A stretch of DNA of 64,000 nucleotides from Sphingobacterium sp. GTDB lineage: Bacteria > Bacteroidota > Bacteroidia > Sphingobacteriales > Sphingobacteriaceae. The stretch is from the NCBI GenBank assembly GCA_029239355.1, contig JAQZAZ010000004.1, positions 91,553 through 155,552 of the forward strand. The letters are read 5' to 3'. Position 1 is the first letter of the stretch. Each line of letters starts with the position of its first letter. The translations under genes and the position numbers were made by a program. The notes under the pieces were generated by a model. That model ran no database searches, was not told the origin of the DNA, and was given only the letters and a program-made list of their open reading frames with translations. This document shows positions 1 to 64,000 of this stretch, piece by piece.

Positions 1-2
1 AA

Positions 3-1139
3 GAGCTTCCCGATCTGGGTAAAGCAGCTGCCCCAAGCCGTATCAATAAAGATATGGCCCGACAACTTGCGGCCGAAGCCTATTTACGCATGGGCATGCG
101 TGATGCAGCGTACCTGACCCAGGCTGAGGCCATGGCAACCGCCATCATCGACGGAAGCAATTATAAATTGGTGGATGCTCGCTATGGCAAGTATCTCGCC
201 GAAGGCGGCGACTACTATCGGGACATGTTCCGGCAGGGCAATATGCGTCGGAACCAGGGGAATACCGAAGCGATCTGGACCTTTGAGGTCGAATTTAACC
301 GGTCTATCAATGGCGGCACGATCGATAATCCACAGCATCGCCGGGTATGGCAGCCCGCCTACCATAAATGGGATGGGATGGTGAATGCAGACTCTCTGGG
401 CGGACGAGGCAATGGCCGCTTACGGCTGAGCAACTTTATGAAGTATACAGTCTGGAAAGGTCTAAACGGTGATATCCGGAACAGCAATTTTAATATACGC
501 AGGACGACAAACTACAATAGGCCCGGATTTAGCAAGACCATCGGTATTGACGCAGACGGGTACCGCGTAGCGGAAGGTGCCGGTGTGAAGAATATTACGA
601 TAAAAACCGGAGATAAAGTTATCCCTTTCCGTAACGATAGCCTCGAAGTCTGGTATCCATTTCCGACGAAATGGGGTGGATACGATCCGATCGACGATTT
701 TGGTTATGCACTCGTCAAGGACTGGCCCGTCATGCGGTTGGGTGAAACCTACCTGCTACGTGCGGAGGCACGATTGCGTAAGGGGAATGTAGCAGCTGCG
801 GCCGATGATATCAACAAACTGCGGGACCGTTCATTCAAATCTGCGCGTGCCGAATCCGGAAATACCACATTGGGCCGGGTAAGCGCAAGCGATTTATCTA
901 TCGACTTTATTTTGGATGAACGTGCGCGGGAACTGCTGTCTGAAGAAAACCGTCGAATGACTCTGGTACGCATGAATAAGCTGAAAGAGCGTATTTCACG
1001 CAACGGAGATGCTGGGCCCGCTAATAAAATTATTACAGGCTTCCAGGACCACAACATCCTGTTGCCTATCCCATTAACGGAAATCCAGCTGAATAACAAA
1101 GAGGGTGAACCGTTGAAACAAAATCCGGGTTATAAATAG
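3..1139 (+). CDS. RagB/SusD family nutrient uptake outer membrane protein, 5'-truncated by the window edge
   Basis: Frame is open from base 3 (ELPDLGKAAAPSRINKDMARQLAAEAYLRMG...). SusD-like C-terminus: MRLGETYLLRAEARLRKGNVAAAADDINKLRDRS...ILDERARELLSEENRRMTLVRM...QNPGYK. Confidence 0.93.
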   Translation, partial: ELPDLGKAAAPSRINKDMARQLAAEAYLRMGMRDAAYLTQAEAMATAIIDGSNYKLVDARYGKYLAEGGDYYRDMFRQGNMRRNQGNTEAIWTFEVEFNRSINGGTIDNPQHRRVWQPAYHKWDGMVNADSLGGRGNGRLRLSNFMKYTVWKGLNGDIRNSNFNIRRTTNYNRPGFSKTIGIDADGYRVAEGAGVKNITIKTGDKVIPFRNDSLEVWYPFPTKWGGYDPIDDFGYALVKDWPVMRLGETYLLRAEARLRKGNVAAAADDINKLRDRSFKSARAESGNTTLGRVSASDLSIDFILDERARELLSEENRRMTLVRMNKLKERISRNGDAGPANKIITGFQDHNILLPIPLTEIQLNNKEGEPLKQNPGYK

Positions 1140-1210
1140 GCTGTGAAAAAATAATTGGAGAAAAACCAATTACAACAGCGTTAATAATTGCCTATCCGTT
1201 CTAAATAGGA

Positions 1211-1248
1211 AAGGGCCTCTGCATAAATGCAGAGGCCCTTTTCTTTTC
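1211..1248 (+). terminator. Rho-independent terminator after SusD
   Basis: AAGGGCCTCTGCATAAATGCAGAGGCCCTT followed by TTCTTTT. Confidence 0.9.
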
Positions 1249-1383
1249 CTTACCGACGCTTAACGAGTCGCGTTAATAGCCCGCTCAGTAGGAAACTCAC
1301 CAGCGTACCGACTATAGCCGTGAGGGCACAAAATCGGTCAAACTGGGAAGAAAATGAATTTTGATTTAAACAGAGATGATACC

Positions 1384-2484
1384 TTAATTTAAATCACAGG
1401 TAACAGGAAAAAATAAACGCACGATTGTACCTTTGCCCAGTTCGCTGGACAAGTTAATCGTCCCACCCATGCGTTCCATCAGCCGTTTGACCAAAGTAAG
1501 CCCTATTCCAGAACCCGAAGCGTGGTCCGTGTTGCTACCACGTTCATTTGCAAGGAAGACCTGGAGCAGTTCATCTTCTGGAATCCCGATCCCATTATCT
1601 TCGATAAAATAGACTGTCCCCTTATCAATTTTTTCACTGTAAATTTTTAACACTGCCTTTTCTGATCTTTTTGCATATTTAACGGCGTTTCTGATCAGAT
1701 TCATAAAGATCTGATAAACGGCACCCCGTTCCGCATACAATGCGTGCAAATCGCCTAGCTCAAATGCGACAGCCTGATCCGGATAAATTAGTTTGACCTC
1801 ATCAATACAATTTGCGATCTTCTTATCCATGGCGATGCATTCGGTCAGATTACTCGCACTACGTATCCGACCAAGTTGCAAGGTCTGATTGATAATAGAC
1901 TCTATATTGACTATGGCTGCGCGGATTGTATCGAACCACCTTTGGCTTATATTGACTTGTAGATCAATATTTCTACTTAAAAAATCACTACCCATTTTTA
2001 AGACCGCAAGCGGATTTTTTATATCGTGGGCGAGCGTATTTGCCAGCAAGTCCAGCTCATAGTTAAAGGAAAGTTGCTCCTCCTGTTGTTTTAAACGTGT
2101 GTGTGCTAGATAGTGCTCCGTCACATCACTTGCGGTATGGAGGATAGCGTAGGTATCTCCAAGTTCATCAACAAGCGCCTTGTATTCAAAGTTAAAATAC
2201 CGTAATGTTTTGCTACCTTGCTGTATAATGTTGGCCGGCGTATCTGTTGCACGATAGGTAATCCCTGTTTTCCATACGTTTTTTAAAATAGAAGAAAAGC
2301 CCTCCGCTTTGAAACCCGGGAAACAGGCACAAAAAGTACGTCCCAGAATTGAGTCATCTGCACACCACATCTGCAACATGGCTTGATTCGCGAAAGCGAT
2401 ATTTAGATCGGCACTGTCATAAATTGCTGTCGCATGCGGCGACTGCTGGAGAACGGACAACAAAAAACTTTCACGCACTTTCAT
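1384..2484 (-). CDS. PAS domain-containing sensor histidine kinase
   Basis: N-terminal PAS-like region; H-box LANTLAHDIKNPLAVLKMG; HATPase motifs FMNLIRNAVKYA, FIEDNGIGIP, GSGIGLTLVKRLMERMGG. Confidence 0.92.
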   Translation of the reverse strand: MKVRESFLLSVLQQSPHATAIYDSADLNIAFANQAMLQMWCADDSILGRTFCACFPGFKAEGFSSILKNVWKTGITYRATDTPANIIQQGSKTLRYFNFEYKALVDELGDTYAILHTASDVTEHYLAHTRLKQQEEQLSFNYELDLLANTLAHDIKNPLAVLKMGSDFLSRNIDLQVNISQRWFDTIRAAIVNIESIINQTLQLGRIRSASNLTECIAMDKKIANCIDEVKLIYPDQAVAFELGDLHALYAERGAVYQIFMNLIRNAVKYAKRSEKAVLKIYSEKIDKGTVYFIEDNGIGIPEDELLQVFLANERGSNTDHASGSGIGLTLVKRLMERMGGTINLSSELGKGTIVRLFFPVTCDLN

Positions 2485-2750
2485 CGATTCTTTAAGAAAA
2501 AAATAATTGGAAATAGCTCCTGGTATTGTAAGATCTGAACTGCATCAGTAACATAAATGATGCCAGTTTTCATTAAACTTAAATTACTTCCTCTGGGTTA
2601 ATTCGTAAGCTGATGCGCATTGAGCTGATTATGGCAACCTATTATAATGACAAGCAAGTTGGTATGCATGTACGTATTATGCTATTTTTTGGCTTACGGT
2701 AAAAGGAGCATGATAGAGGATTTCAGCGAGGAAGCGAAGCATGTTTTAAA

Positions 2751-2782
2751 TATAGGTCACCTTCTTCAGAAGGTGACCTATA
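2751..2782 (-). terminator. Hairpin downstream of the SusD gene, probable terminator
   Basis: TATAGGTCACCTTCT-TC-AGAAGGTGACCTATA; U-tract on the - strand is weak (TTTAAAAC). Confidence 0.6.
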
Positions 2783-2789
2783 TTGCCTG

Positions 2790-4472
2790 TTAATAACCTG
2801 GATTTTGTGTCAGGTTGCTATTACCCGCAATAGCCTGATTCGGTACAGGAAAGCGGTTTAGATGAGCAGCATTGCTGGGGCTATGATCCCACCATTGCTC
2901 CGAAGTAAATGCTTTCCATCGGATGAGGTCCGTGCGTCGTCGTCCTTCACCGATAAATTCAATGCTCCATTCATCCAAAATACGGTATTTGTCGATATTT
3001 GTTGTGTTCACAGGATTAGGATCTGTGTTATTGGCAAAATTGCGTTTGCGCACTGCGTTAAACAGCTCTGCTGCTTGTTGCTTGTTGCCCAGTCTATAGT
3101 TGCATTCTGCAAGCATGTAGAAGATCTCGGCCAAGCGAATGGCGGGTAGGTCTGCTCCCCAACGAAGCGTATTGTTCGCCAGGTTGGGGATCGGCACCTT
3201 CACCAGCCGTATACCCGTATTTTCTTCCCCTTCGGACATCTTGGAAGGGAGCTGATCGATTGAACTGTATTTTTTATCCGAACCAACTTCTGAAAAACGC
3301 CCCACTTGGTCTACAAAAGTCAGTGGTTTGTCCTTATATTCCTCTCCACCGACAATCGACTCACCAGACGGTGTCTTGTGTGGCCCCACGATAAACATGC
3401 CTTCATATTGATCTGTACCATGATAAATATAGGGCGCTTTGCGAAGATCGCCTTGGTCAAAAGTTTCAAATGGCGCACCTAATTTGAAGTCGGCCGTGTA
3501 GAGCGCACCATTGGGCTTGCGCGAAGGAGTCAGGTGTGCCCCGTTATTTCCACCCATATCCTGATCAAAAAATTGACGGGTATTATAATGATAGAAGTCG
3601 GCATAAAACCAGTTATACTCCAGCATTTTAAATTCAGAAGGCATAGACCAGATGATCTCGGGAGATTCGTTGTTCTTAAATCCATGTACGCCATTCCATT
3701 TGGCATCCAGCTGGTAAGCACCAAACACATTGTTGATAATGTCCTGCGCAATTTTACGACTTTCTTCGTACATCGGTTTTCCGATATACGCTTCAGCATT
3801 AAAATAAAGCTGAGCGAGCATGGCGGCAGCGGCAGCCTTTCGAATAGCGCCCTCTTCCTTGTCACCCGCTTTTTTTGCCGGCAGGTTTTCGATGGCTGCT
3901 TTTAACAGCTTTTCGATGTGGTTAAACAGTTCCTGATCCGTGTTCCGAGGTAAAGATTCTTGGTCGAGAGACTCAAAGATGGGCATTCCCCCAAAATAAT
4001 CCAGACCCCGGAGATAAAAGTAAGCAATCAAGGCGTCGAGCTGAGCCAGATCGGCAGCTTTTCGCTCTTCCGTTAGTGTAAATTTGGTATAATCCAATTT
4101 GCTGAGGTCACTTTTTGCGTCAAGGGCCAAAGCAACGCCCATTAATGTACCGCGCCAGCTACCCCAGATCCAGTTGTCATCAGCTGTCCATTTATGATAA
4201 TGGTAGCGTTCGTTTTCGCCGCCGTTGTACCAATGCCGGCCTTTGGTCGTCACGGCAAAATTATCTGCGGTATATTCCTGTAAGCGCCAACGATCTTCAC
4301 CTAAATACCACTTGGCATGTGTGAAAGGCCTAAACAGGGCGGCTTTAATGTCTTTTTCACTCTTAAAAAAAGTATCCGGTGTGACCGAATTATAAAATTC
4401 CTGGTCTAATTTGGTGCAGCCTGACACCAGCAATGCCAGGGAAATTGTTGTTATAGCGAAGTATTTTTTCAT
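2790..4472 (-). CDS. RagB/SusD family nutrient uptake outer membrane lipoprotein
   Basis: Lipoprotein signal MKKYFAITTISLALLVSGC; SusD C-terminal pattern IRLAEIFYMLAECNYRLGNKQQAAELFNAVRKR...NLTQNPGY; adjacent to SusC. Confidence 0.95.
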   Translation of the reverse strand: MKKYFAITTISLALLVSGCTKLDQEFYNSVTPDTFFKSEKDIKAALFRPFTHAKWYLGEDRWRLQEYTADNFAVTTKGRHWYNGGENERYHYHKWTADDNWIWGSWRGTLMGVALALDAKSDLSKLDYTKFTLTEERKAADLAQLDALIAYFYLRGLDYFGGMPIFESLDQESLPRNTDQELFNHIEKLLKAAIENLPAKKAGDKEEGAIRKAAAAAMLAQLYFNAEAYIGKPMYEESRKIAQDIINNVFGAYQLDAKWNGVHGFKNNESPEIIWSMPSEFKMLEYNWFYADFYHYNTRQFFDQDMGGNNGAHLTPSRKPNGALYTADFKLGAPFETFDQGDLRKAPYIYHGTDQYEGMFIVGPHKTPSGESIVGGEEYKDKPLTFVDQVGRFSEVGSDKKYSSIDQLPSKMSEGEENTGIRLVKVPIPNLANNTLRWGADLPAIRLAEIFYMLAECNYRLGNKQQAAELFNAVRKRNFANNTDPNPVNTTNIDKYRILDEWSIEFIGEGRRRTDLIRWKAFTSEQWWDHSPSNAAHLNRFPVPNQAIAGNSNLTQNPGY

Positions 4473-4483
4473 GTTGTTAACAG

Positions 4484-7462
4484 TTAAAAGTTTACTTGAA
4501 GTCCCATCATAAAAGTCCGTGTCTTAGGGTAGACATTGCGTTCCTCAAAGCCAGGTTCCAGTCCGTTGATATTCACTTCCGGATCCAGGCCACTGTAGTT
4601 GGTAAAAACAAAAAGATCCCGTGCCGTGGCATAAACCCGCATCGATTTAAGTGGTTTGATCCAATGTTGATTGAACCGGTAGCCGATATTGAGCGCATCA
4701 ACTTTGAGAAAAGTACCTTTTTCCAGCCAGTAGTCGCTCAGTTCTTTTTCACCTTTAATATTTTTATGCTTATCATAAGCCTCTTCTAGCACATTCTGGC
4801 CTTTCACATTGGGAAGACTGTAATACATATTGATCATATTAAAAACGTCATGCCCGATCCAGCTACGCATATAAATGCTGGCATCCCAGTTTTTATAAGT
4901 AAACTGATTATTCCAGGAGAGTTGAATCGTGGGTATTGCATTGCCTACAAAGGCCTTGTCTCCAACTGTTTTATTGCGGTCACGTACATCAAAAGCATTA
5001 CCCTCTTTGTCAAAGAGTTTCCAATAGCCATCATCCGTGAATCCTGCGAATTTCCAGATGAAGAATTGGCCGATATCCTGACCGGGGTATAATCTAACGG
5101 CCGAGCCCGGGGAACCCGGTGCGGGAAAATCCTTACGATCGGTAAATGTCTGACTGCCCCATAAGGTATTTAGCCTACTTTTATTATGGGAGCCGACGAT
5201 GCTGGTGGTGTAGCTAAAATTGTCATTGTCGACCGCCCTGAAATTAAGCTCAAACTCATAACCCGTATTCTGCATGCTGCCTACGTTCATTGTTGTTTTG
5301 TCGTGGATGGCAGGCGGCTGCGATACACTGATATCATAAATAAGGTCATCTATTTTTCGTTTGTAAATATCAAAACGGCCGCTCAAGCGGTTGTTCAGCA
5401 CAGCAAAGTCCAACCCGACGTTATATTCCTTTTTGACTTCCCATTTAATATCCGGATTTTGGTTGTGCATTACGCCATAGGTCCTAAACCATTTACCATC
5501 CTGCAGAAACCAAGTGTCGGCACTGTACATCCGTGTAGCCACCTTGGCATCAAAGCCTTCATTGCCTGTCTCACCGTAGCCCGCGCGTAGTTTAAGGTCA
5601 TTGATAAATTGGATATTCTTTAGGAAAGGTTCCTGTGAGACACGCCATCCCGCCGATAGGCCAGGGAAAAATCCCCACCTATTCTTAGGGGCAAATTTAC
5701 TCGAACCTTCGTAACGTGCCGTGGCTGTCAAGATATAACGGTCGAGATAGGAATAGTTGACACGTCCAAAAAAAGCGGCGAGTTTGACCCAAGGATTTTT
5801 CCATGAACCTAGGCCTGCACGGCCGTCGGGCAGATAGGTGCCTGTACCCATATCATGTTCATTAATCCCGTCGACAGGGAAATTGGAGTTCTCCGCTGAA
5901 AATCCCTGTCCATTAAAGTCCTGATAACTATACCCCATAACAGCATTGAGGGAATGCCTGTCCCAACGGTTGGTATAGTTGGCCGTCCATTCAAAAACAC
6001 GGTCATTAAATCTGCTGTAATATTGTTTGGCAAAGCCATCCACATTATTCTCTCTGGAGATACGGTGCTGGGCTGAGCGATAATAGTTGCCGTGTTCCGT
6101 ATTATTCTTTATACCGATCGTCGCACTTGTGGTTAGGTGCTCAGTCAAGTTCAGTTTTAGCGTCGTATTAGCCAGGAGATATTTGAACTGCTTCTGATCC
6201 GATCGCAATCGCGCTTCCGCAACAGGATTATAAGTGTCATAACCACCTTCCAGTACATTATATCCACTGACATCATTCGCGTCATAGGGCGTTTCGGTTG
6301 GGTTCATGACCAAAGCCATATTGAAGATATCGTTGTTGTTAAAGATATCGCCGTTGGCACCAAAGGCTTTCACCTCATTGTAGCTTACATTGGTATTTAA
6401 TTCGGCAAAACCATCAAAAAATTTGAAGGCACTGTTGATACGTCCACCGATCTCATCCCTTTTGGACGTGATGGCCATACCGTTTGCATTTCTTTTGGTA
6501 AATGTCGTATAGACATTGGCATTCTCCGAACCACCACTGATATTAACCACCTGCCGATGGCTAAATGGATTGTTGTTGGTCACTTCATCATACCAGTCTG
6601 TACGATGTCCCAGATCTTGGCCCAAGCCATATTCCACAAATTTTTCCGCAGAGAGTACTTCCGGTCGTTTTCTGATGCTTTCGATAAAATATTCAGAAGT
6701 AAAGTTGACCTGCGCCTTACCGACCTGAGGACGTTTTGTCGTGATCAAGATGACCCCACCCGAAGCCCTTGTACCATAGATTGCAGCTGCCGAAGCGTCG
6801 CGTAGTACGTTGATCGATTCAATATCTTCCTTAGCGACCGAATTGATATCGCCTCCAGGCACACCATCAATAACAACTAAAGGGCCCTGTGAAGCATTGA
6901 CCGAATTGACACCGCGCAATTGCAAGGATACACCGGCATTTGGATCAGTACCATTAGTCGAAATGACGCTCAATCCCGGGACTTTGCCCTGAATGGCCAG
7001 CAGCGGTGAGACCGCTCCGGATACCATGTCCTTTTGCTTGATACTGGTTACGACACTGGTAACTTCCCGTTTCTCTAAGGAGCCATAACCGACCACGACA
7101 GCCTCTTCCAAGTTTTGCGTATCTGATGTAATCTGTATTGCCAGCGTGCCTCCCCCACTATAGACAACTTCTTTGCTGACGAACCCGATCATACGAACGA
7201 CAAGAACATTATTTTTTTTAACATTGGGCAGACTAAAACTGCCGTTGGCATCCGTAGATGTGCTGGTAGAGCTACCTTTAACCGATACCGTGGCGCCAAC
7301 GACGGGACTGCCCTGTTCATCCTTGACCGTACCTTTTAGATTGGGCTGTGCTTCCTGCGCATAAAGCGTAGTCGGCATAGCGAAAGTGGCTCCAGCAGCG
7401 AGACTGCTACTGAATAGCAATAATTTAGTAGCCACTTTAAAACTGTTGATTTTAAAATTCAT
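4484..7462 (-). CDS. SusC/RagA family TonB-linked outer membrane protein
   Basis: Carboxypeptidase-like repeat (LKGTVKDEQGSPVVGATVSVKGSSTSTSTDANGSFSL), plug VVVGYGSLEKREVTSVVTSI, GPLVVIDGVPGGDINSVAKEDIESINVLRDASAAAIYGTRASGGVILITTK. Confidence 0.97.
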   Translation of the reverse strand: MNFKINSFKVATKLLLFSSSLAAGATFAMPTTLYAQEAQPNLKGTVKDEQGSPVVGATVSVKGSSTSTSTDANGSFSLPNVKKNNVLVVRMIGFVSKEVVYSGGGTLAIQITSDTQNLEEAVVVGYGSLEKREVTSVVTSIKQKDMVSGAVSPLLAIQGKVPGLSVISTNGTDPNAGVSLQLRGVNSVNASQGPLVVIDGVPGGDINSVAKEDIESINVLRDASAAAIYGTRASGGVILITTKRPQVGKAQVNFTSEYFIESIRKRPEVLSAEKFVEYGLGQDLGHRTDWYDEVTNNNPFSHRQVVNISGGSENANVYTTFTKRNANGMAITSKRDEIGGRINSAFKFFDGFAELNTNVSYNEVKAFGANGDIFNNNDIFNMALVMNPTETPYDANDVSGYNVLEGGYDTYNPVAEARLRSDQKQFKYLLANTTLKLNLTEHLTTSATIGIKNNTEHGNYYRSAQHRISRENNVDGFAKQYYSRFNDRVFEWTANYTNRWDRHSLNAVMGYSYQDFNGQGFSAENSNFPVDGINEHDMGTGTYLPDGRAGLGSWKNPWVKLAAFFGRVNYSYLDRYILTATARYEGSSKFAPKNRWGFFPGLSAGWRVSQEPFLKNIQFINDLKLRAGYGETGNEGFDAKVATRMYSADTWFLQDGKWFRTYGVMHNQNPDIKWEVKKEYNVGLDFAVLNNRLSGRFDIYKRKIDDLIYDISVSQPPAIHDKTTMNVGSMQNTGYEFELNFRAVDNDNFSYTTSIVGSHNKSRLNTLWGSQTFTDRKDFPAPGSPGSAVRLYPGQDIGQFFIWKFAGFTDDGYWKLFDKEGNAFDVRDRNKTVGDKAFVGNAIPTIQLSWNNQFTYKNWDASIYMRSWIGHDVFNMINMYYSLPNVKGQNVLEEAYDKHKNIKGEKELSDYWLEKGTFLKVDALNIGYRFNQHWIKPLKSMRVYATARDLFVFTNYSGLDPEVNINGLEPGFEERNVYPKTRTFMMGLQVNF

Positions 7463-7806
7463 GAGCTAAAATGTTTATTAAGGGATATTGATTGTATATA
7501 AAGGCGTACTAAAAGAGTACCTAAAGAGACGCTGTCAATTGCCTATGGCGCCAAAAAAAATTGAAATAGTTATTTTCCCGATACTGCATATAATTGGTGT
7601 GATTGATCCGGGTAAAATTAAAATATTCTATCACTTTAAATTAACACTGAGACAATTTGATGTTATTTTGAGACAGATTGGAATCTCATTAAAACAGCAT
7701 ATGACAACCTACCGAAAACCCACATATGTTAGGGGTCATAGCAGATACATTGGAAATATTATCTCGGGATTGCATTGTTCCTCTCCTCGGAAGACAAATA
7801 AGCGTC

Positions 7807-7848
7807 AAAAAGAATCCCCGGTACTTTATAGCACCAGGGATCTTTTTA
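7807..7848 (-). terminator. Bidirectional-looking terminator hairpin
   Basis: AAAAAGAATCCCCGGTactttatagcACCAGGGATCTTTTT, with A/T tracts on both sides. Confidence 0.6.
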
Positions 7849-8166
7849 ACGGGCTTTTGGCGGCCCCTGATCAACTGTAGGTTAATAAAATGATATCGAT
7901 ATTTGTACCACCGTTATCATTATTTTTTTATTCGCATTCCGTTAATGATTTGAAATGCATATGGCAATCTTGGTTCTCAACTTAATCCGGCCCTCTCTTA
8001 TAAAAGATTAATATTTTAAAAAACAAACTAAGAAAACTAACCTATCACAAAGTATCATCACAAGCATAAAAATCTAATTATCAGAAAAATAATACAGACA
8101 TAAATTAATTTACCATGCACTATAGCAAATACTGTATCAGATAATTTCAAGCTGATGTATGGGCAT

Positions 8167-8517
8167 TCATGTAGCCTCCAACGAGCCTTGCTCTGATTCA
8201 GCAACTGCATTTCGTTGCGTCTGTTCACGCATCCAATTGTTAAAATCAATGTCCGAAGCGATATTAAATTTTTTGCGTAATCTGTTTTTACGCACTTGAA
8301 CGGCGCGTATCGTTACAGAAGTATATTCGGCAATATTTTTGGTCGAAAAATTCAGAAATGTCATGGCACAGAATTCCAGCTCACTGCTACGGATTTTGGG
8401 ATTTAATGCTTTCAATGATTCAACAAATTCAGGATACAATTCGTTGAATAAAGCCAAAAATTCTGCATTATTATTCTTGGCCAAAGTGATTAAGTTATTG
8501 AATTTGTCGGTTTCCAT
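8167..8517 (-). CDS. Stand-alone LuxR-type helix-turn-helix regulator (116 aa)
   Basis: IRSSELEFCAMTFLNFSTKNIAEYTSVTIRAVQVRKNRLRKKFNI resembles the C-terminal HTH of Bacteroidota LuxR-like regulators, here without TPR or sensor domains. Confidence 0.75.
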   Translation of the reverse strand: METDKFNNLITLAKNNNAEFLALFNELYPEFVESLKALNPKIRSSELEFCAMTFLNFSTKNIAEYTSVTIRAVQVRKNRLRKKFNIASDIDFNNWMREQTQRNAVAESEQGSLEAT

Positions 8518-8821
8518 TTTGCATATCGTTTTTCAGTAAATTGTTATATCTAATTCCGTCTTTCATTCGTAAGTATTACCGCTAGCGAGCATAAGATTAT
8601 ATTCAATTTTTAGCGGGAATATTAACTGCTAGCAATTAAACTCGATGGGGTTCAAACTCTCCCCATCGAGTCATCCAAATATATTATCATAGAACCTTCA
8701 CGCAAATTAGGTCCCAGCGACAATTCAGTAAAATCCGGTTTTTAAACTTCCACAAAAAACAGCTCCACCATGCTTTTGCTTCTGGAACTTCTCAACCAGA
8801 ATATCTTACCTGTCTTGCTGA

Positions 8822-8829
8822 CAAATATT
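8822..8829 (-). promoter_or_regulatory. Putative -7-like octamer AATATTTG for the HTH gene
   Basis: Resembles Bacteroidota TAnnTTTG; 32 nt downstream of the 8862-8883 element on the - strand. Confidence 0.4.
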
Positions 8830-8861
8830 GTCATTTGAAGAAAGAATAAAGAAAAAGCGCA

Positions 8862-8883
8862 TTTCACATTGATATCACATCTT
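8862..8883 (-). promoter_or_regulatory. Direct-repeat element 1 (AAGATGTGATATCAATGTGAAA)
   Basis: Two heptamers with 11-bp periodicity; same layout as 11075-11096 and 11295-11316. Confidence 0.6.
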
Positions 8884-9144
8884 CACAATACCCTGAAAGA
8901 CAAAGTTTTACAACTATTAAATCCTATCAATCTATAACACACAATAATGAAGAATAGAAAATCCGCTAATTAATTGAACTGTATTTTTCTTTGTTTCTCG
9001 CTGTTAAAATTCTCCGTTCGAAGAAATGATCTACCACTTTTACGCGCACAACACACAGTCTCTTAACACCTCATTTCAAGTATGTGCTTCGAATTCTTTG
9101 GTCAATCTCGCTGAGCGCGATAGTAAATTCGGGCAATATTTGAC

Positions 9145-9178
9145 AAAAAAAACTCGACAGGTATACAAACCTGTCGAG
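9145..9178 (-). terminator. Rho-independent terminator of the lipoprotein-peptide operon
   Basis: - strand CTCGACAGGTTTGTATACCTGTCGAG followed by TTTTTTTTG. Confidence 0.88.
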
Positions 9179-9219
9179 CAGTTGCTGCCTATGAATAGCA
9201 GCACTATGTAATAGGATAA

Positions 9220-9384
9220 ATTACCAGTTGATCGTGCGGTTGTCATCGTCCGCTTGATCCCATGATTGTTGCGGATCATTGCTGGTTGTACTTGCAGAAC
9301 CTGCAGCGATACCTTGCTCCAACTCAACATTTGTCGCCTCAATCTTTGGGCTGACATATATTCTTTTTGACTGTTTTGTTTTCA
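9220..9384 (-). CDS. Small EQGIAAGSA-motif peptide (54 aa), below the ORF-track length cutoff
   Basis: - strand ATG..TAA gives MKTKQSKRIYVSPKIEATNVELEQGIAAGSASTTSNDPQQSWDQADDDNRTINW*. N-terminal half aligns with the peptide at 11640-11831; strong terminator follows. Confidence 0.82.
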
Positions 9385-9438
9385 TTTCTTAGTATTTAAA
9401 CGCTGTTTTCAATTTATTGCTAAATTTTATGCTGATTA

Positions 9439-10983
9439 TTATGGACAAGCAATTTTCTTTCTACCGCTTCCAGCTCCGATCATTTTTGTAGCTCCCTGAA
9501 CGACTTGCGTAATTTTCACGTTGTTGGCTGTAGAGCTCCATGGCACAATGTTGAAAGAACCTTGGGTCAACACCAGAGGAAACAATTCGCCCCCATTGCT
9601 TTTGCTACCATACATAGATACTTCACCGGAACGACTAATGACTACCCGAATCACCGGATTGGAGGAAGTACCAGTCAGTGAATAAACTTGTGGAACGCTT
9701 CCACTACCATACAGAGATCCATCTGCAAATTGAACGTTTCTTGGCGCTATAGCGATTCCACTTTCAAATTGTATTTCCTGTGTTGCCAATTTCACACCGT
9801 TCACTTCCATATTAAAGGAGTTGTCCAATTGAAGAATATCAAATACAAATCCATAGTCTGCTCCCGGAGCAGTAAGGTCTTTGGTCACTACGTATCCTGC
9901 AGGCTGAGCCACACCATCTACAACAGCTCCTGATCCTGAAGCAGGATAGCTCCAGTTAAGATCCGCCCCACCAGTAACTGGTTGGGTACACGTTTTGAAG
10001 TTCAGATTTAAGTTGTAACGTTGTCCTGGCAATATTTGTAAACCGGCAACAGAAACATTTGATTTTGTCTCACCGTCGATAGTAATCGAGCCGAAGTTGA
10101 ACGAGCCATTTGACTCTCCTGGATGAATCAATACAGTAGGAACGCTGGATACTGTACGCAAGCCAGCTCCCAAAAGCGGGAATTGCACCGCAGCAGTTGA
10201 AGTCATACCGTTATAGGTTATTGTACCGTCTACCAGTTTCAAATTTGCACTCGCATGTGTCGGATTTATCGTTGGGGATACCAAACTTGTTATTGCTCCT
10301 GTCATTTCAGTCGCCATAGTCAAGTTTGTCGTCACTTCACTGTATTTATGTTTCAAGACAACATCCAGGTTGTTATCACCAGAATGAACTGTTAGATCTT
10401 TCTTGAAATACATAAGGTCTGCGCTAATGTTATCAAGGCTGGCATTACTTAGGGTGGTCTGCGCTGTTACAGCCGGAACCGATCCTGTGCTGTTCACGGA
10501 ATACGCAACAAAGGTATAAGTCTGTTCAGCATCCAAGGCGATTTCTTCGGTATTGTTATCCGAGTTTGTATAGGTTTTCTCGGTCACATACTCACCATTG
10601 CTGTTATAAACGACGATTTTATACTTAACATTAGCAGCCAAAGGCGTGATTTCTTCTGTAACAGCAGCGCGGTTTCCGGACGAGGCCCGCAGCAGGTTGC
10701 CACTTGTCGCGGACGACTCACTCGTCAACGTAGCTTCAAAAGAACTTGTACGGGTAAATGGTACAACGACAGTCTGTGCTGTAGCCGAAGAACTGGTTCC
10801 ATTACCTGCTTTCTTGGTAGTTACGATTGGGTTTTCCACGCCAAGTAACTGAATGTTAACACTAGCTTTGCCGCTGGCAGCTACACTATCCTTGCTTTCT
10901 TTACAGGAATACAAAGATCCGCAAATCAGAGCTGATAGCGCAAGAGCACTCCAACTCTTCTTTATTTGCACTTGTAGATTCAT
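9439..10983 (-). CDS. Fimbrillin-like secreted lipoprotein (514 aa)
   Basis: Signal and lipobox SALALSALICGSLYSC; KYKIVVYNSNGEYV...QTYTFVAYSVNS and ADLMYFKKDLTVHSGDNNLDVVLKHKYSEV segments parallel those in 11847-13604. Confidence 0.75.
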   Translation of the reverse strand: MNLQVQIKKSWSALALSALICGSLYSCKESKDSVAASGKASVNIQLLGVENPIVTTKKAGNGTSSSATAQTVVVPFTRTSSFEATLTSESSATSGNLLRASSGNRAAVTEEITPLAANVKYKIVVYNSNGEYVTEKTYTNSDNNTEEIALDAEQTYTFVAYSVNSTGSVPAVTAQTTLSNASLDNISADLMYFKKDLTVHSGDNNLDVVLKHKYSEVTTNLTMATEMTGAITSLVSPTINPTHASANLKLVDGTITYNGMTSTAAVQFPLLGAGLRTVSSVPTVLIHPGESNGSFNFGSITIDGETKSNVSVAGLQILPGQRYNLNLNFKTCTQPVTGGADLNWSYPASGSGAVVDGVAQPAGYVVTKDLTAPGADYGFVFDILQLDNSFNMEVNGVKLATQEIQFESGIAIAPRNVQFADGSLYGSGSVPQVYSLTGTSSNPVIRVVISRSGEVSMYGSKSNGGELFPLVLTQGSFNIVPWSSTANNVKITQVVQGATKMIGAGSGRKKIACP

Positions 10984-11033
10984 TTCTTTAATTAGTTTGA
11001 TGATGAATAAATATTTTAATTGTTAATCGGGAG

Positions 11034-11041
11034 CAAATATT
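11034..11041 (-). promoter_or_regulatory. Putative -7-like octamer AATATTTG for the 10983 gene
   Basis: 33 nt downstream of element 2 on the - strand. Confidence 0.4.
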
Positions 11042-11074
11042 GCGATAATTTCTCATAACGAAACTACACATAAC

Positions 11075-11096
11075 TATCACAGATATATCACATCTT
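11075..11096 (-). promoter_or_regulatory. Direct-repeat element 2 (AAGATGTGATATATCTGTGATA)
   Basis: Perfect TGTGATA-N4-TGTGATA reading toward the - strand lipoprotein gene. Confidence 0.65.
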
Positions 11097-11294
11097 AATA
11101 TTTGAAAAAATTTCTAAAAAAATTAAATAAATAAATATACTAGAAAACATATATCAACAAATAAAATATAAAAGCTTTTTAAAAACAGTATTTTAGACTA
11201 GAAGTAAATTCACACTATCACGAAAGAAATAGAATGGAAAGTTTGGAGAAAAGCCTATGTAAAACAATAATAATCTGATTATCAAATAAATACA

Positions 11295-11316
11295 AAAGTG
11301 TGATACCAATGTGATA
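11295..11316 (+). promoter_or_regulatory. Direct-repeat element 3 (AAAGTGTGATACCAATGTGATA)
   Basis: Perfect TGTGATA-N4-TGTGATA reading toward the + strand peptide/lipoprotein operon. Confidence 0.65.
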
Positions 11317-11348
11317 TCTGTATTTTAAGGATTCTTTGTGTTGTCTAC

Positions 11349-11356
11349 TATCTTTG
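11349..11356 (+). promoter_or_regulatory. Putative -7 element TATCTTTG
   Basis: Matches TAnnTTTG; 32 nt downstream of element 3. Confidence 0.5.
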
Positions 11357-11639
11357 ACAGAGGAAATGGGATATGTTGCAATGTATCAAGGTTCTACATT
11401 ATCAATGTAATGAATAATCAAAACAATGGATAATTATTTTTACAGAACAAGCCATAGACTAAATGAAGAGAAATTCAAAATCGAAGCACTAATTTTTTAA
11501 ATCATCGGGATCAACGCCAGCCATAGCAGGATGGTAACAAGAGCTTTGCCGGTAGATCCTGCTGAGTCATCCCTTTCAACGGATGCTGGGTCATTGTAGG
11601 ACACTTAATTAATAAGATAAACCAAATAATAAAATACAC

Positions 11640-11831
11640 ATGAAAAAAAGAACTGAAAAAAACATCTACCTAAGACCCGCCATCGAGCGATTACAGGTAG
11701 AGATGGAACAAGGTATTGCCGCGGGCTCTGCCGTAAATCCAGGCGTAGACGACGGTGGATTCACACCGGGCGGCAGTGAGATCAAAGATCCCAGCGCAGG
11801 TACCGATAATGGCGAATGGTGGACACCGTAA
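11640..11831 (+). CDS. Small EQGIAAGSA-motif peptide (63 aa)
   Basis: MKKRTEKNIYLRPAIERLQVEMEQGIAAGSAVNPGVDDGGFTPGGSEIKDPSAGTDNGEWWTP; paralogue of 9220-9384; 15 bp upstream of the lipoprotein gene. Confidence 0.85.
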   Translation: MKKRTEKNIYLRPAIERLQVEMEQGIAAGSAVNPGVDDGGFTPGGSEIKDPSAGTDNGEWWTP

Positions 11832-11846
11832 TTTATAACCTTACAC

Positions 11847-13604
11847 ATGAAAAGAACAATGTTTAAATTTACAAGAACAACAATATCATTCGCTATGGTT
11901 CTCTTATTGATAGCCTCTTCCTGCAGTAAGGACAGCGAATCTATGCCCGTCGAAAACAAGACAGACGGTATCACTTTTAAAGCCTTGGGTGCCGAGTTTG
12001 CACAAAGCCCCGTTACGAAAGCCCAAAATAATCGGACAAGCAGTCCCATTATTGCCGTTGAAGAAATTCAATCCGGCCCATTTACAATCACTGCTGAACT
12101 ATCCGAAGACCTAAGCACCACTTCACAGCCTTCATTAAAAGCAGGCACGAATGTGAAAGCTGCCGTACCATTTGCCACTGAGGTAAAATATCGGGTTGTC
12201 GCTTACCAACTTGATGGCACTTACATCGACCAGGCGATCGGTAGCAGCGCCCAGCCAAACGCCGTGATGTTTTCCGGACAGCTAACAGCAGGACAGACTT
12301 ATAAGTTTGTAATTTATTCACTAGGATCTGCTACGGACGCACCACCAGCAGCACCAACTTCGAACATCAATGCTGCCGGAGACCTAAGCAAAGCACTGAC
12401 ATTGACCTTTGACTCATTCGAAGAGCAAGGTGCCGACTTTATGTATGCACTTGTAGAAAAGGAAATCGAAGCTACCGGGCAACCTACAGCTTTAGCAGCT
12501 ACTTTGCAGCATAAATTTTCCAAAGTAAGCATTCAGCTGCACACGGCAGATGCAACAGGGACATTTGGCACAAGCAACTATGTCAAGGGAGGATATTTAT
12601 CCGAAACTCCTGTTAATGCCGAAGTATCCAATGCAGGAGGCCTAAACAAAAAGTCGTCCATAGACCTCAGTACAGGGGCAGTCATTGGCGGCGAGGCCGC
12701 AACTCCTTTTCGCGTCTTAGGTATTAATGCAACAGCCAAGTCGTATATCCTGAATACAGCTGCGACCACTGGTACGACCAGTTTTGCTGTCGCAATTGAC
12801 GCAGGAAGTATTAAAATAGGAAATGATGTCAATACAAGAGTCACTCCTTTTGAATTTACAGCGAGTGCATTAGAACCGGGAAAAGCTTATACACTTCGCA
12901 TCCGTTTGAACAGCGACCGTTATGTCAATGCGGCTGGAGCAACTCGTACGGCAAACCAGCCTGATGCCCGCTATGCTGTAATCGGCGGTTACCGCTGGGA
13001 TCGCTATAACCTGGGTGTAGCAAATGTAAACCCGGCGACCAATAATCCAGATGCCGTTCCTTCCGTACAAGCACTATACGGTAATTACTATCAATGGGGC
13101 CGTCAAGTACCTGTAGCAAATGCATACAGTGGCGACGGTGCCATCGCAGGCTGGAATACAACACCTGCAGCTGATGGTTCCTGGAATAATGGTACTGCGG
13201 CTGCTCCTGTGAAAGCTGCTGTAGATCCATGTGGTTTGGGTGATAGAATACCTAGTCAAGCTGAATATACGCGTTTAGGAAATTCGACCCGCCATACCTC
13301 CATTGGAAACTGGACGGCTTTTAATGGTAACGCCACAGTTGGGCTATCTGACTTTACGGCCGCACATATTATGACCAGTAGAAAGAGCAGTGATGTTAAA
13401 TTAAGCTTCCCCGCAAATGGTCACAGAAGTCCAACAACAGGAGCCCAACTTGTCCGCCAAAGCTCCGCAATTTATTGGCTAAATACCGCATTCGGTGGCA
13501 ATGATTATGCGTTACATGGACGTGGATTCGTAAATGGTTCTTGGGATACCTCGAATTATCTTAAAAATGCGGGCTATCCAGTACGTTGTATCCAAGATAA
13601 ATAA
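11847..13604 (+). CDS. Fimbrillin-like lipoprotein with C-terminal FISUMP-like (Fibrobacter succinogenes paralogous) domain
   Basis: Lipobox MVLLLIASSC; KYRVVAYQLDGTYIDQ...YKFVIYSLGS and LAATLQHKFSKVSIQL; C-terminus NYYQWGRQ...DPCGLGDRIPSQAEYTRLG...GYPVRCIQDK. Confidence 0.8.
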   Translation: MKRTMFKFTRTTISFAMVLLLIASSCSKDSESMPVENKTDGITFKALGAEFAQSPVTKAQNNRTSSPIIAVEEIQSGPFTITAELSEDLSTTSQPSLKAGTNVKAAVPFATEVKYRVVAYQLDGTYIDQAIGSSAQPNAVMFSGQLTAGQTYKFVIYSLGSATDAPPAAPTSNINAAGDLSKALTLTFDSFEEQGADFMYALVEKEIEATGQPTALAATLQHKFSKVSIQLHTADATGTFGTSNYVKGGYLSETPVNAEVSNAGGLNKKSSIDLSTGAVIGGEAATPFRVLGINATAKSYILNTAATTGTTSFAVAIDAGSIKIGNDVNTRVTPFEFTASALEPGKAYTLRIRLNSDRYVNAAGATRTANQPDARYAVIGGYRWDRYNLGVANVNPATNNPDAVPSVQALYGNYYQWGRQVPVANAYSGDGAIAGWNTTPAADGSWNNGTAAAPVKAAVDPCGLGDRIPSQAEYTRLGNSTRHTSIGNWTAFNGNATVGLSDFTAAHIMTSRKSSDVKLSFPANGHRSPTTGAQLVRQSSAIYWLNTAFGGNDYALHGRGFVNGSWDTSNYLKNAGYPVRCIQDK

Positions 13605-13611
13605 AATTGTT

Positions 13612-13657
13612 AAAAAAATATGGCTTCTACCACTCTAGAGGTAGAAGTCATATTTTT
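13612..13657 (+). terminator. Rho-independent terminator
   Basis: ATATGGCTTCTACC actctaga GGTAGAAGTCATATTTTTA. Confidence 0.8.
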
Positions 13658-13842
13658 ACATATTGCACTTTAGACGGCATACTCCCCTCCCGTCCTTGCT
13701 TTTAAATATCGGCTCAATTTTGGGCACAGTAGATTACCAATTAGTAGAAACCTATTTATACTTCTATAACTTAGTAAATAGCAAAACAGACCAATAGGAC
13801 CTGACACTATCGGATCGACAACTTAACAAAAGAATTGAAAAT

Positions 13843-14448
13843 ATGGGAAAGATAACGGATCATGATGTGGCAGCACTTGTATCAAGAAGGATAACCGAAC
13901 TTATTGATTTAACAGATTTGCCATTGGAAGGTTTAGCAAATTTTACGGGATTATCCTTTTCAACCCTACGAAGCGCCATCAAAAAGTCCTCATCACTTTC
14001 CGTTGATAGTTTCGCAAGGCTCTGTACACCATTCTCCATTTCACTTTCGGATTTTTTCAATTCAAAAAAGCAATTGTCGCTCAAAACGAAGGACCTCCCG
14101 GAATTGGTCAAGTTTAAGGCGATATTTTTATCTTCTTACGCAGAGCCGCATTCGAAGGAGAGACCGAAGTCCAAACCGGAAGGGATCAATGCCCACCTCA
14201 AGCAGCAGCGGAAATTTCTTGCGCAGCTGATCTATACTTCTGACTACTTTTTAACCGCACGGACAATTGATCAAATCGCAACTGACCTGGAGGAGACACA
14301 TCACATCGTGATCAGGCCCGAACGCCTATATGCACTACTCAAGAAATATGTCGGTCTTGAGCTCTTGGAGAAAAAAGTTTTACCTCGAACAGAGCGCAAG
14401 CCGGACGATTCGCGCAGGCCCTACCTCTACTTTAAAAAGGCTGTATAG
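13843..14448 (+). CDS. XRE-type helix-turn-helix transcriptional regulator
   Basis: LPLEGLANFTGLSFSTLRSAIKKSSSLSVDSFARLCTPFSISLSDFF; C-terminal winged-helix-like segment. Confidence 0.75.
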   Translation: MGKITDHDVAALVSRRITELIDLTDLPLEGLANFTGLSFSTLRSAIKKSSSLSVDSFARLCTPFSISLSDFFNSKKQLSLKTKDLPELVKFKAIFLSSYAEPHSKERPKSKPEGINAHLKQQRKFLAQLIYTSDYFLTARTIDQIATDLEETHHIVIRPERLYALLKKYVGLELLEKKVLPRTERKPDDSRRPYLYFKKAV

Positions 14449-14459
14449 AAATAAAAGCA

Positions 14460-15776
14460 TTAATTACCACTGTTATATGCTATGGGAGCTGGATACCCCT
14501 CACCTTTGAGCGCTGCTATTGGCACAGCAATATCCTGCTGTCCAAGGACTTTCCGGGTGACTTGTCCCTTTTCCTTACGGTTCTCTTTGGCAGCCTCTCT
14601 TTTCTGGGCACTGTCTTCATTTGGACCTTGATCTGGGTGATCAACTCCAGCAATCTTATTGCCACGCGCATCCTGATTCATCTCATCGAGTGCCCGTGTC
14701 AGGCTGCTTTTCTCCTGCTCACTGAGTTTCTCAAATTTAATTCCGTAGGCGTCAAGCACGCGGGTCGCATTCTCAATGGTATTGGTACCCCGTTCGTATA
14801 CATCGCGATAGATATGCAGCTGTCCATCCTGTGCGACAAGGGTTTCATAACGCAGCTCCACCAGCACCGGTTGTTTTAATTTGGCCGATTCTGTTTTTGT
14901 ATTTTTCTTTTCGTAGTCAGCGATTTTTTCGGCTGAAATTGGACTGCCCGACACCTGGGCCAGCACTCTGGTAAAATCCTGCACCTGTGCATCCGTAAGG
15001 CCTACACAACCGTGGGATGCGAAGGCTCCCAGCTTGGATGCATCTTTTCCGCCATGAATCAACGAAGGCATGCCAATGGGGATCTTGATCAGACCCAAAG
15101 GATTTAATTTGCTTCCGGCTGGCACCTTCTCTCCAGGAGTTACCTTACCTTTTACCCATGGTTCATCCGGTGGCGTCCAGGTAGGATTAAAGATTATATT
15201 GGTCGCCCTCCGCACCCCCGTAGGCAAAGGAAATTCAGGATAACCGACGCCGATCTTATAGGTTTTGATCAGCTTCCCCTGCTGAAATACATCCATCCGA
15301 AAAGCAGGTGCATTGACAACGATCCGTGTATCTTCGGGTACCTGATTAGGCTGCAACGGCAGTTTGTTCTGTTCATCTTCATAACGTGCTGCTATAAAAT
15401 GAAAGAATTGTCCGGCTTTCTGTTCGCCCAGAATCCGCACTATTTCTGTCGTCGCCTGTTTGATGGACGCTTTAAACGACTTGGTCGAGGGCTCCTCATC
15501 CTCACTTAACTTCCCGACAGCCGCACTGGCCGCCGCCTTTAGCGCACTGATCTGGTCTTTATTGAGCTGCAGATCTGATTTTAATGCGTGTTCAAAATCT
15601 TCTTCATAGAATAGCGCATTGAGCCAGGCGAGCGTAAAATCGGTATTTTCGGCCTGCTCGGTCAGGTCTGCCGCCCTGTCGCTTGCCGATCGTGTCTTTG
15701 CATTGCGGTCGCGGCAACCCGTTAATACCAGTGCTGCCAACAAGATTCCGAATAAATAAGTGTTGATGTATTTCAT
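14460..15776 (-). CDS. L,D-transpeptidase (YkuD) lipoprotein
   Basis: Start chosen at MKYINTYLFGILLAALVLTGC (lipobox); YkuD features SLIHGGKDASKLGAFASHGCVGLTDAQ. Confidence 0.9.
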   Translation of the reverse strand: MKYINTYLFGILLAALVLTGCRDRNAKTRSASDRAADLTEQAENTDFTLAWLNALFYEEDFEHALKSDLQLNKDQISALKAAASAAVGKLSEDEEPSTKSFKASIKQATTEIVRILGEQKAGQFFHFIAARYEDEQNKLPLQPNQVPEDTRIVVNAPAFRMDVFQQGKLIKTYKIGVGYPEFPLPTGVRRATNIIFNPTWTPPDEPWVKGKVTPGEKVPAGSKLNPLGLIKIPIGMPSLIHGGKDASKLGAFASHGCVGLTDAQVQDFTRVLAQVSGSPISAEKIADYEKKNTKTESAKLKQPVLVELRYETLVAQDGQLHIYRDVYERGTNTIENATRVLDAYGIKFEKLSEQEKSSLTRALDEMNQDARGNKIAGVDHPDQGPNEDSAQKREAAKENRKEKGQVTRKVLGQQDIAVPIAALKGEGYPAPIAYNSGN

Positions 15777-16059
15777 ATATCTTATCAACAAGTCTGCCAC
15801 AGAAAAAGTTTAGCCGCACAGATAACAATACGCGATGATCATTCAAATACAGCAATATAATTTAGGTCCAATCCGAAGGCATAAAACGAAAAATCAAAAT
15901 TAAATATGCGTTTTTTTGCAAAGTGTGTTCGATATTGCATAATTATATATTTAGATTGATTAAAAATAATTTTAAAAAACGGCTTTTTTGAGTTAATTTT
16001 GACCACACAGAATTAAGCACTTAGCACTCGGGCAGAGTTTTGCGTTTTTCTCCGTACTT

Positions 16060-18798
16060 ATGAAAAAAGAATTAATGGTATCTGTTTTATGTAGCCTGGC
16101 TTTTATCGCCAATGCACAAGAACGGTTTTATGGAATAGTAAAAGATGAGCAGGGATTGGCCCTACCCTTCGCATCGGTCACTTTCCTAAACAATGGTACT
16201 AGCCACATGACAGACCGGTCGGGTAATTTCAATTTTGATATTCAACCGACTGATTCCATCCGGATTAACGTGGCTTACCTCGGAAAGCAGGCCGTCAGCC
16301 GCTCCTTTTCGACGAAAAAGTCAAAAACGCCTCAGGTCATCGTGCTCCGGGATCTATCACTGACCTTAGACGAAGTCAATATCTTACCCGATGTAAATGC
16401 CCATGGGCACTCCAATTCATCCATTCAAATTGAAAAGCAGGCGATCGATCAGCTGCAAGCCTTTAGCTTGGTCGATGTGATGAATTCCTTACCCGGAAAA
16501 AAAACACTTCCTTTGGATCTCAACAGCCTATCGATGCTCACTTTACGCGGTGGCGGGCTCTCCAATTCTGCGTTTGACTTAAATAATTCGCAGGGCATTG
16601 CCATTATCATCGATGATATGCGAATTTCCAATGATGCCAATCTACAAACCAGAGGGCTTGCCCGCGATGGCCTGCGCGGAAGCACAATCGCCATGAATGG
16701 CTATCGCGACAGCTATTTCGGAACGCAGGAATCAAAGCATTATGATACCCCTTTTCAGGGAATAGATTTACGCGATATTCCCGTTAATAACATTGAGAAA
16801 ATTGAAGTAATCCAGGGAATTGCTCCCGCACGATATGGCGAAGTGACCAACGGTGCAGTCATTGTAGACCGGCAAGCCGGGAAGAGCCCTTATGTCGCCA
16901 GTTTTAACATCAATGGCGGCTCCACTAGCAGCTCGATCAGCAAAGGCCTGCTGTTATCCCCAAAATGGGGCGCCCTAAATTTCAGCACCAACTGGACTTA
17001 CAGCAATGCCGACCCGAAAGATAAAGTGAAATCTTTTCATCGGTATGCACAAAGCCTGATGTGGACCAATGCTTTTGGAAAAATTAAAAACACCCTTTCG
17101 CTGGACTATTCAGGCCGGAATGATAACAAACGTCAGGATCCCGATGATGCCACACTCCGAACCTCCAAATTTACCAACAATAAATTTTCGCTCAACAACC
17201 GGATGGGCATCCAGGTAGGTAAACAATGGATGGATAAGCTACAAGTCAATGCCAGTATCTCGATGGGTAAACAAGAGTCCTATTCCAGCTATGCGCTTAA
17301 CCGCGGCCTTACACCAATCGCCTATTTGGATACAACCGGTATCTATGAAGGCAAGTACGTCTACTTATCAACAATGACGGAGGAATTGATCATCGGAAAG
17401 CCCGTTACCGCAGCAGCAAGCCTGTCCTCCAACGGACAGGTAACGTTGGGCGCTGTCAGTCATAACTTTAGCTACGGTGTAGGCTTTAACTATTCAAACA
17501 ATGGTGGTCAGGGTGTGGTTTCTGATCCCGAGCGCCCTAGATTGACAGGTTTCAATCAACAGAACCTACGCCCTTATTCCTTTGAACATATTCCATCGGC
17601 CAAAAACTGGAGCCTTTATCTCGAAGACCAGTTTGACCTGAAATTGGGCCGACGCACCGTTTCCAACAATCTAGGCCTGCGCTATGATGTTCAAAACGGC
17701 TACGTGACCATGCAGCCCCGTATCAATTCGCGGCTGCAATGGAATAAGCGATGGACATTCACAGGAGCGCTGGGCATAGCGACCAAAGCACCTTCCCTTG
17801 CCCAATTATATCCAGGGCCTACTTTTATCGATTATGACCTGATCACTGCAAGCGCTGGTGGCATTGATCCGTCGCTGTATCTCCTGTATACGGATAAAAT
17901 ACAGACCGATAACAGCAGACTTAAGCCCGCCAAATCATTTCAGGTAGAATTTGGTGTAGAACGCAAAAGCCGCTGGGTGAATTCCTCGTTGTATGCGTAT
18001 TACAAAAAAAACAGCGACGGTTTTTATGCGACGACCAACTTGCGCCGCTATGAACTGCCCAAATATAAGGTCTGGTTAAACGAAGCAACAAATAAATTCG
18101 AATATGTTCCCACAGGAGAAACGATTGTTAACGGCGGCTTCATCGACCAGCAACTGACCAATGGATTAGCGTCTGAAAGCTACGGATTCGAATGGTATCT
18201 ATCTACCCCTAAAATTCCGGTTATCGCCACCTCATTTTCACTGAATACCTCTTATAGTTATACAAAAGCGGAAAACGCTGTTAACGAAGCTTTTAATCCA
18301 GGGACAAAAACTTACGTGAATGATAGTCGCTACATCAAAACGCTATACTATAAGCCCCTGCATTATTCGTCAAAATCGCTCATGTCAAAGCTGAATACCG
18401 TAACCCATTTTTCACGGATTGGATTTGTCATCAACCTTTCATTGGATATCAATATACTGAGCGAAGACCAGACACTCAGCAGCCTGGAGCCGATAGCCTA
18501 TCTTGACGACAATATCAGATACCATACGCTTACAGCAGCTGCGGCACAGGCTGCGCCATTCAGTACATTGGTCAAACAGACCAAAGACAGTAAAACGGAA
18601 AATAACCCTTTTGTTTATACAACGATGAATATGGGTTTTGAGAAGGAGATCCGAAAAAATTTCAGGATCAATATGCGCGTCTACAATCTTTTGGACCTAA
18701 GGCCCTATAAGCTCATCACGCTCGATAATGGTACCGACCGGATATTCAACCCAAATCACAAGCCCAGCTTAACCATAGGAACAACAATCAAATTTTAA
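16060..18798 (+). CDS. TonB-dependent receptor with carboxypeptidase-regulatory-like domain
   Basis: Signal peptide, FYGIVKDEQGLALPFASVTFLNNGTSHMTDRSGNFNF, plug motif NIEKIEVIQGIAPARYGEVTNGAVIVDRQAG, beta-barrel C-terminus ending in F. Confidence 0.95.
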   Translation: MKKELMVSVLCSLAFIANAQERFYGIVKDEQGLALPFASVTFLNNGTSHMTDRSGNFNFDIQPTDSIRINVAYLGKQAVSRSFSTKKSKTPQVIVLRDLSLTLDEVNILPDVNAHGHSNSSIQIEKQAIDQLQAFSLVDVMNSLPGKKTLPLDLNSLSMLTLRGGGLSNSAFDLNNSQGIAIIIDDMRISNDANLQTRGLARDGLRGSTIAMNGYRDSYFGTQESKHYDTPFQGIDLRDIPVNNIEKIEVIQGIAPARYGEVTNGAVIVDRQAGKSPYVASFNINGGSTSSSISKGLLLSPKWGALNFSTNWTYSNADPKDKVKSFHRYAQSLMWTNAFGKIKNTLSLDYSGRNDNKRQDPDDATLRTSKFTNNKFSLNNRMGIQVGKQWMDKLQVNASISMGKQESYSSYALNRGLTPIAYLDTTGIYEGKYVYLSTMTEELIIGKPVTAAASLSSNGQVTLGAVSHNFSYGVGFNYSNNGGQGVVSDPERPRLTGFNQQNLRPYSFEHIPSAKNWSLYLEDQFDLKLGRRTVSNNLGLRYDVQNGYVTMQPRINSRLQWNKRWTFTGALGIATKAPSLAQLYPGPTFIDYDLITASAGGIDPSLYLLYTDKIQTDNSRLKPAKSFQVEFGVERKSRWVNSSLYAYYKKNSDGFYATTNLRRYELPKYKVWLNEATNKFEYVPTGETIVNGGFIDQQLTNGLASESYGFEWYLSTPKIPVIATSFSLNTSYSYTKAENAVNEAFNPGTKTYVNDSRYIKTLYYKPLHYSSKSLMSKLNTVTHFSRIGFVINLSLDINILSEDQTLSSLEPIAYLDDNIRYHTLTAAAAQAAPFSTLVKQTKDSKTENNPFVYTTMNMGFEKEIRKNFRINMRVYNLLDLRPYKLITLDNGTDRIFNPNHKPSLTIGTTIKF

Positions 18799-18809
18799 CA
18801 GATAACACC

Positions 18810-20162
18810 ATGAACAGAAATCTAATCATCATCGTACTGCTCCTTATAAGCACCGCATTCGGCTGTAAAAAGTCTGAAGAGGACCGTGTACACCCTGTCT
18901 CGCTCAACCTGACGGTAAAAGCTGTAGAAGGGGATATTTCCTTTGACGTCACAAAAACAGTCGTTAAAATTACCAACCGTACCACGAGCGGCACCTACAG
19001 CGCCACGGGATCAGCCACAGGGAAAGTCGCCTTTGCCAGTGTCACACCCGGTGCATACGATGTCGCCGCCGTACTTGTGGTCAGCGCACAGGAATACACC
19101 AAAAAAACAGGCATTTATACCGAAGAAGACGTCACCTTCAACGGAGCCATAGAACGGTTGGACGTCAGTGCGGATACCGAGAAACAACTCGACCTTGTCA
19201 TTGGTAAAGTTGGCAATTGGGTCTTTAAGCAAATCTACTACGCCGGATCAGACGTTACAAAAGGCGCGACTTTTAGGGATCAATTTGTGGAAATTTACAA
19301 CAATTCCAATGCAGTGATGTACGCCGACAGCCTTTACATTGGCCAGATAGAAGGCAAGAACAACAATAATAGCGGTCAATATTTTCTACCCGGTAGCAAT
19401 CAGTACGACTGGAGCCAATCCCTTGACATCCGTGTTGGCGCCGGAATGGATGCCAATAAGGACTATGTCTATGCACATACGGTATTTATGGTACCCAGCG
19501 ACGGTACAGGCAAGAAATACCCTGTTCAGCCCGGTCAAAGTATTATTATCGCTGCAACAGCAGTTGACCATACCGCATCGTATGCCGACAACAACAATAC
19601 CAATGTGATTATTACTGATCCAAGCCTGACTGTCAACCTATCCAAAGCAGATTTTGAGACCAATCTCGTCAACTATTTAGGTGGTACGCCTTACAAATAT
19701 GACCTTGATAATCCAAGTGTACAGAACATGGATGTCACCTACTTTATCTCGGGTAATGACATGGTATTAAAGGCCAATGGACGCGATGCCTTTATCCTGT
19801 TCAAAGGCAATGGGAATCTTCCAGCAGTAAAATCATTGTTAACTGTCGCCACACCTAATGAACGGGAGATTACCGCCACCACAAAAAAACTGCTGCAGAT
19901 TCCGGTCAGCTATATTGATGATGCCGTAGAAGTGATGCACCCAACGGAGAGCCAGCGGGTACCTAAACGGTTACCTACCGCACTGGATGCCGTGCGTACT
20001 TACGTTCCAGGCGGGCAATATTCTAGCCAGTCGCTGGTACGTAAGACCTTAAAAACAGTCAACGGGCGCCGTATCTTAAAAGACACCAATAATTCCAGCG
20101 AAGACTTTGGTTACCTCAACAAAGCCGACGTTTCCAAATCGGCAAGTTCCTTTATTGATTAA
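18810..20162 (+). CDS. DUF4876-like lipoprotein
   Basis: Lipobox IVLLLISTAFGC; KQIYYAGSDVTKGATFRDQFVEIYNNSNAVMYADSLYIG; position between TonB receptor and barrel protein. Confidence 0.75.
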   Translation: MNRNLIIIVLLLISTAFGCKKSEEDRVHPVSLNLTVKAVEGDISFDVTKTVVKITNRTTSGTYSATGSATGKVAFASVTPGAYDVAAVLVVSAQEYTKKTGIYTEEDVTFNGAIERLDVSADTEKQLDLVIGKVGNWVFKQIYYAGSDVTKGATFRDQFVEIYNNSNAVMYADSLYIGQIEGKNNNNSGQYFLPGSNQYDWSQSLDIRVGAGMDANKDYVYAHTVFMVPSDGTGKKYPVQPGQSIIIAATAVDHTASYADNNNTNVIITDPSLTVNLSKADFETNLVNYLGGTPYKYDLDNPSVQNMDVTYFISGNDMVLKANGRDAFILFKGNGNLPAVKSLLTVATPNEREITATTKKLLQIPVSYIDDAVEVMHPTESQRVPKRLPTALDAVRTYVPGGQYSSQSLVRKTLKTVNGRRILKDTNNSSEDFGYLNKADVSKSASSFID

Positions 20163-20209
20163 TATTTTTAACAGATTGGGCAGCCTGGGCTGTCCCAATC
20201 CTATTTGCT

Positions 20210-21739
20210 ATGCGATATTTTAGCTTTCTTATTTTGTTATGCTGCTGTTCTTGGGCACACGCCCAAAGAAATTACCGTTCGGACTCCGTACTCTGGAGCA
20301 AATCCGGCGAACAAAAGATGCAGTATCTTTTTGGTCATAGCGCTTTATTGCAGGATACCGCACGACAAAATTTTGGCGACCTGACGGTATATTATGACCG
20401 AAAAAACCTGAACTATCGCACAAGCCAGATGGCACAGAAAACTGGTATTGCAGCCTTTGAAGCCAGAGGGATCAACTATCTTTCCGATAAGATCGTGATA
20501 TCAGGTGCATTTAGCTATGCTAAGACCTGGCAAGACAGTCTCGCCTATTTTTTGGGAGGCCTGGATGACAACAGTATTCCGGGGTATTATTATACCCCCA
20601 AAGCCGGGGAATTCGAGCGTCAGACATACGATGCACAGGCACATTTAGGCTATAAACTAAAGCCAAACTGGCATGCTGATCTACAGGCCAACTATACCCA
20701 CCATTGGTCCACACGTTCGGTTGACCCGCGTATGGAGCTATATAGTATGAAATTTTTATTGAAACCCAGCCTTTCTTATATTACCGCAGGCCAGCAGCAT
20801 TTTTCTATCTCAGGCATCTGGGGATACGGCCGGGGACAGACCGATATTTCCTATAAAAACAGGAGGCTCAATGATGGAACAGCCCAGCCGGAGTACCATC
20901 ATTTTACAAGTTTTGGCTATGGCTATATCAAAGAGCTTGATTCAACTTCCCTCCGGCAATACGATCAATACCGCGGACTGGAGTTGGCCGGAACCTGGAA
21001 TCAGCCCCGCTGGACATTGTACTGGTCAGCCAGTTATCTGAAGCGCAACAATGAAAACACCAATGATGTCCGTTATATGCAGAATTACCAGGTCAAACAG
21101 ACATTTGATCTCGATCAATTGGACGTGGATCTGCTCTTCACGGACAAACGGATCAATGGAAACCTCATACGCTTTAACTTAAAGAGCATAAGCGGTCATG
21201 ATGGCGTCTACCATAGCGGAAAAAATTATTTTTTATCCCAGTGGAACATGAGCCTATTGTACAGCAAAGCATTTGCTTCGGCATCCAGATCACCCAAAGA
21301 GGCTGGCATTTCCGTCCAAAGTGCATACGACAAACGAGATGACGCGCTAACCGCGCATCTCGCCGAACGCCGCTGGATTGATCTGGCAGCTCCCCTATCC
21401 TGGTCCAAAAGAGGAAAGTCAGAAGACCGTTTTCGCCTTCAGCTTACGCCTTCTTACCGCATTCGCTTGACAAACCGACTGCAGGTACCAGACAGCCAGA
21501 TCAATTCGTTCAGCCTCGGAATCGCTTATCCTGAATTTTATTACTTTGATTCCAATGTCTTTTCAGTACAGACAAAACTGTCCTACCTGTCGAGCAAGCT
21601 ATTCAACAAAACAAAAACCGCATTCTTTATCGATTTTCGATTTGAATCAGCGCCCAGATTAAACACTACCCCAGAAGACCATCAGGCATTTAGGGGCCAA
21701 AATACCAATTGGCGCATGGGTGTCAATTTCTATTTATAA
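20210..21739 (+). CDS. DUF6850-like outer membrane beta-barrel protein
   Basis: Signal peptide FLILLCCCSWAHA; alternating aromatic barrel strands; C-terminus NWRMGVNFYL; operon context. Confidence 0.72.
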   Translation: MRYFSFLILLCCCSWAHAQRNYRSDSVLWSKSGEQKMQYLFGHSALLQDTARQNFGDLTVYYDRKNLNYRTSQMAQKTGIAAFEARGINYLSDKIVISGAFSYAKTWQDSLAYFLGGLDDNSIPGYYYTPKAGEFERQTYDAQAHLGYKLKPNWHADLQANYTHHWSTRSVDPRMELYSMKFLLKPSLSYITAGQQHFSISGIWGYGRGQTDISYKNRRLNDGTAQPEYHHFTSFGYGYIKELDSTSLRQYDQYRGLELAGTWNQPRWTLYWSASYLKRNNENTNDVRYMQNYQVKQTFDLDQLDVDLLFTDKRINGNLIRFNLKSISGHDGVYHSGKNYFLSQWNMSLLYSKAFASASRSPKEAGISVQSAYDKRDDALTAHLAERRWIDLAAPLSWSKRGKSEDRFRLQLTPSYRIRLTNRLQVPDSQINSFSLGIAYPEFYYFDSNVFSVQTKLSYLSSKLFNKTKTAFFIDFRFESAPRLNTTPEDHQAFRGQNTNWRMGVNFYL

Positions 21740-21748
21740 GAGAGAGCA

Positions 21749-22867
21749 ATGAAAAAACGCATCGTGTTATCCCTATTGGCTTTGAGCGCTATACTATCCT
21801 CCTTTATATATTCCTACCAGGAGGAGCTACGGCTATCTTACGCCCGTCCCGTGAGTGAATGGCCCCACCCCTCGATCGATTCAGGCGTAAATTGGGCCGA
21901 ATTCAAGTCGCTGCCTAAAATTGATTCAAGTTATTTTTCTTTAATGGAACGTCCCGACGTCAAACTGGGCAAGTTATTATTTTTTGATCCCATTTTGTCC
22001 GGTAGCAACCAGATATCATGCAGCAGTTGTCATAACCCACAAACTTCCTGGGCAGACAAGCTCACCGTCCCTGTGGGCAACGATCACCTGGAGGGCAAAC
22101 GGAATACACCGTCTTTATTAAACGTCTATGCCCGCAAGGCATTATTTTGGGATGGCAGGGCCGGCTCCCTAGAAGAACAGGCGTTAGGTCCGATCGAGGC
22201 CCATCATGAGATGAACATGGATCTCACCCAATTGATCCCCAAATTGAAGGCTATTCCGGCCTACAACACGCTATTTAAAGCGGCATTCCACGAGGAAGAC
22301 TATTCAATGCCCGAAGTGCTGAAAGCCCTGGCCGCTTTTCAGCGCACCCTCAGCAGCAGAAGAAGCCGCTTTGACGAGTTTTTGGATGGCAATTATAAGG
22401 TACTGACCGATCAGGAGATCCAGGGATTACATCTCTTTCGGACCAAAGCCCGCTGCATGAATTGCCACAACGGCCAGTTTTTTACAGATAATCTCTACCA
22501 CAATATCGGCCTCACCTACTACAAGCGCAAATTTGAGGATCTGGGCCGTTATGAAGTCACCAAAGATCCCGACGATGTTGGCCGTTTTCAGACGCCCTCC
22601 CTCCGTGATATCATGAACACAGATCCCTGGATGCATAATGGCTTATTTTGGAATATGACGGGTTTATTAAATCTATACAATAGCGGTATGCAGATGAATT
22701 CCGCAACAGCAGAGCAAAAAGCCAAAGATCCGCTTTATCCTGTAACGGATCCGCTCATGCAACCACTCCAGTTAAGCAAAGCTGAAATCAAAGCTATCGA
22801 GGCTTTTTTACACACAATTACAGCAACCAGCTATCGCATGCGTAGACCGGAAAGTCTACCACGGTAA
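21749..22867 (+). CDS. Di-haem cytochrome c peroxidase / MauG family
   Basis: Two CXXCH motifs (CSSCH at 22019-22033; CMNCH at 22454-22468), GKLLFFDPILSGSNQISCSSCHNPQTSWADKL, GRFQTPSLRDIMNTDPWMHNG. Confidence 0.95.
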   Translation: MKKRIVLSLLALSAILSSFIYSYQEELRLSYARPVSEWPHPSIDSGVNWAEFKSLPKIDSSYFSLMERPDVKLGKLLFFDPILSGSNQISCSSCHNPQTSWADKLTVPVGNDHLEGKRNTPSLLNVYARKALFWDGRAGSLEEQALGPIEAHHEMNMDLTQLIPKLKAIPAYNTLFKAAFHEEDYSMPEVLKALAAFQRTLSSRRSRFDEFLDGNYKVLTDQEIQGLHLFRTKARCMNCHNGQFFTDNLYHNIGLTYYKRKFEDLGRYEVTKDPDDVGRFQTPSLRDIMNTDPWMHNGLFWNMTGLLNLYNSGMQMNSATAEQKAKDPLYPVTDPLMQPLQLSKAEIKAIEAFLHTITATSYRMRRPESLPR

Positions 22868-23096
22868 TTTTTCAATCGATTACCGAACATACAAGTTAAG
22901 ACAACTAGCAGAAAGCAGAACAAACGCTGTAAATATCTCCATAAAAAAAATAAAACACTATTTAATAGGTATGCAATTGACAAAAATACATTAGAAACAA
23001 TAAATAAATAGCGAAAAATCAAGAAAAATAACACAAAAACACAAACATAACCCAGAAACGCATAAAAAAAACAAAAATATAATAGCTAAAAATATG

Positions 23097-23124
23097 GTAA
23101 AATATGATTTTCATCATATTTTAC
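23097..23124. repeat. Perfect 12-bp inverted repeat with 4-nt loop
   Basis: GTAAAATATGAT-TTTC-ATCATATTTTAC in an AT-rich intergenic region. Confidence 0.85.
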
Positions 23125-23207
23125 AGCGTAAAAATGTTAAATTTTTATTAAAAACAGATTATTATTGATAATTATTTATGAAAATAAAATAAAAGAACTT
23201 ATATTTG

Positions 23208-23280
23208 CAATACCTTATTAGGTTTATAATTGGTTATTGAAGGTTTTCATTCTCCCCGTTTGAAAACCTTTTTTTATTTT
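23208..23280 (+). ncRNA. Candidate small RNA ending in an orphan terminator
   Basis: TATATTTG (23200-23207), short non-coding stretch, then AAGGTTTTCA-TTCTCCCCGTT-TGAAAACCTTTTTTTATTTT; no ORF between. Confidence 0.5.
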
Positions 23281-23320
23281 AGTTTTCGCTGATCCCTACT
23301 ATGCAAATCATATTTGAAGC

Positions 23321-23362
23321 AAAAGAAAAGCGGATAACATGATTGCTATCCGCTTTTCTTTT
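23321..23362 (-). terminator. Terminator of the CsbD gene (bidirectional appearance)
   Basis: AAAAGAAAAGCGGATA...TATCCGCTTTTCTTTT. Confidence 0.8.
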
Positions 23363-23378
23363 CACAAAAACACCTATT

Positions 23379-23564
23379 CTACAAACCGTTTAACCAGCTA
23401 TTTACCTCATCTTGTGTTTTTCCAGTCTTCTTTTGAAGTTTACCGACCAATTCATCTTCTTTACCTTCTGCATACAGTAAATCATCATCTGTAAGATCTG
23501 CATATTGTTGTTTTACTTTACCCTTGATTTCATTCCAACGGCCTTTCCATGTTAATTCACTCAT
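23379..23564 (-). CDS. CsbD family stress-response protein
   Basis: MSELTWKGRWNEIKGKVKQQYADLTDDDLLYAEGKEDELVGKLQKKTGKTQDEVNSWL. Confidence 0.95.
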   Translation of the reverse strand: MSELTWKGRWNEIKGKVKQQYADLTDDDLLYAEGKEDELVGKLQKKTGKTQDEVNSWLNGL

Positions 23565-23862
23565 AATATTTTCCTTTCGTTTTTTGTAAATAGAACAGCC
23601 TACAGCGCGAATCGTTTCAGAAATTTTGTTATTAAAATGTTAAATCATACTTTCCAATCAATTCACTCCAGGCAATTTTCATCGCATACGAGAATGTTCC
23701 AACTGTCCTTGTATCCGGACGGCATTCGTTTGACAGCATTCCTATCTTTGGCGACAGTCGAAACGCAGGGTCCATGCCATTTAGCACCGGCAACGATTGC
23801 ATAGAACTAGCTTGGAAGTAATAGCCAAGTTTGCTATCCTTGTGTAACCAAATTATAAATCC

Positions 23863-24675
23863 ATGAGCACCACTGCAGCAATCAACAAAGTACCGATAGC
23901 CCTCAAAGCTTCTATATTAGCCGGCCTGCTGCTATTTTCATCTTTTCTTAACAACAAGAAAGAGGTCGTTATCTACCTGATTGGAGACTCCACTGTCGCT
24001 GACTATTCACTAGAAGAAGGATATACAGAAAAACGTTTTCCTTTGGTCGGATGGGGCCAGATGTTCCAATCATTCTTTGCACCAGACAGCTTACCGCAGC
24101 TACGCCATCTGATTGGCAAAACCGATGCAGTCCGGATTGACGATCGGGCAAAGGGCGGCCGTAGCACCCGTACTTTTTTTCAGGAAGGAAGATGGCGGGA
24201 GGTATATGACAGACTAAACAAGGGAGATATTGTGATGATGCAATTTGGACATAACGATGGCTCAGTATCCCATACCGAACGCTATGTACCTATTGAAGGC
24301 TATAAGGAGTTTTTGCGCTTGTTCATCCTACAAACCAGACAAAAAGGAGCTATACCGATCCTATTGACACCAGTGGCACGCAATTATCCCTGGAAAGAAG
24401 GCAAATTGGCTAATGTCCATGGCGATTACCCTGCCGCAGTGCTAGCTATTGCGAAAGAGCAAAATGTACGCTACATCGACCTGAATGCGCTTTCCATGAA
24501 ATTATTTACCAGTAAAGGTCAAGAATACGTGACTCAAAATTACTTTATGAATATTTCTTCCGGCATGTACAAGGCTTATCCCGAAGGGCAAAAGGACAAT
24601 ACCCATTTTCAGGCCGCTGGCGGTACCGCCGTGGCAGCACTTGTTTTCAACGCATTAAAAGAAAAACTGCAATAG
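23863..24675 (+). CDS. Rhamnogalacturonan acetylesterase-like SGNH/GDSL hydrolase
   Basis: LIGDSTVADYS, GWGQMFQSFF, DRAKGGRSTRTFFQEGRW, MQFGHNDGS, DNTHFQAAGG. Confidence 0.92.
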   Translation: MSTTAAINKVPIALKASILAGLLLFSSFLNNKKEVVIYLIGDSTVADYSLEEGYTEKRFPLVGWGQMFQSFFAPDSLPQLRHLIGKTDAVRIDDRAKGGRSTRTFFQEGRWREVYDRLNKGDIVMMQFGHNDGSVSHTERYVPIEGYKEFLRLFILQTRQKGAIPILLTPVARNYPWKEGKLANVHGDYPAAVLAIAKEQNVRYIDLNALSMKLFTSKGQEYVTQNYFMNISSGMYKAYPEGQKDNTHFQAAGGTAVAALVFNALKEKLQ

Positions 24676-24722
24676 ATACGAAATTCAAATTAAGTGTTTT
24701 CATAGTTAGATTAATTAAAGTG

Positions 24723-24758
24723 ACTCCCCTTCATCGCTCGGTGATTGGGGAGTTTTTT
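24723..24758 (+). terminator. Rho-independent terminator
   Basis: ACTCCCCTTCATCGCTCGGTGATTGGGGAGTTTTTTG. Confidence 0.88.
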
Positions 24759-24830
24759 GTGCACTCTTATCTTGCAGGGAAACTGACGAAAGATAATTGT
24801 ATGATCTGTCTCCGAAGTGCAGGACAATAA

Positions 24831-25016
24831 TCAGAGCTGCCTAAGAAAGTGCATTTTACCCGATATGGGATCTACTTCTACGAGTACCTTTCGGTGGTTT
24901 TCATATTCATAGATATACCAATCAGGATGATCAGGGTCTCCAGCTGAATAAGTATTCAATAAACGATCGTCAGATTCTGTTGATAAGTCTTGCGGATTAT
25001 TATCCATTCGGGGCAA
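24831..25016 (-). CDS. Small hypothetical protein (up to 61 aa)
   Basis: MDNNPQDLSTESDDRLLNTYSAGDPDHPDWYIYEYENHRKVLVEVDPISGKMHFLRQL; protein-like composition only. Confidence 0.45.
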   Translation of the reverse strand: MPRMDNNPQDLSTESDDRLLNTYSAGDPDHPDWYIYEYENHRKVLVEVDPISGKMHFLRQL

Positions 25017-25117
25017 TAGTATTAGTGTGCTCTAATTTACGATTTTCTATTTTAGTGTGCAATACTTTCTAGCGCCCTTTAAAACAAAACGCCAGGAAAG
25101 CCATGCAGCATCTATTT

Positions 25118-25742
25118 TTATTTATCCAATATTTCAAAAAGAGAATTTAGCGATTTGTATTCCGGGACGATTTCCTTAACCAATCTGACCAAATCCATTT
25201 TGTCATCGTTGGAGTTTGCTTTTTTTACAAATGTGCATAAACGTTCTACGCGCGCTTTTTGGAAGGCTAAATCCGGTGTATTCACCTTAGCTATCATAAT
25301 CTTTTCATGACAGGTTTTCCCCATGTTCTCTTCATTTACCAAAAGCTCTTCATAGATTTTTTCTCCGGGCCGAAGGCCAACGATTTTAATCTCGATATCT
25401 TCGGGATAACGATACCCCTTGAGCCTGATCATCTTCTTGGCCAGCGCCATAATTTTCACAGGCTCACCTATACCAAAGACATATCACACCACCTTTTCCA
25501 TTACCGTAGCCTCCTATATCAATTGACAGGCTTTGGGTATCGTCATATAATAGCGGGTTATATTTGGATCGGTGATTGTCAATGCCCCGCCCTTGCACAT
25601 CTGCTTTTCAAACAATGGTACTACCGAACCATTGGCCCCGAGCACATTACCAAAGCGGGTCACAATAAAATTAGTCTTTGAATCTATATTGACAGTTGAT
25701 ATAGCAATTTGGACCACGCGCTTGGTAGCCCCGATGACGTTG
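25118..25742 (-). pseudogene. C-terminal remnant of a CapD-like nucleotide-sugar dehydratase gene
   Basis: Two ORF fragments (IGATKRVVQIAISTVNIDSKTNFIVTRFGNVLGANGS... and ...LAKKMIRLKGYRYPEDIEIKIVGLRPGEKIYEELL...) align collinearly with the C-terminus of 61922-63832; in-frame TAG (25514-25516) and TGA (25484-25486); no N-terminal part. Confidence 0.9.
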
Positions 25743-26594
25743 CTGTACAAAAATAAAGACAGTCCAGCAGTTAAATTAAGCACACGAGCCCAATGGGTAC
25801 CATCCTAACTACAACACTGGCAAAAAGAACTAAAAAAAACATATATTTTCGCATAAAAACTAAAAAATTTAAAAAAATACGAGACAAATCATTTTTTCTA
25901 CAAAAAAAATCAATAAAAATTTAATAAAAAACACACAACAACAAATAAATAACATATTATTAATATATAATAAATATATTATTCACTTATTAATACAAAA
26001 TATCAACAACTAAACAACATAAAAATATAAACTCTGTATTTTTTTTTGAATAAATTTCCAAACTAAATAACAAAACAATACATCATTATCTATTTTTTTA
26101 TACAATTTTTAAAAAATTGACCTATTTTTAATACGATATTACCAATAAAAACAAATAAAATATTCAATTTTATATTTTTAAAACATTTAAAGCACTATAA
26201 ACCAACCAAAAAACATTATTTTTCAACAATTAACCGCTTAAAAAAACAAATTACCCTATAATTGGCCTGCAATTTGTACAGAAATGATCAAACTTAGATC
26301 TACAATCTACAAACAACACTGAGTACGCAGGAAACTGCAAATCACCTGTCACTAATATATCAAAGAGACAGGCTAAAAATTATTTTGGATAATATGGCTA
26401 ACTAAGAAAATTAAAATCACGGAAACGAATCTTATTTTCAAAAACTAAGACATTTAAATCGTTAGTTTATTTAAATACGTTATAAGGAAATTTTACACCC
26501 TTACACAACATTAAATACACTATTTGGTATATCTATCGTGATGATTTTCAAAACGGCCTTATCATCCATTGAATTTGACTAATCATTCAGTGTT

Positions 26595-28013
26595 ATGCTA
26601 AAATATGTTCAAAACCGTGCGTTAACTTGTATTAAAATGTTACTTATAATAACAGACGCCATTTGCTTAAATTTGTCTTTTTTACTTGTAAATTCATGGA
26701 GCACAGCTAATGGATTCATTGACACAGAGGAGGTCATTTCAAGTAACTACTATTCATTCTGGGCCATGTTCAATCTGGCCGCATTAGCACTATCACTCAT
26801 CCACCATCTGTATAATGATGCAACGATCGAGCACATTGAGCGCATCTACAGAGCCACCCTGAAAACTGCAATAGCTTTGATGATAGTCTTCTCAGGCTAC
26901 GCACTTTTAGCACACCCATTTACTGGCATCGGTTCCTTTCTGATTTCCCTTACGATCATCGTTTTTCTGTATTGTTTGATTTCCCGATTTTTGCTCACCT
27001 ACATTTATGTTAAATTGCCAAAACGATTTAACTGGAATAAAAAAGTAGCCTTGATCGGACATAATGAAAATTTAGACAACATTGCAGCCGCTTTCTCCAG
27101 GCAAAATGCTTTCTACACAGTAGACACGATTCCCTTTGAATCGGACGAAAAAGACCTCAGTAAAGAAGAAAAGATTGACATCTTTAAGCGCTACTTTGAA
27201 GAAGTTTCCAAAGCGGGTATTCACGATGTATTTCTCATTGGTTCAAATGATATTACAGACTGCAGTCAAGAACTAATCCTAGCCGCAGATCACCAATGCG
27301 TACAGCTCAATTTTGTTCCCACTATTACCGCCAACATTGCGTATGGGAACGGTCGTCAAGAATCTTTGACCATGCAGCTTCCGGTGCTAAAATCGCATGA
27401 AGAACCCATGTCATCCATGGAAAACAGATTAAAAAAGCGTTTCGTTGACCTTTTGATTTCATCCTTTGTCATGGTCTTTATATTAAGTTGGATGATTCCC
27501 TTAGTTGGCATTATTATTAAAATACAAAGTCCCGGCCCTATCTTTTTCAGACAGCCCCGCTCTGGCCGCAACAATAAATCTTTCGATTGTTTCAAATTCA
27601 GAAGTATGGTTCAGAATAAAGATTCACATGCCAAACAGGCCTCAAAAGATGACAACCGCATCACGCCAATTGGACGCTTTCTCAGAAAGACCAATCTTGA
27701 CGAATTTCCACAATTTATCAACGTCTTTTTGGGACAGATGAGTGTCGTCGGGCCGAGACCGCATATGCTTTCACATACCGAACACTATAGCAAACTAATT
27801 CAGCATTATATGGTACGTCATTTTGTCAAACCCGGTATTACAGGCTGGGCACAGGTTAACGGATATCGTGGCGAAACAAAAGACCCACAGCTCATGGCAA
27901 AGAGAGTCGAATATGACCTGGACTACTTAAGCAACTGGTCTGCCATGTTGGATTTTAAGATTGTCTGTATGACAGCGATCAATATGATTAAAGGAGAAGA
28001 AAATGCATTTTAA
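26595..28013 (+). CDS. Exopolysaccharide polyprenyl glycosylphosphotransferase (initiating sugar transferase)
   Basis: N-terminal TM helices; KRFVDLLISSFVMVFILSWMIPLVGIIIKIQSPGPIFFRQPRSGRNNKSFDCFKFRSM; GPRPHMLSHTEHY; KPGITGWAQVNGYRGET. Confidence 0.96.
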   Translation: MLKYVQNRALTCIKMLLIITDAICLNLSFLLVNSWSTANGFIDTEEVISSNYYSFWAMFNLAALALSLIHHLYNDATIEHIERIYRATLKTAIALMIVFSGYALLAHPFTGIGSFLISLTIIVFLYCLISRFLLTYIYVKLPKRFNWNKKVALIGHNENLDNIAAAFSRQNAFYTVDTIPFESDEKDLSKEEKIDIFKRYFEEVSKAGIHDVFLIGSNDITDCSQELILAADHQCVQLNFVPTITANIAYGNGRQESLTMQLPVLKSHEEPMSSMENRLKKRFVDLLISSFVMVFILSWMIPLVGIIIKIQSPGPIFFRQPRSGRNNKSFDCFKFRSMVQNKDSHAKQASKDDNRITPIGRFLRKTNLDEFPQFINVFLGQMSVVGPRPHMLSHTEHYSKLIQHYMVRHFVKPGITGWAQVNGYRGETKDPQLMAKRVEYDLDYLSNWSAMLDFKIVCMTAINMIKGEENAF

Positions 28014-28060
28014 AATCAATATACAAATTAAAATATCAAAGAACTCAAGTGTTGACTTGT

Positions 28061-28112
28061 GATTGTAGGGAGATATTCCGGCCGGTCGCTCCGGCCGGGT
28101 ATTTCTACAATC
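28061..28112. repeat. Large GC-rich inverted repeat between the first two EPS genes
   Basis: GATTGTAG...CCGGCCGG-TCGCT-CCGGCCGG...CTACAATC; no U-tract after it. Confidence 0.85.
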
Positions 28113-28148
28113 TTCAGGCTCACGGAGTAATCAAAAACAAATAAACAC

Positions 28149-28904
28149 ATGTGGCATTTTTTCAAACGTAATACTTCGAAATATAATTTAGAATGGCTTG
28201 GGGTTGATATTCATTCACATATACTGCCGGGAATAGACGATGGTAGTACATCCATTGCCCAGAGCGTTGCCCTAATGGATTCACTCATGCAGCTAGGCAT
28301 ATCCACATTCTACTTTACGCCCCATGTGTATCAGGAAGTACATCCCAATACGCCCAGATCTATCGCAACTGCATACCAAATCCTACAGCAACAGTATACC
28401 GTGAATGGGGGCTACGCAGCAGAATATATGGTTGACAGCCACTTTCATTCCCTCATATCCAACGCGAAAGAGCAGGATTTGCTGACACTCCCTGGAAATT
28501 TCATCTTGATAGAAATGTCCTATATCCACGAAAGCCGAACCATCGAAGAGGATATTTTTAAGCTGCTGACCTTGGGCTACAAGCCCATATTGGCGCATCC
28601 AGAACGCTATATCTATTACCATGGTTCCATAGAAAATATCAAAAGATTGCGTGATCGCGGATGCTACCTGCAACTTAACCTGCTCTCTCTCTCTGGGTAC
28701 TATGGCTCGCGGGAAAAAACAGCAGCCCAACACATGATTGATGGAGGACTAATCGATTTCGTTGGTACCGATGTGCACCATAGCAAACATACCAAGGTGC
28801 TGGAACAGTACTATACAACTCATAATATCAGCATTTTATTTAAAAATTGCAGGCTAAAAAACCAAGAGCTAGGAGGACAGGTGCACGCTGTTCTACAACA
28901 ATAA
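28149..28904 (+). CDS. CpsB/YwqE-type tyrosine-protein phosphatase
   Basis: DIHSHILPGIDDGSTSIAQSVALM; ILAHPERYIYYHG; DFVGTDVHH. Confidence 0.93.
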   Translation: MWHFFKRNTSKYNLEWLGVDIHSHILPGIDDGSTSIAQSVALMDSLMQLGISTFYFTPHVYQEVHPNTPRSIATAYQILQQQYTVNGGYAAEYMVDSHFHSLISNAKEQDLLTLPGNFILIEMSYIHESRTIEEDIFKLLTLGYKPILAHPERYIYYHGSIENIKRLRDRGCYLQLNLLSLSGYYGSREKTAAQHMIDGGLIDFVGTDVHHSKHTKVLEQYYTTHNISILFKNCRLKNQELGGQVHAVLQQ

Positions 28905-28938
28905 ACTACAATTCTACAACACATACAACACCATTAAC

Positions 28939-29748
28939 ATGAGTATTCCTAAAATCAACTTACACAACGCCCAGTATTTATTATATCTCCTACTTACCTT
29001 TTTTTCACTACAGTCCTGTTCAGTAAAAAAAACGGTTTACTTTAACGATCTTCCGGCCGATTCAACCCGCTTATTGCGTGCGTCAACAGCCTTCACGGAT
29101 CCTACCATCCAACAGGATGATATATTAAATATTACCATCCAGACCTCAGACCCTACCTCGGCCGCTATTTCCAATCAGGCTACGCCTGTACAGGCTGTAG
29201 GTGCCAGTTCAGCTAGCAACGTGGGTAATCAACTGATATCTGGTTATCTGGTCGACAAAAACGGTTATATCAATATTACCCTGTTGGGCGATATCTACGT
29301 CAGGGGATTAACCACCTTTCAGGCCAGAGAAAAGATCACCAATCTGGCAAAAAAATATTATAATGATCCGAATGTCCTTGTGCGCTTCGCCAATTTCAAA
29401 GTCACCATCCTAGGAGAGGTCACCAGACCAGCGACCTATAGTTTACCCAATGAGAAAGTCACCATTCTTGACGCGATGGGACTAGCAGGGGATATGACCA
29501 TTTATGGCCGTAGGGACAACGTGCTTTTGGCGCGGGATCACGATGGACAAAAAGAGCTCGTCCGACTCAATCTTAACGACAGTAAGCTCTTTAGTTCTCC
29601 ATATTTCTATCTGAAACAAAACGACGTAATCTATGTAGAGCCTGGAAAAGGCAAGGCAGCAATGAATAATGCTTCACGGACACAAACTTTTGCACTGGTA
29701 GGCTCATTTTTATCTTTGCTAGTCGTCGTATTCACCCGTATACATTGA
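28939..29748 (+). CDS. Polysaccharide biosynthesis/export protein (Wza-like outer membrane lipoprotein)
   Basis: Lipobox TFFSLQSC; IQQDDILNITIQTSD; GYLVDKNGYINITLLGDIYVRGLT; SLBB-like VTILGEVTRPATYSLPNEKVTILDAMGLAGD. Confidence 0.93.
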   Translation: MSIPKINLHNAQYLLYLLLTFFSLQSCSVKKTVYFNDLPADSTRLLRASTAFTDPTIQQDDILNITIQTSDPTSAAISNQATPVQAVGASSASNVGNQLISGYLVDKNGYINITLLGDIYVRGLTTFQAREKITNLAKKYYNDPNVLVRFANFKVTILGEVTRPATYSLPNEKVTILDAMGLAGDMTIYGRRDNVLLARDHDGQKELVRLNLNDSKLFSSPYFYLKQNDVIYVEPGKGKAAMNNASRTQTFALVGSFLSLLVVVFTRIH

Positions 29749-29814
29749 TGTACCCAAATCCATCATTGTATTTTCATTCAACTACTAAACTTACACGCTC
29801 TAACTATCTTTTAT

Positions 29815-32178
29815 ATGAAGAAAATAAACGACTGGGAAGACGAATTAACTTTTGAAGACACCAAATCGGACAATCGTGATTTGATACAATTTATTCGACG
29901 AATCTATAGCAACTGGTATTGGTTTGCCTTATGTGCGCTCGTCGGATTAAGCCTGGCTTATCTCTACCTTCGGTATACTAACCCTACCTACACCATTAAG
30001 GCCAAATTGCTTGTGTCGGACGATAAAAAAGGTGGAATGGTGGAACCCTCAGCTTTGCTGGATCTCTCAAGCCTTATGGGCGCAAAAAATTCTGTCGACA
30101 ATGAAGTAGAGGTATTAAAAACGGCTGACCTTTTTCGGGAAGCAGTACTTGCCGAAAAAAGCTATATCACCTATTTCAACGCCGGACAGGTACATAATGC
30201 TCCAGTCATGTTGGCTCCCATTGAACTTCAACTACTTTCAAGTCCGGACTCTATTCGTGACGGCATGAGCCTTAAAGCCCTTTTAATTGACAGCAAAACC
30301 GTCGAATTGTCCAATGCAGACACGAGCTTTCGCACCACCTATGATAAGGACTTTCACCTACCCAGCGTAGGCACCGTGATCCTGCACAAAAAAGAATATC
30401 CTACTGTTGAAGGAATGACCTTTGGCTTTTCTGTTATCCCCATCAAAAAAGCGGTCGGAAGCCTAGCTGAATCGCTCAACATTGAAGTTACCAATAAAAA
30501 TGTGTCAACTATAGACCTAACGCTAAATCACGGCATTGCCCAGCGCGGCGAACAGATCTTACGGACCCTGATTCAAAAGTACATAGAACGAAATTTGCAT
30601 GATAAAAATGCCGTTGCTGATTCGACCCTTTCTTTCATCAATGCACGACTTAAATTTGTCACAGAGGAACTCGCAGGGGTAGAAAATAAAATATCCGGTT
30701 ATAAGAAGAATGCCCGCCTGTCTGACATCTCCGAGCAGAGCAAGATCCTCTTGCATACCTCTTCCGAGTATACCAAATCCCTCGCCGAAGCTGAAACGCA
30801 GCTTGCCATACTAGATGATATAAGCAAGTATCTCAAGGACAGCAGCAATCCACGGATAGTCCCGGCATCTATTATCCCGCAAGATATTTCCTTCAACACC
30901 CTGATCCCGCGCTTCAATGAGCTGGTTTTACAGCGTGAAAGGTTACTCTTGGGCAATACAGTCAATAACCCGATTATTCAAAATATTGACAAACAATTGC
31001 AGGGCCTGCGTGCGGATATGATCGCCAATATTCAAAATACAAGGCAACAACTGGATCTATCGCGGAATAAACAACAGCAAAGAAGCGACTTGCTGACAAA
31101 TCAACTTTCAGAAGTACCTACCATCGAGCGCGGGTTTATCGATCTTACGCGGATGCAGCAGATCAAACAGGAGCAATATATATTTCTACAACAAAAATGG
31201 GAAGAAACAGCTATTAGCCGAACGGCCAACGTTGCCAATGCCAAGGTAATTGATTCACCCAAGGCAGATGAATTTCCCATCGCCCCGAAAAAAAAGCTTA
31301 TCTACGTATTAGGATTGTTGGCAGGCCTGATCACGCCATTAGGAATTATTTACCTCAAAGACCTACTTAATGTACGTATTCGTTCGATAGAAGATATTAC
31401 GAGCCGGAGTAATCTGCCAGTCCTGGGAGCGATTGCACACAACCAAAGCCATGAGCAGGTTGTGATCACCAAGACTTCAAGATCACCTATAGCCGAACAG
31501 TTTAGGGCATTGCGGACCAATCTTGAGTTTGTGTTGCAGGGCGGCAAAACCATCCTATTTACCTCATCCATGTCCGGCGAAGGGAAGTCGTACATTGCCT
31601 TGAACCTAGCCGTCACACTAGCCTTACTAAATAAACGCGTGGTATTGATGGAGCTCGACCTTCGGAAACCCACCTTAACTTCCAAATTATCTATTGACGC
31701 AGGGACTGGATTTTCGCACTATGTCGTCCGTTCCGAAATGGAAATAGATGAAATCATTACCCCATCGGGCAAACATGAGTTTGTGGACCTTATTCAGGCT
31801 GGAATTATTCCCCCTAATCCCGCCGAATTGTTGGTGCTTCAACGGACAGCAGACCTGATAAACAGCCTCAAAGACCGTTACGATTACATTCTCATCGATG
31901 CTCCGCCAGTGGGGCTAGTTACTGACGCACAACTATTAAATCGCTATGCCGATGTCTGTCTTTATATCATCCGTCAAGACTTCACTTTCAAGGAGCAGTT
32001 ATTTATTCCAAACGACCTGGAAAAGAAAGGAAAAATCAAACCCATACAGTTTGTGGTCAATGATGTTCAGGCCAAAGGAAGCTATCAGCGAAATTATGGC
32101 TATGGTTACGGCTACGGTTATGGCGATTATGGGCAAGAAGAGAAACAGCCCTGGTGGAAATTTTGGAACAAGAAATAA
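29815..32178 (+). CDS. Wzc-like polysaccharide co-polymerase / tyrosine autokinase
   Basis: Wzz-like N-terminus; Walker A SSMSGEGKSYIALNLAV; VVLMELDLRKPTL; YILIDAPPVGLVTDAQLL; Tyr-rich tail YQRNYGYGYGYGYGDYGQEEKQPWW. Confidence 0.95.
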   Translation: MKKINDWEDELTFEDTKSDNRDLIQFIRRIYSNWYWFALCALVGLSLAYLYLRYTNPTYTIKAKLLVSDDKKGGMVEPSALLDLSSLMGAKNSVDNEVEVLKTADLFREAVLAEKSYITYFNAGQVHNAPVMLAPIELQLLSSPDSIRDGMSLKALLIDSKTVELSNADTSFRTTYDKDFHLPSVGTVILHKKEYPTVEGMTFGFSVIPIKKAVGSLAESLNIEVTNKNVSTIDLTLNHGIAQRGEQILRTLIQKYIERNLHDKNAVADSTLSFINARLKFVTEELAGVENKISGYKKNARLSDISEQSKILLHTSSEYTKSLAEAETQLAILDDISKYLKDSSNPRIVPASIIPQDISFNTLIPRFNELVLQRERLLLGNTVNNPIIQNIDKQLQGLRADMIANIQNTRQQLDLSRNKQQQRSDLLTNQLSEVPTIERGFIDLTRMQQIKQEQYIFLQQKWEETAISRTANVANAKVIDSPKADEFPIAPKKKLIYVLGLLAGLITPLGIIYLKDLLNVRIRSIEDITSRSNLPVLGAIAHNQSHEQVVITKTSRSPIAEQFRALRTNLEFVLQGGKTILFTSSMSGEGKSYIALNLAVTLALLNKRVVLMELDLRKPTLTSKLSIDAGTGFSHYVVRSEMEIDEIITPSGKHEFVDLIQAGIIPPNPAELLVLQRTADLINSLKDRYDYILIDAPPVGLVTDAQLLNRYADVCLYIIRQDFTFKEQLFIPNDLEKKGKIKPIQFVVNDVQAKGSYQRNYGYGYGYGYGDYGQEEKQPWWKFWNKK

Positions 32179-32196
32179 AAATAAAGCAATCACTCC

Positions 32197-33738
32197 ATGA
32201 ATAATCCCGCTAAACGAATATTATTGAACACGAGTTTTCTATATGGCAAGCTTATCTTCTCGGCCTTTGTCACATTATACAGTACCCGGATCTTAATCAG
32301 TGCACTGGGCATTGCCGATTTTGGTATTTATAACCTGATCGCAGGCGTTATCCTGATGCTTGCTTTTATCAATGGAGCCATGACCATCACCACCCAGCGC
32401 TACCTTTCGTATCATCTCGGGAAAAATGATAGCCATACGTTAACAAAAATATTCAATTCGAGTGTGAGCATCCACTTTATGATCAGCCTTATCATTGTCA
32501 TCATCCTCGAAGTACTTAGCATTTGGCTCTTGGGTGGTTTTCTTAAAATTCCGGGCGACAAGCAGTTTGAAGCTACCTGTTGCTACCATATGATGGTCAT
32601 CAGCACCTTTTTTACTGTCAATGCTGTCCCATATGATTCACTGATCAATGCCAAAGAAGACATGCGATTTGACGCCATCATTGGCATCGTCGAGACAATG
32701 CTCAAGCTAATGGCAGCGTATTATATCACCTTTTTCAGCGCGCATAAATTGATTGCTTACAGTGCCGGCATCGTGTTTACCACCATTGTGATCCGTATTG
32801 CAAAATCATTATGGTGCCGAATAAAATACCAGGAGTCCAGCATACAGATGAAATGGTTAAGAGAAGGATATCTTTTTCGTGAAATGCTATCCTATGCCAC
32901 CTGGAACCTATTTGGATCGATCTGTTATGTCGCCTCCAGCCAAGGCATTGCGGTCGTACTAAACCGCTTTTTGGGCGTCAATATGAATGGTACATATGCG
33001 ATTTCACAGCAAATGAATTCCCAGCTTCAGTCCTTCTCTGTGATCATTTCAAAAGCCCTAAATCCACAGATCATGAAAAGTGAGGGTATTGGAGACCGGG
33101 CGCGGATGACCAAGCTCTCTTTGCTCTCGTCCAAAAGTTCCACCCTATTGCTGCTATTTGTAGTCATTCCCCTCATTGCCGAGATGAATGGCGTCCTTCA
33201 CCTTTGGCTTCCCAAAATACCACCAACAACCGGGCTTTTTTGTACAGTTGTCCTGATCAATGCAGTCATTAATCAGCTATCAACGGGATTAAAATCCGCT
33301 GTGCAAGCCAGCGGAAACATCAAGCTGTATCAATCTGTTGTGGGCAGCACTATTATTCTGATTGTCCCCATAACCTATATTTTGCTGCAATTTGGTTGTA
33401 CTGTATTTCAGGTACTTTTGGCCATGAGCAGCATGGAAGTTGTATCGCTGACATTGCGTTTAATCATCTGTCATAAAGTCACCAAAATAGGAATCAATCG
33501 TTTTTTCAGTGAGGTCATTATCAAAGTTTTATTGGTATCGAGTGTTGCCGTATGTACCATGATGTTACTTCAATACTGTCTTAATTTCTCCATCCTCCGC
33601 CTGTTTCTTACTGTCATGCTCAATGCCATCGTCATGTCCCTCAGCATCTACCTGTTGGGCATCAATGCATCGGAGCGGACGATGGTGAATGCGGCTATTA
33701 AAAAGATAAAGAAAAAAAATATAAGTCTTAGTGTATGA
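32197..33738 (+). CDS. Oligosaccharide flippase (Wzx-like)
   Basis: Multi-TM; RILLNTSFLYGKLIFSAFVTLYSTRILISALGIADFGIYNLIAGVILML. Confidence 0.9.
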   Translation: MNNPAKRILLNTSFLYGKLIFSAFVTLYSTRILISALGIADFGIYNLIAGVILMLAFINGAMTITTQRYLSYHLGKNDSHTLTKIFNSSVSIHFMISLIIVIILEVLSIWLLGGFLKIPGDKQFEATCCYHMMVISTFFTVNAVPYDSLINAKEDMRFDAIIGIVETMLKLMAAYYITFFSAHKLIAYSAGIVFTTIVIRIAKSLWCRIKYQESSIQMKWLREGYLFREMLSYATWNLFGSICYVASSQGIAVVLNRFLGVNMNGTYAISQQMNSQLQSFSVIISKALNPQIMKSEGIGDRARMTKLSLLSSKSSTLLLLFVVIPLIAEMNGVLHLWLPKIPPTTGLFCTVVLINAVINQLSTGLKSAVQASGNIKLYQSVVGSTIILIVPITYILLQFGCTVFQVLLAMSSMEVVSLTLRLIICHKVTKIGINRFFSEVIIKVLLVSSVAVCTMMLLQYCLNFSILRLFLTVMLNAIVMSLSIYLLGINASERTMVNAAIKKIKKKNISLSV

Positions 33739-34721
33739 ATCGTTTAAAAGCTATATTAGGTAAGAACGCATTAGTTTACATGCGTGTTTTCCGCATCTAT
33801 TACTATGATCTGGTCAGATTTTACAACTATTCAAATGTAAAACAGCTATTTTCTAACGAGGATGCTTACAAAGGTCGTCTGACTATCCTATACCATGTGA
33901 TCGAGAAAGGCTTAACCATGCCCGAGACTAGACTTGGATTTGGCCTACCGGTCATCAAGGATCTCATCGAACTCTTACAAAAATTTAAGAAGGAAGGTTA
34001 TGACACCAGGTGTTTAGAGTATCAGCATAGCAAGAACGTATTGGCAGAATATTTTTACTTTCATCAGGAACAAGCTTATACTTTGCCCGAAGAGATTACT
34101 CAAAAGTATCAGGAATTCTCCAATTCGATTGTACAAGCCCCTCAGGTTCATCAACTACGATTTACACGGGAAGAATATTTCAAATACAAGGATCATCCTT
34201 TTGATCTTTTCTCATCGTCGCGCTATTCATGCCGCAATTATTCTAGCAGGCCCATTCCCGCAGAAATCTTAAAAAAATGCATTAGTCTGGCCATGAAATC
34301 ACCAACATCCTGCAATCGGCAGCTCAATCGAATTTATGTGGTCACATCGCCCGGAGTAAAAGAAGAAGTACTTAAACTTCAATATGGCAACCGGGGCTTT
34401 GGACATTTGGCGAGCACGCTATTTATTTTAACGGCCAATATATCCTATTTTCAAGGGCCAAATGACCGAAATGAATCCTACATAAATACAGGCATGTTTG
34501 CCATGTCATTGCTCAACGCACTTCATCACCATGAGATTGGAGCCTGCCCGCTTAATTGGAGCGTAGACCATAAACGGGATACGTGTTTACGCAAGCTCCT
34601 TCATATACCCGATAATGAACGGATTGGTTTAGTAATTTCGGCGGGCTATTTACCAGATACGCTAGAAATTGCCTCTTCACCACGGTTAGAAGTCGATCAA
34701 ATCACTAAATTTTTTGCTTAA
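33735..34721 (+). CDS. Nitroreductase family protein inside the EPS operon
   Basis: SSRYSCRNYSSRPIPAEILKKCISLAMKSPTSCNRQLNRIYVVTS; NTGMFAMSLLNALHHHEIGACPLNW; overlaps the upstream gene by 4 bp (ATGA). Confidence 0.85.
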   Translation: MNRLKAILGKNALVYMRVFRIYYYDLVRFYNYSNVKQLFSNEDAYKGRLTILYHVIEKGLTMPETRLGFGLPVIKDLIELLQKFKKEGYDTRCLEYQHSKNVLAEYFYFHQEQAYTLPEEITQKYQEFSNSIVQAPQVHQLRFTREEYFKYKDHPFDLFSSSRYSCRNYSSRPIPAEILKKCISLAMKSPTSCNRQLNRIYVVTSPGVKEEVLKLQYGNRGFGHLASTLFILTANISYFQGPNDRNESYINTGMFAMSLLNALHHHEIGACPLNWSVDHKRDTCLRKLLHIPDNERIGLVISAGYLPDTLEIASSPRLEVDQITKFFA

Positions 34722-35833
34722 TGAAAATCGGAATTGTTACTTTTCACAATGTTTATAACTATGGCGGCATGTTGCAAGCCTATGCCTTATGTCAATTTTT
34801 GAATCAGAAATACGCTAATTGCTATTGTATTGATTATCAACAGGAGGCACTAGCCAAAAAATATAGCCATCAATTGTGGGATACGGAAAAAACGTCCGTG
34901 CAAAATGTCAAACATTTTATAAGCTATTATTTGCTCAGGCGCAATTATAAAAAGGAAAAAAAGTTTAACGCTTTTTTACAGCACTATATTCCGCTCACAT
35001 CGCCAGTACATCATATCGGCGAATTTCGTGCAATTTCATCCAGCTTCGACATTTTAGTGAGTGGCAGTGATCAGCTCTGGAATCCCCAGTTTACTGGAGG
35101 CCAGTTGGACCCGGTTTATCTCTTGGATACCAATCATTCACCCCGCAAATTTGCTTACGCATCGAGTGCGGGCGCCCGTGACTTTAATGCCTTGGAGCTC
35201 CAGCAACTGAAGCAGTATCTCGACAGTTATCAAGCAGTCGCCGTACGGGAAGAATATTTACGGCAGCAGCTTAACCCCATTAGACAGGATGTGCAGGTCG
35301 TCTTGGATCCAACCCTCTTACTTAACAAAAGCAATTGGCTAAGCATCCGCCAACCGGTAAAGGGGTTACCAAAAGAATTTATTTTGCTCTACACCTTTGA
35401 TAACGATACCAAAACCATTGCAATTGCCCACCGTATCGCACGAGAATTATCCTTACCGATCGTTTCCCTTTTCAAAGTAAAAACCAAGCTGCCCATCCAG
35501 TACACCCTTGCAGACCTGGGACCCGCCGAATTTTTGGATGTACTCGACCAATGCCGTTTTGTTGTCTCCAATTCATTTCATGGGACAGCCTTCGCTATTA
35601 ACTTCCAAAAAGACTTTTATAGTATCTACAAGCCGTCTAACCCCCACCGTGTCCTCAATCTTGTAAAAAAACTGAGCCTCGAAAATAGGGTTATAAACAG
35701 TATTCAGGACCTCCCCCAAGTAAGCCAATGGACCATAGATTATAGCGTGCCCATGGCAGCACTGGAGGTGGAGCGCACTTTCGCTGACAACTTTTTGACC
35801 TTTCAGTACGATGGAGATCTTCAGCAGGCATAA
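34721..35833 (+). CDS. Polysaccharide pyruvyl transferase family protein
   Basis: MKIGIVTFHNVYNYGGMLQAYALCQFL; VSGSDQLWNPQFTGG; VVSNSFHGTAFAINFQKDFYSI. Confidence 0.93.
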   Translation: MKIGIVTFHNVYNYGGMLQAYALCQFLNQKYANCYCIDYQQEALAKKYSHQLWDTEKTSVQNVKHFISYYLLRRNYKKEKKFNAFLQHYIPLTSPVHHIGEFRAISSSFDILVSGSDQLWNPQFTGGQLDPVYLLDTNHSPRKFAYASSAGARDFNALELQQLKQYLDSYQAVAVREEYLRQQLNPIRQDVQVVLDPTLLLNKSNWLSIRQPVKGLPKEFILLYTFDNDTKTIAIAHRIARELSLPIVSLFKVKTKLPIQYTLADLGPAEFLDVLDQCRFVVSNSFHGTAFAINFQKDFYSIYKPSNPHRVLNLVKKLSLENRVINSIQDLPQVSQWTIDYSVPMAALEVERTFADNFLTFQYDGDLQQA

Positions 35834-37070
35834 CAAACTTAGCTCCACAGGCGCATTCGTGCTATTGTTCAGTTTACTCTATGTCCGGTTATTCCGGCCA
35901 TTAGGGTTTACAGACGATATCTGGAAACTATTTTTTTACCCTGTTCTCTTATATCTGATGGGATCAGTTGCATCTGGATTTTTCAACAGTCGCTACAAAG
36001 ATGTATTTTCAAATCCCATTCGCTTATTTGTTGGGATCATCTTCCTCTCCTCGCTGGTCTGTATGATGACCTGGGGGCAGAGTATTATCGATACACTGCT
36101 CTCCTGCCTGCCCTATTTTTCCTTCCTGCTCTATTTTTATTTGCTTCAGCGCAATCTTAAAACGAAGGAAGTGGAGAAATTATTATGGTGGTTTACAGTG
36201 CTCTTTATACTCTGCTTTTACATCGCACTAGCTGTAGCGCCAACACGGTTATTTTTGGGTTATGGCGAAATAGGAAAGGAAATCGATACCGAACGAGGTC
36301 TGTCGAGAATCCGTTTGACACTCATAGGTGGCGGCCCCTTGTATCTGGCCTTTTTCCTTGCCATAAATAAGTATAAGATGCAGCGCAATAAGAACAAATG
36401 GCTCATACTGATCGTGATCTTTTTTATCACCATCGTGCTTCAATTAGGCCGTCAGACCATTGTGATTAGCCTATTGCTCGGATTATTATTTTACCTGAAA
36501 GGGTCGAGTTTCGCCAAAAAACTTGGTGCCATTATTGCCCTGGGGAGCCTGGTATTTATACTCCCCATCCTTGCTGCCAATATCTTTCAGGGGCTACAAG
36601 AACGAACCAATAAAGAGCTGGAATCCCAACAGGACGGGGATGACAATGTCCGGCTTGCGGCCTATAAATTTTATTTTAACGATGTCTCCCGGAGCCCTTT
36701 AAACGATATTTTTGGCAATGGCATGTTTTCCCTGGGCAAGTCACGCTATGGAGATTTTGTCGATAAAAACGGTCGTAGTCAGGGGCTGATCCCTGCCGAT
36801 GTAGGTTATGCCTCCATCTTTCTCTATTTTGGTGTTTTGGGTTTGCTATTTTTCGGCACCTTGCTCTTTAAGGTCATACGGTTGAAAGTCGCGCCACAAT
36901 ACAGTTACCTTAAATACTATATTTATTTTCTGTTTATCGGAAATATTGCAGGGTCTACCCTATTGGGCACCATCCCCACGCTCTGTTTAGCACTATATAT
37001 GTTAAGCAAAGGCAACTTATTATATCATTATCAACTTCAGCAAAAGTCCATTAGCCATGCAAAAACTTAA
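35811..37070 (+). CDS. O-antigen polymerase-like integral membrane protein (Wzy candidate)
   Basis: Multi-TM; large loop with GLSRIRLTLIGGGPLYLAFFLAINKYK and NDIFGNGMFSLGKSRYGDF; EPS-locus position. Confidence 0.78.
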   Translation: MEIFSRHNKLSSTGAFVLLFSLLYVRLFRPLGFTDDIWKLFFYPVLLYLMGSVASGFFNSRYKDVFSNPIRLFVGIIFLSSLVCMMTWGQSIIDTLLSCLPYFSFLLYFYLLQRNLKTKEVEKLLWWFTVLFILCFYIALAVAPTRLFLGYGEIGKEIDTERGLSRIRLTLIGGGPLYLAFFLAINKYKMQRNKNKWLILIVIFFITIVLQLGRQTIVISLLLGLLFYLKGSSFAKKLGAIIALGSLVFILPILAANIFQGLQERTNKELESQQDGDDNVRLAAYKFYFNDVSRSPLNDIFGNGMFSLGKSRYGDFVDKNGRSQGLIPADVGYASIFLYFGVLGLLFFGTLLFKVIRLKVAPQYSYLKYYIYFLFIGNIAGSTLLGTIPTLCLALYMLSKGNLLYHYQLQQKSISHAKT

Positions 37071-38172
37071 GATATTACATGTCGTTCACGATTTTCTCTT
37101 TGGGGGTATAGAAAGTTACTTGTATTACCTGATTCAGGCTCAATTACAAAACCCGAGCCTCGAAGTAGCCATTTTATGCTGCCAGGCCAAAGATAAGGTA
37201 GCCAACAGAAGAATGCTGGATCTCGACGTTAAAATATACTTTCAAGTCCTTAAGCCCTTTGATCTGCGCTTATCCCGCTATCAAAATATCCACAACATTG
37301 TCAAGGACTACGATATTGCGCAGCTTCATATTTTTAAGCCACTCCTCTTGCGCACATTGGCACAGTCAGGTATACCTATCATCTTCACTATACATACTGC
37401 CGGCGCGATCCGGAGAAAGCAAAGCTATTACCATAAAATGAAAGCAGGATTACAAGTGTGGCAGATGAACAATCACTGCAAAGGTATCGTCAGCAACTCC
37501 ACATACTCCAAACAATATTGGATAGACAAAGGGCTGCAAACGACCTACAATAAAGTCATTTACAATGGTGTACATTTTGTCCAAACAGCTGACAGCAGCT
37601 TGGTATTTGAGCATTTTCCCGCATGCAAGGGCAAATTTATCATTGGGACAAGCAGTAGGTTTATCAGCTGGAAGCGTGTAGACCTACTCATCCAGAGCTT
37701 TGCCAAAATAAGCACAGATTACCCAGAAGCCATCCTACTTTTAGTTGGCGACGGCCCAGAAAGAGAAAAGCTCGAGCGGTTGGTTGAAGAGCTAAATTTA
37801 ACCGGTCGCATCTATTTAACCGGTTACCAAAAAAATGTGAGTGCCTATCAACAGGCTATGGATATTTGTGTCTTTCCATCCGTTTCCGAACCTTTTGGGC
37901 TGGTGGCCATCGAGTGCCTCCATTTGGGTAAGCCCGTCCTGGTCATGCAAGATGGTGGCGGTTTGACCGAACTGATTGAGCAAATAGAACCAACATTCAT
38001 TGCCAAAGATGAAGATCATCTCAGTGAATTGCTACGCCAACACCTCAACAACTCAGCTGTAAACGATCCATCGCTACAGCGAAAACGCAGGGACTATGCC
38101 GAGAATTTTAATATCCTGAAAATCGAAAAGCAATATTATACATTTTACCAAAGCCTAATTAACCATGCCTAA
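37057..38172 (+). CDS. Glycosyltransferase family 4
   Basis: LKILHVVHDFLFGGIESYLYYLI; LLVGDGPEREKLERLVEELNLTGRIYLTGY; VFPSVSEPFGLVAIECLHLGKPVL. Confidence 0.95.
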   Translation: MQKLKILHVVHDFLFGGIESYLYYLIQAQLQNPSLEVAILCCQAKDKVANRRMLDLDVKIYFQVLKPFDLRLSRYQNIHNIVKDYDIAQLHIFKPLLLRTLAQSGIPIIFTIHTAGAIRRKQSYYHKMKAGLQVWQMNNHCKGIVSNSTYSKQYWIDKGLQTTYNKVIYNGVHFVQTADSSLVFEHFPACKGKFIIGTSSRFISWKRVDLLIQSFAKISTDYPEAILLLVGDGPEREKLERLVEELNLTGRIYLTGYQKNVSAYQQAMDICVFPSVSEPFGLVAIECLHLGKPVLVMQDGGGLTELIEQIEPTFIAKDEDHLSELLRQHLNNSAVNDPSLQRKRRDYAENFNILKIEKQYYTFYQSLINHA

Positions 38173-39292
38173 CATTTTGTTTTATAAAGGATATACACAA
38201 TACCATAATATTGGCGACCAACTGATCAATAAAAGCCTGCTCAAATTCTTTCGGCAATTCAGTCACATCGTTGTAAGCGACAAAGGCATGCCTGATTATT
38301 ATACCGAGATTTTAGGCCTGCAAGAAACCGAAAAATCAAGTTCCCGACCGTTAGAATTCCATCTCCAACTGCTAAAATGTGCTGTACAAGCAATTTTCAC
38401 TCCCCAACAACAGGTCTATTTTCTTGCCTCTCCCCCAGGAGATCAGTCAACGACATCAAATGTTACTGGATTAAAATATATACTATCAGGATTGTTTTAC
38501 CTGCTGCTCTATCTCTTAGGCGTACGGATTATCAAGATCGGCTTTTCACTAGGCCCGTTAAGTCTCCTTGGCAACATTGGCGAACGCTTTAGGGCTCTTT
38601 TTGTACGCCATTATTATGTTCGGGATAGTCTATCGCTCCAATATGCCCAAAGATTGGGCATATCACAAGCTAAGATTTTTCCTGATCTATGCTGGACATT
38701 CCAACCACAAACTGCTCCACTTCCAGCCCATGATACCGGCCTAGACAGTCGGCCAAAGATCCTGCTCTCTTTTCGCAGCGGCGTCCATCAAGGCAGCGCT
38801 GCTGACTATCAGCAGGATCTGCTCCAACTCATTCAAGCCCTTGTACGTCAAAATGCCGATCAATACCAGTTTGAAATCGTCTATCAAGTCGCCTCGGATG
38901 CAGCCTTTAGCCAGCAACTCTATGCAGCGATCCAAACCGATGCAACGATTCACTTCCATGAGCAGCAATTAGGGCTCGCAAATGCGCATTATTATCAATC
39001 CGCAGCAGCAGTGCTCACCAATCGATTACATGTCGCGCTCTTGGCCGCAAAATACGGTTGCCTACCCATCATAGTAACCGATATCAATAAACATGTAAAA
39101 ATTAAAGGGATATTTATTGACGCAGGCTTACAGTCACTCCTATTAGATACGCAGCAAGAAGCACGAGATATTACGAGCCAGCTCAGCGACATCCTTGTTC
39201 AACGGCAAGCGCATTTCGAGCAACTTGAACGTGCCGAACAGCATTATAGCACCCTATCCAATAAAACGATTAACGATATTTTTATTACCTAG
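38165..39292 (+). CDS. Second polysaccharide pyruvyl transferase family protein
   Basis: MPNILFYKGYTQYHNIGDQLINKSLLKFFRQF; IIKIGFSLGP; VLTNRLHVALLAAKYGCLPIIV. Confidence 0.85.
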   Translation: MPNILFYKGYTQYHNIGDQLINKSLLKFFRQFSHIVVSDKGMPDYYTEILGLQETEKSSSRPLEFHLQLLKCAVQAIFTPQQQVYFLASPPGDQSTTSNVTGLKYILSGLFYLLLYLLGVRIIKIGFSLGPLSLLGNIGERFRALFVRHYYVRDSLSLQYAQRLGISQAKIFPDLCWTFQPQTAPLPAHDTGLDSRPKILLSFRSGVHQGSAADYQQDLLQLIQALVRQNADQYQFEIVYQVASDAAFSQQLYAAIQTDATIHFHEQQLGLANAHYYQSAAAVLTNRLHVALLAAKYGCLPIIVTDINKHVKIKGIFIDAGLQSLLLDTQQEARDITSQLSDILVQRQAHFEQLERAEQHYSTLSNKTINDIFIT

Positions 39293-39294
39293 CT

Positions 39295-40179
39295 ATGACC
39301 TACTCCATCATCATTCCCCACAAAAATTCGGCTGAATTGCTGCACAGGCTATTGAAGTCAATTCCCAAGCGCGAAGATCTAGAAATCATCGTTGTTGATG
39401 ACGCCAGCCAAGCAAGCGAGAAGGAAAAATTGCAGGATCTGCAAAAGTCCTACAACTTTAAATTATACCTTAATAGCATCGGGAAAGGTGCCGGAGCCAG
39501 CCGTAATATCGGCCTGGAGATGGCAAGTGGCACCTATGTTCTCTTTGCGGATTCAGATGACTACTTTACCCATGCACTTGCCCATGAGCTCGACCGTATT
39601 CCAGCTTATGATAAAGATTTAATATGTTACAAAGTACATTCTGTCGATTCACAAAGCTATCAAACAAGTCATCGTCATCATTTTTTCAATGAGCTGATCA
39701 CCAATTTTCAACAGCGGGGCAAGATGGATGTACGCTACAAATATTCAGTACCCTGGGGCAAAGTCTATCGGCGCCGTTTTATAGAACAACATCGGATCCG
39801 ATTTGCCGAAGTCATCGCAGGAAATGACATGTGGTTTTCTTGTATGTGCGGTATCCTATGCAGCTCCTTCACCGTCAAAGAAGAAATCCTCTATACCGTA
39901 ACCGTCCGAGAAGGTAGCATTGTCAATACCGTAAATCCAGACTATTTCAAATCCCGTTTTGATGAGACCATCCGGGTCAATGATTTACTAAGAAGCTACC
40001 ACCTGTCCAATTATCAATACTCTGTTTTGTACTTCGTATCCAATGCCCATAAATTCGGGCTAAAAGCGTACGTTGTCAAGCAGCTACTCGCACATAGAAG
40101 CAATATCCTTATCGGTTTAGAAAAAATATTTAAATACAAACAGGTTTTGGTCGATAGAGAAAACAGAAGAGTTAAATAA
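39295..40179 (+). CDS. Glycosyltransferase family 2
   Basis: YSIIIPHKNSAELLHRLLKSIPKREDLEIIVVDDAS; GKGAGASRNIGLEMASGTYVLFADSDDYF. Confidence 0.95.
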   Translation: MTYSIIIPHKNSAELLHRLLKSIPKREDLEIIVVDDASQASEKEKLQDLQKSYNFKLYLNSIGKGAGASRNIGLEMASGTYVLFADSDDYFTHALAHELDRIPAYDKDLICYKVHSVDSQSYQTSHRHHFFNELITNFQQRGKMDVRYKYSVPWGKVYRRRFIEQHRIRFAEVIAGNDMWFSCMCGILCSSFTVKEEILYTVTVREGSIVNTVNPDYFKSRFDETIRVNDLLRSYHLSNYQYSVLYFVSNAHKFGLKAYVVKQLLAHRSNILIGLEKIFKYKQVLVDRENRRVK

Positions 40180-40192
40180 GCGAATTTATACT

Positions 40193-41263
40193 ATGTTATT
40201 AGACAATAAAAATATAAAACAACTTGACGGGATTAGAGGAATATCCATTCTCATTGTATATTTATCCCATATCGGATTGGGACACTTAATTCCAGGGGGA
40301 TTTGGGGTCACGGTCTTCTTTTTCATAAGCGGATTTCTCATTGCCAAACTTCTTCTTCATGAAATTCAGACAACCCATACCATCAATTTTGTCAATTTTT
40401 ATATCCGGAGAGCATTCCGGCTCTACCCGGCCCTATTATTCTTTACCCTCGCAGCAGTTATCGTTTTATTGATTCACCGGGTGCCAATCATTACTGCGCA
40501 GCTTGGAGCAGCCCTATTCTATTTTGAAAATTACTTTTATGTTTATTTTATTAATTATCAACAAGAACATCCCCTTTGGAGCACATTTAAAATTTTATGG
40601 TCACTATCCATTGAAGAGCATTATTATCTCTTTTATCCCCTCATGCTTTTCTGGACCTACAAATACAGAGCGGCCCATATCTTACTCTGTACAATCTTGC
40701 TAATTATCCCTTTACTATTCCGCTTCTATTACGTCATCCATTTAAAGGATCCAGCGATCTATGAAAAATACAATTATTCATTGACCCACACCCGTATAGA
40801 TTCCATTCTATATGGTTCCCTACTGGCTTATTTACTGTATATGAGCAAGTACAAAGAGCGGGTTTATAGTGTACTGAGAAGTAATCTTATTTTTTTTATT
40901 TCCCTTCTAGGGCTCCTACTTACCTTCCTATGGCGTGATGGAGCGTTCAGAGAAACCCTAAGGTATACGATTCAAGGAATATGCTTAGCCCCCTTGATTG
41001 TCCATATTGTCTACGCGACACAGCATAAGATCAATTGTAGTCTTTTTGCCAATCCTATACTGGTATATATTGGCAAGTTGAGCTATTCCATCTATTTATT
41101 TCATTGGCTAGCCATTCCCCTATCGACCTTGCACTTTGCAAAATACGGGCTACAATGGCAATTGTCTGTGACGATATTCACAATTGTATTTTCCCTCTTC
41201 TCTTATTATAAAGTAGAAATGCCATTTGTAAAACTCCGCAAAAAATTTGGTTCCAATGTTTAA
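40193..41263 (+). CDS. Acyltransferase 3 family (OafA/YrhL-like)
   Basis: KQLDGIRGISILIVYLSHIG; GVTVFFFISGFLIAKLLL; FYIRRAFRLYPALLFF; WSLSIEEHYYLFYPL. Confidence 0.96.
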   Translation: MLLDNKNIKQLDGIRGISILIVYLSHIGLGHLIPGGFGVTVFFFISGFLIAKLLLHEIQTTHTINFVNFYIRRAFRLYPALLFFTLAAVIVLLIHRVPIITAQLGAALFYFENYFYVYFINYQQEHPLWSTFKILWSLSIEEHYYLFYPLMLFWTYKYRAAHILLCTILLIIPLLFRFYYVIHLKDPAIYEKYNYSLTHTRIDSILYGSLLAYLLYMSKYKERVYSVLRSNLIFFISLLGLLLTFLWRDGAFRETLRYTIQGICLAPLIVHIVYATQHKINCSLFANPILVYIGKLSYSIYLFHWLAIPLSTLHFAKYGLQWQLSVTIFTIVFSLFSYYKVEMPFVKLRKKFGSNV

Positions 41264-41266
41264 GCA

Positions 41267-42061
41267 ATGCATATGAAAACACAACCTATCTTCAATATAG
41301 AGATGCTCGATATCCAGCTTCCACAACTCTTGGCACAAATGGATCGCGGCGTTCTGATTACCCCTAATGTAGACCATTTAATGAAACTACAGAAGGACCA
41401 TGAATTTTACCAGATTTATAATCAGGCCGAATGGATCATTTGCGACAGCAATATTGTACAACTAGGCTTACGCCTATTAGGAAGGCCTGTGCAACAAGTC
41501 ATTCCAGGATCCACCTTGTTTCCCATGTATTATGATTATCACAAAGCGCATGAAGACATCAACCTATTCCTACTGGGAGCCGCACCAGGGATAGCCCATA
41601 AGGCAGCAGTTAATATCAACCAAAAGGCAGGCCGTCATATGGTGGTAGGAGCCCATTCTCCCAGTTTTGGTTTTGAAAAAAATGAAGCAGAATGTCAGGA
41701 AATCATTGCGCTGATTAATCAATCCGGAGCGAGCGTTCTGGTGGTTGGCGTTGGCGCCCCTAAACAAGAAAAATGGATATATAAATACAAAAGCCAACTT
41801 CCAGGCGTCAAACTATTTATGGCCCTGGGTGCTACGATAGATTTTGAAGCGGGCACACTAAAACGAGCGCCACTTTGGATTCAGCGTCTGGGATTAGAAT
41901 GGCTATACCGTCTTGTGAAAGAACCAAGACGCTTGTGGAAACGGTACATCCTCGACGATATGCCCTTCTTTTATTTAATCCTAAAAGAAAAGCTTCGACG
42001 GTACCGCAATCCTTTTGCACCACATCCCGAAAGCGAACTCGTTGATTCACCTAAACCCTAA
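41267..42061 (+). CDS. WecG/TagA/CpsF family glycosyltransferase
   Basis: LITPNVDHLMKLQKDHEFYQIYNQAEWIICDSNIVQLGLRLLGRPVQQVIPGSTLF; GVGAPKQEKWIYKY; GATIDFEAGTLKRAPLWIQRLGLEWLYRLVKEPRRLWKRY. Confidence 0.96.
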   Translation: MHMKTQPIFNIEMLDIQLPQLLAQMDRGVLITPNVDHLMKLQKDHEFYQIYNQAEWIICDSNIVQLGLRLLGRPVQQVIPGSTLFPMYYDYHKAHEDINLFLLGAAPGIAHKAAVNINQKAGRHMVVGAHSPSFGFEKNEAECQEIIALINQSGASVLVVGVGAPKQEKWIYKYKSQLPGVKLFMALGATIDFEAGTLKRAPLWIQRLGLEWLYRLVKEPRRLWKRYILDDMPFFYLILKEKLRRYRNPFAPHPESELVDSPKP

Positions 42062-42062
42062 T

Positions 42063-43652
42063 ATGATGCGAAAAGACTATGTTATACAATTCGGGCGATA
42101 CTTTGCTCAATCGACAAGAGGGATTCGGCTGTATGCCTTACTGTTAATCCTCCTGCAGATTAGTTATCCGGGATTACAAATCCAGGCACAACAGGATAGT
42201 ACTGGTAATACCCATTTTTTTCTGGAAGTCAATGCCGGATATATCAATGATCAAGGCGTACCTTTATGGATGCGTGCTAACCAGTACGGATCCATCCCAC
42301 TTGAAGGGGCCTCTTCCAGTGTTATTGGACGCGTTTTTAAAAATTATGCTAACCCAAAGCCGGGGCAGCGTCCACGTTCCTTTGATTGGGGGTATGCCCT
42401 GGAAGGAAGGGCCAATTTGGGCAAAAAAATCAATGGTGATCTGATTGAAGCCCATGTCAAGCTCAAATATCATGCGGCCGAATTCCGTCTAGGCCGTAGT
42501 AAGGAAGTCATGGGGTTAAACGGCGACAGCCTGCTCACCTCCGGAAATTTCGCTGTTTCGGGTAATACACTCGGTGTTCCGAAAGCGGAGATCAGTATCC
42601 CCGATTATTATCGTCTTCCTTGGTTTGGCGGAATATTCGCATTTAAAGGTAATTTTGCTATAGGTTATATGGGCAAATCGGAGATGAATCCCAGTGCATT
42701 TCTCGTACCCACTAAGGATTATGAACTGGAAACCTATCTCCTTCAAAAATCATTTTATCTCAGTTTTGGTAAACCCAGCTGGAAATTAAATTTCATAGGC
42801 GGATTTAACCATCAGGCCCAATTTGGAGGCGAAAAGAAACGTTATGGTGAAGCCTTTGATCTCAATTTATTTCAAACCCTGAGCTATGTTTCCCTCGGGA
42901 AGGCCTTTGGAGGCAAAGGCAGTCCAGTACCCCGCTCAAAAATGGGAAATCACCAAGGGTCGATAGATCTTGGATTCTCCTATGATTTTGGGAATATAAA
43001 TCTCTTGGTCTATCGACAAAATTTCTACGATGTAGGTGCCCTCTCTAAATTTGCCAACATAAAGGATGGCCTAAACGGTATTACCCTTACCAATAAAGCA
43101 TTTCACCGCAAACTGGGTCGGGCCTTTGATTGGCAGAGCTTTTTAGTAGAATTTTTTTATTCCAAAGATCAGGCTGGTTACCCATGGTCCAAACCTACCC
43201 AATCTGGCGACGAAGACTATTATAACAATTCAGAATATCTGGAGGGCTGGTCCTATAAGGGGCTAGGAATGGGCAGCCCACTAATTGCCACAGCACAATC
43301 TGTGAGGTCCGGCCAGGCCCATTATCCCAAAGATTTCTTTATTAGTAACAGGGTGGTTGCGGGCCATCTGGGATCCAAGTTCAGCTTATATCAATGGTAT
43401 ATAATCAGTAAGCTAACGTTTGCCAGACACTATGGTACATTTGCCACCAGTGAATTCGGAAAATCAACAGGGTCTCATTTTCATACCCCCTATAAAGATT
43501 CCTTTACACCCGTCAATCAATTTTCCTTCCTGCTCCGCGCCGAACGAGAATTCTTGCACAAAACCCGCATCGGCGCCACCTTTGCGACCGATCAGGGCAA
43601 GTTGTACTATAGTGGATCAGGCCTCATGCTACATGTGAATCGTTATTTTTAA
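42063..43652 (+). CDS. Capsule assembly Wzi family outer membrane protein
   Basis: Start refined to MMRKDYVIQF; WMRANQYGSIPLEGASSS; FYSKDQAGYPWSKPTQSGDEDYYNNSEYLEGWSYKGLGMGSPLIA. Confidence 0.88.
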   Translation: MMRKDYVIQFGRYFAQSTRGIRLYALLLILLQISYPGLQIQAQQDSTGNTHFFLEVNAGYINDQGVPLWMRANQYGSIPLEGASSSVIGRVFKNYANPKPGQRPRSFDWGYALEGRANLGKKINGDLIEAHVKLKYHAAEFRLGRSKEVMGLNGDSLLTSGNFAVSGNTLGVPKAEISIPDYYRLPWFGGIFAFKGNFAIGYMGKSEMNPSAFLVPTKDYELETYLLQKSFYLSFGKPSWKLNFIGGFNHQAQFGGEKKRYGEAFDLNLFQTLSYVSLGKAFGGKGSPVPRSKMGNHQGSIDLGFSYDFGNINLLVYRQNFYDVGALSKFANIKDGLNGITLTNKAFHRKLGRAFDWQSFLVEFFYSKDQAGYPWSKPTQSGDEDYYNNSEYLEGWSYKGLGMGSPLIATAQSVRSGQAHYPKDFFISNRVVAGHLGSKFSLYQWYIISKLTFARHYGTFATSEFGKSTGSHFHTPYKDSFTPVNQFSFLLRAEREFLHKTRIGATFATDQGKLYYSGSGLMLHVNRYF

Positions 43653-43668
43653 CTATAAAATCAAAAAA

Positions 43669-44118
43669 ATGAAAATTGGAATTACATTCTCTGCTTTTGA
43701 CCTTCTGCATGCAGGTCATATCAAAATGCTGGAAGATGCAAAAAACCACTGTGATTATTTAATCTGTGGCCTACAGACCGACCCTACTATAGATAGACCA
43801 GAAAAAAACAAACCGACGCAGTCTATCGTCGAACGTTACATTCAGCTTAAAGGCTGCAAATATGTTGACCAGATTGTTCCTTATGCCACCGAGCAAGATC
43901 TCGAAGACGTCTTGCGTTCCTTTAACATTGATGTCCGGATTTTAGGCGATGAATATCGGGAGAAAAATTTTACAGGTCGGCCCTATTGCGAAGAAAAGGG
44001 CATTATCCTCTATTATAATAGCCGTGACCATCGCTTTTCAAGCTCCGCATTAAGGCGTCTAGTTGCCGAGAAAGAGTTGGGTAGTCCGACCATCCAAGAC
44101 AACGAAGCCAGTGCATAG
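43669..44118 (+). CDS. Adenylyl/cytidylyltransferase family protein, copy 1
   Basis: MKIGITFSAFDLLHAGHIKMLEDAKNHCDYLICGLQTDPT; IVERYIQLKGCKYVDQIVPY. Confidence 0.92.
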   Translation: MKIGITFSAFDLLHAGHIKMLEDAKNHCDYLICGLQTDPTIDRPEKNKPTQSIVERYIQLKGCKYVDQIVPYATEQDLEDVLRSFNIDVRILGDEYREKNFTGRPYCEEKGIILYYNSRDHRFSSSALRRLVAEKELGSPTIQDNEASA

Positions 44119-44243
44119 TGTGCATTGGTCATACTCGCCAACAATAAGGAACTAATCACTGATCATCTTAAGACCATTAATAGATCAAAAAAATGAAACC
44201 GAGCTTGCGAGCTCTCATCAGCCATTAAAAAAAAGATAATTAG

Positions 44244-44684
44244 ATGAAAATTGGAATAACCTTTGGAGTTTTCGATCTCCTACATGCTGGACACATTATG
44301 ATGTTAGAAGAGGCTAAGGTCCACTGCGACTACCTCATTGTCGGTCTCAATACCGATCCGGCCGAGATCAATCCTACAAAAAATAAGCCGAGCCAGACCA
44401 TTGTTGAACGCTATATCCAGTTAGAAGGCTGCCGATATGTGGACGAAATTATTCCCTACGAGACAGAGCAGGATTTGATTGATATGCTCCTGGCCTTACC
44501 TATCCAGGTCCGTATCATTGGGGAAGAATACCGCGATTGTGATTTTACAGGAAGACAACTTTGTATTCAGAAAGACATCAATATCCACTACAACAAACGT
44601 ACCCATCGCTTTTCCAGTCATGGTCTACGGCAGGTCGTAGCCGAAAAAGAATACTTTAAAAACAATAAAGCAATGATTATATAA
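44244..44684 (+). CDS. Adenylyl/cytidylyltransferase family protein, copy 2
   Basis: MKIGITFGVFDLLHAGHIMMLEEAKVHCDYLIVGLNTDPA; paralogous to copy 1 along its length. Confidence 0.93.
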   Translation: MKIGITFGVFDLLHAGHIMMLEEAKVHCDYLIVGLNTDPAEINPTKNKPSQTIVERYIQLEGCRYVDEIIPYETEQDLIDMLLALPIQVRIIGEEYRDCDFTGRQLCIQKDINIHYNKRTHRFSSHGLRQVVAEKEYFKNNKAMII

Positions 44685-44792
44685 AGGAAAATACCGTTAA
44701 GCAGAAAGCGAAGCAAATTAGTTGGCAAACACAATATCTATATATTGCAAACAGTGAGAAGAATTAACATCCTACATTTTTAATGATAAATT

Positions 44793-45791
44793 ATGAATAA
44801 GATCAAACATGTCATCCTTAGTGGTGGCGTTGGCAGCCGCCTATGGCCACTATCACGCAAAAATCAGCCTAAACAATATTTAAATCTGTTTAAAGAAGGA
44901 TCCCTTTTTGGAATGACCATCAAACGCAATCAATTCCTGACCGATAGCCTATTGGTCGTTGGCAACAAAGACAATTATAAATTGAGCGAAGAGACCTTGG
45001 ACAGTATGCAGGTGGCCCATCAGCAGATTGTCGAAGCCTACCCACGCAATACCGCAGCAGCCATTGCCTTTGCGGCCCTGGCCTCTGATCCGGGCGATAT
45101 CCTTTTAGTGACACCTTCCGATCATTTAATTATCGGCGACGAAGCGTATGCAGAAGCGATCACTGCCGGAATCGACAAAGCACGCTCAGGCTACCTGGTT
45201 ACCTTCGGCATTCAGGCCACCAAGCCAGAGACTGGCTATGGATATATCGAATACGAAGACGATCAGGTACGCTCTTTTCGCGAAAAACCAAATCAGGATA
45301 CAGCAGAATCATTTTTGGAACGCGGCAATTTCCTTTGGAACTCCGGGATGTTTTGCTTTCGGGCAGATACTTTGTTGGAAGAATTAAAACTACATGCTCC
45401 CAACGTGTATTCCGCCGCCTTAAAAACATGGAAATCCAGTTCTGAAGGTTGGCTTGATGGAGCACTTTCCAAAGAAATACCCTCCATCAGTATCGATTAC
45501 GCCCTGATGGAACGATCCACAAAAATCAGGGTTGTAAAGACCGCATTTGAATGGTCAGATTTAGGTTCTTTCGAGTCCTTATATAACTATTTGGTTGATA
45601 TTGGTCATCCCGTGGATGAATTTGGCAACATGTCCATTGGAACAACGCAATATACTGCGTTCGTTGGGCTCAAAGATACCATACTCGTCTCCACAGCGGA
45701 TGCCTTGCTGATGGTTCAAAAAGAAAAATCACAAGACGTGAAACATATCTACAATATATTAGAAAGACACCAAAGCAAATTAATTGAATAA
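44793..45791 (+). CDS. Mannose-1-phosphate guanylyltransferase
   Basis: HVILSGGVGSRLWPLSRKNQPKQYLNL; LLVTPSDHLI; TGYGYIEY; FREKPNQDTAESFLERGNFLWNSGMFCF; SIDYALMERS. Confidence 0.95.
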   Translation: MNKIKHVILSGGVGSRLWPLSRKNQPKQYLNLFKEGSLFGMTIKRNQFLTDSLLVVGNKDNYKLSEETLDSMQVAHQQIVEAYPRNTAAAIAFAALASDPGDILLVTPSDHLIIGDEAYAEAITAGIDKARSGYLVTFGIQATKPETGYGYIEYEDDQVRSFREKPNQDTAESFLERGNFLWNSGMFCFRADTLLEELKLHAPNVYSAALKTWKSSSEGWLDGALSKEIPSISIDYALMERSTKIRVVKTAFEWSDLGSFESLYNYLVDIGHPVDEFGNMSIGTTQYTAFVGLKDTILVSTADALLMVQKEKSQDVKHIYNILERHQSKLIE

Positions 45792-45800
45792 CATAGCTAC

Positions 45801-46922
45801 TCAACGATATATATTCATTTTGCCGAGCTCATCCGCCAACAAAATCGGATGCGTTTTGAGCATTTCTAAAAAATCGCCTTGTTGCGGATCACCTGCATAA
45901 GTAACATAATAATTCTTAGCAGTATTGGCCCAAAAAATAAAGGCGATTATATCCTTATTAAAATAATGAACACATCTTTCTGTAAAATAATGTGCGTCGC
46001 TATAATTTTTTAGACCACCTTCTGCAATGAAGCAACCCTTCTTTAACTGTTTCGAACAATGGACAAGTACATCCATTGATTTGTCAAGATTCTGCCGAAA
46101 AGCAGTCGCACTGTAGCGCGGAGAATCATAAAAATCTAGCGATAGCAAATCGATATAGGCATCACCCGGGTAGCGCTCCATAAAATCGGCCTCCGAAAAA
46201 ACCTTGTCGGTATTGTATACCCATAAGAGATGATCTACCTTTTTCTCTTTCGTCAGGTAATCATGCGTGAGTTGGTAGAGTTCGATATACTCTTTGGCCG
46301 AACAGGCCGTTTTGCCCCACCAAAACCAGCCCCCGTTACATTCATGGAATGGCCGGAATAAAACAGGAATTAAGTTGCCGTTCTCGTCCTGCAGCTGTCC
46401 GAAAAAATCAGCCAACATAGCTAACCAGGACAGATAAGTCTTTTTTACTGCTGGATTAGTAAGGATCTGAGCCACCGTATTTCCCACATCTTTGATTTTT
46501 CCTTTAGCATTTCGGTTTTTTTGGTCATACACCTTATCGATGGGGTTGCGTGTATGCCAAGACAAGCAGATGGGCAAGCCTATTTTCCGGCAGTATTTGA
46601 TTGCATCGATAAGATGTGCGACGCGGCCTTCTAGCCATACTGCCCCATTATTTAGTTCCATCCAGCCTAGATCATAACTGACCATCCCCGGAAACTGACC
46701 ACATGCCATTTTAATGTCCGAATTCCCAACATTTTTAATGCCTTTTCGTCCCAGCGTATTGGTACTTTGATGCCCCAGTAGCACTTGTCCACTTTGCCCA
46801 ATTTTGTTAAGCTGGTAGAGCAGATTACGGGTCTGATAGGTGATATACGGATTGGATGGGGCAAGACTTTTATGAGCATGTTCAGGTGTAATATGTGTAA
46901 TTTGGCTTGAGTACGTATTCAT
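45801..46922 (-). CDS. Glycoside hydrolase family 26 (beta-mannanase-like)
   Basis: VLLGHQSTNTLGR; LFRPFHECNGGWFWWGK (acid/base region); GCFIAEGGLKNYSD (nucleophile region). No evident signal peptide. Confidence 0.88.
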   Translation of the reverse strand: MNTYSSQITHITPEHAHKSLAPSNPYITYQTRNLLYQLNKIGQSGQVLLGHQSTNTLGRKGIKNVGNSDIKMACGQFPGMVSYDLGWMELNNGAVWLEGRVAHLIDAIKYCRKIGLPICLSWHTRNPIDKVYDQKNRNAKGKIKDVGNTVAQILTNPAVKKTYLSWLAMLADFFGQLQDENGNLIPVLFRPFHECNGGWFWWGKTACSAKEYIELYQLTHDYLTKEKKVDHLLWVYNTDKVFSEADFMERYPGDAYIDLLSLDFYDSPRYSATAFRQNLDKSMDVLVHCSKQLKKGCFIAEGGLKNYSDAHYFTERCVHYFNKDIIAFIFWANTAKNYYVTYAGDPQQGDFLEMLKTHPILLADELGKMNIYR

Positions 46923-46993
46923 GAAAACAAATAAAAGATTGATTTATATTAATTTACACTAAAAATCCGAAAAATAAAAATCAGCAGGAAACA

Positions 46994-47103
46994 GATAAGT
47001 TACTTTCCAAACAAATGGACTATTTACTAGTGAATGGTAAACATTTTACCAAAAAAACCATCTTATGCACTTGAAGTGGTAAATATCTTTCCAACAAATG
47101 GAC
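46994..47103. promoter_or_regulatory. Cluster of three related operator-like units upstream of the GH26 gene
   Basis: GATAAGTTACTTTCCAAACAAATGGAC (46994-47020), ATGGTAAACATTTTACCAA (47034-47052), GTGGTAAATATCTTTCCAACAAATGGAC (47077-47103). Confidence 0.6.
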
Positions 47104-47317
47104 CAGCCCATAGGCAGAAAAATAAATAAACATAAACAGACAAATAGGTTCCGTTCGGATATATGACAGTTAATGTGGTAAAAAAGAAGTAGAAACAGTC
47201 TCCAGTTTACCATTGCAATTCTAGATAGTCTATGTTTGACTACTTCTACGGCGATGGCAAGTGTCCAATGGTTGTTATCATACCTGTCAAGCAAACTCTG
47301 TCGCTGATAAAAAATGT

Positions 47318-47358
47318 AACTCCCATGCATCGCCCGATGATAGGGGAGTTTTTTTTAT
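47318..47358 (+). terminator. Orphan + strand Rho-independent terminator
   Basis: AACTCCCATGCATCGCCCGATGATAGGGGAGTTTTTTTTAT; no confident + strand gene ends here. Confidence 0.75.
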
Positions 47359-47405
47359 ATTAAGGTTCTCTTATATCTTAAAAAATACTTGTTGATGTCT
47401 TTGCG

Positions 47406-47870
47406 TTAAAGAGGCGAATAATTTGCATCAACGGCCAAGAATTCTTCACCATCTGGAGAGACATTGTACATTTTTAGCTGAAGGCTATGATCAGTAGGTA
47501 AGGGAATATCGATTCGCCAACCCCAATCGGGACTACCGTCCACTTCATAAGAACCTTTTAGGAATATATCCCCCGCCTCATTCATTGTACCATAGCAGTT
47601 CATGATTTTTCCATCCATACCCCATGAGTCAATCCATGATGCTGTAACTTCGGATTCTTGATTGTTGTTACCCACTAATAACATCCCTTCCTGCGCCACA
47701 CCTTCATGATGCCAATCATAAGTAAGAATCAAAAATTTGTTATTAGCAACGGCTTTTATAGCCAAGTTTGATATCGAATCAAAGTTAGGATCGGGCAACC
47801 AGCTTAGGATCAACCGATGGTTGCCTTTCCAAAGTCCAATGTATTTATTGTTTATGTCTTTTAGCTTCAT
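47406..47870 (-). CDS. Hypothetical protein, DUF1579-like
   Basis: YDWHHEGVAQEGMLLVGNNNQESEVTASWIDSWGMDGKIMNCYGTMNEAGDIFLKGSYE. Confidence 0.65.
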   Translation of the reverse strand: MKLKDINNKYIGLWKGNHRLILSWLPDPNFDSISNLAIKAVANNKFLILTYDWHHEGVAQEGMLLVGNNNQESEVTASWIDSWGMDGKIMNCYGTMNEAGDIFLKGSYEVDGSPDWGWRIDIPLPTDHSLQLKMYNVSPDGEEFLAVDANYSPL

Positions 47871-47910
47871 CGTTATTTCCGTTATAACACAATCCTAAGT
47901 ATACTAGGCT

Positions 47911-48411
47911 CTATTTATGCTGCCGCATCACGTTCCAAAAATTATAATCCAACATTGGTGCTTTTAACACTCCTACATTGTGCCCTATAGTAACTATTTG
48001 TCCGCGATGATAGGTTGTGTGGATTAATAAATGCTGCAGGTACTCATACTTGGGAAAGTTAGACGAAAACCATTGGGACTCTATTAAATAGGGTTCGCTC
48101 ATCGCTTCGATATTTTCTTTTACATAATCTGCCAAAAGCCTCGCCTCATTTACTAAGTTGGCCATTTCTTTTTCAATGTCTACTGTCGTGGCGATGTATT
48201 CAAAACTTGGTACCGGCGTTTCGCAGATCATCGAGGACCAGTACAACTGAGTATCACTAATATGTTTCAGTGTTTTTGCAATACTACTAAAACTGGATGG
48301 ACATTCCGCCTGCAACAATTCATGGGAGTAGTCTTTCAGCCAAGCGACTAGTTGCTCCGCAACCCAAATGTTGTATTCAACGTTGTTTGTCATTGATGTT
48401 TTTAAACTCAT
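47911..48411 (-). CDS. DinB family protein
   Basis: Four-helix DinB-like layout with metal-site histidines: LKHISDTQLYWSSMI ... EYLQHLLIHTTYHRGQIVTIGHNVG. Confidence 0.88.
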   Translation of the reverse strand: MSLKTSMTNNVEYNIWVAEQLVAWLKDYSHELLQAECPSSFSSIAKTLKHISDTQLYWSSMICETPVPSFEYIATTVDIEKEMANLVNEARLLADYVKENIEAMSEPYLIESQWFSSNFPKYEYLQHLLIHTTYHRGQIVTIGHNVGVLKAPMLDYNFWNVMRQHK

Positions 48412-48764
48412 GGCATTCTTATTTTTTTAAGTCAATAAAACTTAGTAATTAGGATAAATTCTACTCTGCTTCAAGAAGAAGAGCATTTCCTGAGAAAGTT
48501 TGGTTATTTCTTGTATTAAAGATAGTAATTTTCTGACTTAAAGTTCTACTAATTAAATCGATAGCGCAATAATATTTATGTTATCGCTACTCTCGACCGT
48601 TCATTAGACTATTCAGCTTGTATTTTACCAGCCAATTGGCGCGGTATTTTATCTATTGCAATACAAAGCAATAATTCATTCGATAAATAAAAAAAACATC
48701 AAATAATCAGAATCCTTTTGTATCTTTAATAAGTCGCTCAATTATAAATCTAAAACAAAGAAAT

Positions 48765-49286
48765 ATGTTCAAAAGATTATCTTTATTTAGTATACTGATT
48801 TTGGGTATAACCACAACTTCCTTAGCGCAACAGGATTGCCAGGAGATAAAAGTAGCATTGGAGAAAACCAAAGCTGAAAATGAATACCTAAAAAACTCAT
48901 TAAAACTTGGCAAAGCAATCAACGAGATTACGACGGATAATATTCTTTTTAAGCTCACAAAAGTCGAAGGGGATTCAAAGGCTCAAACAGTTAAATGTAC
49001 TATTGTACTGACCACCTCGGCAGCCAACTGGTATATTAATTCAGATGTCAGATCAATTATTGATATTGATGGCAATGAATATCGTTTAAAATTATTCACC
49101 AATGGTGCTTCAGATTATCTCACTGCCATCCAGCTCAATACGGATGTGCCCATAAAATGCACCTATACATTCGAAGGAATACTTCCAGCAGTGAAAATGA
49201 TAAAGTTATTTAAATTCGGTTATTCACACTCAGCTGGGGAACCTTATTTTGTAGACTTTAAAGATATTTCCATAGACTGGAAATAG
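48765..49286 (+). CDS. Hypothetical secreted protein
   Basis: Signal peptide MFKRLSLFSILILGITTTSLAQ, short coiled-coil, then a beta-rich domain. Confidence 0.7.
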   Translation: MFKRLSLFSILILGITTTSLAQQDCQEIKVALEKTKAENEYLKNSLKLGKAINEITTDNILFKLTKVEGDSKAQTVKCTIVLTTSAANWYINSDVRSIIDIDGNEYRLKLFTNGASDYLTAIQLNTDVPIKCTYTFEGILPAVKMIKLFKFGYSHSAGEPYFVDFKDISIDWK

Positions 49287-49309
49287 CCGAATTGACAAGC
49301 CTTTTGAAA

Positions 49310-49936
49310 TTATTCCGAGCACCGAAAAGTATTCCACAGTCCATTCAATTTTGACCATACTGGGGCAGATCTTTCCTGTGGCGAAAACTGATGGAAAATA
49401 ATGGTATGATCTGTACCGGGGCACTTTCTCAAATGTATTGTTGCTTGCAATGTTATGGGCTGTTTGCCCATATAATCCACCATTTGAATTGTACCTGCAA
49501 ACGTCGATTCATCCTCTCCCTCAGACTCGGCTAATTTATTGAATCTTGCCTTGGTTTTCTTGATCAGGTCTTTTGGAAGATGACGCTTCTCGATGTTGCG
49601 ATTGACTAATCCATCAAAATACAGCGACAAATTATTTTCAATTGTTTTTGAATCGATTACTTGCTGGCCTTCTATATACCACAAGAAAGCATAAGACCAA
49701 TACTCATCACTCTCGGGCTTGCTCCATCCTATCGTAAAACGCACATCCTCTACGCCCTTGTAAGGAATATTAGGCGCAAAATCTATCGGTATCGGAAATC
49801 GTTCTATTCCCCAGCCATCAAGACCAAGGCTATACGGAACTTTCCAGGCTACAGGGTCAAACTTTTCCTGCGCCCGTAAGCCAATAGTGGAGATATACAA
49901 AAAAATTATTACAACCAAAGACTGTTTCATAATCAA
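49310..49936 (-). CDS. Hypothetical secreted protein
   Basis: Signal peptide MKQSLVVIIFLYISTIGLRAQ; IGWSKPESDEYWSYAFLWYIEG. Confidence 0.7.
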   Translation of the reverse strand: MIMKQSLVVIIFLYISTIGLRAQEKFDPVAWKVPYSLGLDGWGIERFPIPIDFAPNIPYKGVEDVRFTIGWSKPESDEYWSYAFLWYIEGQQVIDSKTIENNLSLYFDGLVNRNIEKRHLPKDLIKKTKARFNKLAESEGEDESTFAGTIQMVDYMGKQPITLQATIHLRKCPGTDHTIIFHQFSPQERSAPVWSKLNGLWNTFRCSE

Positions 49937-50212
49937 CTCATTTATTGCTGGTTAATCTAAGATAACAATAAATATTTATTCGCGTATAAGCTAATTTTCT
50001 AAAGCCATTTATTCAGGCAGTAGAGATACTTTTATTGGTTCTGGTTCAAATCAAATGTCAGTATAGACCAAAACTTTGTTGACTGTGATTTCTTTATTTA
50101 GATAAATCTATTTTCCTATTCTAAAAACAAGCAGCAGCTTTTTTTATAACCTTTCGTTTAAATAATTCACAACATTTTAGTTAATTAAGCTCAGACGAAG
50201 ATGATTTTTTTT

Positions 50213-50220
50213 TATATTTG
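50213..50220 (+). promoter_or_regulatory. Putative -7 element TATATTTG upstream of TetR
   Basis: Matches Bacteroidota TAnnTTTG; 39 bp before the ATG. Confidence 0.45.
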
Positions 50221-50258
50221 GTATTAATCCGTAAATCTTTCGGGTTTCAACTCGTATT

Positions 50259-50978
50259 ATGGCCACTAAACAACAGTCGAGAAAAAAATATCAAGGAGAA
50301 AAAAACAACAAAGAACGAACCATGGGCAAGTTAATTGCTTCAGTTGGTAAAGTTCTTGAAGAAAAAGGTTATCCCGGACTTACGATAGCCAATATTTCAA
50401 AGGCGGCAGGCGTGGACCGTAAGCTCATTGGTTTATACTTTGGATCGCTGGACAAGTTGGTTGAAACTTACATAAGGGGAAAAGACTATTGGCTTTCTGC
50501 AACGGTGAACGCTGTTGAATACTTCGGTAATTCGCCCGAGGTGGGATCAAGGGGGTTTTTGGAATCTTTATTATTAAATCAATTCGAAGACTTTCTTAAA
50601 AATACTGAAATGCAAAAGATATTGGCCTGGCAGATCTGTGAAGAGTCTACACTCATGTCTGAGATGTCTCAGGAACGGGAAAAGATGAGTGCGCTATTCT
50701 TCGCTTTTGCGGATAAAGAACTTCAAGGTAAGGATCTCGACCTAAGGGCAGTTGTAACTATTCTCGTTGCAGGTATTTATTACATCGTCCTTCACTCGGC
50801 GCATACAAAGAGTACAGTCTGTGAAATCGATATCTCAACCCCGGAAGGATTGGACAGGATCAAAACTTCAATTAAGAACATCTTAGGATGGGCTTATAAC
50901 TCGGTAGAACAGCCTGTCGCTTATCCCAATGCTCCAATCATAAAACCGCCGGAAATTTCAGAATTAATAAAGACATAA
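50259..50978 (+). CDS. TetR/AcrR family transcriptional regulator
   Basis: GKVLEEKGYPGLTIANISKAAGVDRKLIGLYFGSLDKLVETYI HTH. Confidence 0.88.
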   Translation: MATKQQSRKKYQGEKNNKERTMGKLIASVGKVLEEKGYPGLTIANISKAAGVDRKLIGLYFGSLDKLVETYIRGKDYWLSATVNAVEYFGNSPEVGSRGFLESLLLNQFEDFLKNTEMQKILAWQICEESTLMSEMSQEREKMSALFFAFADKELQGKDLDLRAVVTILVAGIYYIVLHSAHTKSTVCEIDISTPEGLDRIKTSIKNILGWAYNSVEQPVAYPNAPIIKPPEISELIKT

Positions 50979-51021
50979 GGTCTATGCCCTTCTATATCTC
51001 AAGTTACTGTAGAATTCTGTC

Positions 51022-52335
51022 TTATTCTTTTCCAACGCTTTGTTCGTCAATGAATTCGCCAACCGCACGGTCGTCTAATCGGGCTACGACCTTAAACGCA
51101 TTATAGATCTGATCAACCGAATATTGATGCTCCGCTAAAGTTTCAAAAAACACTTCATTTAAGGTCTTTACCATCCTTTGGATTTGATCGTAGGATTGAA
51201 GCACAGTTATCGTAAACCTTATTCCTGAATGATTTTTAGATACTGCAGGAAATACCCCAATGTTCAGCAAAAATCCGCGTTTGATCATTTTTTCCATAAT
51301 GATATATGCTAGCTCGGCCCTTGATGTGCCAACGAAGAATATACCCGAATCAAAATTCGAAATTAGCGGCAGTGCGGTTTCTTTAAATAATGAATTTGCA
51401 TATTTTATTCTATTCGCTAGTTCTGTCTGCAGCTCCGAGATTTCGTCAGTTAAGTGGATCTTTGCAGAAGCTACCGCAGCACCTAATGTCGCCGGCTGCA
51501 ACGGACCGGAAGAGTTGAATGGAGCGCCACAAGCACGCACCCTTCGGGCTAGTTCCTTATTCGGAAAAACTAAAATACCGCCTCCTGTAGCAAAGGCTTT
51601 GGCCATCGATGAGGCTACGATCATCCTATCGTGAATAGTATGGTTGCTGAGTATATATCCTTTTCCATTTTTGCCTAATATACTCATGCTATGTGCATCA
51701 TCTATGTAAGTATGAAATGAAGGATAGGACGCTAACAAATTGAAGATTTCATCAGCGGGACAACGATCCCCAAACATGGAATAAATGCCATCTGCAAAAT
51801 ACCAAACGCGTTTATACGTTTTTTGAAGTGTTTCGATGCGTTCCTTCAGTAAATCTAACCGGTTATGGCGAAGGACTTCAAAGTGAACCGGCCAATTTGC
51901 CCTGAATACATTTATACCACTTAATACCGAATTATGAAGTTGCTGATCAGCGATGACAGCATCTCCCGAATCCAAAATCACAGGTATGGCAGATAAGTGC
52001 GCCAGTGTTGTGGTAGGGGCAACAATGGTGGGGGCTTCAAAAATCTCGCTCATCAACTCTTCCAATTCCCTGTATAAATCGATGGAAACATATGCTCTCG
52101 ATTCTGAAAATTGCACACCATATTTTTCTACAGCAGCTATTGCTGCACGTTTTAAACGTTCGTCATGTTCCAATCCAAGATAACTACAGGAGGTAAAGTT
52201 CACTAATTCTGAGTCATTGATGTGGATGAGGTTGTCGGTCGTTAGATTACCTTCCTGGGTTAAATGAAGTATACCTCTTTTAACGCCTTCAGAAATGCTC
52301 TGATCAATAGCGCTCATAAAATTATGGTGGTTCAT
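51022..52335 (-). CDS. PLP-dependent alpha-oxoamine synthase-like aminotransferase (fold type I)
   Basis: NFTSCSYLGLEHDERLKRAAIAAVEKYGV; YFADGIYSMFGDRCP; YIDDAHSMSILGKNGKGY; Lys-containing SSMAKAFATGGGILVFP. Confidence 0.88.
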   Translation of the reverse strand: MNHHNFMSAIDQSISEGVKRGILHLTQEGNLTTDNLIHINDSELVNFTSCSYLGLEHDERLKRAAIAAVEKYGVQFSESRAYVSIDLYRELEELMSEIFEAPTIVAPTTTLAHLSAIPVILDSGDAVIADQQLHNSVLSGINVFRANWPVHFEVLRHNRLDLLKERIETLQKTYKRVWYFADGIYSMFGDRCPADEIFNLLASYPSFHTYIDDAHSMSILGKNGKGYILSNHTIHDRMIVASSMAKAFATGGGILVFPNKELARRVRACGAPFNSSGPLQPATLGAAVASAKIHLTDEISELQTELANRIKYANSLFKETALPLISNFDSGIFFVGTSRAELAYIIMEKMIKRGFLLNIGVFPAVSKNHSGIRFTITVLQSYDQIQRMVKTLNEVFFETLAEHQYSVDQIYNAFKVVARLDDRAVGEFIDEQSVGKE

Positions 52336-52493
52336 GCCTTTAGATTTTACATTGAAGTAATTTATTAAAGTTATTGATTTTTCACTAATATAGTAGCGAT
52401 ATTTCTCGTTATTTGATCAGCAGTTTGTCAAATAAATTAAAAATAATGAAACTAATATGTATCTTTTATAAAGGGATGAACATCAAGAAGAAA

Positions 52494-53444
52494 CTAGCGC
52501 GGAGCCGGAGGGATTTCCGACACATTACGTTCTATTTCCTGAGTCTCCACATGTACAGCAAATTCCGAAGGCTCAATAGGTACACCTTTTGCTGTGGCAT
52601 ATTCCCGTGTAAAAATAGCCCCAAAATAGAGAATTGTGGCTGTATAATATACCCACAGCAGGATGAGGACAAAGGATCCCGCGGCCCCGTAGGTATCCTG
52701 AGTGGAGGAATTCTGCAAATATATTCCGATCAAAGATCTACCCAGAACAAATAAAACGGTAGTGAATAAGGCGCCTGCCCGGACGGTTTTCCACTGGATT
52801 TTTACATCTGGGAGTGTTCTGAAAATCACAGCGAATAAAACAAAGACTACAGCGCAAGATATGGTAAAGTTTATCAGGTTCATAAGTACAACCGTTATAT
52901 CGGGAAAATAACGCAGCAACTGCTGTGTCAATGCCAAAATCAACCCGTTTATAATTAACGTGACCACCAGCAGGAAGCCCAAGCCAATGACAAGCGACGA
53001 GGAGAGCAATCGGTCCTGAATGATTTTCAACCACCCCTTCTTGGGCTTGGGCAGAACATGCCATATTTTATTGATCGAGTTTTGCATATCACCAAATACG
53101 GTCGTCGCCCCAATGATCAATGTCACCAAACTGATGACCAGAGCCGCATTTGATTTACCGGACAGCTGTAGATTCTGAATTACCTCCTGAATCTGCTTCG
53201 CAGCATTGTTTCCGAGCAATCCATTCAGTTCAGTAAAAACTTTTCCTTCGATAGCCTCTGTACCATAAAATATCCCCGCCAATGCAATAATCAAAACGAG
53301 GATTGGACCAATTGAAAACACTGTGTAATAAGACAAAGAAGCACTGTATTTCATTGAATCTTCAGTCATAAATCCGGATACCGTATTTTTGAATATTGTC
53401 CAATAGGTTTTTACTCGGCCTGCGCTTTCTTTTTTTACTTCCAT
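52494..53444 (-). CDS. YihY/virulence factor BrkB family membrane protein
   Basis: MKYSASLSYYTVFSIGPILVLIIALAG; LLSSSLVIGLGFLLVVTL; YGAAGSFVLILLWVYYTATILYFGAIFTREYA. Confidence 0.95.
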   Translation of the reverse strand: MEVKKESAGRVKTYWTIFKNTVSGFMTEDSMKYSASLSYYTVFSIGPILVLIIALAGIFYGTEAIEGKVFTELNGLLGNNAAKQIQEVIQNLQLSGKSNAALVISLVTLIIGATTVFGDMQNSINKIWHVLPKPKKGWLKIIQDRLLSSSLVIGLGFLLVVTLIINGLILALTQQLLRYFPDITVVLMNLINFTISCAVVFVLFAVIFRTLPDVKIQWKTVRAGALFTTVLFVLGRSLIGIYLQNSSTQDTYGAAGSFVLILLWVYYTATILYFGAIFTREYATAKGVPIEPSEFAVHVETQEIERNVSEIPPAPR

Positions 53445-53548
53445 TGTCCATTCCTTTTTAATAAAGATGAACCTATGATAAGCGCGGAAAGTTTGCTTTT
53501 TCCTTTAGGCACAAAATTTGTCAATGCAAAAAAAGAAAAGAACAAATC

Positions 53549-54550
53549 ATGAAAAGAACAACACTCTTATTTGCACTCGCAGCAACTATGGTTTCGTGTA
53601 ATCAAAAGACTAAAGAAAACCCGGCACCAGCTGCACAACAAGATACGCTCCCCTCTGTGGAGAAACCTGCTAAAGTAGACACATCGGCAAGGCTCGACCT
53701 TGCTAGTATCCCCTATTCGGATGCAGATATCGGTGTATTCCCGTTTTTTACGCTGCCAAAAGGTTATAAAGAGATGAATCAGCCTATCAATAAGGATTTT
53801 GACATCTGTTATTTCCCGATTAATGGCGTGATGAAACCCTACGAAGGACGGCTCTACAAAGTGAATATCACCAACGAGCCGGGCACTCAATTTTCGCAGC
53901 GGTATTTTGAAAAAAGCATGGAGGATTATCTAGCGTCCATTGGCGCAGTTAAAGTATTCGACGGTAACATCACAGCAGAAGAATATGAGCGTTATCACAA
54001 ACAAGATCCGTACAAAGGAGATGAGGGTGATATCGGGTATGCAGATCAACAGATCCGCGTATATGTAATCCGCAGCAAAAATCAAGGCAATATCTATATT
54101 CAATATACGGCAAATAATGCTGGCGCCAAGCTCAACATACTGCAGGAAAATAATTTTAAACAAACGATCCGGAAAATTACTGCAGATGATATCGCAAAGG
54201 ATCTTTCCGAAAAAGGAAAATCAATTGTTTACATCACATTCGATACTGACAAGTCTAGTATTACTACTGAGGGAACGGATCTGGTCATACAGATTGCAGA
54301 AGCATTAAAAAACGACCCTACGCTCAAAATCGCCATTGAAGGACATACAGACAATACCGGCGATGCAGCGCATAATAAAAAGCTGTCCGATGATCGCGCG
54401 AATGCTGTGCTGACAGCATTAGTGGGTCAAAAAATCGACAAATCGCGCCTAACTGCCAAAGGTTACGGCGCCGAACGCCCACTTGTTGCCAATGATTCTG
54501 AAGATAACAAAGCTAAAAACCGTCGCGTCGAACTAGTTAAGCTAAAATAG
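53549..54550 (+). CDS. OmpA family lipoprotein
   Basis: Lipobox FALAATMVSC; VYITFDTDKSSITTEG; LKIAIEGHTDNTGDAAHNKKLSDDRANAVLTAL; GYGAERPLVANDSEDNKAKNRRVEL. Confidence 0.95.
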   Translation: MKRTTLLFALAATMVSCNQKTKENPAPAAQQDTLPSVEKPAKVDTSARLDLASIPYSDADIGVFPFFTLPKGYKEMNQPINKDFDICYFPINGVMKPYEGRLYKVNITNEPGTQFSQRYFEKSMEDYLASIGAVKVFDGNITAEEYERYHKQDPYKGDEGDIGYADQQIRVYVIRSKNQGNIYIQYTANNAGAKLNILQENNFKQTIRKITADDIAKDLSEKGKSIVYITFDTDKSSITTEGTDLVIQIAEALKNDPTLKIAIEGHTDNTGDAAHNKKLSDDRANAVLTALVGQKIDKSRLTAKGYGAERPLVANDSEDNKAKNRRVELVKLK

Positions 54551-54561
54551 ACAATCCATTT

Positions 54562-54600
54562 TTCATACGGTGCCTTCTTCGACAGAGAGCACCGTATGAA
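54562..54600 (+). terminator. Terminator-like hairpin after the OmpA gene
   Basis: TTCATACGGTGC...GCACCGTATGAA then AACAATTTT. Confidence 0.6.
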
Positions 54601-54621
54601 AACAATTTTGCCAGCGCTGTC

Positions 54622-54640
54622 TTGGTAAACATTTTACCAA
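54622..54640. promoter_or_regulatory. Perfect operator-like palindrome TTGGTAAA-CAT-TTTACCAA
   Basis: 8-bp arms; 18 of 19 bases shared with 47034-47052 upstream of GH26. Confidence 0.6.
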
Positions 54641-54766
54641 CACACAGTCTCGCACCGTGTATATTCGATTGCAACCATCAACTGTCATCTTTTTTAATGC
54701 TTTAGTTCGCGATTAAATGCAAGTCGAGCTATTAAACAAATTTGTTATAGCACAAATTATTACAAT

Positions 54767-54785
54767 ACACTAAACATATTAGTGT
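54767..54785. promoter_or_regulatory. Inverted repeat ACACTAA-ACATA-TTAGTGT upstream of SusC
   Basis: 7-bp perfect arms; shares the TAAACATnTTA core with 54622-54640. Confidence 0.5.
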
Positions 54786-54983
54786 TTTATTTTTAATAGC
54801 ATCCTGTCGGGTATACATAAAGCGAAGGGCTTGATTTTAAAATTCCTCTTTCCGCCCCTATTTTTTATGCTCAACCAATCAACAGGTCGGACCAAAAAAG
54901 CATATTCATGCGTTTTTATTCAACAAACTACGTCTTTCAATCAAAAAAAAGCCTATATTATTTTAAATATTGCACTTTTATGC

Positions 54984-54991
54984 TATATTTG
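54984..54991 (+). promoter_or_regulatory. Putative -7 element TATATTTG of the SusC operon
   Basis: TAnnTTTG match 138 bp before the SusC ATG. Confidence 0.4.
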
Positions 54992-55128
54992 ATATAAAAC
55001 ATATATAAACCGATTTTTTAACCGCTATAAATTTCTAGATGAAATAGCAAAATTTTCATGTTGCACAAGCACCAGGTGTATTGGCAAAACCTAAATTAAA
55101 GAGAAGCTAATCAAACACATTTTTTATT

Positions 55129-58100
55129 ATGAAAAGAAGTATGCTCATACTAGTGGGCTTGCTGAGTACGTATGGAGTCGCCCTGGCCCAAAAAATCGTT
55201 ACCGGTAAGGTCACTACGACAGATGGATCCGCCTTGGGAGGTGTTACAATTTCAGAAAAAGGCAAAAACACCCAATCCATCACTAACAATAGCGGTATGT
55301 ACAAAATTACCGTACAGGAAGATGCCACGTTAATTTTTAGACATGTCGGCTACCGACAAATCGAAAAAGCCATCCTAGGACAGGCGGTCGTTAACATCAC
55401 ACTATCCGAAAATAGTTCATCGTTGGACGAAGTGGTAGTAACCGCCTTTGGTGTCAAGCGTGATCGAAAGACACTGGGATACTCTACCCCTATCGTCTCC
55501 GGATCGGATGTCTCCGAAACCCAACGGGAATCTTTCTTTCAAGGACTTCAAGGCCGTGTCCCCGGACTGTCGATCAACAGCACCAGCGGTATGCCCGGCG
55601 CATCAGCGCAGATCGTACTCCGTGGATTTGCATCCATCTCTGGCGACAACAATGCGCTTATTGTCGTAGACGGAGTACCCATTAACAACTCCACCCTGAA
55701 CGAAAATGACCTCGCCAGCAACGGTGCCAATAGAGACCTGGATTATTCCAATAGAGCAATGGATATTAACCCCGACGATATCGAGACCTATACCATTTTA
55801 AAAGGCCCTGAAGCTACAGCACAATTCGGAAGCCAAGGCGCTGGAGGTGCCATACTGATCACGACAAAGAAAGGTAAAGCCGGCCGGTTTACTGTCAACT
55901 ATTCACTCTCAGGACGGGTAGAAACGGTCAATAAATACCCTGAGCGACAATATGTATATGCCCAAGGCACCAACGGTACATATGCCGCCAATTCAGTCTA
56001 TTCCATGGGGCCGCGGTATGCTGAGGGTGTAACGCTCTATAAAGATAATATCAACAACTTTTTCCGCACAGGATATAACCAAAAGCATAACCTTTCTTTC
56101 GAAGGGGGCTCCGAAAAAGTGACCTACCGCTGGTCAAATGAATATAGCAACAACAGTGGTATCGTGCCCAATACTAGCTACAAGCGCTTTTCAACCCGCT
56201 TAAATGGAACAGCTAAATTTAACGACAAACTCGAGTTTAACACATCCTTTAACTACATCAATACACAGAACGATAAAGCTAGAAAAGGTAATACCGGCTA
56301 CTTAATCACATTGATGCGCTTCAATCCTCTTTATGATGTCCGCGACTGGATCGATGAAAAGGGTAACCGTGTCCTGCACAGTTCGGATATTTACAATGAG
56401 CTGGACAATCCATTCTGGGACGTCTATCGCAATACCGCCAATGATGATGTCAACCGTATCCTGGGAACTTCAAATATTACCTATCGTGCCACCAACTGGC
56501 TGAGCCTGAACGGCATCATCGGAATAGATTTTTCCAACACGCTGGGACAAAGCGTATACCATCCACAATCCTACTCCGGCTCGGGATCTTCCACCGATGT
56601 GCGCAATGGATCCATGAATGTGTATCAGGTCAATGGACGTGTGCTGTCAGGTTCATTTATGGCTACCGCCAATACAAAAATCGGCAGGGACATCAGCTTT
56701 CGGGCAAACTTAGGGACCGAATTTAAAGATTACAATACACTTACCAACTCACAATATGGTGAGGACTTTTACGATCCTGACTTTTACAGCATCAACAATA
56801 CTTCCCCAAGTACACAGCTTGCCAAATCCATTGCCAATAACTTTCGGACGGTCGGCTTCCTCGCCCAGGCAGGATTTGGCTATCTGGACAATCTGCTCTA
56901 CCTGAACTTAACTGGCCGGCTGGATGCTGCCTCCCGCATGATGCCTAATAATCCTTATTTTGGCTACCCATCAGCTTCGTTAGCTTTTAACTTTTCAGAC
57001 CTGGCCTTTTTTAAAAACAAAGTCACCTGGCTCAATGACGGAAAGTACCGGATTTCTGTCGGGACCACGGGCAAAGCGCCATTCAAAAGCTATTATACAC
57101 TCTCTAATTTAGAGCCAAAACTTTCGACCGGCGGTGGCTTCGCCTATGGTGTCAATGGTGGTAACCCAAATTTAAAAGCCGAAAAAACCAGAGACTTTGA
57201 AACAGGATTCGAATTTGGACTATTCAAGCGCCGGCTCACATTTGACTTCAGTTATTTTAACCGACTTAGTACCGGACAGATCATCCTGCCACGGTTGAGC
57301 TATGGCTCTGGCTTTGTTTTACGGATGATGAATGGCGGTGAAGTCAAGACCTATGGTACCGAGCTGCAGGTCAACGTCAACCCCATCAAGAAAACCGATT
57401 TCAGCTGGGATATGACCTTCAACTTTACCCAATATAAAGGAAAAGTACTTTCGCTGGCCGAAGAATTACCCGAATTATATGATTCGGATACCTGGGTGCT
57501 GAGCGGTGTACGGTCTTCGGTGATGCCGGGCTACAGCATTGGTACACTTAGCGGCACACAGTTTAAAAGAAATGAACGCGGTGACATATTAATTAACCCA
57601 CAAACCGGACTACCAATCGCTGGTACGGATAAATATTATCCCATAGGTGACCGAATTCCAGACTATACACTTGGAATTGTCAACAAGTTCAATTACAAAA
57701 ATTTTTACCTCACCTTCTTATGGGACCTCCGGAAAGGAGGGGATGTACTTAATGGATTGGATTATAGACTTTACACTTACGGACAATCTGTAAAAACATT
57801 GAATCGAGAAGATCCTCGGGTAATAGAAGGTGTATTAGAAGATGGGTTTGAAAACACAGCCAGCCCAACAGTCAACCGCATAGCGGTAACACCTTATTCG
57901 GCATCGACCTACTATATGACCAATATAGAACCCCAGATGTTTATTGAGAAAAACATCTATGCTTTTAGGCTCAGGGATATTACACTCCGCTACACCTTGC
58001 CCAAACATCTGACACAGCGCATCTCATCACAATCTGCATTAAGTGTGTTTTTTACAGCTACCGATGTTTTCCTTTTCACCAACTATACCGGATTAGATCC

Positions 58101-58212
58101 GGAGAGCAATAGCAATACTGCCGGACTTGGGGGTATCGGGGGTTATGGTATCGATTACGGCAATATGGCCAAACCAAGAGGTTTTAATTTTGGATTTAAC
58201 TTGAGATTTTAG
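55129..58212 (+). CDS. SusC/RagA family TonB-linked outer membrane protein
   Basis: VTGKVTTTDGSALGGVTISEKGKNTQSITNNSGMYKI; LDEVVVTAFGVKRDRKTLGYSTPIV; NALIVVDGVPINN; YTILKGPEATAQFGSQGAGGAILITTKKG. Confidence 0.97.
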   Translation: MKRSMLILVGLLSTYGVALAQKIVTGKVTTTDGSALGGVTISEKGKNTQSITNNSGMYKITVQEDATLIFRHVGYRQIEKAILGQAVVNITLSENSSSLDEVVVTAFGVKRDRKTLGYSTPIVSGSDVSETQRESFFQGLQGRVPGLSINSTSGMPGASAQIVLRGFASISGDNNALIVVDGVPINNSTLNENDLASNGANRDLDYSNRAMDINPDDIETYTILKGPEATAQFGSQGAGGAILITTKKGKAGRFTVNYSLSGRVETVNKYPERQYVYAQGTNGTYAANSVYSMGPRYAEGVTLYKDNINNFFRTGYNQKHNLSFEGGSEKVTYRWSNEYSNNSGIVPNTSYKRFSTRLNGTAKFNDKLEFNTSFNYINTQNDKARKGNTGYLITLMRFNPLYDVRDWIDEKGNRVLHSSDIYNELDNPFWDVYRNTANDDVNRILGTSNITYRATNWLSLNGIIGIDFSNTLGQSVYHPQSYSGSGSSTDVRNGSMNVYQVNGRVLSGSFMATANTKIGRDISFRANLGTEFKDYNTLTNSQYGEDFYDPDFYSINNTSPSTQLAKSIANNFRTVGFLAQAGFGYLDNLLYLNLTGRLDAASRMMPNNPYFGYPSASLAFNFSDLAFFKNKVTWLNDGKYRISVGTTGKAPFKSYYTLSNLEPKLSTGGGFAYGVNGGNPNLKAEKTRDFETGFEFGLFKRRLTFDFSYFNRLSTGQIILPRLSYGSGFVLRMMNGGEVKTYGTELQVNVNPIKKTDFSWDMTFNFTQYKGKVLSLAEELPELYDSDTWVLSGVRSSVMPGYSIGTLSGTQFKRNERGDILINPQTGLPIAGTDKYYPIGDRIPDYTLGIVNKFNYKNFYLTFLWDLRKGGDVLNGLDYRLYTYGQSVKTLNREDPRVIEGVLEDGFENTASPTVNRIAVTPYSASTYYMTNIEPQMFIEKNIYAFRLRDITLRYTLPKHLTQRISSQSALSVFFTATDVFLFTNYTGLDPESNSNTAGLGGIGGYGIDYGNMAKPRGFNFGFNLRF

Positions 58213-58224
58213 GAGAAATATATC

Positions 58225-59790
58225 ATGAGAACAACGATTTATATACTAATTTTTTCAGTCCTGATAGGATTGAGCAGTTGCAAGAAATATCTGGACATCA
58301 ATGAGAATCCGTCCAATCCGCAACTCGTTAAAGCCGAATTGCTTTTGGCTCCGATCATCTATCAAATGGCCAATGGTTATGCCAACGACCAGCGACAGAT
58401 GAACAAGTTCAATCAAACGATTTTGGGGGCTAGCACAGACGAGTCATCCCGGATCTGGGAGCGTCACGGATTTCCGCAGCAAAGCGATGTCGGCGGTGTC
58501 ATGTGGCGCATGGTTTATTTTGATCACGGGCTCAACCTGCAGTTGATGATCAACGATGCCATTGTGAATAAAAAATATGAGTACGCAGCGATCGGGTACG
58601 CGGTCAAAGCATGGGGTTATCAAATGCTGACCGATTACCACGGTCCGATTATTCTAGACGAAGCCCTGCGCACGCAACAATTATCTTTCAAATACAATGA
58701 CCAACCAGATGTATACGCTAAAGTCCGCGTATGGTGCGATTCGGCGCTCTATTACCTGGATCAAAAGAGTCCTGTAGATTACAGTGCAAACCTGAATTCA
58801 AAAAAGGGTGATAACCTATTTCGTGGCAATATGGACCGTTGGCGAAAGTTTGTCTACGGCATAAGAGCACTTCAATATATCCACTTGGTCAACAAGCCTG
58901 ATTTCAAAGAAAAGTATGCCGATTCAATTGCCTATTTCGTAGACCGTTCTTTTGATTCACCATCCGATGACGCCGGTGTCAAATTTGATGGCGATCAATC
59001 TGGAACAGCCAATGTTGTGAGTTCAAAATTCGGCCTTTACACCACATCCTATTATAACAGAGCAGGTAAGCCGATCGTGCGCTATCTAACCGGGGGACTG
59101 CGTGGAGAACCGATTGAAAATCCAAAAATATCAACTGACCCGAGGCTTTCGCGCATGTTAATGATCAACAATCCTGTTGACAGTGTCTATATCGGTGGCG
59201 AGCCTAATGTTTCAAACACAACGGTGCCCAACATCCTCGGGGACATCAATAGTGGACAAGGGAAATTTATCTTTAGAGATGCCGCGGATTTCCCATTGAT
59301 GACCTATGCGCAGCTGCAATTGGTCAAAGCCGAGGCGATGTTTATCAAAGGCGATCAGGCTAAGGCCTATGATGCTTATATCAAGGGAATTTATGCGCAC
59401 ATGAATTTCGTTAATAAGTACGTCAACACGACAAACGAAAAACCAATCACTCCGGCCGAAGCAGAAAGTTATATAAAAGGGGGTGAAATACCACTGACAG
59501 CATCTGAATTGACCTTAGCCGATATCATGGGTCAAAAGTATATTGTCCAATGGGGCTGGGGAGGTCTTGAACAATGGTGTGATTTAAGAAAGTACCATTA
59601 TAACACGGAAATATTTAAGCAGTTTATTCCCTTATCCGGTAGTCAGCTGACCTATAATGACTATTGTTATCGTGTGAGGCCACGTTATAATTCGGAGTAT
59701 GCATGGAATGCTTCAGAGCTTGAGCGGTGGGGCGCGCTAGAGCCCGAATATATCATTAAGCCAACTTGGTTTGTTGATTCAACTAATTAA
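58225..59790 (+). CDS. SusD/RagB family lipoprotein
   Basis: Lipobox FSVLIGLSSC; KKYLDINENPSNPQ; MTYAQLQLVKAEAMFIKGD. Confidence 0.94.
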   Translation: MRTTIYILIFSVLIGLSSCKKYLDINENPSNPQLVKAELLLAPIIYQMANGYANDQRQMNKFNQTILGASTDESSRIWERHGFPQQSDVGGVMWRMVYFDHGLNLQLMINDAIVNKKYEYAAIGYAVKAWGYQMLTDYHGPIILDEALRTQQLSFKYNDQPDVYAKVRVWCDSALYYLDQKSPVDYSANLNSKKGDNLFRGNMDRWRKFVYGIRALQYIHLVNKPDFKEKYADSIAYFVDRSFDSPSDDAGVKFDGDQSGTANVVSSKFGLYTTSYYNRAGKPIVRYLTGGLRGEPIENPKISTDPRLSRMLMINNPVDSVYIGGEPNVSNTTVPNILGDINSGQGKFIFRDAADFPLMTYAQLQLVKAEAMFIKGDQAKAYDAYIKGIYAHMNFVNKYVNTTNEKPITPAEAESYIKGGEIPLTASELTLADIMGQKYIVQWGWGGLEQWCDLRKYHYNTEIFKQFIPLSGSQLTYNDYCYRVRPRYNSEYAWNASELERWGALEPEYIIKPTWFVDSTN

Positions 59791-59809
59791 CCTAATAACT
59801 GGAAAAATT

Positions 59810-60622
59810 ATGAAGAATTTCAAAAAAATAGTGTTTCTTGCTTTAGGCGCTTTTGGCCTATATTCCTGTGAGAAATCGATACAAGACTTTGGAAAAGTAG
59901 ATTTTCTGGGAGCTGACGATGCCATTATCAAGGTTAATATGGCATCTATCTACCCCGACGACCGCTATATGTATGTCAAATTTGACGGGCAGCGTGTGAC
60001 ATCGCTCATCCGCGGGCGCGAACCGTTTCCCGGAGGTGGCTACAATACACGGGGAGACTCACGTCCAGATTTTTTAAAGTGGAAATCCGGAAGTGTAAAG
60101 GTCCAGGTGGCGCTTCCGCATAAGACCGATGATGGCCGCGATTCACTTATTTTAGCAGAATCGTCCGTCAATCTGGCTGCCGGCAAACGCTATACCATCC
60201 ATATTACCGATACGGCGCAAAATACGAAGATGATCCTAAATGAAGAGGATCTGTCGCGGCCTGACAGTACACAGGCAAGGTATAGATTTACCAATCTGAT
60301 GCCGAATGTCCCTTCGATTGACCTCTACTACGGTGCGGCAGCTACCGGAAGTGCGGACGCTATCGCGATGCAGGACTCTTTGGTAGCCAAAGACGTTAAG
60401 TATCTGGAGACAAGCCCCTACTTCCAATTGAACCGCATCGCTACCCGCACCTGGAAGATCCGCAAAGCAGGATCCCCAGTGACAAATGGTACAGTAATCG
60501 CATCTTATAGCAATGGCGGCGCCATCCTGGATCGCAGATCGTACGTTGTGTATGCCCTTGGCTATGATGGATTCACCAGCACCATTATGAAGCCTTATGT
60601 TTCATTTTTCTTAGTCCGATAG
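59810..60622 (+). CDS. DUF4397-like lipoprotein
   Basis: Start refined to MKNFKKIVFLALGAFGLYSC; ARYRFTNLMPNVPSIDLYYG; RSYVVYALGYDG. Confidence 0.8.
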   Translation: MKNFKKIVFLALGAFGLYSCEKSIQDFGKVDFLGADDAIIKVNMASIYPDDRYMYVKFDGQRVTSLIRGREPFPGGGYNTRGDSRPDFLKWKSGSVKVQVALPHKTDDGRDSLILAESSVNLAAGKRYTIHITDTAQNTKMILNEEDLSRPDSTQARYRFTNLMPNVPSIDLYYGAAATGSADAIAMQDSLVAKDVKYLETSPYFQLNRIATRTWKIRKAGSPVTNGTVIASYSNGGAILDRRSYVVYALGYDGFTSTIMKPYVSFFLVR

Positions 60623-60624
60623 AT

Positions 60625-61617
60625 ATGAAAAGAAAATCATTTTTAAATCCTGTTATGCTTTGCCTCGCATGCATCAGTATACTTTACTCCTGTAAGCAAA
60701 GAGATGACTATCCCTCATTTGACGATGAAGTGATAGAAACTACGCCGACGGATTCTATTCCTGATGATAAGGAAATGGAGCCAGTCACCAAGACAATTAT
60801 GGATCGCACCGATCTGATCAAAAAGTTCCAGGTAGATTCTTCCGTCATGCTAACCACGGGTCTTGTCAGAACCCATATTCGTTATCTGAATAAGCTTGAC
60901 CAGCCTGTGAGCGTGCAACTGCTAAAAGCAGACCTTTCCACCAATGCGGTATTCCCGACGATCATGAGCGCGTTTGATGATTACTTATATGTCAGTCAGC
61001 CGATTGGAGACATGGCAAAATATAATGAAAAGCGATCTGGCGGGGAGATTTTGGCTGCGATAAACGGGGCACTATCCGCTGCCTATTCGTACATTAAAAA
61101 TGGTCGGCAGATCAACATATCGACCACCAATATCAAAACCAAGGAAAAGATAAGGCCATTTTTCGCGATCAGAAAAGACGGCACAGCTTATATTGGCAAT
61201 TGTGTCGATACCACCAAGTTTGCTTTTGAAACTTTTGATCTGAATCAATTTGGTGGACTGGTATCGGGGACCGACTGGGTCCGTTACCGAGGTCATAGCG
61301 TTATATCTACTTCTGAAATAGTGCAGGCCACTACGTCCATCGGATTATCATCCAATAAAAAAACACTATATGCCATGGTCGTCGATGGGGGCAATGTTAA
61401 CTTTTCGGTAGGTATGGCCAATAATGATGTTGCCACCTTAATGGCTGCTTTAGACGTTTACGATGGCTTTGTTTTGAATAGCGGCGTTACCAGCGTAATG
61501 GTACAAAAGACCTTCACAATGGACAATTTAAATCCAATCGTCTGGAATACTGTCACTAAGCCTCTTACAGTAGGGGGTGCAGCAAGTATTAGTGGTATTG
61601 GGTTTGTGAGGCGTTAA
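60625..61617 (+). CDS. Phosphodiester glycosidase (NAGPA)-like lipoprotein
   Basis: Lipobox CISILYSC; LAAINGALSA; RPFFAIRKDGTAYIG; LYAMVVDGGN; GFVLNSGVTSVMV. Confidence 0.65.
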   Translation: MKRKSFLNPVMLCLACISILYSCKQRDDYPSFDDEVIETTPTDSIPDDKEMEPVTKTIMDRTDLIKKFQVDSSVMLTTGLVRTHIRYLNKLDQPVSVQLLKADLSTNAVFPTIMSAFDDYLYVSQPIGDMAKYNEKRSGGEILAAINGALSAAYSYIKNGRQINISTTNIKTKEKIRPFFAIRKDGTAYIGNCVDTTKFAFETFDLNQFGGLVSGTDWVRYRGHSVISTSEIVQATTSIGLSSNKKTLYAMVVDGGNVNFSVGMANNDVATLMAALDVYDGFVLNSGVTSVMVQKTFTMDNLNPIVWNTVTKPLTVGGAASISGIGFVRR

Positions 61618-61694
61618 AGTAATATTAAAATCATTACCTGATTGATTATTGAATGTATCTTCGCTTTATTTTAACGTATATTTTGAAAATGCAA

Positions 61695-61723
61695 AAGGGA
61701 CTGTCCATTTGGACAGTCCCTTT
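61695..61723 (+). terminator. Rho-independent terminator of the SusCD operon
   Basis: AAAGGGACTGTCC-ATTT-GGACAGTCCCTTTA. Confidence 0.82.
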
Positions 61724-61921
61724 ATTATAAAATCATTGTTGAATTTCATTAAATACTTCCCTAGAACTTGGATTTATAGCGTCCGGTCCCCTAGCATCAA
61801 TGCTGAATGGGTAGCGAAGCCCCTGATTTACATCTGAAAGCTTTATTTTGAGGAAACAAATTGCTTCTCATTCTTTATAACCAAGAAATTCATCCTTTTA
61901 TTGAACGGAAAATCATAAGAT

Positions 61922-63832
61922 TCAACTGTCCAATGTTTCAAAAACAGAATTTTGAGAGCGATATTCAGGCACTATATCCTTAATCATTTGCACCAGACGC
62001 ATTTTATCTTCATTTGGATCAGCCGTTTTCGCAAGAACACATAACTGCTCCACACGTGCTTTCTGCAACTCCAAATCCGGCGTATTGACCTTAGCAATCA
62101 TTATCTTATCATGATAGGTCTTTTCGGTATTCTCCCCATTAGCCAAAAGCTCTTCAAAGATTTTCTCTCCAGGACGGAGACCTACAATTTTGATATCAAT
62201 ATCTTCGGGATAATTATATCCCTTGAGCCTGATCATTTGCTTGGCCAGGTCTATAATCTTAACAGGCTCGCCCATATCAAAAACAAATATTTCGCCGCCT
62301 TTACCCATTACCGCAGCTTCCTGTACCAATTGACAGGCTTCGGGTATTGTCATAAAATAACGGGTTATATTCGGATCGGTAATTGTCAACGGCCCTCCTT
62401 TGAGCATCTGCTTCTCAAACAATGGGATTACGGAGCCATTAGAGCCCAATACATTGCCAAAGCGCGTTACAATAAAATTGGTCTTTGAGTGTATATTGAT
62501 CGTCGATATCGCAATTTCGGCAACACGTTTGGTAGCCCCCATGACGTTTGTGGGATTTACTGCCTTATCCGTCGAAACCATTACAAATTTGGACACATTG
62601 TATTTATCAGCCAACAAGGCCACATTATAGGATCCCCAGACATTCGTCAAAATAGACTCATAAGGATTGGCCTCCATCAAAGGCACATGTTTGTAAGCTG
62701 CCGCATGGAATACGTAGGTAGGACGATAAAATTGGAACAAAGTGTCCATAAACGACTCGTCCCGAACGTTTCCTACAATAAAGTTACACCGCGAAAAATG
62801 AATGGAGTTACTAAGCTCTTGTTGGATATCATACAAAGCTGATTCCGCCTGATCAACCACGATAAGCTGTTTTAGATCGGTATGAGCGAGCTGGCGTACC
62901 AGTTCACCACCGATCGAACCTGCTCCTCCCGTAACCAGCACAATCTGATCTTTCATCTCAGATGCAATAGTAGGATTGTCCAGATCAATAGCTTTACGGC
63001 CTAACAAATCCTCAATACGTAAGCTCCTGATCTGTCTTGTCGCTACTTCGCCGGCCAATAGACGGGCCGTGTCTGGAATAATTTTAACAATTAATGGAAT
63101 CGGCTCGGCGAGTTTAAACACTGTATTTAACCGTTCCGGTTTACGATCATCTACCGCTATAATAATTTCGGATGCATTGCCATGGCGCAGTACAAACTCC
63201 TTATTTAGGGCATTGATATCGTGTATTTTAAATCCTTGGATACGGTTACCAATCCGGTGTGGGTTATCGTCCATGATGGCGACAATACGGTATTTGTTGC
63301 GCGAAGTATTATGGATAAAGTGGAAAGTGGTATTTCCCATATTACCAGCACCAAAAAGAATAACAGGGATACGGTTGTCTTTACCTCCCCACATCAATTC
63401 GTGGTACAATGCTCGGTAAAGCACCCGGCTAAAGGTCATGCCAAAACCGGCAATGAGCGCATGAAAAAGAAGCTGTGTATCCGAAAAAGGGAGCATGTCA
63501 TCATAGGCAGGATACAACCACTCTATCATTTTACAAATGAGTACAGCAGAAAAGTAGGCCAAGACAATACTCAGGACTATGCGTTGCAACTCACGGATAC
63601 CGGTCTTGTGAACCACCCCTTTAAAAGTGCCGAAAATACAGAACCAGATCAGATAAACTAATGAGACAAGGAATGCCTGTCTAATCATATCGTCAATCTC
63701 TACTCCCCCTCTATGCTTGAATATAAGCACATAACTGATAAAAAAAGCTGTTGCAACAATGGTCATGTCCAACAGTAGAATTATCCAACGAGGCTTGTTG
63801 ATGGACAAGCCTTCTTTCCATAAATTACTCAT
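61922..63832 (-). CDS. CapD/PglF-like polysaccharide biosynthesis nucleoside-diphosphate sugar epimerase/dehydratase
   Basis: Four N-terminal TM segments; VLVTGGAGSIGGELVRQLA; VFHAAAYKHVPLMEANPYESILTNVWG; MVSTDKAVNPTNVMGATKRVAE. Confidence 0.96.
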   Translation of the reverse strand: MSNLWKEGLSINKPRWIILLLDMTIVATAFFISYVLIFKHRGGVEIDDMIRQAFLVSLVYLIWFCIFGTFKGVVHKTGIRELQRIVLSIVLAYFSAVLICKMIEWLYPAYDDMLPFSDTQLLFHALIAGFGMTFSRVLYRALYHELMWGGKDNRIPVILFGAGNMGNTTFHFIHNTSRNKYRIVAIMDDNPHRIGNRIQGFKIHDINALNKEFVLRHGNASEIIIAVDDRKPERLNTVFKLAEPIPLIVKIIPDTARLLAGEVATRQIRSLRIEDLLGRKAIDLDNPTIASEMKDQIVLVTGGAGSIGGELVRQLAHTDLKQLIVVDQAESALYDIQQELSNSIHFSRCNFIVGNVRDESFMDTLFQFYRPTYVFHAAAYKHVPLMEANPYESILTNVWGSYNVALLADKYNVSKFVMVSTDKAVNPTNVMGATKRVAEIAISTINIHSKTNFIVTRFGNVLGSNGSVIPLFEKQMLKGGPLTITDPNITRYFMTIPEACQLVQEAAVMGKGGEIFVFDMGEPVKIIDLAKQMIRLKGYNYPEDIDIKIVGLRPGEKIFEELLANGENTEKTYHDKIMIAKVNTPDLELQKARVEQLCVLAKTADPNEDKMRLVQMIKDIVPEYRSQNSVFETLDS

Positions 63833-64000
63833 CTAAACTTTATAAAGATATTATATACCTTAATCGCGAAATGCGGTTAAAAAGTATCCCTTTCAGCAAT
63901 TAAATATTTTGAATACACCTTAATCAATCTATACATTTATCGTACCTAAAATAGTCTGATCGGTCATATTTAAAGAAAAATTTATTTTCGATCTCACTAT

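Follow-up and report, generated by a model that had tools for sequence, protein, structure and literature searches.

The Pho box bound by PhoB is built from 7-bp direct repeats with an 11-bp period, and the sites of MalT are directional. In Streptomyces, the regulators of the SARP/SARP-LAL type (PimR) recognize a 22-nt box in which two heptamers, in some cases three in tandem, are separated by 4-nt spacers, and bind cooperatively upstream of the -35 element (PMC5930380). The LuxR activators of Eggerthella (DadR) are anchored in the membrane by 12 transmembrane (TM) helices and answer specific small substrates (PMC9734109). Few operators are known for the numerous one-component regulators of the Bacteroidota: the proteins of the BT3442 family and DUF6377 are of unknown function in this phylum, the single paper found on BT_3442 describes it just as a TPR protein (PMC2954219), and a literature search found no paper on a family of TPR-TM-HTH regulators or its operator.

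The DNA analyzed in this study is a window of 64,000 nucleotides (the whole stretch of sequence) from a Sphingobacterium genome, whose nearest relative found was S. prati. Three 22-bp elements of the general form TGTGATA-N4-TGTGA(T/A)A are present in the window, and a direct check confirmed the positions and strands that a first-pass annotation had given for them. Box 1 (8862-8883, minus strand, AAGATGTGATATCAATGTGAAA) consists of the heptamers TGTGATA and TGTGAAA with a 4-nt spacer and is located upstream of a gene encoding an HTH-only protein. Box 2 (11075-11096, minus strand, AAGATGTGATATATCTGTGATA) contains two perfect heptamers upstream of the operon of a fimbrillin-like lipoprotein, with a degenerate third heptamer (TGTGTAG, 11064-11070, minus strand) in 11-bp register, and box 3 (11295-11316, plus strand, AAAGTGTGATACCAATGTGATA) contains two heptamers upstream of a peptide/lipoprotein operon. 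The three units share the tandem element, as had been observed, and the element is rare. A scan of the window with up to three mismatches identified three box matches compared with 0.16 expected, and none of the shuffled sequences reached three. Within the whole 5.99-Mb genome, TGTGATANNNNTGTGA is found four times and its reversed control is absent; the combination of box and promoter geometry occurs at exactly three sites, all of them inside the window. A loose box (two mismatches, geometry ignored) gave 53 genomic matches versus 35 in the control and therefore mostly reports noise. The fourth genomic copy of TGTGATANNNNTGTGA (C22:15746), upstream of a gene encoding an uncharacterized 360-aa membrane protein, was set aside because it has no octamer at 32 or 33 nt.

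The promoter geometry is defined by putative -7 octamers downstream of the boxes: AATATTTG at 8822-8829 (minus strand), 32 nt from box 1, AATATTTG again at 11034-11041 (minus strand), 33 nt from box 2, and TATCTTTG at 11349-11356 (plus strand), 32 nt from box 3. All three fit (A/T)ATNTTTG, a variant of TAnnTTTG, the -7 consensus of the Bacteroidota (PMC7366714). The near-fixed gap between box and octamer that had been proposed for the window also holds in orthologous loci: for 63 non-redundant boxes (one mismatch or none), all octamers within 51 nt are located at 32 or 33 nt or 11 nt to either side. The orientation of the box relative to the gene is constant across the syntenic loci. With respect to sigma-ABfr promoters, which have TAnnTTTG at -7 and TTTG near -33, most sites have the octamer at the fixed distance and the -33 place is T-rich, with an exact TTTG in about one third of the sites.

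The lipoprotein gene behind box 2 (9439-10983, minus strand) encodes 514 aa that match no Pfam or NCBIfam entry, and the protein is called fimbrillin-like on account of its lipoprotein signal, length, and context. Its operon apparently includes a gene for a 54-aa peptide (9221-9385, minus strand) with an ELEQGIAAGSA motif and a C-terminal W. The operon behind box 3 encodes a 63-aa peptide with a MEQGIAAGSA motif (11640-11831, plus strand) and a 585-aa lipoprotein (11847-13604, plus strand) with weak fn3 and FISUMP-domain matches below the cut-off. A 201-aa XRE-like protein is encoded further along the plus strand (13843-14448), and its relative in genome G045 (57% identity) also has a box. The predicted targets are fimbrillin-like lipoproteins, IAAGS peptides, and, from the loci of relatives described below, the regulators themselves. 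The two peptides belong to a family of 50-70 aa (Y..P.I....E.GIA[AS]GS, often ending near W) that has no Pfam match and no meaningful NCBIfam match; in many Sphingobacterium loci its members are paired with fimbrillin-like lipoproteins, often beside a TPR-HTH regulator. At two other loci (L174:7588-7868 and L175:7094-7374), fimbrillin paralogues lie beside a response-regulator gene and a TAGCAAAAATTTGCTA-like palindrome replaces the tandem box, suggesting that the control circuit was exchanged.

The gene behind box 1 (8167-8517, minus strand) encodes HTH116, a 116-aa protein with a NarL/LuxR-type DNA-binding domain. Pfam GerE and Sigma70_r4_2 match it below the cut-off only. In a structural comparison based on an AlphaFold2 model of the domain (pLDDT 87), the top matches were all of the NarL/LuxR type (NarL, DosR, LiaR, and VraR; Z 6-6.7 over 57-69 residues), and Foldseek returned probabilities of about 1 but E-values of 0.05 or worse. 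The modeled domain is predicted to have the tetrahelical GerE/NarL (LuxR/NarL-type) fold. HTH116 consists of the HTH domain only, with no membrane anchor, and displays 66-79% identity (about 75%) to the last ~100 residues of proteins of ~490 aa in its own and related genomes. These full-length relatives contain an N-terminal hydrophobic signal-like segment, a TPR region (Pfam TPR_12 above the cut-off), one TM segment (hydropathy peak of 2.2-3.2 at about residue 337), a long helix/coil, and the C-terminal HTH, an order of domains that predicts a one-component regulator with an extracytoplasmic sensor and a cytoplasmic HTH. The TPR part is similar to peptide-binding TPR proteins including Rap/NprR, a resemblance at the level of the fold only. 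Matches to the BT3442 family (NF053779; 28.8 and 26 bits against a curated cut-off of 940, with a weak match of the HTH region at E 4e-6) and to Pfam DUF6377 (33.2 and 20.2 bits against a gathering score of 36.7, with the TM/coil region at E 5e-8) remain below the thresholds, and the regulators appear to be distant relatives of DUF6377 at most.

The genome that contains the window encodes one full-length family member (C265), a C-terminal piece located at a contig edge (C179), and a remote paralogue (C64). The first-pass annotation had suggested that the local HTH protein is a member of the circuit. This suggestion is strengthened by its family, which co-occurs with the box and whose recognition helix changes together with the box bases, but HTH116 itself is not likely to be the primary regulator; that role probably belongs to a full-length, membrane-anchored TPR-TM-HTH relative encoded at another place in the genome. 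The box upstream of the C265 regulator (L112:5796-5860) is degenerate and, relative to the intact counterpart in S. prati, its spacer is shortened by ~7 nt, so that it represents a natural spacing variant. No TGTNNTA tandem was found upstream of the family-B regulator (C64 and its orthologues). At these loci (L158 and L160-L163), peptide and lipoprotein genes follow the family-B TPR-HTH regulator genes, and a conserved block, CAAGAGTAGTYCTTGGGGGG, is located 32 nt upstream of CATGTTTG. Since family B carries this block instead of the tandem, the box rule is not valid for every paralogue.

Compared with the described systems, the locus shares two heptamers with 4-nt spacers and direct repeats of 11-bp period with the SARP boxes, and 7-bp direct repeats of that period with the Pho box. 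However, SARP regulators are cytoplasmic proteins with an OmpR-like winged helix, whereas the candidate regulator here is of the NarL/LuxR type, membrane-anchored, and found in Bacteroidota with TAnnTTTG promoters. The candidate likewise differs from PhoB in its domain fold, and the box is located well upstream of the promoter octamer. MalT has the same combination of a C-terminal LuxR-type HTH and a TPR-like region (with a weak Pfam TPR_MalT match here), but its ATPase module is not seen in the regulators, where a TM segment and a TPR region, presumably periplasmic, take its place. DadR is also a membrane-anchored one-component activator with a C-terminal LuxR-type HTH, but the regulators in this study combine a single TM segment with a TPR domain. 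Overall, the architecture consists of tandem heptamers resembling SARP and Pho boxes, which a membrane-anchored regulator of the LuxR type apparently recognizes.

Within the genus Sphingobacterium, the box together with the octamer is present in 19 out of 93 genomes, with a reversed control of 0 in all of them. Across the order, 18 of the 400 genomes scanned contain the tight pattern; all 18 belong to Sphingobacterium, and the reversed control never occurred. Orthologues of all three units (the HTH gene, the fimbrillin-like lipoprotein gene, and the peptide/lipoprotein pair) have the box upstream in the syntenic loci of relatives, which is the conservation to be expected of a shared regulatory element. 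Box 1 is kept in 15 Sphingobacterium loci, and the peptide/lipoprotein promoters of relatives often contain three to four tandem heptamers. The box also precedes genes for full-length regulators and for an XRE relative of 207 aa, as well as peptide genes at remote locations in two genomes. The regulator family (at least 69% identity) is found in 16 of the 19 box-carrying genomes of the genus and in 20 out of 93 genomes overall, a co-occurrence with a Fisher p of 1e-11 that is uncorrected for phylogeny, genome relatedness inflating such simple p-values. The remaining three genomes (G150, G016, and G063) carry the box without a close regulator. In G150, G067, and G016 (L147, L148, and L149), a box with correct geometry is located upstream of an SDR-family gene, possibly by chance because two of these genomes (G150 and G016) have no close regulator.

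When GTDB genomes were searched with the HTH alignment, homologues of the regulators were recovered from Chryseobacterium, Epilithonimonas, a Weeksellaceae bacterium, and Bacteroides neonati, among others. A total of 34 sites with TGTNATA tandems of period 11 and an octamer at 32 or 33 nt were found in 28 loci outside the genus, compared with an expectation of ~1.4 sites for each pair of gaps and with two sites in the reversed control; tandem periods of 8-10 and 12-15 yielded 0-2 sites in these loci. About one third of the regulator loci outside the genus lack a box within 5 kb. The identity of heptamer bases 4-5 corresponds to the recognition helix of the regulator encoded at the same locus: GA is found with RAVQ[VI]RKNR, AA or CA with QPQS[IV]QTRK or S[VIL][AS]AV[QH]LRK, AG with QHR[ST][VI]QQKKYR, and GG with TPSAVQNRK. 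Among 50 HTH positions tested, the largest excess of mutual information with operator class is at positions 75, 69, and 71, all within the recognition-helix segment. Operator class changes six times on a tree of the TPR half of the proteins (HTH excluded) versus 19.3 times when shuffled, although the independent changes are too few for an informative independent-pairs/sign test and the covariation is at the level of clades. Several operator classes occur within Chryseobacterium, and the association is therefore with the regulator and not with the species. Taken as sequence evidence, the case for the TPR-TM-HTH family as the binder of the box is strong but clade-level. The box of B. neonati is located at the head of a DUF3575/DUF3868 cluster that ends in a putative fimbrillin-like lipoprotein gene, and in Chryseobacterium the box precedes regulator genes and genes for secreted QVGINT-type proteins. 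Chryseobacterium arachidis contains an HTH-only relative together with a divergent peptide/lipoprotein operon (L190:4959-5309), suggesting horizontal transfer of the module.

The 22-bp element is very probably the operator of this family of membrane-anchored one-component TPR-TM-HTH regulators, and the proposal of a shared regulatory element with the local HTH family in its circuit is supported by these comparisons. The winged helices of OmpR, PhoB, and SARP proteins classically bind tandem heptamers with 4-nt spacers (for SARP, PMC5930380), and 11-bp repeats are less usual for a LuxR-type HTH, as would fit an OmpR/PhoB-type response regulator that binds the box and has the HTH and TPR proteins merely as co-regulated targets. 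Such a regulator is quite improbable given that the operator bases track the TPR-HTH protein of the same locus, with several classes inside Chryseobacterium; furthermore, the listed loci showed no OmpR-type gene among their conserved neighbors, and the confinement of the sites to 19 of the 93 genomes is unexpected for a general OmpR factor. It is very improbable that the 201-aa XRE-like protein is the binder, even with the box upstream of its relative in G045 and small XRE-like proteins near regulators in Chryseobacterium as well: G061, G149, and G026 have intact boxes and no homologue, which rules it out as a general binder, and only remote homologues are present in G070 and G025. A site of the Crp/Fnr type is scarcely credible. 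TGTGA is identical to the E. coli Crp half-site, but the half-sites are direct and not inverted in all orthologues, and the classes TGTAGTA and TGTCATA lose TGTGA while keeping the spacing.

For the TPR-TM-HTH family as the binder, the position of the sites leads us to infer that the factor occupies the tandem half-sites and activates transcription. Each TGTNNTA heptamer would carry one DNA-binding domain, the domains being arranged head-to-tail between about -61 and -44, directly upstream of the -33 region, and the 11-bp repeat would place the heptamers on one face of the DNA. The bound regulator would most likely recruit the primary-sigma RNA polymerase at TAnnTTTG. The regulators would control fimbrillin-like surface lipoproteins, the IAAGS peptides transcribed with them, and, at many loci, also the regulator genes themselves (autoregulation). 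HTH116, the soluble HTH-only relative, keeps the recognition helix and is therefore expected to occupy the same boxes, where it may amplify expression or compete with the membrane-bound form. Its retention of the recognition helix without the TPR and TM parts, together with autoregulation that is compatible with feedback, also leaves a minor but real chance that the family represses from the box or that the HTH-only protein competes in a dominant-negative manner and reduces expression; against this, the whole box lies upstream of the -33 region, with both distance and orientation fixed, where activators usually bind. A speculative and rather unlikely reading is a peptide-sensing switch for surface fibers, in which the periplasmic TPR domain of the membrane-anchored regulator would sense the co-regulated IAAGS peptides or fimbrillin subunits, the HTH-only protein would act on the tandem operators as a soluble feed-forward or brake arm, and the family would have diversified across the Bacteroidota through joint changes of two heptamer bases and the recognition helix. 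The analysis yields a predicted operator for a family that spans Sphingobacterium, Chryseobacterium, and Bacteroides, together with the promoter geometry and a partial recognition code. It ties this widespread and little-studied group to fimbrillin-like proteins and to further surface or secreted proteins, and would allow the regulons of uncharacterized TPR-HTH proteins to be predicted from the sequence.

A conserved RNA element of two hairpins with covarying stems is located in the leader of the HTH gene (8624-8737, minus strand); it was identified in an alignment of 15 sequences and has no match in Rfam. In the alignment, 94% of cells pair compared with 33-46% when slid, and two-sided changes are present in six of the 23 pairs. 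The second hairpin is terminator-like, suggesting putative attenuation of the HTH gene, and the linker between the hairpins, TATATTTG, fits a -7 element, which makes a second promoter possible. In one genome (L146, G063:C1:2714000-2723000), the HTH coding sequence is missing, whereas its box, promoter, and leader are retained.
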